A stretch of 64,000 nucleotides of DNA. It comes from Labia minor (taxonomy: Eukaryota > Arthropoda > Insecta > Dermaptera > Spongiphoridae). Location: the NCBI GenBank assembly GCA_963082975.1, contig OY720345.1:54976528-55040527 (forward strand), read 5' to 3'. The notes below the pieces were generated by a model. The model ran no database searches. It saw nothing but the letters and a program-made list of their open reading frames with translations, and was not told where the DNA came from. Positions 1 to 64,000 of the stretch are shown piece by piece. Positions within the stretch are counted from its first letter, which is position 1. Every line of letters starts with the position of its first letter. The translations under genes and the position numbers were made by a program.

Positions 1-896
1 AAAACATAATTTGATGTTTTATAAATGCAATTCTTAATTTTACTTGCTTGAATGACCAGCGTTCCCAAATAGGAACATTTATTTTTATACACCAAAAACC
101 CTTTCAAAAATATTTTTTTGTAAAAATATATTTTTTTCTATATTTACCGAAAAAAAAAATTAAAATAAAAAATTTGGTCCCCAATGGGTTAAGATAAAAT
201 TATTATATCACCAAAGTCAACTAGTACTAGTATATCAAACAACTTTAGTTTGTTAATATATGAAGTTCTAGAATGTAAATGGTAACTAATTATTGGCTTA
301 CCCACATTTGAAAATATTAAAATAAATATTGTATTTATTTAAATGTGATATATATATAAAACCTAGGTAAATATAAATATTGTTTTCCTGTCAAATTAAT
401 AAACAATCTTGAATTATAAGTCACTTTTGACATTATATTACTTTGATTAAGAAAAGAAATAAATAAAATTGTTTTGTCCACAAAAATGCCATCTATACCT
501 ACAAATCGATTATTCAACTTCAAAACTCATAATACGTGAATTTCAAAAAAATCCGGTGGTCCGTTTTAGATTAGAAAAACAAACATATATAGCTATGTAA
601 ATATTACTTTTACAAATACTCATACAGTTTTCGCTCGTATAAGATTAGATTGTATCGGTGGAAATAAAAATAGCTGAATTATGAGGATTAAAACAATTCA
701 ATTTTATTAATAAAAATCATATATCTATATAAAAGTATATTGATATTCTAATTTTAATTGAATTAAAATATACTTTATATATATAAACGAAAATCCATAT
801 TGTTTTTTAAAAATATAGGTATAATTCAAATGATGAAAAAATGTTTTATTGAAATTGAATTCATATCTTACAAGTAAGCTTATTTACAAGAGAGTG

Positions 897-935
<39 letters not shown>

Positions 936-2149
936 AATATTCATTAAATTTTATATTGCTTAACTTGAAAGAACAAATATAAACGTGAACTTTCAACAAA
1001 GAACGAAATATGATTAATTAATATTTTCAAGATAATTATTAATGAAGCTATAAATTCAAAAAAAAAAAAAAATAATGTTAATGTGTCATTCTTTGATGTT
1101 AAACATTAATTATAATTTTTTTATATTAGTACTTTTTAATGATTGTTTTTCTAATGTCATGTTTAAACTTCCTGAAATCTAATTAACTCATATTCAAGCA
1201 CTAAAATGGACAGTGGAACATCCAAAGAAAGTCAAATGAATAGGAATTTCCTATTAAAATGAACGTTTAAAGCATTTAAGAATTAAATTTAATTCTATCC
1301 TCACTGACTGATTACATCTTCTCTTTTCATCTTTCCCTATTTTAACATCTAACCTAAAATTGAATTTAGTTTATTTGCAACTATCAAATTGTTTTTTTTT
1401 CTTTTTTTTTTAGTGGATGAAGAGGATAACTATAAAAAACTAGAGATTCAATTTTGCAATCGTAAAAATGGGAATGACTTTTAGAAAATCCGATCTGAAA
1501 TGTGTTTTTTCTTTACACCTTCCTATTTATTTATTACATCTTTCTATTTATCTAATACTAGATAAGATTCTATTTACCTACCATACCTTACACGAAGGTT
1601 CTATTCATCCCAACTCGTACATGCTTCTATTGCTTCTAATATCTTTTAATTTAATCATCTAAATTGAATAATCTTGAATTTTCCATGAATTAAACTAAGA
1701 TAAGAGGTGAGTTGTACTCTTCTATAGAAGCAGTTCATTTTAAATGCAGAGATTGACTTCACCACATCGAGAGATAAACACACCTTTACGCGAATTTCTT
1801 ATTCGTGCAATGTTATTGGTTCTCCGAAGAGTAGAAAATTCATTGTGTGATTCGTACAAGCATGAAAAGACTAATTTAGTTGGAGAGTTCCATGTCAAGT
1901 CAACTTAGATCAGATATCATATTTCTTGTCCTGACATTTTAAATCAATGCTTGTGATTCATCTGTTGTCATCCTAAACCAATCAATTGATTTTATACAAA
2001 CTCCTATTCCAAATCAAATATAAAGGTGCATCTATCCAAAAATGTTTTATTTTCGATATAAATACTAACTTTATAATAAATAAATAAATAAATAAATAAA
2101 TAAATATAAATATATATATATATGTATATATTATTATTATTATTTATGC
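1..2149. other. AT-rich stretch without recognisable gene
   Basis: I see no convincing reading frame or transposon end here. The stretch holds A and T runs, a pure (TA)n microsatellite at about 901-933 and an (AAAT)n run at about 2079-2105. Short open frames on both strands are biased to Phe, Ile, Leu, Lys and Asn, as expected from AT-rich non-coding DNA. Confidence 0.7.
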
Positions 2150-2262
2150 AGAGACTCTGAGGAGGACTTTAAAGAGAAATTATTAATTTTTGAATTTCCC
2201 TAGGCCCAAACTCAAGTGTGGAAGAGTGTCGTGCTAACCACTACACCACTGAAGAGTTATAT
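2150..2262 (-). repeat. tRNA-derived SINE-like fragment
   Basis: Read on the minus strand, positions 2250 to 2231 give AGTGGTGTAGTGGTTAGCAC, which fits a pol III internal A box of the tRNA type. A weak B-box-like GAGTTTGGGCC follows at 2213-2203. No cloverleaf with a proper acceptor stem can be drawn, so this is a SINE head or a decayed tRNA pseudogene rather than a working tRNA gene. It lies directly beside the terminal repeat of a broken mariner. The 3' limit is a guess. Confidence 0.45.
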
Positions 2263-2275
2263 CTATATATATATA

Positions 2276-2720
2276 CGAGGGTGGGGTGAAAAGTTTCCGG
2301 CTGACTAAGAAAAACGATGTATTTAAATTTTTTTTTTTTGGCTTTATTTTTCAACATAATCTCCATCAACACTGATACATTTCTCATAACCGTATTCTAA
2401 TTTAGTTATGCCAGTTTTAAAGGTAGATTCGTCAAGCTCCTCAAAATTCTGATTTACAGCTTCGATAACTTCTTCGTTGTTCTTAAATCTTTTAACGTCA
2501 AGCTATTTTTTGATAGTCGCTGGGGGCTAAGTCTGGGGAGTAGGGAGGATGCGGCATCAATTCAAACTTCAATTCGTAGATTTTGGACATGGCAACAATC
2601 GACGAATCCGCTAGTGCGTTATCCTGATGAAACAAAATTTTTTTCTTCGCCAAATGCGGTCGTTTAATTTGTACCTCGTGCTTCAAACGTTGCAATATTT
2701 CTCTTGTATCTGTAATGATT
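2276..2720 (-). pseudogene. mariner transposase, C-terminal half, with one end of the element
   Basis: This is a Tc1/mariner DDE/D-type transposase remnant. The frame read from about 2716 to 2498 carries the second catalytic Asp in FHQDNA and the third in YSPDLAPSDY, about 34 residues apart as in classical mariner. After SDY the frame breaks; the rest of the C-terminus (ending GDYVEK and a stop) continues in another frame down to about 2320. The outer end has a terminal inverted repeat beginning CGAGGGTGGGGTGAAAAG next to a TA at 2274-2275. The N-terminal DNA-binding half and the other terminal repeat are absent, so the copy is truncated and dead. The mariner half at 11351-11857 is an N-terminal piece, but 9 kb away, and nothing shows that the two were one element. 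Confidence 0.85.
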
Positions 2721-4744
2721 AGCTAAAGGGATTCTAAACAATGCATAATTGATATAATGTAATTATATTCTTTCTTTACACAATAAATTATTAAAAAATA
2801 GCAAAATCACTCTTGTTCTAGTGGCTTCTTGAAAACTTATGCTTCTTGCAAACTTATATCTGTTGAGTAATGAGATATCTTATTAAATAAGAATTTGCCA
2901 AATATTGAGCTATAGAAATCTTACAATAGATCCTAATCCTATTTTCGATCTAGCCACCTAACATGACAGGACATTAAGTCCTATTCCATTTAGAGTCTTA
3001 CCATTAGTATGATCTCGCTAAGATGAATAGGACACCTGACAATTAAACATAAGGACTAATCATGCAATGTCATGCAAATATATCCGATGCAACTCAATAT
3101 ATATATATATCATTTCCATCCTAGACTCCCAACAAAAGAATAGGATTCAAACATAATCTCATTTTTAATTAATTAAAGCAAGTAGATACGTTTAAACTAA
3201 TGGACAACAATATAATACATATAAACAATATATAACGATATATGTATTTGTATGTATTTGTTTAGGTAAATTTACAATTTAAATAAAAGATAACCTACTA
3301 AAAATCAATTGATTAATTTTATAATTTACTAATATAATATAAAACTTTTTTTTATTTTATTTATTAATTTACTTTGACTTATAAAAATTTTAGATCGATC
3401 TTTGAATATATTTAATAATCATTTTATTTACATTTTTTTTTATATTCTCATTTGTTGGGTTTTGAAGCTGATTAACTGAGAGTACACAATTTTATCCCTG
3501 TGATCACATAAAGTGACACTAGAAACATTTCGTTAGATCTATTAAATAATATGAAGAAATAATATTACAAATAATGTTTCATTTAAATAAATAATTTAAT
3601 CTCTTATATTCATATAAAAAATAATATAATTTATTTTAAGGAAATGTATATGAAATTCAACTAATGTTTAAAAATAGTTCTTCAAATTTAAAGTATTTTT
3701 TTTCAAATTCAAACTATATTAAAAAATTTATATTTTTAGAAAATATTGAAAAAATCAAAAAATAATTGATTAATTATAATGTGATAAATGAGCATTTGAT
3801 AATTTTAGTGGAATGGACTTCTTGTAAGTATTTATTTATTCAATAAAATTTTGAAAAATAAAATAATTTAATAAAATATTATATTAAATTAATTATCCTT
3901 AATTATAATAAATAACAATGAATGGATCATTATTTTTTCTTTTAATCTTTTATTAAACTATTGTAAAACTTTTCTATTTTCTTATGTAAATGTGACAAAA
4001 TAAATAAATAAATAAATTTAAAAAAATGAAGTTCAAAACTAAAAATCTGAAAATTAAATGCTAAGAGAATTAATTTTAACTCACATATTCATATTTGCAT
4101 TCATTTCATGATGATGGATTTGTTAAATGTTAATTCCATATATTCACAGTACATTTTTAAATATTCAAATATAATATATATATATATATATTCAAACATA
4201 ATATTAAAATAATAATTAAATATAAATCTAATAATGAATAAATAATTTTTAAATGTCATTTAAAGCTAAAATTTAAAATGAATTAAAGTAATAAATTTCA
4301 TGTATTCATTTTTTACAGTCTACTTCAGAAGTGTACATTGGGAAAAATGTAGTTTAGCATGGCCAGCTTTTATTTTTCCTTTTTATCTGTTAAAAGAGGA
4401 TTTGTTAAACTTTTATCCCTAAAAAAAAAATCTTAAAGTTTTGTTGGTATTGAAGTTAAGTAATTGAATTACATTTTTTAAGAGAAGAATAGGACAGAAT
4501 GAAAATACTCAGATAAAATTGATTGGAGTATTGTGAATGAGATCTATTAAGGAATCGGATTGGAAAGAAAAAGACATTCTTTTAGGTATTAATATAAATT
4601 CCAAAAATAAAATAAAAAAACATTATTAGAGATATATATCTAATCTTGAATTGAAAAAAAGAGATTTCCAATTATTTAGAATCCAAAGAAATATTATTTT
4701 CACTAAATAAATATATTGTATGGAAATAGTTGCTTTTTATTACA
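2721..4744. other. AT-rich stretch without recognisable gene
   Basis: Only AT-rich sequence, short (TA)n runs and homopolymer tracts are visible. No protein motif, paired terminal repeat or RNA gene could be supported on either strand. Confidence 0.65.
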
Positions 4745-4752
4745 GATATAAC

Positions 4753-4963
4753 TAGGGTGACCAAACGTCCAGTTTTTCCGGGATTGTCCCATTTTTAGGT
4801 GCACTGTCCCGGCGTCCCGGAAAAAGTCTTCGGGACAGCTTATTGTCCCGTTTTTTTTTAAATATTTAGGACATATAGTACTTTTTTCAAAATTTTTTCA
4901 ATTTGGTTTTAAAAAAAGGTACTGTTTGTCCCGGTTTGGTGTTTTCGAAATATGGTCACCCTA
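4753..4963. mobile_element. hAT-type MITE, family 1 (TAGGGTGACC ends), 211 bp
   Basis: The element begins TAGGGTGACC and ends GGTCACCCTA, a perfect 10-bp terminal inverted repeat. It is flanked by a perfect 8-bp direct repeat GATATAAC (4745-4752 and 4964-4971). Eight-base target duplications are the hAT superfamily signature. The interior has several GTCCC/GGGAC motifs and no coding capacity, so it is a non-autonomous MITE moved by an unseen hAT transposase. A second copy with a different target duplication sits at 17300-17479, and a decayed end lies at about 49779-49809. Confidence 0.88.
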
Positions 4964-5157
4964 GATATAACCCCACTCTGATATATGGTTTTATGAAGAG
5001 TTGAGGCTAAAGTTAAATTAAAAAAGAAAAAAAATATTTTAATTTTTCAAATAATAGGTATTTATTACAATAGTCCTTATTATAATTTCTTCAAATATGT
5101 ATGTACTGCTGGTGATAAAAAAAATATCCATTTGGTGTCAAAAAAACAAAAAACAAT

Positions 5158-5302
5158 TAGTGGCTATCTATCTCCGTGGCTCTACGGAGCCCAAAAGTGG
5201 TTGGCCGCAGCAATCACATTTCCCCAAATATCCCTATCCTGAGCCACAATCCAACTCCGACCCTCTCCCACCTCTCTCACGTTCCTTCCTACCATCTTTC
5301 TA
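5158..5302 (-). pseudogene. LINE 3'-end fragment (copy D)
   Basis: On the minus strand this matches the terminal ~140 bp of the RTE-like LINE whose best copy is at 34826-35795. Shared landmarks are the GAGAGAGGTGGGAGAGG block, the GGCTCAGGATAGGG block, TGCTGCGGC, and the end CGTAGAGCC followed by a short (GATA) tail at 5158-5170. It is a strongly 5'-truncated copy with no reverse transcriptase. The plus-strand open frame across it is a shadow. Confidence 0.8.
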
Positions 5303-6307
5303 ATTATTATAAAAAATAAGACTGAAATTTTTTTAAAATAATTTTAAAAAGATTTGACTATGTTTAGGTCTGTAAAAACTTATTTTGTAGTGAGCGGTTA
5401 CCGAATTCATAACAAATTATAATAATAAATTAACACGCATTGAAGAAGATCAAGTGGTCAAAGAATACGACACTTCACAATTAACATTAATAAGTAATTT
5501 TTTAAAATACTTTAGTTTAAGGATCATTTTACAAAATAATTTTGAATAAAAAAATTAAAAATTAACAATTTTTATTATTATTTTCTTATTAGTCTTATTT
5601 TTTAATGAAACCAAAAAGTGGTTTGTAGCACGGCTAAAATTTGTCTACGCTTGCTTAATTATTATTTGTGTGTGTGTGTGTGTTTATGATAGCAAATGAA
5701 ATGTTTTAGTGCTTGCAGTGATACAAATTAGAAAAAATACTTTTCTTTATTACATATTATATGAACGTCCGGTCTAATAGTTTATAGGGCATATATAACC
5801 TTAAAAGGAGTAAGAACGATGGCATAGATAGTATAGTACTTCTGCCTCTGTGAGTTTTAATGGAAAATCTGCGTTGACTAATTATTAATTCATTTTTAAA
5901 AAATGTATATTTAATAATTTTTATATCTACCAAAATACATTATCCTTTAGAAATTTATAAATGAGCAAAGTTTAAAATGAATATGTTCAATTTTTCCACA
6001 GCTGTCAATCTATATTGTTTTTTTTAAGGGAAATAAATTTGTTTAATTTATTCAGTCATTTGAAATATTAATCGCTTAATTTTTTTTCTGAGCCCTGCCA
6101 TGATTGGAGAGACCATTGGGAAATGGCTTTGATTCCTCTCGTTGCTCACCAATACCCTCCACCCTTAACCCATGGATCAGTTGAATGTTATTGCCTTCTG
6201 GTTATAAGCGCACCCCAGGGCTCACTCACACACCCCTACCATTCGGCAAACATATCACGTAATCAGAGGTCAATTAATGAATGAACATATTCAAACATTG
6301 TTCAATC

Positions 6308-6340
<33 letters not shown>

Positions 6341-6671
6341 TGGATTAAATGAATAGTTTAAATTAGAATTAACTTTTTGTTTAAATAAATCATTTATTTA
6401 TTTTTTTATCGTTTTATCAAATCACAAAGAAATTTTTAGAGAAATTTGTAAGAATACTATGATAGTATGGTACAGTCCATTTTAAATCTACCATAAATAA
6501 ATCTATAATAATTATTTTATTTTATTTGTTTTATTATTAAAAAAAAATACTTTTCAAATAATTAATTAAAAAATGAAATTTGATCTTTTCATCTTTCTGC
6601 ATCACACTAATTATTTCTAAGAGGATATTATTTCTTATTATTTGTTAAATGGTTTAATCAAAGGTCTACAG
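5303..6671. other. AT-rich spacer with a GC-richer island
   Basis: The spacer has a (GT)n microsatellite at about 5668-5682 and a (TA)n run near 6310-6345. A GC-richer island at about 6088-6260 stands out from its surroundings but has stops in all frames and no recognised motif. It may be a fragment of an unrecognised transposon. Confidence 0.5.
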
Positions 6672-7573
6672 CAGTGTTTCCAACCATTTTTCTACACCCC
6701 TTTTAAACTTTCTTTTCGTTTAATAGACCTCTATTTTTGATGCAATATAAGTATAATAATTAATAAAGTTTAACATAGAATATGCTGTGAGCATTTAATA
6801 GAGTATAATTTTAACAATTTTATAACAAAGTAAACATTTTTATTACATTGGTAGTAATAAAGCTAATATTATATAATAAACTTTACATACAATATTTTTT
6901 AAATTAATAATATCATAAATGATTAATTGGCCTGATTGAAAAAAATAATGTGACTGTTGAAGCTGATGTTTTTTGACAATGTATTTGATATCAGGTTGAA
7001 ATTTTGATTAATTTTCGTATATGATAATATTATCAAATATTTTATTATATAAAAATTTTATTGGAAAATAGTAATTTACACAAAAATTAAAACTATATAA
7101 ATTAAATGATATTTTATTTAGATTAAAAACAAAAATTCCAATACCTTAAAACAAGGGGCAGCAAACTTTTTTAGGAAAGGGCAAGTATTAAAATTTTAAA
7201 GATCTGGGGGTAAGACATGTTAGAATATATATTTTACTGTCCTAACGAAGAATTTAATAAAAAATTTTATTACTATAAATTTTTTATTAACAAAGTATTT
7301 GCAATTATAAAATGTATTAATAATAACATCATGTAATATATTTATTTTGTACATATACTCGTACAATGATGCTAACTATAAATTCCACAGTTTCATAAAT
7401 AAATCAATTTAAATAATAATTTCCTAATAAACATATTGCATTAATTTGATGAATGTAATTGTTTTTTTTTTAATGTAAAGGGGGAAATTTCGCAATCGAC
7501 CCCAATAGCTCCCTCAGGTTCTGTCGATCCTAGATGCCCAAGGGGTACACCTGGACCTCGTTGGGAATTCCTG
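6672..7573. mobile_element. non-autonomous hAT-like element, ~0.9 kb
   Basis: The left end starts CAGTGTTTCCAACC. The right end, read inward on the minus strand, starts CAGGAATTCCCAAC, so the ends are an imperfect terminal inverted repeat with the hAT CAG...CTG form. Flanks are GTCTACAG (6664-6671) and GTCTACTG (7574-7581), an 8-bp target duplication with one mismatch. The interior is AT-rich with no transposase frame. A G-rich patch at about 7153-7220 resembles the start of another hAT end and may be a nested fragment. The mismatch and divergent ends suggest an older insertion. Confidence 0.7.
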
Positions 7574-8251
7574 GTCTACTGGTATTTTCTCTAGAAGAGT
7601 TTAACATTTCATACTATATTACATATATTATTTACATACTGTTTTATTCAATCTAACACGAGAGTAGAAAATTTGTCATCAAATAATAAATTTTAACTAT
7701 AGTTTAATTTTTCATTTACAATCAATATTTAATAATAGAATGTATATTTATTTTTGGTTTGTTGTGATTTACTTCTAAACAAAAGCGAATTGCGAATAAA
7801 GTAATGTTTTCCTAGTTAATGGACAACATGTTTAAGTGGATCTCAGAATAGTAAATAAAGATAATACTAATAAGACTTCAAGGATTGATGAACATAAAGA
7901 AGCCAATTCCCCACTTCTCATGATTGTTCATTTAGCAAATACGGAGATTCTCTTTAAAACAGTGAAAATAGAAGAAAAATTATTATTTTAGAAATAACCT
8001 ACATTGTGCTCACGAAAAAAATTATATTTAAACTTAGTTATTATAATATGAAAAATTGTTGGGATAAATTATAAAGTCATGTTTAATATAACCTCGATCC
8101 CAAAATATGATTATTTAATAAGATCAATTACTATATATTTTACTTACACAAGCGTAATGGTTCAAAATATCAAAATATTCGTAGACATTACAACATCACT
8201 GTATATTGTAGAAAATATAAAAAATAAAAATTGCTCTACATTCCTTTATAG

Positions 8252-8415
8252 CAGTGATTCTCAACCTTTTTTTACCGTGGCTCACAAAGAAAGAGATAAA
8301 TGTAAAAGTCTGATTCCATTATGAAAAGAAGTCGGAAATGTTTAAGAGCCTCCTTTACATTTTGATAATCTCGCGGCACACAAAAGTGCCGCGGCACAGT
8401 GGTTGAGAATCACTT
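8252..8415. mobile_element. hAT-type MITE, family 2, 164 bp
   Basis: The left end is CAGTGATTCTCAACC and the right end is GGTTGAGAATCACTT, a nearly perfect terminal inverted repeat. Flanks CTTTATAG (8244-8251) and CCTTATAG (8416-8423) form an 8-bp target duplication with one mismatch. A GC-rich CGCGGCAC / GTGCCGCGG pair near the right end makes a strong subterminal hairpin. There is no coding capacity. The end sequence differs from the other hAT families here, so a different hAT transposase probably mobilised it. Confidence 0.85.
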
Positions 8416-8423
8416 CCTTATAG

Positions 8424-11350
8424 AATATATATATATATATTATTAATGATAATTGATTGATTTATCTATTTTTCAAGTTTAAACGAATCATATATAATAA
8501 TAATTTAATTATTATTAAAATATAAACATATAATTTTTTTTATAAAACTTTCTAATTTTAAATAATTAATTTATACAATATTATATTATTATGATGATTG
8601 TCCAGGCAACAAGATCTTTTTCTATTTGGTAATATATTTAATATAGGGAGGCCTGACAGATATTACTAATATAATACAGTATCTAACAAATATTATTTGA
8701 ACAAACCGTATCTAGTATATAACATTACAGAAATAATTCACAAAGTTAATATTGTGGTGCCATGTCCAAAACAAATTTCGCATGACCTTAGGAGGAATCC
8801 GGTTTTAGTTGCTTCAGGGTGTTGTGGCTATGCTGCAGTGAATTTACATTATATTTTGATTTACCTTATTTTATGTATTTGTTTGTTTTTCCATTGAACT
8901 CAAATGACTGATTAAATTCTACTCAGTTTACACATACTAATTCAATAAATTATTTTATAATTATTAATGGATGGTTGTAAAGTTTGATAATACTGAAATA
9001 ATTTTAAAATTAATATAAGTAAAAAGGTTCAATTCTTTTTATGTTAATCAACATTAACATAGAAATATACATGTTATTTTTAAAATTACAAGATGAGGAA
9101 TTAAATATAATCATATGAAAACTCTATTTTTATTCTTAAATTTTTTTGTCCTTTAGCTAACAATATTTTGAAATGTAACAAATTTAAAAATATAGATGTA
9201 ATTTTTAATGTGTCTGCTTTTAGCTCCAACAATGGTTCATTTCGGACTTAGTGCTCATTGTTTTTATACATTCTTTATTAACACGAGTTTTATAAGACGG
9301 TCCAGACTCTTTTGGAATGTTCATAGTTTCCAGCCGAAAAATTTGTTTCACAAAGACTTCAATAAGACTTCTAAAACTGTTTTTACTTGCTACACACGGA
9401 TACTCCTGTTGATCACCTAACGGTGTAAATCTTGGAAAGAAAATAAACATATTTTGTTTTCCAACATTGTTCATTTGTGAATGAAACCCCCTTCAGAAAA
9501 AACAAATTGGACCATTCTTTTGATCATTTCATTCTGAAATTTTTGTATTACAGAATCAGTTCGTGCGCTTTTAGTAATTTAAAAAGTTTTAGTATAAGTT
9601 CATTTTGAAATTTCGACCCCTAGTTTATCAACCATCTTTGCCAGAATATTACCAGAATTTGGTTCAATTTGTTTGAGAAGTTTCTGATTTTAATATTATT
9701 ATTTCTTCATAATGTTTTTATGATATGACCTATGAATGCTTTGATCACTTTTTAACTATCGCCTTTTGCTAAATGCCAGCTACACAAAAGGGTTGAAATT
9801 CAATCTTTCAACTTTTTCCACAAACCACAAATAAAATATTTCTGTACAAGTATAAACAATATAACCACAGGGTATATTTTAAAATAATTTATAATGTCAA
9901 TTTAAAATTAAGTTTAATTATCAACAATTCTAAAATAATATTCTAAGTCAAAAGAATTAATTGTTTAAAAAGTTTCATTGAAGAATAAAAAAAAAAAAAA
10001 ATAAGATTATTCATTCAAAGAGATGAAATCATATGAAAAACAATCTTAGTAAATAAATAAACATCAAAGTATAATCAATTGAATTGATAGTTTTTTGACA
10101 CCTTGAAATTTAGAACAAATACAAAAACAGGCGTGTATTTCTCCATCAGATGTTTCACGGCCCAACAGGCAAGCTAATCTAATCCGGACCCTTTGTATTT
10201 TTTCTACACGCAATTTACTCAAAAAGGGATCGAATTACAGAAGGGTGTAGGCCTAGGGGACTAGCACTGAGACTAAAGGAGCATATGTCCCTCGGGTTTA
10301 ATATTTGATTATGCCTACAAATAAAGTATTAAATTGCATATCAAAATATGTCTTATTTTCCATTAAATCTTGTCATTAGTAGTTAAGTAGAAATACATTT
10401 CAATAAGTTAAAATAAACAAATTGATATAACTAGACGGAATATAATTCTAGTAGATACAACACAACAACAACATTCGGGATTTAATTATAATTTCAATTT
10501 ATAATAGAAATTGTATTAAATATTCTCACATTTTAGTTTGTGCTATAAATGCATTGCAATGCATAAAGTTATATTCAAATGACAAGCATTAATCGAAGTC
10601 ATTCATCTCTATAAAATTATAAATGATGTTGATTGATATCCTATTCGAAAAGCTCAAGTAATTATCATTATTTTTATTATTATCTACTAATAAAATAAAA
10701 TTAACATTTAATTAAATTAATTTCTAATTGCTAGGATTAAGTGACTAGACATCAAATTCATTATATTAATTATTTAACTAATGACTACAAATTTAGTTGA
10801 AAATTTTAAGTATTGGATACTTGAAATAATAATCTTTAAAATAAAAATGGAATTAGAAAAGAAAAAAGTAAATTCAATTATGATAACTACTGTATTTTTT
10901 TTAAGTTTGTTTATTTTTATATCTAGGAAGGTAGAGGATTATTCCAACAAAAAACAAAAAACTATTTGTAATTTTATTATGTACAGGCAAGTTATTATGT
11001 AGAATTCATAAAAATCAGAATTTTTCATTAAAAATTTTCTCCTAAATGTACCTATATATAAAAAAATATCTCTATTGAATTTTGTTCTCCCTTTTAATTT
11101 TATAAAAAAATATAAAATATGTTATGATGTATATATAACACGTTCTTTATATGACCCAAGACACTTTTTTTTTGAATGAATGAGTCACATGAGAATGAAA
11201 AGGTGAGACACCCCTGATATAAAATATAAGCTAAATGAACTTTCATAATACGTTTTTTTATCAAAAACTCAAACTTGCTTGACATCCCAAATATTAATGA
11301 AAAACCAATTAAATAGATCTATTTAATTTAGATACAAGTAACTATAGTAA
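8424..11350. other. AT-rich spacer, possibly with a decayed reading frame
   Basis: No intact gene is visible. The minus strand at about 9220-9650 has somewhat higher complexity and several short frames broken by stops, which could be a decayed transposase, but I cannot assign a family. A GC-richer patch at about 10130-10310 has no coding sense. The rest is A/T tracts and short repeats. Confidence 0.5.
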
Positions 11351-11857
11351 CTATAGTTTTTGCCTTTTATTCATTTTACCTAGATTTGGATTAATATTTA
11401 CAATATATATTTCTGAATCTTTAAATGAATTTGCCAAGTTTTGATTTCTTATTTGTTTGGTGTAGGCTTCGCAGATAGAAATTTGACCATCATGTTTTTT
11501 GGTGTGGACGCAAACACCGAGCTTCTTTTTAAATCCAACTTTGCGCAAATCGTTTAAAACTACTTTATGGTCGATCTTAAGCTCCTGGGCAATGCTACGA
11601 CTACCAACATGCCGGTCAACTTTGATTCGTTCTGAGATTTGGTTGACATTTTCGACGACGGGTCTGCCTTTGTGAGGTGCATCTTTAACATCAAAAATGT
11701 CTGAACGAAATCGACGAAACCAAAATTACGCATAATTAGCTGTTACAGTATCGACACCATAAACACCACCCACAATTTCAGCAGCCTGGCTTGCATTTTT
11801 TTCTTTATCAAAGAAAAACTGTAAAATGTACCGAATTTTCTCTTTGTTGACTTCCAT
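11351..11857 (-). pseudogene. mariner transposase, N-terminal half
   Basis: Starting at the ATG at 11857-11855, the minus strand encodes MEVNKEKIRYILQFFFD and the following paired-type helix-turn-helix DNA-binding region of a mariner transposase. GRPVVENVNQISE and the RSIAQELKIDHK recognition-helix region are readable. An in-frame stop interrupts the frame after VTANYA, and past the VGFKKK segment the protein loses family similarity, so the DDD catalytic core is missing. The copy is a dead N-terminal fragment. Its sequence differs from the mariner N-terminus at 51407, so at least two mariner lineages are present. Confidence 0.85.
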
Positions 11858-12077
11858 TTTTATCACTCTGTAACTCATAACTTAATGGAAGACACAGAAA
11901 AGGATAAAATAATTTTTTTTAGTGCGAAATCTCATCTTGACAACGGGCATAAATTTGAAATTGTTTGATTTATACTTTACGAGATATCGTTCATTACAGC
12001 CGAAAAAATAATGGATTTCTTTTTCCTCAACCTATTCTATATTATGATAAAATTTTCCTGGATTATGTTCAAGTTTA

Positions 12078-12230
12078 ATTATAAAATTTTGGTCCCGACT
12101 TTTCGGTACCATTTTCAAGGGTCTTAAAATAATATCCGTATCTCACAATTAAACGTGAAAATAACCCGGAAATAATTTGTAATAATAATAAAAACTTTCC
12201 CGGAAACCAAAACGAACATATATAATTATA
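12078..12230 (-). repeat. Penelope-like terminal fragment / interspersed repeat
   Basis: On the minus strand 12128-12090 reads CTTGAAAATGGTACC then GAAAAGTCGGGACC. This resembles the 'TTGAWRA-stem-GAAACGT' segment typical of Penelope-like element ends. A second block at 12164-12225, with ATAACCCGGAAATAATTT and AAACGAACATATATA, recurs at 55905-55985. The two blocks are in different relative orientation in the two loci, so the repeat is rearranged. Assignment to Penelope-like elements is an inference from motif layout only. Confidence 0.4.
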
Positions 12231-12244
12231 TATTTTAAAATATA

Positions 12245-12274
12245 AAATTTTTTTCTTTTATTTTCCAGGTAAGT
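12245..12274 (+). other. recursive (ratchet) splice-site candidate
   Basis: A long pyrimidine tract runs into TTTTATTTTCCAG|GTAAGT, with AG at 12267-12268 and GT at 12269-12270. An ideal 3' splice site fused directly to a perfect 5' splice site is the zero-length-exon signature described for long introns of insects and vertebrates. A chance match to the whole composite is unlikely but possible in T-rich DNA. No exon was found around it. Confidence 0.5.
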
Positions 12275-12763
12275 TGCAGAATATCTTCAAAAGTAATGCA
12301 AAAAATAAACAATGAAATAAGAAAATACATTTAAAATCTGGTTTATTGAAATTGGAAAAAAAGTAAGTGAGAACAAACTTATCAATTTCTAAATTTCTTC
12401 AAATATGTTATGTGATTACTATAAATAGAATAACAAAAGTTCATAATAATTATTTATGCCTCAATTCAGTAATTATTTTTATTTGCAAGTCCGAAAATGT
12501 AAAACAAATATTACATTAGTATAATAACTAAACATCAATGGTGTTTACTTTTTTATTTATCATTTCAGTTTAAAATTATCCAAACAAAATTAGGCAATAA
12601 AAATAACGATCAAATATGATGTAAGCAAAAATATTGCGGACTTATTAAGTATTTTTATTTATTTTATATTTTACTCATAAAACTTTCCGAAACAGAATTC
12701 ATTATTAGGACCAAACTTATTACTCCTAACAAATAATCAAATATTGATTATAATAAGTTTAAT

Positions 12764-13470
12764 ATGGGATTAATAGAAGGAGGAGGGGTGATGAAATCAG
12801 TTGGAAAATTTCCTTCATGTCAAATTTTGGACGTTATTCAATTTATAATAATAATTTATCAAAAAGAAAAAAAATATTTATTTTATTTTTATGAGTTAGG
12901 GTTTAATCCCATTAGTCTGATTTTCAAAACAATTTCCCCACATTTTATTATTCCTCGCTCTTCTAATAAAAATTATCAATTTGTCCCCTCCCCTCCTTCA
13001 AAAAATCTAAAATTATACTTCTCCACCTCCTCTCCGTAGGCTATCATTAATGATTAATGGGCAGCCATTGAAAAAACAATTTTCCCTCATCCGCCCCCTC
13101 ATCAGGATATATTTTGGTTTTGTCCCTCTTTTTCATCTTTTCAATCATCGCCGTTGAATCCCAATACGATTATTAGTATTATTAATGTTGTAGGTTCGAA
13201 CAGATGGCAGAGAATGTTAGGCCGCCGATTAGAGTTGGTACTTCCCCTTCCATCCTATTTCGCTAACTCCCATCTATGCCTACCACACATTCGTACTCCC
13301 TTGGTAATAATTATCCTCTCCACCCCTGCGAAATATGACACGATCTTTCCTTCTTTCATGTCAAATTCAATAAGCACTTGTCAAAGAGAGTGGTATAGTA
13401 AGAGGATGGGGAGAGTGAATGATAAAGACACGAATGCAATTTTCACACACTCTATTTTAGCATAATTATT
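12764..13470. other. GC-richer non-repetitive island
   Basis: This segment has lower A/T content and more complex sequence than its surroundings. Two plus-strand open frames (91 and 103 codons) lie in it, but they have no family motif, start in AT-rich DNA and have pyrimidine-biased composition. I therefore do not call them genes. An untranslated exon or regulatory element of a neighbouring gene is possible. Confidence 0.35.
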
Positions 13471-13880
13471 CTATTTATTTTATATAATATATTATACTTT
13501 GAATTAAACTGAAAATTTTTAAAATAATTTTCCATAAATATATTCTCTTTTTGAATACATAATAATATTTTCAATGGATTTAATAATTCAATTAATTAAA
13601 AAAAAAATAAATAAATTTTAATTTGAAAATTGTGTGTACCAAAACATCATCAGATATATTTATTTGTGGCTTATCATTTAAATCTTTATTTTAAATCTCT
13701 TTGATATTTTATTTTTATTTAGTTAGTCTCAAAAAAGGATATTGAAATTTTATTTATAACCTCCATTGAATAATTATCAATCTGAAGTGGTGTCTGTGTT
13801 TAAATCCCTAATCTCGTATGCATCTATAGTATAAATGATATAATGTTATCAATTAAAATATAATGTTTAGTTAAATAATA

Positions 13881-14366
13881 CGAGAGCAGGTCCGTGACTT
13901 GTTGAATTTTCCGGCTCATGAAATGGCAACAATGCTCCTATCAGGAGGCAACCAGCAGCTGACTCCTGTCGAAATTTGAACTAGCTGCGTCTTTTAGGTT
14001 TTTTTTGACATCCATTAATAGCAGAGACTACCTCTTGGTTTGAGAAAAAAAAATGGAAAAAGTACGAATTGCTCCCTCATCCGCCCTATTCTCCGGTTTT
14101 AACCGCAAGTGACTATTTATTGTTTTCAAACCTAAAGAAATGATACGGCGGAAAGAGATTTGAATCCAACTATGAAATCATCTCACAAACAAATCTATTT
14201 TGATGTCATCGACAAATTCTATTTTTTGGAAGGGATAAAATAATGAAAGAAACGCGTTGGACGAAGTGTATAGAGCTGAAAGGAGACTACGTTGAAAAAT
14301 AATAAATTGTTTATCCAAAAACCTGTATTTCATTCAATAAGTCACGGACTTATTGACCTGCCCTCG
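13881..14366 (+). mobile_element. internally deleted mariner (MITE), both ends present, 486 bp
   Basis: The ends are CGAGAGCAGGTCCGTGAC at the left and, read inward from the right, CGAGGGCAGGTCAATAAG; both lie next to TA (13879-13880 and 14367-14368), the mariner target. The right end carries a short extra segment relative to the left. The interior joins a 5' leader directly to the last part of a transposase: LLPHPPYSP followed by SDYLLF (third catalytic Asp) and a C-terminus ending GDYVEK, with an in-frame stop. The DNA-binding domain and the first two catalytic positions are deleted. A more decayed copy with the same internal junction lies at 51990-52410 on the other strand, so this is a propagated deletion family. 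Confidence 0.85.
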
Positions 14367-14368
14367 TA

Positions 14369-15054
14369 TTAATGAATTTAAAGCTATTTGACGGCTTATG
14401 ACTTTATGTCATTAAAAAAATTTCATAAATTATTATTATTATTACTTTCAATTAGAGACACACCAAGAGCAATGTTTAATATAATAACTTTTTAGATTAT
14501 AAATTAATGTATAACTGGAATTAGTATATATATAGTAAGATATATTTAATAAAATATTATTTTTTAATAACGAATTTTTTTATTATAAATTTCATAGATT
14601 AGACAGATAAATAAAACTTTATGTCTTAACATATCAGCAAAAATTTACTATTTCCCGGCGAGTCTATTTAAAGCTTAAACAAAGCTAATCGAAGGGAATG
14701 GTATATACCCTCCGATTATTTTTTACTTCCCCCTTTCCCTATTTTTATGTCTTATTCCCTTCACGTGACCAAAATATTTAAAAAATTGTTACCGTGACAT
14801 TTATGCATTTTATTTATTTGGATATTTGGATAGAAAATATAATAAATCCCAAAATCATTTCATTCATTGGTCGATTTTGTTGTGTGTGAAGAGGGTATAT
14901 ATATCATTCCACAACAATTTTTAGATCTCACAATAAGATTTATTGTTTCTCTAGGACTATATATAAATATATAAACTATATATATTCTAATATCGTATAT
15001 CTTATAAAACATATAAATTTTCACCAAATTCAATTCAATTCAATTCAAAATAAT
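14369..15054. other. AT-rich spacer
   Basis: Nothing recognisable beyond A/T tracts and short repeats. A slightly GC-richer patch at 14650-14770 has no coding sense. Confidence 0.6.
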
Positions 15055-15735
15055 AAATAATATATATATCTGTGGCTCTTCGGAATTCGAAAGTTCTTGA
15101 TGCCCTCCAGGTACCTCATCCTGAGCCACACCCATCCAACTCCTAATTTTCTCCAATCTTACGTCCTTTCCTACCTTGTCCTCCCACCCCAACCTTGATC
15201 TTCCAACTGAATGTTTCTTATTCGGTCTCCCCACAAATATATTTTTCGAAAGTCTATCATCACCCATTCTTGATACGCATCCAGCCATCGCAACATCCTT
15301 GATTTAATTACTCTATGTCTGGAGATTCATAGAGGTCATGCAATTACTCAATATGCACGCTCCGTCATTCCACGGTGACCCCATTTTTCTTTGGACCATA
15401 AATGCTTCGAAGAATCCTATACCGTAAATACCGTAAATCTACTCTCGTCTTCCAAAGTCATAGACCATGCCTCAGAACTATACATATAATACAACCGTCA
15501 AAATAATAGTTTTATATATTTTAATTTTGATTCCCTTATAATAATTTTGACGAAATAAGCGCATTTACTGCAAGACTACAGGTGTTGCCGTTCAATTCTT
15601 TTCGAATATTATTATCCTTCGTGATTACAACCAAAGTATTTAAATTTTTCTGCATTTTCAAATTCTACGTTTTGTTTATTAAGATTTTATGTGTTAATAC
15701 TATATTCCTCTCTGCTACTAAATATTTTGTTTACT
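15055..15735 (-). pseudogene. RTE-like LINE, 3' portion (copy C)
   Basis: The minus strand from about 15735 to 15055 encodes, with many stops and shifts, the region downstream of a LINE reverse transcriptase: a KYFGCN-like block, a stretch around the conserved YxSEAWSMTL region, GPKKN, and a last piece with MGDDRLSKNIFVGRP and GRSRLGWEDKVGKDVR. It stops at the standard LINE 3' boundary near 15060. The YADD core is absent. The final piece differs from copies A and B, so C is a different subfamily or an older copy. It is 5'-truncated, as is usual for LINE retroposition. Confidence 0.8.
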
Positions 15736-16220
15736 ATATATACTATTTTTAAAATTAATATTAATTATTGTCTAGATTATCTTTATTTTATTTTCTCTTT
15801 TTTAAAACATATCTCTAAATTGATGTTCTTTTCTTATCTATAACAGCCCTTTATATTTACCTACCATTGTATGTGTGTGTAAATAGGATATCCATTTTTG
15901 AAACTTTATTCTCTATCTTGAATTATTTGATCGTCTATTTAATGAAATGAGTGGGAAAGGTAAACGAACCATTGCTGTTAATTTGTTAAAACGCTCTATC
16001 GGATTAGATAATTCTTTTTTTTTAACACCTCCCCTACCATTTCATCTAACACACGTGCTTAATCTCAAGATTATCTTTTATGATTCCATTTATTTACCTT
16101 TATATTTATCCTTCTAAAGTTGTCAATTTATTTATTTTTTTTTATTTATAAATATGATATAAATGTATGATGTATACATCTAACAATAAACACCTTTAGG
16201 AGTATATATTTACCTATATA

Positions 16221-16255
<35 letters not shown>

Positions 16256-16989
16256 AGTTTGAAATTATATGTGAAAATGATTTATTTTGTGTTTACAAGT
16301 CTATTTAACAAACAAATTGTAATAAGATACAGATAATTTAAAAATACTTAAGTTTTTATAATAATCGAAATTTCAAAGTAGAATATATAAAAAATTAAAG
16401 TTTTTTTATTTTTTAAAATAATGTTTTTTACAAACTTAAATAAATATTATATGATTTATTATTAATATAATTATTATTTTCTTTATTTTTCGTTGTTATA
16501 AATGTAAGTAACAAGGTTCTTGAGGATGTATAAATTTATAATTTAATTAATTCATTTATTATAGTTAAGTATATTGACAGATTGGTAAGAGGACATTATT
16601 CTTAAAAAATTGTACGATTATTAATCTATATATTTAATACGCTAGTGTCCGTCTGTACGCAAAAAACTCCAGAGCCTAAACTACAAGGAGTAAGGTAACC
16701 AAATTTTTCTGAGGTGAAGGGTACCTCAAATGATGAAAAATAAAAAAGAAATTAGAATCTTAGCTAACTCCTGAGCTGAGCTGCGGGTGTTCCATTTTCC
16801 AGAAATATATATAAAGGAGAGTGTTTGTATGTATGTAATTTGTTTACTTTTTTGCTGTCATAGAAACAGATATATATATATATTTAATTAGAACCTCTCT
16901 CTCTCTCCCTCTCTATTTAAAATTTTAAAAAATGGAGTGTTCTAGCCAAATTAAGAAATTTAAATTCCTTATGCCACATTGATAGGTAA
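15736..16989. other. AT-rich spacer with (TA)n and a possible repeat fragment
   Basis: A (TA)n microsatellite lies at about 16224-16253. The segment 16640-16815 has a low-A/T, transposon-like texture (GTCCGTCTGTACGC, GGAGTAAGGTAACC) but no paired ends or coding sense. A CT-rich run lies near 16893-16912. Confidence 0.5.
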
Positions 16990-17875
16990 ATGAATTGGAC
17001 TGGAGGAGGAGACATATGATTAGAGAAATTGGGGAAAAATCAACCGAAATGTAATTAAACAAAAAAATTCAAGAATTATGATACGGATACGACTTACATA
17101 CAAAATGTAGAATTTGAAAAAGTATAAATATTTAAATACTTAAGATCTCTAATCACCAAAGATAATAATATTCGAGAAGAATTTAAATCGACGTTGTAAT
17201 TGAGTAACGCCTGTTATTATGCAGTAAAGGGGCTTATCTCATCAAAGAGGATCAAAATTAAAATATATAAAACAATTATTTTTCATGTTGATCGATGACT
17301 AGGGTGACCATATTTCGAAAACACCTAACCGGGACAAACGGTATACCTTTTTTTAGAACTAAATTGAAAAAATTTTGAAAAAAAAATTACGAAATGTCCT
17401 AAATATTGAAAAAACAGTAGGGTGTCCCGAAGACATTTTTGGGACAGAGCACCTAAAGACGGGACGTTTGGTCACCCTATCGATGACTCTGGGAGACGAG
17501 AGTAGATTTGGAGTATTTGTGAGATTAATATTGTTCGCAGCATTTATAGGCCAAAAGAAGATGAGGTCACAGGGGGATGGCGGAGATGGCATAACAAGAA
17601 ATAATGTCCAGATATAGTTAAGGTTATAAAATCAAGGAGGCTGGGATGGGAAGGGGACGTGGTTGGAATTGGAGAAACTAGAAATTGGGAGAAACCGATT
17701 GGGAAACATCCGGTGGAAGACCAAGGACCAAGGTGGGTGGACAATGAAGGAAGAGACATGGGAGAGATGGGACAGGGTAGGATTTGGTTGTAGCTCAGGA
17801 TAGGGACGCTTAGAGAAATGTGGATGCTGCGGCTAAGAACTTTCGAAAACTGTAGAGACAGAGTTAGATAAATAT
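16990..17875 (+). pseudogene. RTE-like LINE, 3' portion (copy B), split by a MITE
   Basis: The copy begins near the IRQIGEKS segment that follows RT motif B. It then deletes the YADD region, continues through the DNNIREEF and NACYHA regions, is interrupted by the hAT MITE at 17300-17479, and resumes at the GDESRF and KKMRSQ segments through the GKHPVEDQGPRWVDNE tail to the LINE 3' end at about 17872. Several stops make it dead. It continues directly into the GC-rich tail at 17876-18104, which is absent after copies A and E. Confidence 0.82.
17300..17479. mobile_element. hAT-type MITE, family 1, 180 bp, inside LINE copy B
   Basis: It has the same TAGGGTGACC...GGTCACCCTA ends as 4753-4963. The flanking direct repeat is TCGATGAC (17292-17299 and 17480-17487), perfect over 8 bp. 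Because it cuts through LINE copy B, it inserted after the LINE had already landed. The interior has TGTCCCGAAGACATTTTTGG-type GGGAC/GTCCC motifs and is in the opposite orientation to the 4753 copy. There is no coding capacity. Confidence 0.9.
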
Positions 17876-18104
17876 AACATATACAATAATAATATATAAT
17901 TAATTTACTGATTAAATTAAAATATATTTTACAAGAAAACAAATACATGTCTTATCTAATTATACTGATTGAAACAAAATGGATGAAAACCTTTTACATA
18001 CAGACTTTCAACCAAATACTATGTATCACTCGGGGGTACAGGGGGCGGAGCCCCCGTCTAGGTGTGGAGAGCGCCGAAGGCGCTCGGAGCAGCTAGTTAT
18101 TATT
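17876..18104 (+). repeat. LINE-associated GC-rich tail, copy 1
   Basis: About 230 bp directly after LINE copy B is shared with the sequence directly after LINE copy F (62876-63127, other strand). It contains GAAACAAAATGGATGAAAAC and then a GC-rich segment with the hairpin GGGGGC-GGA-GCCCCC at about 18038-18052 and a second one AGCGCC-GAA-GGCGCT. The second hairpin is mutated in the other copy. It could be a 3'-transduced flank or a subfamily-specific 3' UTR. Confidence 0.75.
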
Positions 18105-18253
18105 AATATTTATTTGTCAAAATCAATTATCTTATATAAATTGTAGATAGGGACTTACAATGGTATTTATCATACTATATAAATATATTGACGTATATTG
18201 GAGGCTTAGTATGGGTTGAGTTATTAAAAAAAATGGGTTTAAAATTATTAAAA

Positions 18254-18725
18254 TTGATCTTTATTTTAATTGGTTGCACTCTGTTTAACATTAATATAAA
18301 AAATTGGGTGAATCCATCGAAGGTCGATTAGGGAACAGGTAAATTTGAATTCATTCACATTAAAATAAAATATTAAATTATAATAAAATTGACATTTAAT
18401 AATATAATTATAATAATTATCATATAAAATTATAACTTATAAGTAATTTAACTATAAAATAAAGTTCATTTCTTTAATGTTGTTAATATATCAAGTTTTA
18501 TCTTATTCAGAAATTGCAAATTTTAGAGGATTGACCACTTAGCTGTTCATTGTTAATAGTATAGAGTTCAGTACAAAGCGAGATTAGTGTTGATTCTCCG
18601 TACGGTCTTCTTTGGGGTTTCTTCCAGGCATTCATTGATACATCTTCTTTGGGGCAGTAGCTTCTAAGTTTGTTCCTTGCACTATCGAGTGATATCTCTC
18701 TGTCCTCATCCTCTTAAACTCTTCC
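18254..18725 (-). repeat. Repeat family R, copy 1
   Basis: This segment aligns by eye with 58840-59126 plus 60558-60725. The common landmarks are AATTGGGTGAATCCAT, GAATTCAT..TTAAAATAAA and a GC-richer end. On the minus strand, 18720-18570 reads through with ARNKLRSYCPKEDVS and WKKPQRR, and the other copy reads AKLRGYCPEKRIK and WKEPQR. The repeat therefore carries the C-terminal part of an unrecognised protein followed by an AT-rich ~300-bp tail. I do not recognise the family; an unclassified retroelement or DNA transposon is likely. Confidence 0.6.
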
Positions 18726-20698
18726 TACCATCCAGCAGAATGCATCTCTACCCCTTCATTGCAGACCTTTGCTACTCTTCAAATAACTCATCCCCTACAC
18801 TGCACTCAGGTGATCAATAGTCAGTTCTCCGTAGTTTTAAGAAAGCTATGTGCAATTTATGAGCGCTTGGAACGGTCAAAAACATGACACAATGTCGCAA
18901 CCTATTTCAATTATATTGTCCTCTTTTTAACTAAAATGTGAGTGAACGTGAGAATGTTGATATTTGTTTTAAATGTTTATTTATGGTATCTTAATGACAT
19001 TCCTATATTAAAAGGTATTTTTATGCTTACATATTACAATATACCATATATATAAAATGAAAAGAGACATTATAATTAATATATACAATTAGATTTAATT
19101 GAATTATTTCAATGAAAATTAGAATGTAAAATGAACTTTATGAACAAATTTAATTTCTACTGTTTCAAATGTAGGTGGGCGATGGAAGGCTGCCAGAGTT
19201 ATTTATGAAGTCTATTAGGGTGGAAATGGGAGTCGATGGGGTGTTCGTACGAATGTGCATCATTCATTCTGGGCGTGAAATAAAAGAAGGGAGCTTTTAT
19301 ATGAATTTAAGGGAAATGACTAGAGAGTATATGGATCTGGGTGGGAAGCTGGAGAATGGGATGGTGGTCCGTTACAGCATAAAGTCATATCCACTCTAAC
19401 CTCTCAACCTCCCCCCCCCCCCCACTCTACGATTCGTTTCATTTCAATCCGAATATCCAATCCAATAGACAGAATGACAGGATTCATAAAGATTTTCAGG
19501 AAAGCTTGTAGGGGTGAGAATTTGTTAGTAGTTTAAGGGTGGATATTGACTATGAGTAGTGTATATGTGTATGACGCACCCTTCTGTCTATCATGGAAAA
19601 TGAATAGTACGTTGAATGAATGAATAATCTCTCCCAGCCCTTTATTCACCTACATAAACACACACTATGTAAGCAATCTTTAGCCCCGCACCTAAATCTA
19701 TCAAGTGGATACAAGCATAATAATATCTAGATAAAGGGGTAATGAAAATGAAATTGGATAGAGGGATGAAAAAAAGGTGTAAAAACCTAATAAAACGTGT
19801 GATATTTAATTTGTTTAATCCTGATGCCAATAAAAAGTTATTAAATATCGATTGCTTAAAACATAAAAATGTTTCATTTAATCACAAAAACATTTCTTAA
19901 ATACATATTTGTATATAATAAAGAAGATATTTATTTTTTATTGAAAGTATAATAAAATATTGATTCGAAATCTATCAAAGATGATTAAAAAGAAAGAGAG
20001 AAAATTGTCTTTCGATGTTTTACAACAAATCCAATCAAAATAAAGATTTTTTTTAAACGTATTTAATTCAAAAATACCTTGCTTTAAAAAGATCAATTAC
20101 ATTGTAAAAACAAATTGAAACAAAAGCATTTGTTTGAATTCTTATTTAGTATTCAAAGAAGTTGAAGAGGATATTTCCCTCTTGCGAAAGAATAATTAAT
20201 TACAAGTATAGTGAAAAAAAATTTCTAAATAAGCACTAACAATTTAAGATTTATTTTTTTTTAAAATGAAGAATGGAATCTGTTTTTGGAAAACACTTTT
20301 GATTGAATAATTTTAAATGAAAATAAAATTTTACATCATAATTATATTTCTTTTTCTATTAAGATAAGCTACATCATTTAAAATGAAATAAATGTCATTT
20401 ATTGAAATCTATCTTTAGATAGATAATACATAAAATATATAATATAATATATTTATTACTTAAATATATTTTCATATATCATAAATATATTTCATATAAA
20501 TAGATTTGTTAAATCATGAAGCATTGCCTTTCAGTTATCATAAAAGATGTAATATAATATAATAAAATACGATAGGTTTTAATAATAAAAATTGAATTAA
20601 ATTTTTATCTAAATTTTTTTATTTTATTTAATTAATATTTATAAAAAAATATTTCACTCTTACTATTTTTAAATTGATGGCTCAAATCATGATATATA
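18726..20698. other. Spacer with GC-richer island and poly-C run
   Basis: The island at about 19170-19440 has a 74-codon plus-strand frame without any family motif, which I do not consider a gene. It ends in a 13-base poly-C run at 19411-19423, rare in this AT-rich context. The rest, to 20698, is AT-rich with nothing recognisable. Confidence 0.5.
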
Positions 20699-20966
20699 CA
20701 TTGATGTATTGGTAAAATAAGAAGTAAGGGAACGCATAGTGGGAGCAAAAAAAAGTCCTATTTTCAGCAAACTATTTTTTTCCATATAAGTTTTTATTTT
20801 TTCTTATTTTTACTAAACAAAATATTATCGAACACAAAACAATAAATTCTAACAGTAGATTTAAGTTGGAGTTGTCGGGACATGAAAAAGTACTGGAAAG
20901 CGTTCCGGTTCTGAAAAAAGGTAAGGGAACGTCGTTTCCCCGCATTCTCCTCCCAATACACCACTG
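20699..20966. mobile_element. hAT-type MITE, family 3, 268 bp
   Basis: The left end CATTGATGTATTGG and the right end (inward) CAGTGGTGTATTGG form a terminal inverted repeat. A shared subterminal AAGGGAACG block lies inside both ends. Flanks GATATATA (20691-20698 and 20967-20974) are a perfect 8-bp duplication, though the AT-rich sequence weakens this a little. There is no coding capacity. Confidence 0.82.
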
Positions 20967-20974
20967 GATATATA

Positions 20975-21892
20975 TCTCGTTCTCTTTTTCAACATTTCCA
21001 TTATTGTATCACTTTAATTCTCTTTAATTCTATTCTATTGATAGTTGATTTATGTATTAATCTAAACTAATATATAAAGACATAAAATGTTTTCTTTGGA
21101 CTTCTATTTTTAAATAACCGAATTTAATGATTATTAGATTTTTTGAAAAACAACTAATAAATAATTCTCCAATTTTTGCTTTTCATAGATAAACAAAATA
21201 AAATTTTTATATTTATAAAATAATAGGTTTATGATTTTATTATCTTTTGTTAAAGAAACCAAAATAAAATAGTAAGTAATAGAATTTATGATGTTAAATG
21301 TTATATTTATTTTTTAGGTACATACATCTTTTTCTTCATTTTGTATTATTATTCATTCATTTGTATTATAATTAATTTTCATTTCTCAAGACTGACCCTC
21401 CTATTTTGTCGAATATCTTCATTTTGTCTCCGTGAATCTACAGATCACTTTGTTACTTTGTCACTTCTTCTTTACTTCATTCTACCATCTTCTCTCGATA
21501 GATCTTTTTGTTGGATGTTTTGGATGGGTCGGTCACAGCCACAGCTTTTATTAGTTTAATATACAAATATTAATTACAATTGATTAGTATTTGACGGAGG
21601 CCTGGATATGTGTATGTGTGACCCAAGAATTCTTCTACATTGTTTCTTTTGAACTCGTGATGGTTTGGGTCTCGGAGTTTGGCTGATTGCCGCTTGGAAT
21701 GCTGGATGGATTGGTTACCATCTGTGGTATTGTTGTTGTTCATCTCACTTGTTCTAAAGTCGTGCTAGTGTGAAGGTTTTTTTAATAATTAGAAAATTTC
21801 TAGTTCTCGGTTAAACTTGAACTCGATTTCTGATTGCTTAATGTCAATCCTGGTCCTTTTCTTACTTCATTTTATAACATAAATAAAAAAAA
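20975..21892. other. AT-rich spacer
   Basis: A GC-richer patch at about 21590-21760 has no coding sense or motif. The rest is A/T-rich with nothing recognisable. Confidence 0.5.
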
Positions 21893-22190
21893 AATCTGAA
21901 GTGGCTCCACTCGACTATCTCGCAAATTTGAATTGGATTATATAACTTATATTATATTTAAAATAAATTTAATAAATTATAAATAATATTTATTAAATCA
22001 GCGCGTCTTTGGCTCTTTGTTGATGGCACCAAGTCACGTGCTAAATTCAAAAATTAATTCTGGTACTTTCGGCGATTCAGACATTTTTCTCAACCTAAAT
22101 GACTCAGGGACCTTCAAAACGTATAAAAACATCAAAATCTCGACATCCAAAATTGCGTGATCACAATACTATCCTTGTCGAGATAGTAAT
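21893..22190. repeat. Repeat family S, copy A (short form)
   Basis: This matches the reverse complement of 48105-48672. Shared landmarks are CTCGACTATCTCGC at one end, TTTTTATACGTTTTGAAGGT (reverse sense) and the ACTATC/GATAGT hairpin at the other end, plus a central CACGTG-containing block. Copy A lacks about 280 bp present in copy B. No protein is encoded. Both ends can form small hairpins. The class is unclear. Confidence 0.65.
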
Positions 22191-22631
22191 AAATATTATT
22201 TCCATTAAAAAATAAAATGTCTTTTTATATATTGAAAATATTTGTTTATTAATTATTCACTATTGAACAAAATAATTTAGATAAAAGGTGTAATTGGAAT
22301 TATTTCCTAGAACAATGTCCATATAATATTTATTTAGAACTGGACCTAATATTACTAAAATAGAATTAATTGTATTTTTTAATATTTAAATAAGTGAAAA
22401 TTATTTATTAAAAAAAATATATATATTTTTAGTAAAATGACGATTAACTGTTAACAATTCGATAATAAACTCAACATTTCTCGGAAGGATATCTAGGATA
22501 AAAAAATTGAGCATTGTCAGGAATAAAAAAATATGTTGAAACTATTAGAAAATTCCAATCTGGAAAATTTGTTTTTAACTCAATATTTTAAATCTAAACT
22601 AATTTTTCTAATCTTAATTAATAATATAATC

Positions 22632-22670
22632 ACCGAACCGAACCGTACCTAACCGAACCGAACTGAACTG
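22632..22670. repeat. (CCGAA)n-type short tandem repeat
   Basis: Seven to eight imperfect 5-bp units related to ACCGA/AACCG run just upstream of the gypsy insertion. It is unusually GC-rich for the region. Confidence 0.8.
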
Positions 22671-22698
22671 CTATATATTGTATGCTTATAAGTAATGT

Positions 22699-23595
22699 TG
22701 TAAGGAACTAATCGAGCCAAACGTTGGGCTGCCACTTTGTAAGGAGGACCGTTTCAAGTTGGGGTCACTTTGTAGACGATCCTCTTACGTTGGGTGCCAA
22801 TTTATAAGGGGATCTAAGTATGGGGCACTTGTAATGACCCACGATGACCGTGAATTGTTAATTATGTTAAGTTATTGATGGGCGCCAACTTTGGATATCC
22901 CAAAGTATAAAATAGTGTTGAAAAATTAAGGGAAAAGGGAAAACACAATAATAATGTTCACATTAATTTACTTTAATTAAATAGATAAAAATTAACAAAT
23001 TAAATATACAAATTTTAAATAGAAAAATAAGAAAATGTAATTCACTAATATCACTGGAATTAGCGGAAATAATTATCACAGGGGGTGATGATAAGGATTA
23101 TACACAAATAATTATATCACGGGACGTGATAAGTATAGGTTATATCAGGATGATATCACTTGTTCGACTGTATCACAGGGTGTGATAAAAATGATTATGT
23201 ACAAAATAATTATATCACGGGACGTGATAAATACCAGGTCATATCGGGATGATATCACTAGTTAAACTGTATCACAGGGTGTGATAATAAAAATGATTAT
23301 ATACAAAATAATTATATCACGGGACGTGATAAATACAGGTCATATCAGGATGATATCTCACTAGTTCCACTGTCCATTCTCAACTGTTAAAAAATATTAA
23401 AACTTGGAGGGATGGATCCTCCCCTTATGTCGAAATATCTCTATATATATATTACATTTTAAGAATAATGCGACCAAATAACTTTGTTAAAAAAATAGGG
23501 GAATATAAAAACAAAATAAACTAAAAAATAGATAAACAAAATAAAATGTATAATAAAAAAAAATAACTAAGAATATAAATACTTTGTCCGTTACA
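22699..23595 (-). repeat. 3' LTR of the gypsy element
   Basis: 897 bp, bounded by TGTAAGG and GTTACA. It contains a 98-102 bp tandem unit repeated about 2.6 times (about 23111-23373), each carrying two short palindromes. A second copy of the TTGGGCTGCCACTTTGTAAG segment lies at 22724-22743 inside the LTR, 40 bp from the boundary. Confidence 0.95.
23074..23331. repeat. Array of six short hairpins inside the LTR
   Basis: Perfect 7-bp stems with 3-nt loops are TATCACG-GGA-CGTGATA at 23115-23131, 23213-23229 and 23315-23331, and TATCACA-GGG-TGTGATA at 23171-23187 and 23270-23286. A longer imperfect relative lies at 23074-23094. The last stem pair is C-G/G-C in one type and A-T/T-A in the other, so both halves change together. 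The same array is in the other LTR (26532-26789), where the single LTR difference falls in one stem. Possible roles are protein-binding operators or RNA hairpins. Confidence 0.85.
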
Positions 23596-23607
23596 TCCTC
23601 CCCCTCT
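23596..23607 (-). other. Polypurine tract of the gypsy element
   Basis: On the minus strand AGAGGGGGAGGA lies directly against the 3' LTR, exactly where plus-strand DNA synthesis is primed in LTR retrotransposons. It confirms the minus-strand orientation. Confidence 0.9.
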
Positions 23608-23639
23608 GATTCCGAGGTCTTTTGATTGAGGGATCAGCC

Positions 23640-25535
23640 TTAGGAACGGACAATTTTTGGCCTTCCTCGCTTACTTAGAGGAACTACTGGAGTAGAACGC
23701 GTGTCGTGGCTTAGACGCAATGCTGATGTATGAGGGGGAACAAGTCCTTGAGTAAATAATTGTTTTTGAGTTTGTGGTGGCTCCATAACTCCTGGTGGGC
23801 CCCGATGGGCTCTCGGAGACCCCACCAGCTGTCTATATCGGACAGCAGGATCTTCTTTGCTGATATTGGTACCGTCCATGGGATCGACGGCCCTTTGCAG
23901 TCCATTCAAGCAACCGCCTGTGTTTATATGATGTTCAGCGAAAGCAGTTGGCTCTCCCCCTGGTTGAAAGACAGTTTCATGTTCTTTTAATAAATGGGCA
24001 AGTTTTATGTTCTGTTCCGCAGATAGCTGAATAGTGTTTTCAACAACAGTATTATTTTCTTCAGTGGTGCAGAGATTTTCTCGAATAAATTTGTATTTTC
24101 TCTTAGGATAATTATGAAAATACCAGCGATTGTTTCGCATATCTAATACTAAACCTGCTTTTCTGAGGAAGTCAAGACCTAATAGTGATCTATTTCCACT
24201 AACATTGGGTAGGAATATCATTTCTATATGTATTATTTTATTTTTGATTTTTACAGGAACTGTAGCTAATAACACGGAATGTATACGCTTTTTCCCGTCA
24301 GCTAGAGTTAAGGAAAGTTTTTCTACTTTAAAATGTTCTCCTCGTTGTCTTAAATAGCTGAGAAGACGCTGACCGCCAATTGAGCGAGTGGCCCCGCTGT
24401 CAACGCAAATAGAACCAGAAGCTTCATAGATGGAGGCTTCTATTAGAGCGAGTTTAGTATCTCCATTTGTAGTGACGTCACACTGCAAGGCGTGTGCGTT
24501 GGTAATTTCCTGATTCGGATTGCAAGTTGGACACCTAGGTTTGGTGACTCCTGGAGTTCCGCAGCCGTAGCAACGAATTATTGAAGAGTCAGTCTCTTCT
24601 TTTTGTTTTTCACGAGGTTGTGAGTTTTTAAAGGGTTTCCGATCATAATATTTCGATTTAGGGGGTTCGATAGATTTATTTGAAGTAATTGTTTTTGAAA
24701 ATGGGGCCCTTAAGTTATCATAGGAGTCGAATTTTTCTGCGAGATCGAGGGGATCTACCAATGTTTCCCAAGAGTCGAGGAAGTGATCTTTGCATTCGGA
24801 TGAACACTTTCTCTTCATTTGATCAGCTAGGATCAAATTTTTAAGTTGATCAAAATTTTCAATTTTTAGATCGGATAGCCAGGCTTCTAGATAACCGCGT
24901 AGATTGAAGTAAAAATCTTTCCAAGTGTTTTCCGATGTCTTCTTGGAGGTTGAGAAAAGTTTTCTTATTTTATCCGTAGTTAATTTAAATCGGTGAAGTA
25001 GGAGCTTCTTAATATGTTGATAGTCTTGGGCGACTTCATTTGGTTCTCTAATTATTAGAGTAGTAATATCTGTGGGTAAGACCGAAATAAGATAAGTGAC
25101 CCATGCATCCTCAGATATGCCAAGAAAATTCATTTGTCTTTCGAAAAGACGCAGATACGTATTAATATCGTCATCGTTAATTTTAAATAGAGGTAAGAAT
25201 TTCAATATATCTACTTTCGGTTGAAGTGGGGTTGGTGATTCTACCTGGTTCACTACGGTTTGAATTCGGAGTTTCTCTAGTTCAAATTGTCTTTCCTTCT
25301 CCTTTTCTCTTTCTTCTCGGTCTCTCTCTCTTTCTTCTTTTTCTTTTTCTTCTTTTTCCTTCCTATCCTCTATGATGGTCATAAGTAATTCCCGTGTAAG
25401 GTCTTCATCATAATCAGGCAATGATGTGATATCATTTTTTATATCGATCCTACGAGAATCTAAATTCATAACTATTCCTAATTCCTGTGCTAAAAGGATA
25501 AGATCCTCCTTTTTCCCTTTGCCGAAAAATGACAT
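23640..25535 (-). CDS. Gag-protease polyprotein of deleted gypsy element (631 aa)
   Basis: One uninterrupted frame starts at the ATG at 25535-25533, about 620 bp downstream of the primer site. Residues 57-92 are a charged Glu/Lys/Arg-rich coiled-coil. About 112-280 is a retrotransposon capsid-type Gag region (FLPLFKINDDDINTYLRLFE; DAWVTYLISVLP). C322, C325, C335 and C338 form a CX2CX9CX2C zinc-binding motif. A retropepsin follows, with the catalytic DSGA at 379-382 and the LLGLDFLRKAG element at 451-461. After AEHHINTG (533-540), where pol would enter reverse transcriptase, the sequence changes to a Pro/Arg-rich tail ending GRPKIVRS. I infer that RT, RNase H and integrase were lost by an in-frame deletion joining early pol to a late pol segment. 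It should assemble particles and cleave itself but cannot copy or integrate on its own. Confidence 0.92.
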   Translation of the reverse strand: MSFFGKGKKEDLILLAQELGIVMNLDSRRIDIKNDITSLPDYDEDLTRELLMTIIEDRKEKEEKEKEERERDREEREKEKERQFELEKLRIQTVVNQVESPTPLQPKVDILKFLPLFKINDDDINTYLRLFERQMNFLGISEDAWVTYLISVLPTDITTLIIREPNEVAQDYQHIKKLLLHRFKLTTDKIRKLFSTSKKTSENTWKDFYFNLRGYLEAWLSDLKIENFDQLKNLILADQMKRKCSSECKDHFLDSWETLVDPLDLAEKFDSYDNLRAPFSKTITSNKSIEPPKSKYYDRKPFKNSQPREKQKEETDSSIIRCYGCGTPGVTKPRCPTCNPNQEITNAHALQCDVTTNGDTKLALIEASIYEASGSICVDSGATRSIGGQRLLSYLRQRGEHFKVEKLSLTLADGKKRIHSVLLATVPVKIKNKIIHIEMIFLPNVSGNRSLLGLDFLRKAGLVLDMRNNRWYFHNYPKRKYKFIRENLCTTEENNTVVENTIQLSAEQNIKLAHLLKEHETVFQPGGEPTAFAEHHINTGGCLNGLQRAVDPMDGTNISKEDPAVRYRQLVGSPRAHRGPPGVMEPPQTQKQLFTQGLVPPHTSALRLSHDTRSTPVVPLSKRGRPKIVRS

Positions 25536-26135
25536 TTTTAATAGGATAATTAAATTTAATGTTAACCAAAGAGAAATAAAAAAAATTAATTAATTAATCA
25601 AAATTAAAAGTTATTTAGTCGCGTACAATTGAATTATACAATGTTTAATTATAAAATAAGATAATTGAAATATAATTTAAAATATGTAAAAGTATTTAAA
25701 TATTTGAAAATATAGTGATATTTTATCAATTTTATTAATTCATTAATTTAAATATAATGTAGTTGAATAAAATTTAAAAATTAAAAAAAAATTACAAATT
25801 AAACATATAAATTAATTGATTATAATTAATAATAATATTAATATATTCAAACTATTTTTATTGAATTAGAATTAAATAGATAAATATTCTATTTGTTAGA
25901 TAAATGTGAAAATTAAAAATAAAAAAAAAATTAACAAGTGTTAAATATATTATTATAATAGACAAGGAGATATGATTTATTTAAATTTAAAGTATAAAAG
26001 TAAAAGTTTTAAATTTTTATTTTATTAATTAAATATTAAATTGTACTATAAGTCCGTTGAGATGAAAAAGTGATGATACTGCTCACCAAAGATGAATAAT
26101 GTACTTTTCTCAGGAGCCGTGGTGTACTAATCGGG
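25536..26135 (-). other. AT-rich leader of the gypsy element
   Basis: About 600 bp between primer site and gag start, more AT-rich than the LTRs and with no ORF. This is where packaging and translation signals would be expected, but I see no specific motif. Confidence 0.6.
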
Positions 26136-26153
26136 CCTCAGGTTGGGCTGCCA
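26136..26153 (-). other. tRNA primer-binding site of the gypsy element
   Basis: Three bases inside the 5' LTR, the minus strand reads TGGCAGCCCAACCTGAGG. It starts with TGG, as needed to pair with the CCA of a tRNA 3' end. I cannot say which tRNA. The first 12 bases also occur inside the LTR 40 bp away. Confidence 0.8.
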
Positions 26154-26156
26154 CTT

Positions 26157-27053
26157 TGTAAGGAACTAATCGAGCCAAACGTTGGGCTGCCACTTTGTAA
26201 GGAGGACCGTTTCAAGTTGGGGTCACTTTGTAGACGATCCTCTTACGTTGGGTGCCAATTTATAAGGGGATCTAAGTATGGGGCACTTGTAATGACCCAC
26301 GATGACCGTGAATTGTTAATTATGTTAAGTTATTGATGGGCGCCAACTTTGGATATCCCAAAGTATAAAATAGTGTTGAAAAATTAAGGGAAAAGGGAAA
26401 ACACAATAATAATGTTCACATTAATTTACTTTAATTAAATAGATAAAAATTAACAAATTAAATATACAAATTTTAAATAGAAAAATAAGAAAATGTAATT
26501 CACTAATATCACTGGAATTAGCGGAAATAATTATCACAGGGGGTGATGATAAGGATTATACACAAATAATTATATCATGGGACGTGATAAGTATAGGTTA
26601 TATCAGGATGATATCACTTGTTCGACTGTATCACAGGGTGTGATAAAAATGATTATGTACAAAATAATTATATCACGGGACGTGATAAATACCAGGTCAT
26701 ATCGGGATGATATCACTAGTTAAACTGTATCACAGGGTGTGATAATAAAAATGATTATATACAAAATAATTATATCACGGGACGTGATAAATACAGGTCA
26801 TATCAGGATGATATCTCACTAGTTCCACTGTCCATTCTCAACTGTTAAAAAATATTAAAACTTGGAGGGATGGATCCTCCCCTTATGTCGAAATATCTCT
26901 ATATATATATTACATTTTAAGAATAATGCGACCAAATAACTTTGTTAAAAAAATAGGGGAATATAAAAACAAAATAAACTAAAAAATAGATAAACAAAAT
27001 AAAATGTATAATAAAAAAAAATAACTAAGAATATAAATACTTTGTCCGTTACA
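26157..27053 (-). repeat. 5' LTR of the gypsy element
   Basis: Same length and sequence as 22699-23595 except T at 26578 instead of C. On the minus strand it begins TGTAACGGAC and ends TTCCTTACA. It carries the promoter for the element, but I could not assign a TATA box with confidence. Confidence 0.95.
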
Positions 27054-27057
27054 ATGT

Positions 27058-30000
27058 GAATTTAAAAGTATTGAAAGTTTAATTTCTTTATTTTCTTTTA
27101 ACTAACTGAGCCACAGTAACAAGAGGCTGAATAAGCTAATATCTATATAAATTATTAATTAAAAATAAAAACTACTCCAAGAATATCTAAGTGCGATATT
27201 AATGAAGTCATTTGATTAAATTATAATTAAATTATCTTCTTCTATAATCTCACCCTCGGCACAGTTAAGTAGAAAACTGACTTTCCCTCCACTGACGAAA
27301 TGTATGTATATTAAATTAGGAAATTCGATATCTGAAAATTATCCTAACTCAACTGTAGTCTCTTCTTGCCACCTCTATAATCTCACTCACTATTCTTATC
27401 AGATTTTCCTTTCCTTTTTAACTAAAAACGACCCCCCAGGCTGAAGAGTTATAGAAATGAAAATTAATTCGCTGAATTTCAAAAGACGCCCTGGGATAGA
27501 AAAGTCTTTGCCATCCGCTTCTCTACTCTACAGCCTGTTTCTTCCTCACTAACTCTTTGGAATGTTAAACTTGATAACCAACCCCTTCCAACAAGGCCCA
27601 CACTCTCACACTTTCACCATTCCTCCCCATCCTCCATGCACCATTCTTATTATTTTTATATTTCTTATCTTCTATGCCTATATCTTTACGATTCTTTTTT
27701 TTTATCTCTTAAACTAAATTAAAATTCCAAAAAGTAGAGAAGTTTTTTTTCTTTCCTACTCCTCTATTTTTTTTTCTTTTTTTTTTTTGCGTTTCTCTTT
27801 ACCTTCATCTGGCCTCGACAAACAAACATTTTTGTCTAGATTTGATTTAACTTTAATTAAAATACACTTTGCAAATATAAATTCTTTTTTTTTCTCTTTT
27901 CTCTTAAAAGTTTTTTGGTAAATTTTAATTACTTTATTTGTTTTGTTTATTTTTTTTTAAAAGAAAAGTACTTGAGAATCTTGTTTATGTTTTCTTTTTT
28001 TTTTTTATTTTTGTGTTTTTTTTTTCTTCATTGGGAAAACATGTTTTTATTCAATAGTTGAAAATTTAGATTAAAATTATTCACCTCAATAAGCTCTGTG
28101 ATTTGTATTGCTAAGGATTGATCTTCTTTCGTAAATCGAAATGGAAGAGTATAAAAAAGGGGTACTGGAATACCAACGGAGTTTATATTTATATATTGTT
28201 GGCTGATCAGTCATTTCAAAAGATAAAGATATTTCTTAAAAATTCCCTATTCTTTTTTCTTCCAATCATTTACTTCAACTTCAGTTACCATTTTAATTAA
28301 AATTTGGAACACAAGTTAATTTGAATAAAATTTTTTTATTATTAATAATACATTTCCAATGGTTAAAATTTCAATTAAATTAAATAAAAATTAAATATAA
28401 TAAATTTCATATTGTTGAATATTTTCACAAATTTCATTCATCAAATTAATATCCCTTTCCTAATTAAATAATCTCTGTTACGATTTCAAATTATAGAAAA
28501 TAAAGTAATTATAATAAATCTTCTCAAAATTCAAACAATAAATGTTCTTAGGGAATGGATCTAATGAACACTTATACAAAAATAAAATAAAAATTATTAA
28601 CTAATAAACTTCATCATTCTCTTTGAAAATTAAAATTAAAATATCAATATACAAAAGATAAACTATTTTTCTTTTAAGTTAGGTAATATATATTATATTT
28701 TTAATATTTTTATAATATTTTTAATCACTTTTTCTTCTTCACCATTGAAAGAAGTAGTTTTAATAGATATTAATTATAATTGATAAAGTTTAAAGAGAGA
28801 AAATGGATTCCAATTTTATAGACATTTGACTTAAAATTAAGAATCTTTTGTAATTATAGAAGATACATAGAATAGAGTACTTTATTTAAACGAATTAATT
28901 CATTTGAAAAGTTCATAAAGTCAAAGATCTTCAATTTGAAAATCTTAGATCGATAACAATATTAATTTCAACTAAAATACAAATTAATATATTTCTATAT
29001 AATATTTTCATTCCTTTTATTATATTTTAGAAATACATTTCACAATACTATTTGTGTCCGATAGGAGGGTTAATTGGGTTAGTGAGACTGTACAAGGAAT
29101 TTTGGGTTGTAATGACAGCTACCGATCCATCTAAATTAATAATAATTAATCTTTTAGATCTAAAATACTTTGTCAATGTACAACGCACAATACATTAACA
29201 AAAACATCTATAATAAATGTGATTAACTTATTTCATTTTTTCACTGGCTTAATAAAAAAAAATAAATAAATAATTTTTAAAATTCTTCATTTATTCATTT
29301 AATCAGTATGATTATTTTTTGATATTATGTAATAAATATTTATTTATATTGAAAATAATTAAGCCTAAAATATTAAACATTGGTTTTACAGTTTGTATTC
29401 ATTGTTTTTCACAAATATATTTATTCATTAAATGTGTCAAAATATATGAATAATTTTACTAATAAATCACAAAGTATCAAAGGGAAAAACAGATTTTACA
29501 TATATGCAATATTTTGGATCAATATAATAAGTTAGTTGGAATAATAATATAATAATATAATATAATATAATATTCATATAAGACTTTCAGAAATATGTAA
29601 TCAAAAATTTTATAAAAGAACAAATTGATAGATGTTTAATTATTTTCTCTTTCAAAAAAGTTTGAATTGATTATAATAAGAAGGAAATAAAATTACTTAC
29701 CCCCATTGAGGTGTCATTCTAATTGTAAGTATAATTTGTCTAATAATAAGAGAAAAAAAAATTCAGGCCCAAAATTCAAGGATAAATGATTTAAAAAACT
29801 TTAATGAAAAATGAAATGTGACGGGAACAGGCAATACTCTAATGATATTTATACTTTCTAAGTAACTTTATCTAGTTAGAAAATTACTAAAATTATGAAA
29901 AATAAAACTCTTAATTAATATTTAAATATATTCATATAAAATTAATTAATCATTTTGAGAAAAACATTTTTATAGAATATTTTCAAAAACTAAAAATCAA

Positions 30001-30130
30001 GTGTATTTATATTTTTTAAAAGATTGTAAGGTCTAGGTAAAAGCATTTGATTTTGTAATATATAGGTATATAAATTCAATAAAAAGAACAAAATAAAAAG
30101 TCTCCCTTCTATAATTGGAAGTTTAGTTTA
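27058..30130. other. AT-rich stretch with T-rich tracts
   Basis: 27240-27660 is GC-richer and complex, with no coding sense; it may be a regulatory or conserved non-coding block. 27690-28030 is dominated by T runs with interspersed C. A small GC-richer patch near 29045-29130 is unassigned. No gene is visible. Confidence 0.55.
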
Positions 30131-30320
30131 ATTTTTTTTTTTTTTCTTTTTTTTTTTTGTCAGTTCCCTTCAATTCTAGATATTCTTGCACCCTCATGTA
30201 TGTGTCAGCTGACAAAAGGTAAGGGGAGATTGAACCTCCGCTCTCCCCTAAGCACCCGCAGCAAGTTCACTCATTGGGCAGGCATGCTATTAGCAGGATA
30301 TTGAAACCTCCCGAACCCAC
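30131..30320 (-). repeat. SINE-like block with tRNA-type B box and poly(A) tail
   Basis: On the minus strand, a B-box-like GGTTCAATCTCC lies at about 30238-30227. An A-box-like TGCCCAATGAG is upstream at about 30279, and an A-rich tail is at 30158-30131. This is the layout of a tRNA-derived SINE. On the plus strand the same DNA reads as a pyrimidine tract, TTTGTCAG (AG at 30162-30163), 55 nt, then AAAAG|GTAAGG (GT at 30219-30220), i.e. a credible internal exon. SINE exonisation and a real small exon are both possible. Confidence 0.45.
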
Positions 30321-33076
30321 CCTTAACTTTCACTCTACGGTTTTTGCTTTGGTCTAAGACACCTCTTGATCTCTCTAGCCCCCTGTAAGATGGGAAACCC
30401 TCCTCTTCTTTCTTTTCTAGAACCACCCACCACAATGGCCAACAAGGAAGGATCCCTCTAAGCCGGTTCTAAGCTTTACTATATAAGTCTTCATGTTCGG
30501 TTTCTGAAGGGTGGCAGAGGATCAAATGCAACGAAAATACCACGTGATTTATTATCCACTTTACTTGGTTGCTAATTCCAGATGGATTTTCGCCAATTAG
30601 AAAAGATATCCATTTTCAATATATATTAATTAGTATAAGAGGATAATAGGGATATTTTTACATACACACACATACACTCATCAACATATAGCTTTACATA
30701 TAATTTTTTTTTTTATGGATAAAGAATCCAATTACTTAACATAAATAAATTAAATCTTTTTAATTGAATTTCGAAACTTAATGATAAAGGTTATATTTTT
30801 AATTATAAATGCATTTTGGGCATATATATAGATATAGATATATATAAAATATATATGGTAAAAAAAGATCAATAAGTATCATTCAAAATGGACACAAAAG
30901 ATAGTTAGTATATTAATAATACTATTCTTTATTTTTATAAGGTTTTAGATGAATGGCCTTGAACAAAAAAAAAAAAAAATAAATAAAAACCTGTAGTATA
31001 GGGATATAAAAAAATATGAAAGCATAAACGTGCTCATAAATTATGAATCCCCATCTTACTTTTTGCGATAAACTTTTAAATGACTTCAGTAACTGAAACT
31101 TCTAGGTGAGAGTTAACCCAGTGGATGAATGAGTTTTTTTTTTAATATATGATGATTTCGTATTCAATAGCACACACATAGAAAATTTTTAAAATAAAAT
31201 CTCTTAGAAATAGTATAAAATATATATCTGATTTTTGTTATATATTAAAAAATATTTAATTTCATTATAGGATGATTCATAGGATGAAAATAAAAATACT
31301 ATGTTGATGGTTTTACAATCTAATTTTCTTTTATAAATAATAATAATAATAATATTTATAACGATGAGAGATTCATTTTTTTCGATTTTTAGTTTTTTTA
31401 AAATTTAATTATTTACAATAATTAATAATTTTTAAAAAAATTTATAGTAATTTTTCATATAATTGAAAATTTTTTATTTAACTATTCGTGATATCTTAAA
31501 TAATAACTTTTTTACAAAATTATAATGAGTTTACTAATTCATTACCAAATGAGTATTATAAGAATTTGTTAAAATTAATCTGAACAAATGGTAATTTGTG
31601 GCTAGAAATTCTTAACAATAATACTAGATCTGTCGGAAATTCTTGGTTTTAATTCGTTTCAATTCAAAAAAATAAAAATATACAAGTAAATATGTTGTTA
31701 CTAAATTCCTAAATTGATTGCCAGGCTAGAATATCATAAAATTTAATATAATATACTAAATAAATCCCGAAGAATGATTACTAAACTTTGATCTCGATGG
31801 ATAAAATCACTTTAAAATAAAATAAAAATAATTTCACTGATTGAAAATTATCTTAACATCCTTTGTACTTTAATGGAATTGATTTTATAATATACGAGAA
31901 CTAACACCATTTTGGTGGAAAAACAGCAAAAGTGTATTGAATATTCATTATAAAAATTTTGTTTTGTTTTGATCTGATGAAAGGATATTTCATCTAAAAA
32001 AAGAACAAAAGGGTGTTAAAATAAATACTAAAAACACTAGATGAGTATTTTAATCATCCATGTCAAATTTAATAATTCAAATAAGATTTTAGCAATTATC
32101 TCTATAAATAGGATTTTTCCCAACTGCTTAATACTATAATTAGATTTATTTCAAGAATCTTGTGCTTGTTTTTGTTTTGTTTAATTTAATCCTTGTGATT
32201 CTTATTAAAAATGCCTTTCCTACATGAAAAAATAAATAAATAAATAAACATGAACTTTTTGAAATTTGAAATAAAATATAACAAACTCAGTATTTTTATT
32301 ATTATTTTTTTGTTTTAAATAGCAATTTATTTTTATTTTTTTATTACTCTCGAGAGAATTAAATGAAGAGAATGGGAAGAGGGGGGGGGATTGAAGAAGG
32401 AGTTGTTTGTTTTATTTTGAAATTTAATCTTTGTTAGAGCATGTTTACTTTCTCTTAGTCATTGAAATGTAATGATATTCAAATAACGAAGCACACCCAT
32501 TTTATTGGGATTTATATTTATTTCCAAAATAGAATTGTATATTTGAATATTGTTTTTTTGTTCTTATTGATCCCATTAGGTGACTCAAAATACATTCAAT
32601 TAATTGAATACTTCAACACATTAAATATATAAATAGGAAATGTGTTTGATAATCAAGGAAAATTTATGTGTATTTACATACACTAATTTGAATAATGCCC
32701 AGCGAATTGAGAAAAGGGTTCGTTGCATGAGCAATACAAATCTTATTAGGAAAGGAGCTACCCAGGGGGATGGGGAAGGGTAGGTGAAGAGAAAGGGGAG
32801 TGAATAGAAATGGGTAGAGAGGATTTAGTTTGTGGTCAAATTGGCAGAGGAATGGAGTGTAAAAGGGTCGCGTTTAAAAGGTCTCCGGTGAAACGAAGCA
32901 CCAAGAGGGTGGTTGGTAGTGGATGGAGGGGGAGAAACAGGTCTGTTGGTGCTTTATTTAAATGTAAAGTCTTTTGACATATAGAAAGAATTTATATTTC
33001 TAATTGGCTTCCTTTATATACGAAATAGATAATAAATTATTGAATGAAATGAACAAGTAAAGGATTATAGACGTTT

Positions 33077-33080
<4 letters not shown>
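30321..33080. other. AT-rich spacer with GC-richer blocks
   Basis: 30321-30600 continues the GC-richer DNA next to the SINE-like block and holds only tiny ORFs. 32340-32960 is a purine-rich, GC-richer block with no coding sense. The remainder is AT-rich and featureless. Confidence 0.5.

Positions 33081-33132
<52 letters not shown>
33081..33132. repeat. (TA)n microsatellite
   Basis: About 26 uninterrupted TA units next to the candidate solo LTR. A minus-strand frame of alternating Tyr and Ile across it is an artefact of the repeat. Confidence 0.97.
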
Positions 33133-33136
<4 letters not shown>

Positions 33137-33601
33137 GGGTTGGTGGCTTCAATAGTGAAGAAGATGTATTAAAAAATATCGTTTTTGTTGAAAAATGTAG
33201 CAAAAAATATATCGTTTTTATTGAAAAGTGTAGCAAAAAATATATCGTTTTTGTTTAGAAATATATACACAGGAAAAAATAAACGTCTTGGAAATCTTCG
33301 GATATTGTCGTCGGTCTTCGGATATGTTCGTCGTTCTTCTTAACGTCTTGAATCACAACTGACAACTGCTCAACTGCCAACTACCCAACTGCTACTGCCC
33401 AACTGCTACTGCCCTCAGCTAGCCTGTTTCACGACTTTTTATATCCGGCTGGTGACATCTAGGCGGAGTGGTGGGGACTCTCGACGACTAATCGCGTGTT
33501 AGGCGCTGAACGAAGACCCAATAGATGGCTCGCTTATTATTGCCAATCGTAGGCTTCTAAGAGGGGGTAGCGAGGTTTTAAATATATGTCCCAGCGCAAC
33601 A
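33133..33601 (-). mobile_element. Candidate solo LTR, ~469 bp
   Basis: Read on the minus strand, the block starts TGTTGCGCTGGGAC and ends CCAACCCTACA, with TG...CA ends. It contains a TATA box (GGATATAAAAAG) about 160 bp from the start and later an AATAAA-type poly(A) signal. It ends with about three tandem 31-33-bp units containing ACGATATATTTTTTGC (33163-33262). It is GC-richer than the flanks. No target duplication could be confirmed because one flank is the (TA)n repeat, and no internal region is present. Confidence 0.45.
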
Positions 33602-33920
33602 TGAATTTGCTTAGTCGCTCCGAGAACATCTTCATGAGAAAATAATAAAATAAATTTCATTTTTTTTTTCAGATCCTATATATATATAGATATATAGATA
33701 TATAAATCTCAATTATCTCTCCTTCTCTCTATACTACTATATGTTCTATTAAAATTCACTTTAAATATCACTGTCAATTCAATCTAAAAGGATCAAAGCG
33801 GAGAAAAAATATTCAATAGACAATTTTGTTTCTCTTAATTTCATATTTTTTAAAAGATTTCCTTTAACCAGAATTGATTGGAATTATATAAAGTCAAAGT
33901 TAAACATTCGATATTAGATT

Positions 33921-33924
33921 TATA

Positions 33925-33984
<60 letters not shown>
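33921..33984. repeat. (TA)n microsatellite
   Basis: A long TA repeat interrupted once by TG near 33929-33931. No other signal lies around it. Confidence 0.95.
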
Positions 33985-33989
<5 letters not shown>

Positions 33990-34825
33990 CTTTGAGTAAA
34001 GAAAGGTTTTTGAATTTATGAAATTAAAAAAAAACAAATACATTACTTCTATTCATAGTTTTAGAGTTGATAAAATTGGAAAAATATCGTTTGAATAAAA
34101 AATCTAATTATGTTAAAAATATGATATTAAAAAAGCTTTTGCGAAATATCTTTAAAGTTCTTCGATTTAGTTACTTGGTGGGACTCTTTTTAATTTTATT
34201 TCCTTTGAAAAAGCTGGAGATATTATATTATATACTAGTATGTTAAGTTTTAATATCTATTAATAAATTATAAGTTATCTTATAATTATGTAAACTTAAT
34301 TTCTTAGATTACTCTTCCACTCTCTCCCTCTCAGATAACAGTTTGGAAAATTTATTAATAAAGGATTTTATTATTAAGATTAATTTTTATGAGGTCATAT
34401 AAATAAATAAGTACAAAATATATTTAGTTTATTGATTGCTAAATCACTATTTATCACAAATTATAATTAATTATAAGGTAAAATTTTAAAATATGAAATT
34501 CAGAACAAATATATTATAAATTATAACTACTACTAAGTGTTAAAAAGAGTATTTATTAAACTAAAACTTTTATTTTTTATTTATTATTACCATCTAACTA
34601 CTAGTTTAGCTAATAAGTAATTTTATTTTATTACATTAAATGTATTATATTTATTTATTTTATTTATTTATTATTATTACATCCCTATATTCACATAGGT
34701 GTTTGTTTTCCTTATTTTTTTCCCCCTCTCAATAAGGTAAAACTAAAACTTATTGTAAAATTAAATAAAATTAATTTAATGATATATGTAAATAAATAAT
34801 TAAAAAAGTAATTTTAAAAATTATA

Positions 34826-35795
34826 AATTGGAATTGAATATTTCTGTTCCCCAACTTTTTGTAGACTTTACAAAAGCATATGACTCAATAGACCGGGAAA
34901 AACTTTTTCAAATCTTGATCTTAATTGGAATGCCAAAAAAACTAGTACGTATGATTCAAATTTGTCTTGTCGGTAGTAAAGGAAGAGTAAGATGCGGGAA
35001 TCAACTATCAGAAACTTTCGAAATTCGAAATGGGTTAAAACAAGGAGATGCATTATCACCAATTTTATTTAATTTAGTTCTGGAATATGTAATTAGACAA
35101 ATTGGGGAGAAGTCAAACGGAATCGAATTAAACAAAAAAATTCAATTATTAGGTTACGCAGACGATTTAAATATAATAGGAGATTCGGCAATTGTAATTA
35201 TAGATAGCGTAGAAAAATTAATTGAAACAGGAAAAGAGGTGGGATTGGAAATTAATAGTAAGACAAAGTATTTAGTTACAGGGAGGAATAGTATATAGAT
35301 ATACAAGATATAGAATTTGAAAATAGGTTCTGTGATAACGAAAGATAATAATATTCGAGATGAGTTTAAAGCGAGGTTACAATCGGGAAACGCCTGTTAT
35401 CATGCAATAAAGGGGCTTATCGCGTCAAAATTATTATTAAAGGGGATAAAAATTAAAATATAAAAAACAATTATTTTACCGGTTGTATTATATGGATGTG
35501 AGGCATGGTCTATGACCTTAGGTGACGAGAGTAGATTTAGAGTATTTGAGGATAGGATTCTGCGAAGCATTAATGGCCAAAGAAAGATGAGGTCACCGGG
35601 GAATGGGAGGTTTTATACCAAGTGGGTAACGTCCACTTGGAAGACCAAGGACACGGTGGGTGGAAAGAATGTGAGAGAGATGGGAGAGGATAGGGACTGG
35701 AAGGTTGTAACTTAGAATAAGAATACTTGGAGGGGTGTGGTTGCTGCGGCTAAGAACTTTCGAGTTCCGTAGAGCCACAGAGATAGAATATTATA
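34826..35795 (+). pseudogene. RTE-like LINE, reverse transcriptase C-half and 3' end (copy A)
   Basis: This is the best LINE copy in the window. An intact stretch of about 156 codons (34828-35298) holds RT motif A (FVDFTKAYDSI), motif B (GLKQGDALSPILFNL) and the catalytic YADD box in LLGYADDLNIIG. A stop follows ITGRN-like sequence. The maturase-like and C-terminal segments continue in broken frames (NNIRDEF, NACYHA, VVLYGCEAWSMTL, GGKNVREMGEDR) to the end CGTAGAGCCACAGAGATAGA. The 5' half, including the endonuclease, is absent, so it is a typical 5'-truncated insertion. Motif order and the short microsatellite-like tail suggest an RTE-type clade; that assignment is inference. Confidence 0.88.
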
Positions 35796-36242
35796 ATAAT
35801 ATATTATTTATTTATTAAAATAAAAAATATAAAAAAAAATGAATTGCATTTCATCAAATATTTTCATTTTCATATAAATTTAGTATGTAGATTTTAAAAT
35901 ATACGTTACATTATATTCTATATTTATTAGAATAGAATAGAATTCTTTTAAAATTTTCCATAAAGAAAGTGAAATAAGTTTGTTGGAAAAATCGAAGTTT
36001 CAAACAAAAAAATAAAATCGATTTATTCTTATAATTTTCATCAAGTTTTTTGACACCTGGGAATTATTATCATTAGTTATTTTATTTATGATACGATTGC
36101 ATGTTCTCACAATGAAATGAATAAATTGAAACGAACGAATTGGTATTAAAATTTTACACCCCTTTATTTTATTTAATAAGGATGAAAATTGATATTGTAA
36201 TAAAAAGTCTCTGGTGGAACAAAAATATATATACCTATATAC

Positions 36243-36273
<31 letters not shown>

Positions 36274-37420
36274 CCTGAAAAAGGGATTGGGTGTGCTAAT
36301 TCTGCTAAAACTTGCAATCGTATCATTAAATTTAATATCTATCATGAAATATAATAGAATTAAAAGAAAAAAAATGGATAAAATTTATATTAAAGACAAA
36401 ATAATAATAATAATAATAATCATAATTATTATAAAAAAATGAAGTTAAAAATTAGAAAATAAATAAAATTATTTTAGAGAAATATTGTATGAATGGTAGA
36501 TATCAAATATTGAATTGCAATTAATATTTATCGTACTTAGATGCAAAAAAATATTAAAAATATACTTTTAAATTTAAAAATACTTATTTTAATTATAATT
36601 TTAGTATATGAATTATAAATCCAAAATTTTAAATAGGCACTGTATTAAATTAATATTTAATTATTATTCTTAGACGAATTTGAAAAAATTAACACTGATT
36701 TTTTAAAAAAAAAATATACGAGTAGAATTTCTCAAAAGATTTATTTATTTTGTTTTTATAAATTATAAATTCATCTATTATATCATGACAATGCTTTAAA
36801 TAACTCTTTAACTATTTTAAAATAATAATTATTATATGAATCAAAATTAAATTAAAAAAAATTAAATTAATTATAAATTAAAATAATTAAGTTTTAATAA
36901 TCTATTTATATGCATATTCCACATAAAATCTCAGGTTTCATGACTTGGAGAATCCAAATTAAACTTTAGAATTTTCATGTTTACCTGTGCAAGAGATTGT
37001 TTGCCATAAGACTTAAAAATTAACTGGAACGATTCCATATAATCATCATATAAATATTATTCTTAAACTTTAGCAAAACCTAATATATTGCGAATTTGTT
37101 TTTTAAATTTGATTTTATGTTCAAGAAATATAATATTTAACATTTAAGAGCGCACTATTAAAAATAGCTTAGGAGAATTAATTTTATTAATAAAATACTT
37201 ATTAGTTTGTCTACGATGTTTTTCCCGTTGATTGAAATATCACTTCGATCTTAAAATAATTTTTTCAAATCTCAAAGTTCAAAGTATTATTTTTTCTTTT
37301 CTTTTGAAATTAATAGTTTTATTAAATTATTATTTAATATCTTTAATAAAATAAGCATAATCTGCTTTTAAATATTCATTTAAATATTAAAAGTTTAAAT
37401 TGGGTGGGCAGTATTTCTGG
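35796..37420. other. AT-rich spacer
   Basis: It contains a (TA)n/(GA)n run at about 36240-36272 and an (AAT)n run near 36402-36421. No gene or transposon end is recognised. Confidence 0.6.
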
Positions 37421-37425
37421 TTGCC

Positions 37426-37463
37426 TATATACCAGGGGCTCCTAGCTGGACGAACCTTCAGTC
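37426..37463 (+). promoter_or_regulatory. Candidate arthropod core promoter (TATA + initiator)
   Basis: TATATA at 37426-37431 is followed by TCAGTC at 37458-37463, a perfect match to the arthropod initiator, putting the TATA box about 29-34 bp upstream of the initiator A (37460). The initiator motif is repeated in tandem (CAGTCAGTCAGTC). The surrounding DNA is much GC-richer than its flanks, as expected for a promoter. Confidence 0.5.
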
Positions 37464-37532
37464 AGTCAGTCGATGTCGATGTGTGAGTGCACACGGAGTG
37501 GGCGACGCTCTCTCTACACCAAAAACGTAAGT
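37460..37532 (+). other. Candidate non-coding first exon and 5' splice site
   Basis: From the initiator, 67 nt of GC-richer sequence run to AAAAAC|GTAAGT, with GT at 37527-37528, a perfect consensus donor site. No long frame is open across it, so it would be 5' UTR. A long intron would follow. The next plus-strand splice signal I trust is the recursive-like site at 42357. Confidence 0.4.
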
Positions 37533-40500
37533 CAATTCTCTATTGAAATTATCATAATTCACTAATATCAATCAACCAATTAACATTACCCCTACCATCT
37601 ATACACAAATATCGTTGTAAAAATGTCTCATTTCATTTATTATTATTTTTTAATATATAAATAAATAGAAAATAGTTTTTTTTGTATTCGTATTATAAAT
37701 GGTAGTTTATTTATTCATATATCTTATAATATATAATATCTATATCTATATATGTATATACATTATCTAGGTGTGAATTTGTATAATTTCTAGATTCTAG
37801 ATGTTAGAAAATCGTGTTTTTAAATATTTGACATTAAAATCTTTCGCGACCCCAGAATTTTGCTACGCGACCCCTTCATCTTCAACTTTCCTCTAGACCG
37901 GACAACTGCTTTCCAAGAAGTCACTAGCTGCCTTTAGTCTTTAAGGAAGGATAAGTGGATTCGATTGCAAATCACCTTCGATCTACACATCGCTTTCATA
38001 TAAAAGGGTATCGTTTTATCACCTTAACACTGAACATTCATACTAAGAAACACACTTATCACCAGTTTCCCCTATTCACTAGATATAAGATTATTATTTA
38101 ATTTGCATATATATATATATATACATATATATTTAAGTTAGATATTAAGTTATTTATTAAGTTTTCTAAAAGAATTTTTATCAAATTAATAACAAATATT
38201 TTAAGTGTTATCTTAAATGTAAATGATTCAACAGTTATCAACTAATAGCTGTTGAAAATATTATCTCTTTATTAAAATAACGCAACTACTTTGTTCTTTT
38301 ATCAGAAAAAACTGACTTTCTTCTTTTTATTTATTATTGCCTTTAATAGCACAATCTGAGCCCTTTTTTCAGAGCTTATCACAGGAATATATAAGGACAA
38401 ATAGTCATTAACTATTATTTAACCTTACTCTTACTCATTTATTATTAAAATTATTATTAACAACAATTTTAAATATATTTAATAATATTATTAAAAAAGA
38501 CTATCAAATCATTATTGAATATTATTATAGTTGAATATTAATATTCAATTTTCATATTTCTATCCATAGAATATATATTTAATATAGACAATTCGGTATA
38601 ATTACAAATAATATTAAGTTATTAAAAATTTTGATTTTCAAATGTTAGGTAAGTAAACATTTTTTAATTAAAATACTTTTTAAAATTGAAAATTGAATCA
38701 TATATCTCAATCAACAAAATATGAATTTACAAGGAAAAAGAATGCATAAAAATACTTGATTTAAAACCTTTAATAGATTTTAGAATTCATTAATTAATCT
38801 TTATTGGTTCAAATTAAAATTGGTGTCTCTAGTTGGAAAAAATTTCAAGTAAATTCATTTTATTTAACCTTTAACAATTTAAATAAAAATAAATGATCTT
38901 TTAATGTTTTTTTTTATTAAAATATAAATTTTAAAACTAATTCATATTAGAAAGATACAATAAAAGATACTAGAAAAGATTTTTATCTATATTTTATTGT
39001 TTTGAAAGCGAATCAATTTGTTCAATATTTAAATTTTTAAAATTAGTATGTACTTTCATTTTATAATAGTAAAAATATTTCATTTTTAAATTTAAAAAAT
39101 AAACAAATTTTAGAATGAACAAATTTTAAATTTTGATTCAATCAAATGTTATTCCATTAATGCTAATAATCATATATTATTTATTTATTAATATATTTAT
39201 TAATATAGTATATATATATTGTTACTTATATATTAAAAAAAAGTGAAGGAATTAAAGTCTTTCTAATATTACAGATAATTGTAACAATAATGGTTAACGA
39301 AATTGAAATATTGAAAAAAAATTACTTTAAATTGCTGACTTTTCGTCAAGAATCCTTAAAGAGATTCGTGGTTAATGATTCGATTGAATCCTGGATGAAA
39401 AGTAATAAAAGTTAACTCTCTATCGTTCTGTCGTAGCTGTGAGGTGGTTCCGATATCGAAAGCAAATCGTTGGAGGGGGCAGGGGGAAGGGAGTATAAAA
39501 AAATGCGAAGTTTGCGTGACCAGACTTGATTACAAATCGAAAATATTTATATAATTTTGTTTTTGTTTTACTCCTAAAGATATATTGTTTCAAAGATGTG
39601 ATTTTCTAATAATTATTACATTTTATTTAAATTTCATTGGAAATTATCAAACATTGAATTTATTCACCGAGCTGCCGCAGGGTACTTTTAAAAAAAAATT
39701 ATAAACTATGAATATTTAAGATTAAGATTATTATTTAAAATAAATAGTCATAAAACATATAGCACTTAAATTTACGTATTAAAACACTGAAAGACAGAAA
39801 TGTATGGCCTGTGGATATAACATAATATATATTTCGTAATTTGATTACAAAATATTAAAAAATAAATATTTTTAATTTTATTTTATTTATAATATTTTGT
39901 ATTTAAGGAAGCGCTGTCTTGCGTTTCCCGGCGACATTATTTTTTTTTTATTATTAAAATTTCTATATTAAATTAAGAAAAAACTAACAAAAATGATTTT
40001 CCCCGAGGCTGAAACCAATAAAGATCAATTTTTCTTTTTAAATAATATTTATGGTGTGAAGTTCAAAAAAATCCTTACAGAGCGGTTTAATATCTCAAAA
40101 ATTCAAATATATACTTATATATATTTATATATATAATTTTTGCTTGTATAATAAGATATGAAAGATATTATATAACAAAAGGTATCATTAACAAATTCTC
40201 GGATTTTTCTCGAGGATGATTATTTAAAACAATGAAACATAGACACAGAGAGACAAAGAAAGAGTGAGAGAGATAAGTAATATAAAAACACCAATGGAAA
40301 CATTTGCCAATTTCAAATATTAATGAAATTTTCATTTATACAATTTTTTTTCAATTTATATAAATAATATATTTTGTTTTGTCTTTTAAAACAAAAGTGA
40401 ATTGTATTTTTAAGATGTGATTACGTCAGTCAATCTTCTAAGCTTTTATTATCGAGAGGAGGAGGAGGGGAGAATTCTATTTTCAGCCCTACTATTTGGA

Positions 40501-41174
40501 AGTTTAACAGAGCAACTTCTAGAGTACTAAATTGGACTGAGCATTAGAAGATTTGTCAGTCTCTTAGTCCTTCTCTTTCACAATTTATCTCTCACTAAAT
40601 CTCAAGTTTTATATTTGTTTTATTATTAAATAGTTCTTTAAAAAAAAAAGAAAATATTTAATTAATTTTTTATTTTTTAACTATTATTATTTAAAAATAT
40701 TTAAAAAAAACATTTTCTTAAAATAACAAAAAAAAAAAAAACTAAAAATGTAAGTGAAATTATTTCAATTTATTGTTCAAATTAGAGTTTGTCGGTTTTT
40801 TGGAGAAAATTATGAAATTCGAAAACCGGTTTTTTAGTAGAAAAGAATCGGTATTCAATGTATGAATAACACTTAAAAATAAATGACCTGTGGCCAGGCT
40901 CAGAACCGAGCTAAAAAGCCAAAAGCATGTGAACAATAGCGAGTCCTAAAAGCAAATGGATGATAAACTTTTTGAAGCCAAGGGAAGAAGCCCTTAGCCA
41001 AAACTTACCAAATGCAGCAAGTTGATTGGCTGTAAGGGATCATGTGACCCTTTTGCATAGTCAACTTAGCTACAAAACAATCTGACCACGTGTTTGCATA
41101 TAAATATACAAAAAAATATATATAAAAAGAAAAACTTATAAAAATTATATAAAAATAAATTGATATTAAAATAA
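37533..41174. other. AT-rich spacer with minor transposon debris
   Basis: At about 37836-37885 two CGCGACCCC motifs resemble hAT subterminal sequence and may be a decayed MITE. GC-richer patches at 39420-39530 and 40430-40570 have no coding sense. No gene is visible. Confidence 0.5.
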
Positions 41175-41395
41175 ATAAGTCTAAATCAGGGAGAGGTTTT
41201 AACAATATACCATATTTTATCAAAATCCGTTGAGCCGTTCAAGCTGTTCACATCTATACGAACGGACAGACGGACAGACTTTTTTCTGATAACAATATGC
41301 ATGATTCGTGGAGAATCTCGACATGTGAAATTTGGTGTGAAAACAATACCACCCTTACTATCGTCGGTCGGTAAAAATTTGAAAATGACAAATGT
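41175..41395 (-). repeat. Unclassified transposon-like fragment
   Basis: The texture 'AAAATCCGTTGAGCCG...GGACAGACGGACAGACTTTTTT' (with gaps) is of the kind seen in non-coding parts of many arthropod transposons. I found no second copy in the window and no paired ends. Confidence 0.3.
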
Positions 41396-42268
41396 AGCCA
41401 AATGTACAGAATGATGGAAAGTGTTGAAAAAAATAATATGGTTATTATAAAAAAATTGAAATTAAATGTTTTTTTTTATTCGAACCCTTTGCATTCATTT
41501 CATTATTATAAGAATATTTACATCCTTACAACGAATAATTGTTTTTAAAATTATTTAATGCTGGCCAACTATTATTTTTTGTTCTACTAAATTGCATAAC
41601 TAAATTTTACTATCAATAAAATTGAACAGTAAATAATTTCAGTCAAACACTGCTTTTAATCGCTCTAAATTTTCTTATAGGAGTTTAAAAAAAAATATTT
41701 ATTGATAATAAAAGTAATAAGTTAATTACATAATTCTTGAATTTTTTATTTTAAATTTCCCTATTATATCTATCTATTCTAATCTATTTTTTTTATCTTC
41801 TTTTACGCTCGCCCTGACCTTTATTTGTACAAATGGTCTGTAAAGGCTTATTATTCGAAACTTTCGAAGCTCATCCAACTGCCTTCTTACGGGCAGTAAA
41901 ATCAAGAGGCCCTGCTAAACTATTCGCACATCATTAAGGACATTCGCCTCATTGAACCAATATAATTATCTACAAATAAATTCTATTTATTTACTAAATT
42001 ATACAAATACAAAAAAAATATGAAATATGAAACATAAAAATATATTTAATAAAAAATTCACTTTATTTTTTAGTATCATTTCTATTTTCAATTCTTATTC
42101 ATTTTTTTTAAAATTATATTTTAAAATGAATTCTAAAAAAAGCTTGAAGCCCTATTTTATAAAACAAACATTATACTTTTACAAAGTGAAATTTGCATAC
42201 ACTTAAGTTTATATATTATATGTAAATGATACGTCAATATTGCAATGTTGATCTTTTGCTTGGATAAA

Positions 42269-42270
<2 letters not shown>

Positions 42271-42302
<32 letters not shown>
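42271..42302. repeat. (TA)n microsatellite
   Basis: About 16 TA units, immediately upstream of the splice-site-like motif at 42357. Confidence 0.95.
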
Positions 42303-42307
<5 letters not shown>

Positions 42308-42337
42308 GTATATACTTTTTTAAAATAATAAATGTTT

Positions 42338-42363
42338 TGGTTTTTTTTCTGTTTCAGGTAAGA
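42338..42363 (+). other. Second recursive splice-site candidate
   Basis: GGTTTTTTTTCTGTTTCAG is followed immediately by GTAAGAG, with AG at 42356-42357 and GT at 42358-42359. It is the same strand and architecture as 12245-12274. Alternatively it is the start of a 49-nt exon ending at CG|GTAAAA (42406/42407); that exon has a stop in each frame and could only be untranslated. Confidence 0.45.
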
Positions 42364-42834
42364 GAACATTTTCGTTGCACTGAAGGTTCTAAGAAATAAA
42401 CCAACGGTAAAATTTATTATATTTTTATTAATTTATTTATTATTATTAATTATTTATTATTATTGATATCCTGGTTTCATATAAATATAAATTAATTTAA
42501 TAACAAAATAATTAAGGTTCAAATTAATGAATTTTTATTTTTAAGATTAGTTGATATTTTACAAAAATTTCTCGGAAATAATTATCTAAAATATTTATTA
42601 TTTAAATTCAAACTTCTTTTTTAAGAATTCAAGGAACCATGAAATCAAAATGTTTTTATTTATTTTTTTCAATCTTAAAGCCTTTTGGTAGTTAATTAAT
42701 GTATAATTACTTTTTTATTACAATATTTTTTTTCTAAAATTATTGATCTTTGGATTAAATCTTCATTTTATCCAGCTTTCTCAGAATTATTGTGTATTAT
42801 TTTTATTTATTCTTAAATCTAAATAAACTTGGTG

Positions 42835-42905
42835 AAGTTCGATTCATCGAACACAAGTTCGGCAGACCAGGATTAAACCACGCGACTACTCTCCTGGCCT
42901 GTATA
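42835..42905 (-). repeat. tRNA-like SINE fragment
   Basis: On the minus strand TAGTCGCGTGGTTTAATCC resembles a Leu/Ser-type A box, followed about 25 nt later by a B-box-like GTGTTCGATGAATCG. No cloverleaf closes, so it is a SINE or tRNA-derived relic. A third tRNA-type B box (GAGTTCAAACCCC, minus) lies at about 43300-43312. Confidence 0.4.
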
Positions 42906-42949
42906 ATAATTATTCATAAATTTTTTTATTAATTAATTATTAAAACAAA

Positions 42950-43222
42950 CTCCGACTTGTGTACATCCTACGCAGGGACAGCGCCTATCAAGTTCTTTAT
43001 ATAAATTAGGTGTCCTATGATCAGTAGAACGGGTCCTATCAACCTTTACCTTGATTTTCTTGATCGGAGGCGCTACTTTTTTATCAAGTAGCCTCCCAAG
43101 TTTGACCCCAGCTGGGTGGACAAATCCCAGCAAGAGAAATTCCCTTGCTAGGCAGGAACTAGGACCCAGAACCATAAAGATATAGGTTAACATTGTTAAC
43201 CCCGAACCTACGAGACTTCATT
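42950..43222 (-). repeat. GC-richer block, unclassified
   Basis: A block with sharp compositional edges sits between tRNA-like relics. The minus strand has an 86-codon frame containing AGVKLGRLLDKKVAPP, without a motif I recognise. It may be the body of a SINE or another retroposon. No second copy is in the window. Confidence 0.35.
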
Positions 43223-43902
43223 AATTAGTGTTTTTTAATATTTCATTATTTTTTTATTTTAATTATATATTTTTTAAATTTAATGTTTTCTGAACTTGAT
43301 GGGGTTTGAACTCTCGTCCTCAATTTCTTATAACATTATTAAACCATTATTTAAACAATTCTTTTTAATGTCTTTAAATTCAAAACAAAACAAAAACAAA
43401 CAAAATAAACAAGATAAACAGGAATATAAATGATTTAAAATATCAATATTTGAAGGGATAGATTATTATCTTATGATTGTTTAATGAAAATTTAGAATAT
43501 ATATATAATATTTATAAGAAAAATTCATATATCTTAAACAAATAACAGCAAAAGTTAAATTCTGATATAGTTATTTCCTTCCGCTTTCCGGGATTTGTTC
43601 TTCACAACTCCGATATAATAAACAAAACAAAAGCAAAAAAAAAAAAAAAAAACATGGGAGATTATAAATTTTAATATTATTAGGAGGAGTAATGAATTAT
43701 TTCATTTCTATTTAAAAAAAATGAAAATAATTTAAAACATTTATTTCTCGTTTGCTTGAGAAAGAAAAAAAATTTCCATGGAAAGAGAGAGAGAAAGAGA
43801 GGGAGAAAAGCACAATCTAATGAGTTTTTCTTTATTGTGTGAAATAAAGATTAAAACCAAATGTTAGAAGAAGAAAAAAGGGATAGCTAGAGGTGTGGAG
43901 AC

Positions 43903-43928
43903 CGAGAGAGAGAGAGAGAGAGAGAGAG
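43903..43928. repeat. (GA)n microsatellite in a purine-rich tract
   Basis: GA repeats at 43903-43928, with more GA-rich DNA at 43785-43805 and 44465-44520. GAGA-type repeats often mark regulatory or untranslated DNA in arthropods, but nothing here proves it. Confidence 0.9.
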
Positions 43929-43929
43929 A

Positions 43930-45171
43930 AAAAATGGAAAGAAGAGAATAATTTTCACACCATATACATATATAAGCATGGGGGTTGCTCTCTATCTGTC
44001 TGTTTGCGGGTAAAACGACATGATTAATGCTCCATCATATCATATCTCGTCGAAACAACAATAACATCCTCAAACTGAACAACATCAGCAGCAACAACAA
44101 GTTTGCCAAATGACAAGAGACAATATTTAACAAAAATCAGCATTGGATCCATATTTATTTTGTTGGCTGATTGTATGCGTAAGCGATGAGTGGATAGAAA
44201 GGAATATTAATTAAAACAAGAAAATTAGTTGAGTGTTTAGTTAATTTTTCTCGTTGGTTGGTTTGTTGATTGGTGTATAGCCAACGGTGGCTGTGGAGAA
44301 GTTTGCAAGGGACGTTCGTTGTCTCTTGTAATCAACATTTTGAATCTCCCAATTACCCGGGACGTACTATCATGATATTGGATTCCTTAATGAAAAAGCA
44401 ATTAAACGTTGAATTTGAAAAGAACTTGTGTTAATTATGAATTCAATGAGTAGAACAACCGAAGAGAGGGACAGAGAGAGAGAGAGAAGGAGAAAAAAAA
44501 GAAAGAGTGAGAAAGAGATGGGCAGAAGAAAAACACTTCAGTAAATCATTCTTTCCACCTTCTTCATTTCCTTTTCAGATGCTATTCATTTATTTTCCTA
44601 TATATATAAAAAAACATTTAAAAAAAAAAAATAACGAATACAAATTATCAATAAATCAAAAAGCGAATGAAAGGAAGTTCGTTTATGGAATCCATTTCGT
44701 TAATTGAATCATAATTGAATAGTATACATCTTTCGAAATACTAGCAATAAAGATTCTAGATAAAACAAATATATGGATCGCATGTCTCTCTAATTAATAC
44801 AATGACAAGTGTTTTTAGATCTAAAAAAAAGAGAGAAAGAGTGTAAAAATGTTTTTATTTTTGTGATCAACTAATACAATTGAATACTTTTGAGAATAAG
44901 ATATCAATTTAAAACATTTTCTATACAATGATATAATATATTTTTTTATAAATTAACTCTTTATATCATTAGGTAAATAAATAGTTTGTTAATTCTTTAA
45001 TGTGAAGGGAAAATTCCTTTTCAAAATAGACTTGTTGGTTCATTTTCTAGTAGTAATCCACAAGAAGCTAAGTTTGTATAGTTTTGTCTATAATTATTTG
45101 AATTGAATTAGTTCGTTCTTAATGACGTCACTTTAATCGAATGTAATCAGATACTCTTAGTTAAATTGACC
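43930..45171. other. Complex non-repetitive spacer
   Basis: 44030-44130 is CAA/CAG-rich and 44270-44400 is GC-richer. Short plus-strand frames there are noted under rejected observations. No gene can be supported. Confidence 0.45.
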
Positions 45172-45609
45172 TCAATCAGATCTTGATGGCATTGAGGTGG
45201 GGGAAGGGTATAGAGAAGGGGGAGCACGCTGAGAAAAGGGTTTAATTTCAAATCCTTTACTAGTACCTTTGCGTGGGGTAGGCAACCCTTTAAGACTTAG
45301 TGAACAAACCACAATTAGGACACAATTTAGAACGAGGCTAATTTCTAATTTAACTAAAAACAATGATGATGATGTAGAATAATTATAGGAATAATAATGA
45401 GCGAAAGAGAAGGGTGACGAGTGGGGAGGGTGGAATGAGGAGTGGAATGGGAGGAGGAATAGGAGGACTGATGGTTGGTCCTTTTGCATGGCCAGTGACA
45501 TTTGTAAGTGACATTTCATTTGCAGTCCCCGCCGACTCTTCCCTTTTCTCTCATTAGCAGAGCATTTTGACATAAAATACATTTTGAATAGGAATGAGAG
45601 AACAAACAA
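45172..45609. other. GC-richer island with a low-complexity 145-codon frame
   Basis: The minus-strand frame is rich in Ser, Pro, Leu and Phe because the plus strand is purine-rich. It has no domain and no repeat relatives. I regard it as non-coding; a regulatory element is possible. Confidence 0.35.
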
Positions 45610-48104
45610 ACCCGACAGTCGGCATAAGGACCATACGGATTATATAATTAATGTTAATTATTAAGTATTTATTTTATATCTATATATATATATATATTAA
45701 AGAATCGAAAAGATGGCGGACTATTTAAAAAAGAAAGAGACATGATTTTTATTTCGTATTATTAAAAAAAAAAAAAAAAAAAAATTAACGAAATTAAATT
45801 TATTTAAAAATTCAAGTATAATAAAATAAAAATATTAATCATCTATGGAATTTATACCTATATTTTGAAATAATGTTTATGGTGTATTTCAATATACAGG
45901 GAGGTGATTATGATTCACTATTTACATTTTTTGCGTGCTTATATATCAATTTAGATCTAATCAGGACGATTATGACATAATTGGCATACAATTTAGTGAC
46001 GAAAAGTTATTATTTAGATAATTTTCAAGCGGTTAGAAAACTGACAGCTTGACGCTATCATTTAGCGGGGAGCCTAAATTATATTTTATGTTAAATTTAT
46101 ATTTAAATGTGTTGTCCTAAAAACCTAAATAGAGAGTGGCATATATCACTATATCTCAAATTTGTAAACTGTATTTTAAAATTTTTAAAAAGTATTTAAT
46201 TAATTGAAAGATTTCAAAATTTCAATTTTACCCCTGGAAGGTATACAATCACTGAATCATGCTGGGTAGAGAAGAGATGGTTTGATATATTGAAGTATTA
46301 ATTTTAATTTCTCTATCTGATTTAACCTGATTATTTGAGTTTATTAAATTTAAAATAAATTTATAAACATCAATTCACGCTGAACATTAAATATATATCA
46401 ACATATATGTAGGTATGTTTACACAGACTATGAAAAGTTATGATATACATTGTTAAATTTTCGAAATTTATCTTTATTTGATTTCTGTAAACTGTAAATT
46501 ACATAAGAGTTTTTTTAAAGAAAAAATATTTTCATTTTAATTAAACATCTATAAAGTTAATTATTTAATCTAAAACCACGAAGTTCAGTATAATAATTTT
46601 GTTTCCGTGAACGGATATAAAGAGGGAGGGAGGGTGGATTATTTGGTTTAAATCTGAATTAAATAGTATTTGGTTAGAAACTACATTTATATATATAGGA
46701 TTTATTTCATTTCGTTATTTGTAATAATATATTTTAAATTAAAAGAAAAGTAAGAAATGACTAATTTAGTTAAATATGAATTTATGAAAAACACATGCAA
46801 TACAAATAAGGTATAAAAAAATGTAAAAAAAGTGGGAACTGATTTATATTAAAAAATATGTTTTAAGACCCTTTATAATATATTTTGATTGAAGACCGTT
46901 AAAATTATAAAAAAAAAATGATATTTTGTGTTAAAGATGACAAAATACCTGATAAGTATAAAACTTTTCATTTAGAAAACTTTTTTCAACTTAAAATAAA
47001 AAAAAAAAAATATTTTCATAATTCACACTGTGCTTGAATCCAGGTGCGCATTAACTCAGTCTCTAATTTTCAGCTGTACAAAAAACTCCAAAAAAAAAGA
47101 GAAAAGAAAATATTAAAAAAACAACATGATTTTGTTTAAAATTGAAAGAAAAGAAAATATTTATTAATCTAAAAAATAAAACAATTTTTTTTCTTTTTTT
47201 CTCCTTATTAAAATAATAATATAAATATATTATTACTCAGATTTTTGAGGGTTGAGGAGAGATCAGGGGTGCGTAATTTGTGAATACCTTTGCCTCGGGT
47301 GTTTTATTCCCTCGTCTGTTAAGGGTACTTGTTTACAAAAGATAGTACTAGTGATATTTTTCTTAAATAATGTTTTGTTTAATTTTCGTTGAATTAAACA
47401 AATTTAGATTAAAACTAATATACTCGATTATATTAAATTCCTAAAAAATGCCGATTTGTTTTCTTTTATTTTGTATTATTTTTTTTTTTAAATTAATTCT
47501 TCCTTTTACTTTTTTTCGAATAAAAATCTAAATATTTAAAAATGTTTCCCATTGCTTGCAAGTTCCTCCCCTTTTTTCAGTTTGCTTGTTATGTTCCCTT
47601 GTTTGTCTATCTGTCAAATAGAAGAAGAAACATTTTAGACGATGACACTTTTTATAATCCCTCAGGCATGTAAATAATACTAAAGAATACATACAACTAG
47701 ACAGACATCTAGAATAAAAAAAAACAACTCAAAGAAAAAAAGGAGAGAGATAAAGATAAAATAAAAAATGGATTATTTTAGACTAGAAGTTAGAAATGGG
47801 AGTCCGTTATGGGAGGTGGGTGGGATGGACAAACTCAAGTCGATAAATATTCCTTCAACATGCCTCAACTCCAACTTTTCACTAATTAAATATTCTTCAC
47901 TTGACTCTTTCATTATTATTATTAAACGCTAAATAGAATATCTATTCCCAGTTGTTGAATTATTTATATCCATGAACTTAATTGAATATTAATTTTTTAT
48001 AATAATAATATTAATTATTATTATTAACATTTTTCATAAATATAATTGGCTGACGTTTATCTTTAGTTGACCTAACAAATCATTTCACCACTCCATATTT
48101 TATT
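45610..48104. other. AT-rich spacer
   Basis: (TA)n at about 45680-45696, a 24-base A run near 45762-45785, and GC-richer patches at about 46010-46140 and 47240-47350. Nothing is assigned. Confidence 0.55.
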
Positions 48105-48672
48105 ATCTCGCCAGAGATAGTATTGCGATCACGAAAATTTTCGATGTCAAGATTTTGATGTTTTTATACGTTTTGAAGGTCCATGAGTCATTTTCACTAA
48201 GGTTGAAAAAAATGTCTGTGTGTATGTAGACAAAAATACTCAAAAACGGTTTGAGCTAGAATAATGAAATTTGGTACATGGGTATTATTCAAAATTTTTG
48301 AGAAATGTAGCTCATTTGGAAGAGGACCATTTCGTATCACGTTTAAATTTTTTTCCTCTAAACTTACTGTAAAAATAAAGATATGTTTGATAATTTTTCA
48401 CAAGATTCAAAATTGTATAAAACTGCTATCGTGTATATAGAATTTCAGCTTGATTGAATCGCTGAATTAAATTTTTAACTCGTTGACTGGCAATCACGCG
48501 CCAGCACGTGACGTGGTACCTTCAACAATGAGCCAAACATGCACTGGTTTAAAAGATATTATTTATTTATTTTAATTTATAATTAATTAAATTTAATTTA
48601 AATATAATTTATGTTAATTAATCCAATTCAAATTTGCAAGATAGTCGAGTGGAGACACTCCAGATTTTTTTA
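48105..48672. repeat. Repeat family S, copy B (long form)
   Basis: It starts TATCTCGCCAGAGATA, a small hairpin, and ends near TGGAGACACTCCAG, another hairpin. It matches 21893-22190 in reverse orientation at both ends, with an extra ~280 bp in the middle. The extra block contains CAAAAACGGTTTGAGC and GAAATTTGGTACATGG, a texture common in non-coding transposon DNA. There is no coding capacity. Confidence 0.65.
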
Positions 48673-50309
48673 TTTATAAATAACATTACACTTTCATCCA
48701 GTGATATTAATTCAATAAAATAAATTTATTAAATGTATCACACAGCGTGAAATTTAATTTTATGTCATTAAACACAAAACCTTTTTATAAGATAATGATT
48801 TAATATAAATAATAAATAATAAGTTTAATATAAATTTTAATAGCTTTATCTATTTGAATATAATATATGTTAATTAATCCAATTCAAATTGACTATATAT
48901 TAAAAAAATAATCATTAATTATAGAAAAGATTCAATGTTCTATTCTATTAAATAAAATATTATTTTAATTAAATTAAAATTACATTTAAAAAAAAATAAA
49001 TTTCTCTCTCTGTCTTGAATTTTTGTTCTAAATATGATTAAAGGCCTTAGGAATGTATAATTTTTGACAGATAATTATAGATTTGAGGGGTGCATTTTTA
49101 ATCGATCAGCCCATAATAATAACTTCAACTCTTTCCACTCATAAATATATTTGACAATTTTGCCTACCAACTCGAAATTGATTTCTATTTCATTTTGACC
49201 AAAAGAGAATATTGTTTAAAAATATAATAAAGAAGGATGCTGTTGATAAATCAAAAGATACTATTTGTTCTTTCATTACACGAATTAAAATTTATTATAC
49301 AATATGAATTCAAAAAGTAATTAGAATTTTCGTTATTATTTTTGAAAGAGTTTTCAGCGATGAGTTTTTTTTTTATCTAATCTATACTATCTATCTGCGA
49401 GTTTAAGGATCTATTCTGTATTTTTGAGAACAAAAAGGTCGTTAGTTTGAAAAATCCTACATGAAATATGCACCATTCTAATTTTCTTTAAACAAGAGCA
49501 GAAATATAAATTTCAGCATTCAAATACATCCATTATTTACAATCAAATTAAAATTACTAAACTTATAGGACTGAAAAACCTTTTCAATAACGTCACCATT
49601 TATTTTTTCCTAAAAACGGAACATTTTTTAATTTTCGATAATAGTTTGAAGAGGCTATGAAGAAAACGTATATTTTTCATTATTTCTGTTTATTATAATG
49701 AAAATAACTGAAAAATATAGTAAATAATATAACAAAAACTTAGTATAATAATATAATAATAAATTTAAAATAAGGGACAAGTTACCTGAACACGGGACGT
49801 ATGGTCACTTTACTTTTCAATCGAATAGTAATATTTTAGAAATAACATTCAATTTGTTGCCAATTTTATTTTATTTTTTATGTAAAGTAAACAGACAAGG
49901 TGTTTAAAATGTTTCTTATTTATAATTAAACAATATATAATATAAACAACTTGTGATATAATATCCTTTTGATATATACAATAATATTGATATTTTTGTT
50001 CATTCGATCCAGCTACAAGAACCACAAAAAAACTTTCAAATGTGACATGTAACACAGGTTTCATGTTAGCATCTGAAAATTAATACCTAGTTATTTCATG
50101 ATATAAATTTATATTGAAATAAAATTAGAATATTCAATCCATATATATATATATATATATATATTAAAGATGATATTATTAAAAGAAATATTATAAATAT
50201 ATATAAAATATCTTTATATTGTCATATTTATTAATTATATGTGTGTGTGTGCTATAATATTATTATTCTATTAATAACTTCTATAGAATAAAATCATATA
50301 AGTATCTTC
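48673..50309. other. AT-rich spacer with one decayed hAT family-1 end
   Basis: At 49779-49809 the sequence GGGACGTATGGTCAC matches the right end of the family-1 hAT MITE (4753, 17300), but I cannot find its partner end or target duplication. (TA)n lies at about 50140-50163. The rest is featureless. Confidence 0.55.
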
Positions 50310-50885
50310 AGACATAGTTAGGGTTATAAAATTGAGAAGGCTGTGATGGGCAGGACACGTGGCTAGAATGGAAGAAGAAAGAATGGTGAAAAATATATTT
50401 GTGAGGAGACCAAGGACGCGGTAGGTGGACAATGTAGGAAGGGACATAAGAGAGATGGGTGAAAATAGGATTTTATACAATTTTTTAATTCCCGACATTC
50501 ACAATATTCCTTCATAAAACCAGGTCCGAACCGACCGACGGTTTGAAATAAATTAAATTAATTTCCAGCTAAAGAAACAATTTCAATAATTTTAATATAT
50601 CTATTAATGTAATAAAAAGAAAAAAAAAGAGAGAAAAAAAAACCACACAGACACACACACAAAGCCCGCTTTTTTATAACGTTTTTTATAAAATTAGTAT
50701 TGGGACGGAACTACCAGATGGCGCGATGTGCTAAAACTTTGTTTCAAAATTTAACCCAGAGTGAGTGCATCTTATAGATAGTCTGTGGGTTGTAGCTCAG
50801 GATAGGGACACTTGGAAAAATGTGGTTGCTGCGGTCAAGAACTTTCCATTTCCGTAGATCCACTAAGATAGATAGATAAATATAG
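50310..50885 (+). pseudogene. RTE-like LINE 3' end (copy E), interrupted
   Basis: The plus strand from 50314 carries the conserved block 'GGGCAGGACACGTGGC', the GRPRTR-type motif region and GAGAGATGGG, as in copies A and B. At about 50471 the match stops and resumes at about 50784 with GGTTGTAGCTCAGG through the LINE end and a (GATA)n tail near 50870-50882. It is 5'-truncated and lacks the GC-rich tail seen after copies B and F. Confidence 0.8.
50472..50783. mobile_element. Unclassified ~310-bp insertion inside LINE copy E
   Basis: This segment splits an otherwise colinear LINE copy. It includes CCAGGTCCGAACCGACC and GGACGGAACTACCAGATGG, GC-rich motifs typical of transposons. I could not identify terminal repeats or a target duplication, so an insertion plus small deletion, or a recombination product, are both possible. 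Confidence 0.45.
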
Positions 50886-51183
50886 AATAAAACTTTAAAC
50901 TCTGAGTAATATTCACATCAATAATCAAGAAGATCAATTTCTCTCTTTTTACTATTCATGCAATTGCCCTAATACATGTATTAGTGTATGTCTCATATTC
51001 CCTTTCCACTTTCAAAATCATTAACATTAAAGTGTTTACTTTAAGATATAATAGAACATGATAATTAATTTCTGCTTTAGTCTTATAATAGACAGATATG
51101 TCTCCCTCAATTGATGAAGAATGCACCTGTGGATCCCTAACAAAAAACTATTAAAATATTAGAGAAAACTTTATAAAGACCAT

Positions 51184-51185
<2 letters not shown>

Positions 51186-51221
<36 letters not shown>
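51186..51221. repeat. (TA)n microsatellite
   Basis: About 18 TA units immediately next to a mariner-like end. Confidence 0.95.
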
Positions 51222-51226
<5 letters not shown>

Positions 51227-51490
51227 ATGGGTTGGTCACTAATTAATTGCTTATTTCACTCACGGATAGCTTTAGTTAAATTTTTAGGTTTGCTGCCGTA
51301 ATCGAAATGTCAAACCCATTTTGTTATTTTATAGTTGGTACTTCAACTGTCAATCAGTTGAAAATTTTTTTGATCGGTTGTGTAGTTTTTTTGGCATCTT
51401 TGAAAAATGGAAAATCAAAGCGAACATTTTCGTCATATTTTGCTTTTTTATTTCCGGAAAGGAAAATGGGCAATATATTACACAGAATGA
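51227..51490 (+). pseudogene. mariner 5' end and transposase N-terminus
   Basis: It begins with GGGTTGGTCACTAATTAATT, resembling a mariner terminal repeat, followed by a ~160-bp leader. From the ATG at 51407 it reads MENQSEHFRHILLFYFRKGK, the typical start of a mauritiana/cecropia-type mariner transposase, before a frameshift and stop at about 51490. The rest of the helix-turn-helix domain and the catalytic core are missing. It is a different lineage from the copy at 11351-11857. Confidence 0.75.
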
Positions 51491-51989
51491 TATTATTTTT
51501 ATAGTCATGAGGGCGATGTTGTCGGGTAATTAAAGCCCATTCCTATTGCCCATCAAAAGCGCCCCCATGGTGATGACATTTTTCTCTACCACTTTCTAAA
51601 GAAATAGTAAATATAATTAAAATATATTAAAGATATCTTAAACAAGAAAGAATTCTATTCAATAACATTGAATAAATTTAAAGGAAAAAAAGCAAGTTTA
51701 ATTAGAATAAATTATTTGAAAAGAAATGGATGATAAATTTATGTTAAAAAATACTAAAAAAAGTTTTTTTCATCGAAGTTAGCAAATGAATAGAAACGAT
51801 ATCATCTTTCTTTTTTACTCGATGTGAAATAGAATATTAATTAAATTATATTAAAACGATAGAAAAATGATTTATTTTTTAAAAAATAAAACTTACTTAT
51901 CAATGAATAATTTATTAAATAAATATCATCTTTATCAGAACAGAAACATAAAGATGAAATAATCTAAAATCTAAATAATAATTTATGGA

Positions 51990-52410
51990 ATTTTACTTAT
52001 ACACTTCGTCTAACGTTTCTCTAATTTTTTATCCCTTCCAAAAAATAAGATTTGTCGAGGACATTAAAATACATATTTTTTTGAGATTATTTCATCGTTG
52101 GATTCAAATCCTTTCCCCCCAGCCATTTCTTCAAGTTAGAAAACAACAGTCACTCGGGCTAAATCCGGAGAATAGGGCGGATGAGGAAGCAATTCGCATC
52201 CCAATTCATGGATTTTCATGGAAATTCACTAATTTCTTATATCTTCTCAAATCACGAGGTAGTCTGCTATTAATGGATGGCAAACAAAAATTAAAAGGCT
52301 GGTTCAAATTTCAGACAGTTGGTAGCTGATAGTTGTCTGCTGTCAAGGCATTGTTGCAATTTCATTTAAAAGAAGGGAAATTCAAAAAGTTACAACAAAA
52401 TTTGAGGGTC
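51990..52410 (-). mobile_element. Decayed copy of the internally deleted mariner MITE
   Basis: The minus strand aligns along its length with 13890-14340: the same 5' leader (AAATTGCAACAATGC), the same junction into CATCCATTAATAGCAG, then ELLPHPPYSPDL, and the same C-terminal coding remnant. The terminal repeats are largely gone. Sharing the internal deletion point with 13881-14366 shows that both came from one deleted ancestor. A plus-strand frame across it is antisense and not a gene. Confidence 0.75.
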
Positions 52411-52734
52411 TTAAGAAAAATAAATTGACTTTAGACAACAATGACTAAATTTCCAAAAAAACAAATTGCTATAATAAATTTTTCCAACGATTTAAATAAT
52501 TAAATAACTATTTCTGAAATAAATTGCTTAATTAAGAAATATTCAATATTTTTTTTCTGTCTTAATCTTATTAATCTCTAGAGTATATTTTATTTTTTTT
52601 ATTTTATTCTATAAACCACATAATAATAATTTTTAATTTCTATATTAATTGCTTAAGATTCTTTTTTGTTCTATTATGTGATTTAGATTCATTTCAATGG
52701 TTGGTTAATAAGAGTTACCAACTCTGACATTACC

Positions 52735-52967
52735 ATGGATAGGATTAAAAGCAACGTGCAGTGTATAGCGAACGAACGGATGAAAGTTTATTGCCTGAAG
52801 AGCGTAGGCGACGACGTCGACGACTTAGCTTGTATTTATTTGAAAGGCGGGATTTGAAAGACTTAAAACGAGACAGCAAAGTCTTAGAGATTTTCTACAA
52901 TTTGACGATGTCGAAAACGACGACGGCATCGTCAACGATGATGATGATGATGATGATGATGATGTGA
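52735..52967. other. GC-richer block with Arg-rich frame and (GAT)n repeat
   Basis: A plus-strand frame contains EERRRRRRRLSLYL, while another frame gives an Asp run from a (GAT)n repeat at about 52936-52967. Neither matches a family I know. Compositionally it differs from its flanks and could be a fragment of a transposon protein or an untranslated exon. Confidence 0.35.
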
Positions 52968-53608
52968 TACCCCCTAACTCGTTCATCTGTTCCAAAGCAA
53001 TTTAAATACGAATGCCGTTGATATAGGATGAAAAGGATCTTACTATCACTGAGTGATAGTCAATCCTTCACTACCTAACACTTTATAAACATTCAAATAT
53101 GCACATCTTTTGACTTTCTGCTTGAAAGTGAAATATATATATATATATATATATAAGATTTTGTTGATTTTGTTAAAATTATTAGAAATGGAATGAAAAG
53201 GAAGAAAAATAATGATTATATCTTTTATAATTATTAAAAAAAAATTCAAAGGAAAAAGTACATCAATATATCGTATAAAAAACATATTTTCAATTATAAT
53301 ATGCTAATTAATAGCAGGAAAATATTTGTGAGTAAATAAAAGTATAATTATTTAATTATATATATATATAACAGGGACGATTCTTTTTTTTTTTCTTTAA
53401 TTTATATAAAAATATATAAGTACATATATGTATAAGAAAAAAGAAAAATATTCAAAGATTATTTTATTGCAATATTTTAATGATTTTAGGAACCCTGAAC
53501 TCAGTGCCTTTAAAGTGGAGAGTTTTTTTGTGTGAGATGCATACTCCTCAGATATAAATAACAATATAAATTTATAATAAATCTTTATTTTTAAGGGAAT
53601 TTTGTAAA

Positions 53609-53733
53609 TAAAACCACATAGTGATATTTTATTGTAAATTTATTCAAAAAATATACAAAAAATACACAACGTTTCGATTGCTCCTTCTGCAATCGTTATC
53701 AAGCAACTTCACTGTCCGAGCATCCAAGGCCGA
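53609..53733 (-). repeat. Penelope-like terminal segment
   Basis: The minus strand reads TTGATAACGATTGC, a 7-nt loop, then GCAATCGAAACGTTG, followed by an AT-rich tail with TTTGAATAAATTTACAATAA. It matches one arm of the fold-back repeat at 60908-61135. A 7-bp stem flanked by TTGATAA and GAAACG recalls the hammerhead-like segments in Penelope-like element ends. It abuts the Tc1 element at 53741. Confidence 0.5.
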
Positions 53734-54011
53734 CAGTATACAGTATCGAACAGATTAATTGAAACAAAAACATTTTCTTGCATTTTTGCACTTTGTCGCC
53801 CTTGTTACTATTTGTAATGGCAATACTGTGGTTATTTTTATTTTTGACACAATGTAACAAGCATTGCTCAGTGTGTAACACGTGTTTTAATATCGGTTGG
53901 GTGATTTTTTCTTATTTTTTGTTATTTTAAATAAAAGTTGTTAAATTTCAGCATTTTTCCCTTACCTACAAAGATGGATGTATCGATGAATAAACGAGTA
54001 ATGATCGTGAC

Positions 54012-54281
54012 ATGGCTACAGTCAATTGGATCTTCAATCGCCATAAGGGGTCAGGGAATATCTCAGTGAAGACAAAGAGGAAATGTCGCGCAAAAAGAAC
54101 GACAAATGAACGAGATGACCAGCGATTACTGAATTCTAGCCCAAATGATTACTGTAAAACTGCAGTAGACCTTCCTCGAGAATTGGCTGAAACTGGTGTC
54201 CACATAACTCACATGATTGTTCGTCAAAGACTTCTTAAAGGGAAAAGACCAGCAAAGAAACCTGACAAGAAACATCTTTAA
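54012..54281 (+). pseudogene. Tc1-type transposase, DNA-binding region
   Basis: This frame carries the second helix-turn-helix of Tc1 transposases: NRHKGSGNISVKT, TTNERDDQRLL, and LPRELAETGVHIT followed by VRQRLLKGKRPAKKP. Transposase coding continues out of frame (RLAWAKKYE, SLHRARPI) to 54436. After the MITE another shifted frame gives GPVACMTGMINSEKYQSIL and VERMIPELKKG until about 54895. The last catalytic residue region is missing. Frame breaks make it non-functional. Confidence 0.88.
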
Positions 54282-54444
54282 ACAATGCCAAAAGACTTGC
54301 ATGGGCCAAAAAATATGAAAATTAGATAGCTGAAGATTGAAGAGTCTTGGTTTCTTAAGAGAGTCACTTCATCGTGCAAGGCCAATAATTTCGGTTCATT
54401 CGAAGGGGAAAAGAAAAACTGAGCTCGTCACTCGTCATCTAAAC

Positions 54445-54741
54445 CAGCTGATCTTAAACTGTGGGTCGCAACCCCCAGGGGGTCGCGAGACTACTGAAAG
54501 GGGTGGCAAAGATCTGATACTTTTGAATCATTATAAATAAAATTTTAAAATTATTAAATTATATATATGTGAAATTAATGGGTATGTATTCTTTAATCCT
54601 TATTTTATTTACATTGTAAAATAGTGCGATATTACATCTACATCTACGGTTAATATGTATTTCATTATATGGAGGAGGGGGTCGTTTAAAATTTCCTAAG
54701 CTTGAAGGGGGTCGCTATATAAAAAAGTTTAAGAAGACCTG
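54445..54741. mobile_element. hAT-type MITE, family 4, 297 bp, inside the Tc1
   Basis: It begins CAGCTGATCTTAAACTGTGG and ends AAAGTTTAAGAAGACCTG, the CAG...CTG form with inverted TCTTAAACT. GGGTCGC motifs sit near both ends. The flanking direct repeat ATCTAAAC (54437-54444 and 54742-54749) is perfect. It interrupts the Tc1 transposase between coherent coding stretches, so it is the younger insertion. Confidence 0.9.
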
Positions 54742-55297
54742 ATCTAAACCACCAAACACCCCCTTAAAAATGTTCTGAGGGTGTTTCTCAAATTATAGTC
54801 TAGGGCCTGTTGCATGTATGACAGGTATGATAAATAGTGAAAAGTACCAGTCCATATTGGTAGAAAGAATGATACCAGAATTGAAAAAGGGAGGTCACTT
54901 AAAATGTTAATCGTAATAATTTGTTTCTATTATTGAAATGGATGATAAATAAAAAATTTTATACAAATTTTCATCTTGTTTCAATTAATCTGTTCGATAC
55001 TGTATATGTATTTCACAAAAAAAAACTGAGTCCAGCCGGCACTGGACGCTCGAACATTGCAGTCGCTTAAAATATCTACATAGTGTGTTTGCAAGCGTTC
55101 TGCAGTCACCATTGTTATTATGCAATGCATAAAGTTGTTTTTTAATGTTGTCGGCTTGGAATTTCTCATTTATAAAGAAAACGGGTATTTATGTTTAAAA
55201 AAAATATTAATTAGGCATATTAAATTTATATTTTCCCGGCTTACTTAATTTGGTATTAAGTATTCCATTTTGTTATGTTTTTTCAGCTTCAAATTAA

Positions 55298-55474
55298 TTA
55301 TTCCCAATATGAAAGTGTTTATTCCCAATTTGAAAGTGTTTAAGCTCAATTTGAAATTATTCCCAATAAGAAAGTGTTTATTCCCAATTTTTTAGTGTTT
55401 AATCCCAATTTGAAAATGTTTATTCCCAATTTGAAAGTGTTTATTCCCAATTTGAAAATGTTTAGTCCCAATTA
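55298..55474. repeat. 22-bp minisatellite, about eight units
   Basis: The unit is close to TTATTCCCAATTTGAAAGTG plus TT, with substitutions and one truncated unit. It lies 300 bp past the Tc1 element and has no coding function. Confidence 0.92.
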
Positions 55475-55834
55475 GAAGTTGAAAAGGTATATATGTGATT
55501 TTATTTACAAAACTCCCTTATAAATAAAAACAACCACCAAAACTTTAACAATTTAATATCTTAATAAAAATTAAATAAAAATAATTAAAATAAATCTTTA
55601 TATTTATTAACATGTCATCTTTCAATATCATTAAGCATGATATGAAAATTAATTTTATTCCATAAAATATATATTTTCCAGGAATAAAACTTAATTTTGA
55701 TATTTTATTTATTTTTAATAATTAGGGATAAATAATTACATATTATTTTATTATAATAAAATAAAATTATAAAATTATAAATAGAATATATATATATGTA
55801 TATGTATTTCACAAAAAAAATTTCTTCTAAATAA

Positions 55835-55985
55835 GCTCTCTTGAAAATGGCACCAAAATTGGCACCGAAACGTCGAGACCCAAATCTTCTGATCTAACCT
55901 GAAGATAACCCGGAAATAATTTCTAAAAATAAAAAAAAATGTTTTTTCAGCAACCTAAACGAACAAATATATATATATTTAAATA
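55835..55985 (+). repeat. Penelope-like terminal fragment
   Basis: CTTGAAAATGGCACC, then GGCACCGAAACGTCGAGACC, then ATAACCCGGAAATAATTT and AAACGAACAAATATATA. The first part has the TTGAWRA-stem-GAAACGT layout; the second part recurs at 12164-12225. Assignment is by layout only. Confidence 0.45.
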
Positions 55986-56939
55986 TATACTTAGTTTAAT
56001 GGAAGAACTATAAAGAAGTTATTTAAAAAAAGTGGACATATCTCAAGGGAATGAGAGACTGAGAGAAAAGGCATTCAAGGCAAAGGAGATGGCCATCTTC
56101 AATTAGATAATGAGAAACCAGAAGGTGAGATGAATAGAGCTAATGAAACAAGGGTGGAAAAACAAACATTTCTACTGAAATGATTTTTACCTTTTAATCT
56201 TTTTTTTCACTAATATGTACTCGTATTACCCTTCTTTTCTTTCTATTTATCAAGATGATACGCATTTTCAAATATTTTCATCAATATCCCTACTCCAACT
56301 TCTTTTTAGTAGGTAACTTGAAAAGATTATTGTTAATGATGGTGTATAATTTAATTAAAGATTACAGTTCCCCTTCATAAGATACCCTTAGACAAAATAA
56401 CGCATTGTTTATTATTGTAAAGAACACCGACTTTAGATCAATTAATTAGTTAATTTTACGGTCTGATTTAATTCACAGAAGGGGAGAAAAAGGAAAATAA
56501 ACTTCTTGACCTTTTTGTTTGAAATAAAGCATGTTGGTATAATTTTTGATAAAAAGGAAAATAATATAGGGAGACGAAAATAATGTTGTTTCTTAACATG
56601 CCATTATTTGATTGTCATTTTCTGCTCATCCGATCGATTCTACACTTTTTAAGTGGAAAAATTTGGATAATATCCAAAATATCAATAGAAGATATATATT
56701 CTATTCAAAAACCAATTGATCTTTATTGATTCGGCATTGAAAATTTTTACACTAGAAAGGTTGGAAATGATGAGGATGTAATATCATTAATTAAAAATAA
56801 ATTATTTTATAAATTTGAAAAGTCATTACTTTCGGATAACAATAATAATATTAATAATTGAGGAACACGATTCAATTCGAATTCTACCCATAATTAGAAA
56901 TTTCGTACTGAAATGACAGTTCAATAATAAACCAAAAAG

Positions 56940-57465
56940 TTCAACCCAAAATGTCCAAACCAAAAAGTTCAAAGAGTAAATGTCCAAGCCAAAAAGTACA
57001 AAATAATTTTATTTTAAAAATTTTATTCAAAATTTCAGAACATTAAAAGTTAATTTTATATGGCATTAGTGCTATTCAAGTTATGGCTTATCGCTTTAAT
57101 ATATTCATATTCTCGAAAAAGTGGAGAAATTACTTAAGTAATATTTTAAATTATCACTAAAAGAAAATAAACCTAACTGCAAACCGAAAACTTGAAAAAA
57201 TGACCTAAGTAATATAACTGATCTTTATCTAAACAGAAATAAACCAAATTAAAAACATAAAAAGTGAGAAATGACTTTAGTATGAATTTCACTTTTTTTT
57301 AAAAAAAATAAACCGAACTGTAAACCGAAAAAGTGTTAAAATAACTTAATAATAACTTAACCTAAAATAGATATTTTTAAATAGTTCTAAAAATAATAGA
57401 TTTTTCTAAAAATATTTGTGGATCTAATAGATTTTGACTTTTTGGTTTGGACTTTATGTCCTCCT
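56940..57465. repeat. ~70-bp tandem repeat bounded by inverted repeats
   Basis: Inverted motifs GTCCAAACCAAAAAGT (about 56950) and ACTTTTTGGTTTGGAC (about 57438) bracket three ~70-bp imperfect tandem units containing AAATAAACC and AAACCGAAAA (near 57166, 57236 and 57307). No coding. It may be a MITE or a satellite block. Confidence 0.6.
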
Positions 57466-58839
57466 AATAATTGAAATAATAATATATTGATATTTTTTGT
57501 AATTTATAATAATTAATATTCAAAATTTTCTATTCAATTATTATTTTGTTAAAAATTTACAAATTACTAGAAAACTTATTAGTCAATTTATTTGTTATTT
57601 TTTAAATATCATGAATTTTTAATAAAATTGTAGTTTTAATGATGACATATAATTTAATTAAAGATTTCTGTTCTTAAGATTCCTAAAGCAAAATAAGCCC
57701 ATATTTTCATAAGATTTTAATAGGTAATTAAAATATAGACGAACTTGATAAATTACTGTAAAATATTCGTTTTTATGCTTTTTAAAATAGATTTTGATAA
57801 AATCTAAAACGCAGATTCAAATCGAGGTGTAGATAAATTCTGTGGGGGAAATTTAGAGTAATGAGTTTATCCATTACTTAAAATTGGCTCACACTGACGC
57901 ACATAAGTGACATTTACAAATTTTATTTCACTGATATAACTTTTGATATATACCTAAATATTAATTAAGATAGAAGAAATAATTTACTGATTTTTTTTTG
58001 CTTAATCAATTTTTTCATTATTTCATTTATTGATTGATTTGAAAATTTGATTTGAAATTTAGTAAATCGAAAACAAAATTTAAATTGGAACTTGTACATA
58101 AAGAAAGAAAGAGAGAAAGAGATCAAAAGAAAAGCTGAAACGAGATTTTTCTCTCCCATTCCCAAAGGTAGAGAGAGAAATCTATCTTTCTATCATATCT
58201 GTCTGTCCAGTATAGAAAAAAAAGAAAAGCCCAACAGGCAAAAGAACACTAGCAATGGGATCGAGATGGAAACCAATAGACACGTTTAATATTCCATCTC
58301 TTTTTTTTTGTCTCTGTCTCGTTTGTTGAGCACTAGAAAAGCATTGACTTTAATCAAAAAGTTCATATATATTTATATATATAAAACAACACAACAACAA
58401 AACTTATTATCAGATCTGAAAAGAAGAAAAATATGAAATGGGTGGGGGAAGAGAGAGAAAGAAAGCATATGTGTGTAGATGGGCATCGGAGAAAAATATT
58501 AAAGAAAAAAAAAATAAAAGATTGTATTTCCAATTTATAGAAAAATATAAAAAAAAACTGATAATATCTTCTGAAATTTGTGAATAAAATGTAGGTATAT
58601 ATTTTAATTTAAACTTTGAGAAAAAAATGATTAAAATCAATTCTTGTTAAATTATTATTTTTATTATTATTATAAGAACCTTTTTATATTAAATTTGAAC
58701 TTTAAAATTTAGCCAGAGTGAGACCCTAAGGTTACTTCAATAGTCAAAAAATCACAAGATAAATTGAAAAAGACATTTAAGATTTTTATTTTCTTTTATT
58801 GTATCCAAACTTTAAAATTAAAAATGTGTTTTTAAAATT
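57466..58839. other. AT-rich spacer
   Basis: Purine-rich patches at about 58100-58190 and 58440-58470. No motif, transposon end or gene is recognised. Confidence 0.6.
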
Positions 58840-59257
58840 AATAAACTTGATCTTTAGTTTAATTGATAACACTTTGTTTATTATTAATAGAAAATAATTG
58901 GGTGAATCCATTCAAGGTTGATTAAGGAAGAGGTAAAGTTGAATTCATTTAGATTAAAATAAAATATTATGTTATAATAAAAATTACATTTATTGAAATG
59001 TTAAAGAACGTTATTATTAATTTAAAGTGATATTTACAGAAATTAATAATTAAAGAAATTAATAGCATTAATATATCAAATTTTATTTAGCAATTGCATA
59101 TTTTAAAGGGTCGACCAATAAGCTTACTCGTAATCAGTATTCCCTCTAAGCTGTGCGCGTGTGCGCGCGCACACTAGTTTTAAACATAAGCGCACATGAA
59201 AATTATTCGCGCGGACAAAAAATTTACTACTATTCTTGTACTTTCTTTTTTTATATA

Positions 59258-60448
59258 AGGTAATGGCACCTATAGCGGACACATTATAGCCCATTTTTCA
59301 TCATTTTTGTACCTAGAATTGAAGTAACAATTGTGAATAGAGAAACTAATGGTTTTATTTGAGGTTCATTTATCATTCTTAGAGATAGTAATAATTACTT
59401 AACTATTTGCTAATCCCTCATATTAAATTTTTAATTTTAAAAAAATTTTACATTTGCACCTAAGGCGGACAGTGAAAATTTCAACGGAACCTAAAGTGGA
59501 CATTTGAAGAACCTAAAGCTAACATTAAGATAAACGTCAGTAAATAAATCAAAAATTTAATTTTCAATATTTTATTATTAAATTAAATCAATTATAAATC
59601 AATAGAATATCAATTAAAAATCATTATTATAATAATTATTTCAGTTTTTCAAGTTCTGGCACTGAAAATAATTCCCTTCGCCTGCTGAAGCGGGTGGGTT
59701 TGGCCAAGTGGCCCAGAACATCATCCCACAAATAGAAGAGTTCGACATCTCTGTCTGGCCACTTCCATAAACTGCCACTCCTTATCATGGCCTTAACTTT
59801 TATCCCGTCAGGCAATATTTCCGTAATGATTCCTGGAAATAATTAGCACGTGTAGAACCTGCCTACGTTTAGAACCTGAAACGGACATTAGTGGCAACTT
59901 AAGGTTCTGAATTGAATTTTTTTATAATTTTAAGATTAAACGCCATCAAATGAATATTTCTCTAAGTTACATTTAATTTTATACGTACACAAACCTGAAG
60001 CGGACAGCAAGTGTCCGCTTCAGGAAAGCCATATAAATTTGGAACCTAAAGCGAACACCACTTTAAATTTATCAACAACAAGTCACTCTGTCAATAACAC
60101 TTTATAATTTGCTTCTTTATTCTATAAATGTCAGTTTAAACTAATAATATAGATTTAAAAACATAATACGAACATATAAAAGCTTAATTACAATGACCAC
60201 TAACCTTAAAAATTTGCTAAGAATTCACAAAAAATATGTGGAAGATGAATATGAAATTTTTCGTTTCTCCATAAAATTGTCAATTTGTTCAGTGAAGCCA
60301 ACTTGACCACTCCAATATGTTTTGGAAAGAGTAAATTATTCGAAATATTAGACGGAATGGAGAGAAATTTAAAATAACTTTTATTTTAAGTAAAAATTTT
60401 CCATTTGTGTCCGCCTTAAGTCCCTGTCCGCTATAGGTGCCACTACCT
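59258..60448. mobile_element. TA-flanked, probably pogo/Tigger-like non-autonomous element
   Basis: The ends are AGGTAATGGCACCTATAGCGGACA-like at the left and the inverted TGTCCGCTATAGGTGCC...ACCT at the right. TA dinucleotides flank both (59256-59257 and 60449-60450). The interior repeats the end-proximal motif AACCTRAAGCGGACA about seven more times in either orientation and includes one perfect 13-bp hairpin. It carries a terminal exon on the minus strand. The TA target and the type of protein fit pogo/Tigger elements, but family assignment is inference. Confidence 0.65.
59636..59832 (-). pseudogene. Terminal coding exon of a pogo/Tigger-like or related protein
   Basis: On the minus strand TTATTTCCAG is a good 3' splice site (AG at 59834-59833). 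The exon that follows stays open for about 65 codons to a TAA at 59638-59636. It reads GIITEILPDGIKVKAM, RSGSLWKWPDRDVELFYLWD, LGHLAKP and SVPELEKLK. This resembles the short C-terminal domain with KSGxxWKWP and a closing VPEL that I recall from arthropod pogo/Tigger-type transposase proteins; an alignment is needed. No catalytic DDE region lies upstream, so the element kept only the last exon. The frame is undamaged, which suggests recent origin or capture. Confidence 0.6.
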
Positions 60449-60907
60449 TACGCATTTTGAAATTGCCGCACTAAAGTTTTTTATTTTGGAAAAAACTGCA
60501 CACATAAAAAAGTGCACACACAGGTCACGAAAAATTAGATGGAACACTGCTCGTAATATAGAGAACCGGGCAAGGCGAGACAAGTGTTGATTCTCTGGGG
60601 TTCCTTCCAGACTTTAATTCTCTTCTCTGGGCAGTAACCTCTAAGTTTGGCCTCGATATAGGATCCTGGCACTGTCGTATCGGTTAGTAATGATGACTCT
60701 CTGTCCTCTCCAATATATATCGGCTTTCTCTTTGAATAATAGAATAATATGTATATTCAAAATTCATTTTATCAAATCTATTTATTTTTTATAAAAAATA
60801 TAACATGTTTATAGAAATATAAAATTTTACAAATATATCTATAGAGCATATAAGCAACTCATTTGAATCAATTTTAATAAAAAAGTTTCTGTCAACTCAA
60901 ATATTTA

Positions 60908-61135
60908 GTAAATTAAACCACATATTGATATTTGTTATTGTAAATTTATTCAAAAAATACAAACATATACACAACGTTTCGATTGCTACTTCTGCAATCG
61001 TTATCAAGCGACTGCACTGTTCGAGCGTCCAGTGACACTTGTCACTTGCAGAAGTAGCAATCGAAACCTTGTGTATATGTTTGTATTTTTTGAATAAATT
61101 TACAATAACAAATATCAATATGTGGTTTAATTTAC
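60908..61135. repeat. Fold-back (90-48-90) Penelope-like repeat
   Basis: Arms 60908-60997 and 61046-61135 are inverted copies with one visible mismatch. They contain CGATTGCTACTTCTGC and an AT-rich tail. The 48-bp centre has ATCGTTATCAAGCGACTG and a small AGTGACACTTGTCACT palindrome. The left arm plus centre matches 53650-53733. A minus-strand 87-codon frame here is a by-product of the palindrome. Confidence 0.85.
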
Positions 61136-62875
61136 AAAATTCCGTTATAAATAAAAACAACCACCAAAGCTTTAATAATTTAAAATCAAATATTTAGCTT
61201 TAAAAAAATAAGTTGCTTATACAGAACAGTTGAACTAATCAAGGTTGCTTGTATAGAGGTTTCTTATATAGAACGTTCACTGCATTTTCAATACATTTAA
61301 GGTATGCCCTTATTGATAAAAAGAGAATCTACAATTTATTTTATATTTTTATCTGTAAATCTGTATTTTTGTTTTGGTGATTTCATTTATTTATTTATTT
61401 TTATTTTAATAGTACCACAAGGAGATATAAAAATGATATCGGAAATAACTTCGTTGATCCTAAAAGAGTTTTCTTGCCGCTTCTATAAATCAAACGGCTC
61501 AGTGTTGTTACTAATCAAATATTATTGCTCTTGATAAAAATTGATATTTTTTTGTTTTATTTTGTTTTGTTGAATCTCCAAATAAAAGATTAATAACCAG
61601 AAGTTTGAGAAATGTTAAGAAATTACTTGAATATCTAAATTGCTCTAACATTTAAAAAATATTTTGAATGATTTTTTTTTTAGAGTTTTTCTATTATATT
61701 TTAAAATAAATACTCTGTAAAATTTTTCTATAATACATTTAGTTATATTTTCAATAATATTTTCGGTAAAAATGAATTTATTAAAAATTTATTAATAATG
61801 TTCTTTGTAAACTGAGGGGAGAATATTCAGAAGGTTAATATCTACTTTTATTATCTTGGAAAAGTATTGTCATATTTTTTAAATAATAGTTTATAATAAT
61901 TTACTAATACTTTTAGAAATATGTACCATATAATAATTAATGTTGAATTTTGAATTGAAATAGGTACTTTTTTATAAGATTATTAAATACATTTTCCTAC
62001 AAAAGATTTTTATATTTTCGTTTTTTTCAAAATAATCCATTTCTGACTTTTTCATTATTTCTCGACACCCCACTCCCTCTCTTACATCCCGTCGATATTT
62101 GATCTTCTTTTTTGAGAAACAAAATCTTTTATTCTTCTCTTTGGCAAGATAGTGTCTGTACTCTCTTTGAAATTGGTGCAAGATGTCGATTTGTCTACCT
62201 TTGTCCAATCTATTTCAAATACCTATTTTATCTCTGTCGATTTGAATTGATTTTATCTTTTGCTCTCATACTTCTTTTCATTCACATTCCCCTCCTCCTT
62301 CTTCATCGACACTTTTTCCTTCACTTACAGTCAAAGTCTGATGTATGCGATTTATATTCTCTCATTCTTGTTGAAGTTTCTTATAAAGATTTTCTATTTT
62401 CTTTTAAACATATTTGGGAGGTCCTAAATGTTAAATTAAATTCATTTGTAAAAGAAATTAAACTCTTTTGTCATTAGGATTATTATTTTAGATTTTGCAG
62501 AGTAATAATATCTTATTGAAAGTTTAATCATATAAATTAATATTCCTTATAATTGCATTCATTTAAATATAATATTTAATAAAATAAATATTTAAAGAGC
62601 TAAATTTCAAGGATCTATTCTTCATATAATTGAATTGTATGTAGTATTTTATATATTTTCTATATTGAATTGAAAAATGTTATTCATCATATATATAATT
62701 TATAGACATATCAAGCAATTAAAAAAATAGTTAATTTGTATATATCTTTTCATTTCCACCAATGAAAAATCGGTACAGAAAGAGAAAAAAACAAGTTAAT
62801 TTGTTTATATGAAAAATTAGTAAAAAAAAAAAAAATTATGTATTTTAAATGATAACTATGTTTTAACTGAATCGA
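61136..62875. other. AT-rich spacer
   Basis: Short hydrophobic plus-strand frames at 61304-61534 and 62112-62477 have no family features. No transposon end or RNA gene is recognised. Confidence 0.55.
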
Positions 62876-63127
62876 CATGCCAAGTATTTTTCAGTTAATA
62901 CTAGCTGCTCAGAGCTCCTTCGTCGCTCTTCACATCTAGACGGGGGCTCCGCCCCCTGTACCCCCGAGTGGTACATAGTATTTGGTTGAAAGTAGTAAAA
63001 GGTTTTCATCCATTTTGTTTCAAACAATGTATAACATAAAACATTCATTTCTTATTGTGTGATTATTTAAAATATATTTTAATTTATTTAGTAAATTAAT
63101 TATATATATTATTATTGAATATGTTAT
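62876..63127 (-). repeat. LINE-associated GC-rich tail, copy 2
   Basis: Reverse-complement match of 17876-18104, again starting exactly at a LINE 3' end (copy F). The strong hairpin GGGGGC-GGA-GCCCCC is perfectly kept, while the AGCGCC-GAA-GGCGCT hairpin is disrupted (AGCGACGAAGGAGCT). Both copies end at CAGCTAGT. Confidence 0.75.
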
Positions 63128-63275
63128 ATCTATCTACTCGAAAGTTCTTGGCAGCTACAACCACATTTCTCCAAGTGTCCCCGGTGACCTCATCTTTCTT
63201 TGGCCAATAAATGCTGGAAAGAATAATCTGAATCTACTCTCATCTCCCAGGGTCATAGACCATGCGTGGCTCAAC
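63128..63275 (-). pseudogene. RTE-like LINE 3' end with internal deletion (copy F)
   Basis: The minus strand starts at GCATGGTCTATGACC, runs through GATGAGAGTAGATTCAG and the GGCCAAAGAAAGATGAGG block, then jumps to GGGGACACTTGGAGAAATG and the terminal CTTTCGAGTAGATAGATA. About 100 bp present in copy A is missing. It directly follows the 3' end of copy G, head to tail. Confidence 0.75.
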
Positions 63276-63276
63276 G

Positions 63277-63950
63277 GTACTCGAAAGTTCTTGGCAGCTA
63301 CAACCACATTTCTCCAAGTGTCCTTATCCTGAACCTCTGTTCCATCTCTCGTACGTCATTCCCTCATCTTTCTTTGGCCCATAAATGCTGGGGAGAATCC
63401 TATTCTCAAATACTCTGAATCCACTCTCATCTCCTAAGATCATAGACCATGTCTCACACTCATATAATACAACAGACAAAATAATTGTTTTATATATTTT
63501 AATTTTCATTCCCTTTTATAATAATTTTGATGAGATAAGCCTCTTTACTGCATGATAACAGGCGTTTTCCGATTGCAACTTCGATTTCAATTCTTCTCAA
63601 ATATTATTATCCTTCGTGATTACATTCAATTTTTCTACATATTCAAATTCTACATTTTGTATGTTAATACTGCTCCTGTTTGTTTCTAAATATATTTATT
63701 TATCATTATTAATTTCAAACCTCATCTCTTTTCCTACCTCGATTAATTTTTCCTCGCTATCTGTAATTGCAATTGCCGAATCTCCTATTATATTTAAGTC
63801 GTCTGGGTCACCTAATATTTTACAATTGATTTCCACATCTTACTCTTTCTTTACTACCTTCAAGATAAATTTTAAGATCAAAATTTGAAAAAGTTTATCC
63901 GGATCTATTGAGTCATGCGTAGGTTTTACTAAAGTCTACAAATAATTAGT
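63277..63950 (-). pseudogene. RTE-like LINE with RT remnants (copy G)
   Basis: The minus strand from about 63945 has an RT motif-A remnant (LFVDFSKT), then a deletion of about 250 bp, then a corrupted motif C in which YADD has become DPDD (LGDPDDLNIIGDSA), followed by the downstream segments through SVVLYECETWSM to the LINE 3' end at 63277. Stops and the lost catalytic box make it inactive. It shares its 3' sequence (CTTGGCAGCTACAACC on the plus strand) with copy F. Confidence 0.8.
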
Positions 63951-64000
63951 GAACAGAATTATTGAATTCGCGGTTTTTTTAATATCTGTCATAATGAAAA

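What the first reader, a model, noticed from the sequence alone, without database searches (positions are those of the whole stretch)
22699..27053. Very young gypsy element that has lost RT/integrase but kept an intact gag-protease frame
Seen: LTRs of equal length differ at one position of 897, target duplication, primer site and polypurine tract are intact, and a 631-codon frame runs without a stop although reverse transcriptase, RNase H and integrase are absent. Inference: the deletion came before this insertion, so a gag-protease-only derivative was transposed in trans. Keeping gag-protease while dropping the enzymes is less common than deleting everything and could represent an interfering or packaging-competent defective element.
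Basis: partly seen in the sequence, partly recalled or inferred. Interest (0 to 1): 0.7.

Follow-up and report, generated by a model that had tools for sequence, protein, structure and literature searches.

The report
Young Gag-protease-only retrotransposon family
A jumping gene that kept its shell protein and protease but lost its copying enzymes has recently spread to dozens of places in this genome while natural selection kept the shell protein working, so it appears to borrow enzymes from another element while supplying its own particles.

Summary
In detail: 897-bp LTRs with one difference, ATGT duplication, polypurine tract, and an intact 631-codon Gag-protease frame without RT or integrase. 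The junction is not unique: 40 of 40 scored host places (243 candidates) carry it, 15 identically over 401 bases. In the 39 others fetched, flanks are essentially unrelated, and 27 of 38 usable LTR pairs (window included) show no mismatch; the frame is open in 35 of 40. Gag is constrained (omega 0.26), zinc-finger/protease too (0.35), while leftover linker plus tail is not distinguishable from neutral (0.69). So this is a mobile family that appears to use its own Gag-protease and borrow RT and integrase in trans, much like plant TR-GAG and Quinta elements, rather than a dying defective copy. Three of five broken-frame copies are also very young, so own Gag may not be strictly required. Found besides: a ladder of tRNA-Lys primer-site copies at the LTR end, with the LTR border on different rungs in different copies. 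The enzyme donor and the origin of the deletion (splicing or template jump) stayed untested because the genome search stopped answering.

The parts
22695..22698 (.). Target-site duplication ATGT, left copy
22699..23595 (-). 3' LTR (element sense is the minus strand), 897 bp
23074..23373 (.). Three 102-bp tandem repeats in the 3' LTR, rich in short palindromes
23596..23607 (-). Polypurine tract immediately before the 3' LTR
   Evidence: sequence
23640..25535 (-). Single 631-codon frame: Gag-like part, Cys-rich motif, aspartic protease, start of the RT linker, then a C-terminal tail
24522..24572 (-). Cys-rich motif (residues 322-338); 1 of 17 positions varies among the 35 open frames
   Evidence: name of motif recalled
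24159..24434 (-). Aspartic protease (residues 368-459); nine residues from 377 (DSGA motif) and seven from 451 (LLG motif) are invariant in 35 of 35 open frames
23917..23918 (-). Deletion junction: RT, RNase H and integrase coding missing here, frame continues into the C-terminal tail
   Evidence: junction assigned from a recalled RT-start motif
23640..23917 (-). Post-junction tail (about 92 codons), probably the C-terminal end of the lost polyprotein; together with the linker not distinguishable from neutral
   Evidence: identity as integrase tail is inference
25536..26156 (-). Untranslated leader, 17% G+C
26136..26153 (-). Primer-binding site, 3 bases past the LTR end, imperfect tRNA-Lys match in this copy
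26126..26203 (-). 39-bp tandem duplication that straddles the LTR border: one primer-site unit inside the LTR, one as the used site
26170..26192 (-). Primer-site copy inside the 5' LTR (score 34); a second at 26235-26257 (27.5). Shuffle maximum 19.5; a third candidate at 26335-26345 (18.5) is within chance
26157..27053 (-). 5' LTR, 897 bp
27054..27057 (.). Target-site duplication ATGT, right copy

Best explanation
This is one young copy of a successful non-autonomous (semi-autonomous) Ty3/gypsy-like family. The RNA is made from the LTR promoter, exported and translated into Gag-protease. Gag packages that RNA together with a Gag-Pol supplied by a pol-bearing relative, protease matures the particle, and the relative's RT (primed by tRNA-Lys) and integrase copy and insert it. 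Because RT and integrase come from outside while Gag-protease is made from the element's own RNA and probably acts preferentially on it, selection keeps Gag and protease and lets the leftover pol pieces drift. Shown: the family, the shared junction, recent separate insertions, open frames, constraint on Gag/protease and no detectable constraint on the remnant. Inferred: transcription, particle formation, the helper, and cis preference.
For: 40 of 40 scored genomic matches span the junction query in full, 15 of 40 identical over 401 bases, window included. Junction at the same position in all 40, with base changes only. LTR pairs: 27 of 38 usable copies without mismatch; flanks show one 83% repeat match and no other (blastn, E 1e-20, over 80 bases, copies with more than 50 bases on both sides). 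Strict target-duplication-defined borders in 26 of 40. Frame open over 600 codons in 35 of 40; length differences are in whole codons, in the charged repeat at alignment columns 65-93 except for L017, whose C-terminus differs. Codon model on 30 distinct frames: Gag omega 0.263, log-likelihood 28.1 better than omega 1; zinc-finger/protease 0.352, 9.6 better; linker plus tail 0.687, only 1.1 better. Parsimony counts agree for Gag on internal and tip branches (0.25 and 0.25) and for the tail (1.19 and 1.15).
Against: No pol-bearing relative was seen; the request that should find it did not complete. Constraint could be borrowed if template switching keeps refreshing gag from a helper. Protease on internal branches is weaker (ratio 0.82, 16 against 6 changes), and the linker's tip ratio is 0.59 against 2.0 from only 9 internal changes, so the contrast rests mainly on Gag and the tail. 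The 40 copies are the best scored of 243 candidates, picked by similarity to the window, so they lean to young copies. Five of 40 frames are broken, three of them (L016, L029, L038) in copies with identical LTRs and a target duplication, so own Gag may not be strictly needed, unless the A-run changes in L029 and L038 are sequencing errors.
Confidence: 0.8

Rival explanations
1. Purely parasitic deletion derivative: Gag, protease, RT and integrase all come from a helper, and the open frame is a by-product of youth and of template switching with the helper's gag.
For: Copies are very young (27 of 38 LTR pairs without mismatch). Broken-frame copies L016, L029 and L038 have identical LTRs and target duplications. 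Recombination of gag between lineages is described for Quinta (PMC11302176, passages).
Against: Copies differ by up to about 0.09 synonymous changes per site, and still Gag ratio is about 0.25 on internal and tip branches while linker plus tail is not distinguishable from neutral. A helper's RT start and pol tail should be constrained too, so wholesale refreshing does not predict the contrast.
Confidence: 0.15
2. Single dead copy: the deletion happened after this insertion, or the locus is an assembly collapse.
For: None found.
Against: The junction is shared by 40 of 40 scored loci with flanks that do not match and varied target duplications.
Confidence: 0.01
3. Interfering element: its Gag-protease is made to poison or dilute helper particles, like restriction by truncated Gag in yeast Ty1 (recalled).
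For: It would keep Gag under selection and supply Gag in excess. Not tested in any call.
Against: Selection through the element's own spread explains the data without it; protease motifs are invariant, which fits working Gag and protease better than a dominant-negative form.
Confidence: 0.05

Closest known systems
RLG_Quinta with RLG_Cereba (wheat centromeres; PMC11302176, passages seen), also RLG_Sabrina mentioned there
   Same: Non-autonomous gypsy-type element that keeps an intact Gag frame, lacks RT and integrase, is thought to contribute Gag and to be mobilised by an autonomous partner.
   Different: Plant; encodes Gag plus a domain of unknown function and, in the passages seen, no protease. 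Its partner is identified by shared PBS and LTR ends; here no partner was seen.
TR-GAG elements, e.g. AT5TE33540 in Arabidopsis ddm1 (PMC8704663, passages seen); the founding paper of 2015 is not held and is recalled
   Same: LTRs plus a single Gag frame, shown to transpose although most proteins are missing; a potentially autonomous relative exists.
   Different: Plant member of ATCOPIA63 with Gag only (562 aa); here Gag plus protease, gypsy-like, host not named, and with selection measured.
Drosophila Copia-gag spliced RNA (PMC11835246, passages seen)
   Same: Gag plus essentially the protease part of pol, formed by splicing out the rest; auto-processes and assembles capsids.
   Different: There a spliced RNA of a full-length element, here a DNA element with its own LTRs and many insertions; whether our junction is a splice junction is untested.
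LARD/TRIM, BARE-2, HeT-A (all recalled, no call)
   Same: Retroelements that depend on enzymes in trans.
   Different: LARD and TRIM code for nothing; BARE-2 lacks Gag; HeT-A is a non-LTR telomeric element.

Membership tests
Gag-encoding non-autonomous LTR retrotransposon (TR-GAG / Quinta kind) | Two LTRs with target duplication, PBS and PPT | tested here: met
   window copy; 26 of 40 copies with strictly defined borders
Gag-encoding non-autonomous LTR retrotransposon (TR-GAG / Quinta kind) | Open Gag frame in many copies; no RT or integrase | tested here: met
   35 of 40 open; Pfam finds no RT/IN in the window copy's frame; other copies share its layout but were not profiled
Gag-encoding non-autonomous LTR retrotransposon (TR-GAG / Quinta kind) | Multiple copies that share the deletion | tested here: met
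   40 of 40 scored
Gag-encoding non-autonomous LTR retrotransposon (TR-GAG / Quinta kind) | Autonomous partner with the same LTR ends and PBS | not tested
   The genome search pattern request did not complete
Gag-encoding non-autonomous LTR retrotransposon (TR-GAG / Quinta kind) | Frame holds Gag without protease (as in the two examples seen) | tested here: not met
   protease present (below the curated cut-off; motifs invariant); hence called a variant rather than a plain member
Ty3/gypsy superfamily | RT-RNase H-integrase order and RT phylogeny | not testable with these tools
   the domains are missing from the window copy and the other copies share the junction
Ty3/gypsy superfamily | 4-bp target duplication, Gag-PR order, gypsy-like start of the RT linker, tRNA-Lys primer (all recalled as typical) | tested here: inconclusive
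   4-bp duplications in 26 of 40; the rest read from the sequence against recalled motifs
Spliced-RNA-derived element (Copia-gag analogue) | Junction equals a donor and acceptor in a full-length relative | not tested
   no relative obtained; bases before the junction end in CAG, which fits a donor but is weak evidence

The most novel reading that the evidence does not exclude
The family began when a spliced Gag-protease message of a gypsy element, the counterpart of Copia-gag RNA, was itself packaged and reverse-transcribed. A capsid-supplying subgenomic RNA thereby became an independent, selected element that lives as the capsid half of a two-part system. Its LTRs moreover grow and shrink in steps of one primer-site unit, because tRNA-Lys can prime at any rung of a primer-site ladder.
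Probability: 0.2. Interest if true: 0.75.

Novelty: new variant of a known kind. Interest (0 to 1): 0.55.

Why it matters
It offers a family in which one can ask why non-autonomous retroelements keep Gag: the kept genes are under selection while the leftovers in the same frame show no detectable constraint. The precedents seen are from plants; I noticed no animal case in the listings (20 of 51 papers shown; 8 of 8 shown; 8 of 124 shown), but did not read those papers for it, apart from passages of two. It also gives sequence-level traces of LTR borders moving between alternative primer sites in a natural element.

Tried and rejected
Unique junction or assembly collapse: rejected. Relatives in viral contigs, prokaryote genomes and phages: none; expected, since the host is a 604-Mb genome. 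Solved structures: nothing meaningful, best E 0.047 on a coiled-coil chimera. GATA-type sites in the LTR: 9 against a shuffle mean of 3.2 and maximum of 8, but another 897-bp stretch of the window has 10, so not claimed. tRNA-copied primer sites: the perfect 18-mer is at the used unit in 7 of 26 copies and at other units in 2 of 29 (Fisher p 0.069): suggestive only. Two earlier parses of that were replaced: one search fixed no borders and one search placed several wrongly. Literature on primer-site arrays: searches listed one paper each, none on this by title and abstract; one search listed 6 of 510, all tRNA-Lys priming papers on HIV-1. None of these was read.

Rows dropped: the five broken frames (L009, L016, L022, L029, L038) left out of selection counts, duplicates then collapsed from 35 to 30 and columns absent from the window copy left out; L047 has no LTR pair and L009's 'pair' is another repeat, leaving 38, of which L037's match runs past the LTR and L023 and L037 may be tandem; fourteen copies without a strictly defined border; L009 not in the tree.
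Full report
What is there. The window holds a complete-looking LTR retrotransposon on the minus strand at 22699-27053. The LTRs are 897 bp each with one mismatch, the target duplication is ATGT, and the polypurine tract is intact. Its frame of 631 codons is one of two frames of at least 150 aa in 64 kb. It codes for a Gag-like part, a Cys-rich motif and an aspartic protease (Pfam gag-asp_proteas, E 1.4e-4, below the curated cut-off). It then stops being pol-like right after a sequence that resembles the start of a gypsy RT region (recalled motif) and runs on in frame for some 92 codons that look like the end of a polyprotein. No RT, RNase H or integrase profile was found in the frame.

The junction is shared. 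The window lies in contig C2 of an unnamed 604-Mb, 71-contig genome. I take it for an arthropod from genome size, base composition and the protein, but no call tests this. A 401-base query across the junction matched 40 of 40 scored places over its whole length, 15 of them identically (window included), out of 243 candidates. I fetched all 39 other places. In all 40 the junction sits at the same place, with base changes but no length change.

The copies are recent and separate insertions. LTR pairs could be compared in 38 copies; 27 have no mismatch and 22 neither mismatch nor gap (L009's reported pair is another repeat and L047 has none in the stretch). Flanks do not match one another except for one 83% repeat. 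Under a strict test 26 of 40 have a 4-bp duplication exactly at both ends with the 5' LTR ending at a primer-site unit. The other fourteen did not pass; two of them (L009, L047) show only one LTR start, and L023 and L037 may be tandem arrangements, which could not be followed up.

The frame is kept by selection. 35 of 40 frames are open over more than 600 codons. Length changes are whole codons, in a charged repeat at alignment columns 65-93, except for a changed C-terminus in L017. Broken ones: L022, L029 and L038 have a one-base length change in the same A-run, L016 a frameshift in the charged repeat, and L009 lacks its 5' part in the stretch fetched. L016, L029 and L038 have identical LTRs and target duplications, which speaks against a strict need for own Gag, unless the A-run changes are errors. 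On the 30 distinct frames a codon model gives omega 0.263 for residues 1-330 (log-likelihood -2286.9 against -2315.0 at omega 1), 0.352 for 331-470 (-1028.7 against -1038.3) and 0.687 for 471-631 (-1253.5 against -1254.6). Pairwise counts on 35 frames give 0.23, 0.45, 1.26 (linker) and 0.75 (tail). Parsimony counts show the same Gag ratio, 0.25, on internal and tip branches; the tail gives 1.19 and 1.15; protease is uneven, 0.82 internal and 0.29 tips; the linker gives 2.0 and 0.59 from few changes. The two protease motifs are invariant in 35 of 35, and one of 17 residues of the Cys-rich motif varies.

How it likely works. Without RT and integrase it must use another element's. If Gag also came wholly from outside, its own gag should drift as the linker and tail appear to do. 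It does not, so the most likely picture is an RNA that makes the Gag and protease that package and mature it, together with Gag-Pol from a relative. This is the arrangement proposed for RLG_Quinta with RLG_Cereba (PMC11302176, passages), and transposition of a Gag-only element has been seen in Arabidopsis (PMC8704663, passages). Differences are the retained protease and, if the host is an animal, the setting. The helper was not found because the tool did not complete.

Origin of the deletion. The bases before the junction end in CAG, as a splice donor could, and Drosophila Copia makes just such a Gag-protease RNA by splicing (PMC11835246, passages). A family born from a packaged spliced RNA is thus possible, but a template jump gives the same product; only the full-length relative can tell.

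Primer-site ladder. A 39-bp tandem duplication straddles the LTR border. Inside the LTR, its own unit scores 34 and one further tRNA-Lys-like site 27.5, against a maximum of 19.5 in 60 shuffles; a third candidate, 18.5, is within chance (tRNA sequence recalled). In 26 copies with a border fixed by target duplications the LTR ends before unit 1 in 2 (L036, L039), unit 2 in 23 and unit 3 in 1 (L028). The used unit is a perfect 18-base tRNA complement in 7 of 26, other units in 2 of 29 (p 0.069), which fits copying of the tRNA during second-strand synthesis but does not prove it. Priming at a downstream unit would carry the upstream one into both LTRs. Three searches listed nothing on this, which is weak evidence of absence.

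Verdict. Known in kind from plants, it is unusual in keeping protease, probably in its setting, and in the contrast of selection inside one frame.

Noticed in passing
window 26126-26203 and the LTR end of other copies, e.g. L028, L036, L039: Ladder of tRNA-Lys primer-site units across the LTR border; LTR ends fall on different units in different copies.
   Followed up: partly
window 23074-23373 and 26532-26831: Three 102-bp repeats in each LTR built of short palindromes with 3-base spacers, two kinds differing by a paired change in the arms; 9 palindromes in the LTR against a mean of 2.2 and maximum of 7 in 300 shuffles.
   Followed up: partly
L023 (G000:C9:17671168-17676918) and L037 (G000:C4:12842166-12847916): Copies that may be tandem arrangements (LTR-internal-LTR-internal); wider stretches could not be fetched.
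   Followed up: no
L022, L029, L038: Frames broken by a length change in the same A-run in different branches of the tree; recurrent slippage or assembly error.
   Followed up: partly
window 34828-35298 (+): 156-aa frame that looks like a non-LTR reverse transcriptase fragment (by eye); diverged matches elsewhere in the window.
   Followed up: no
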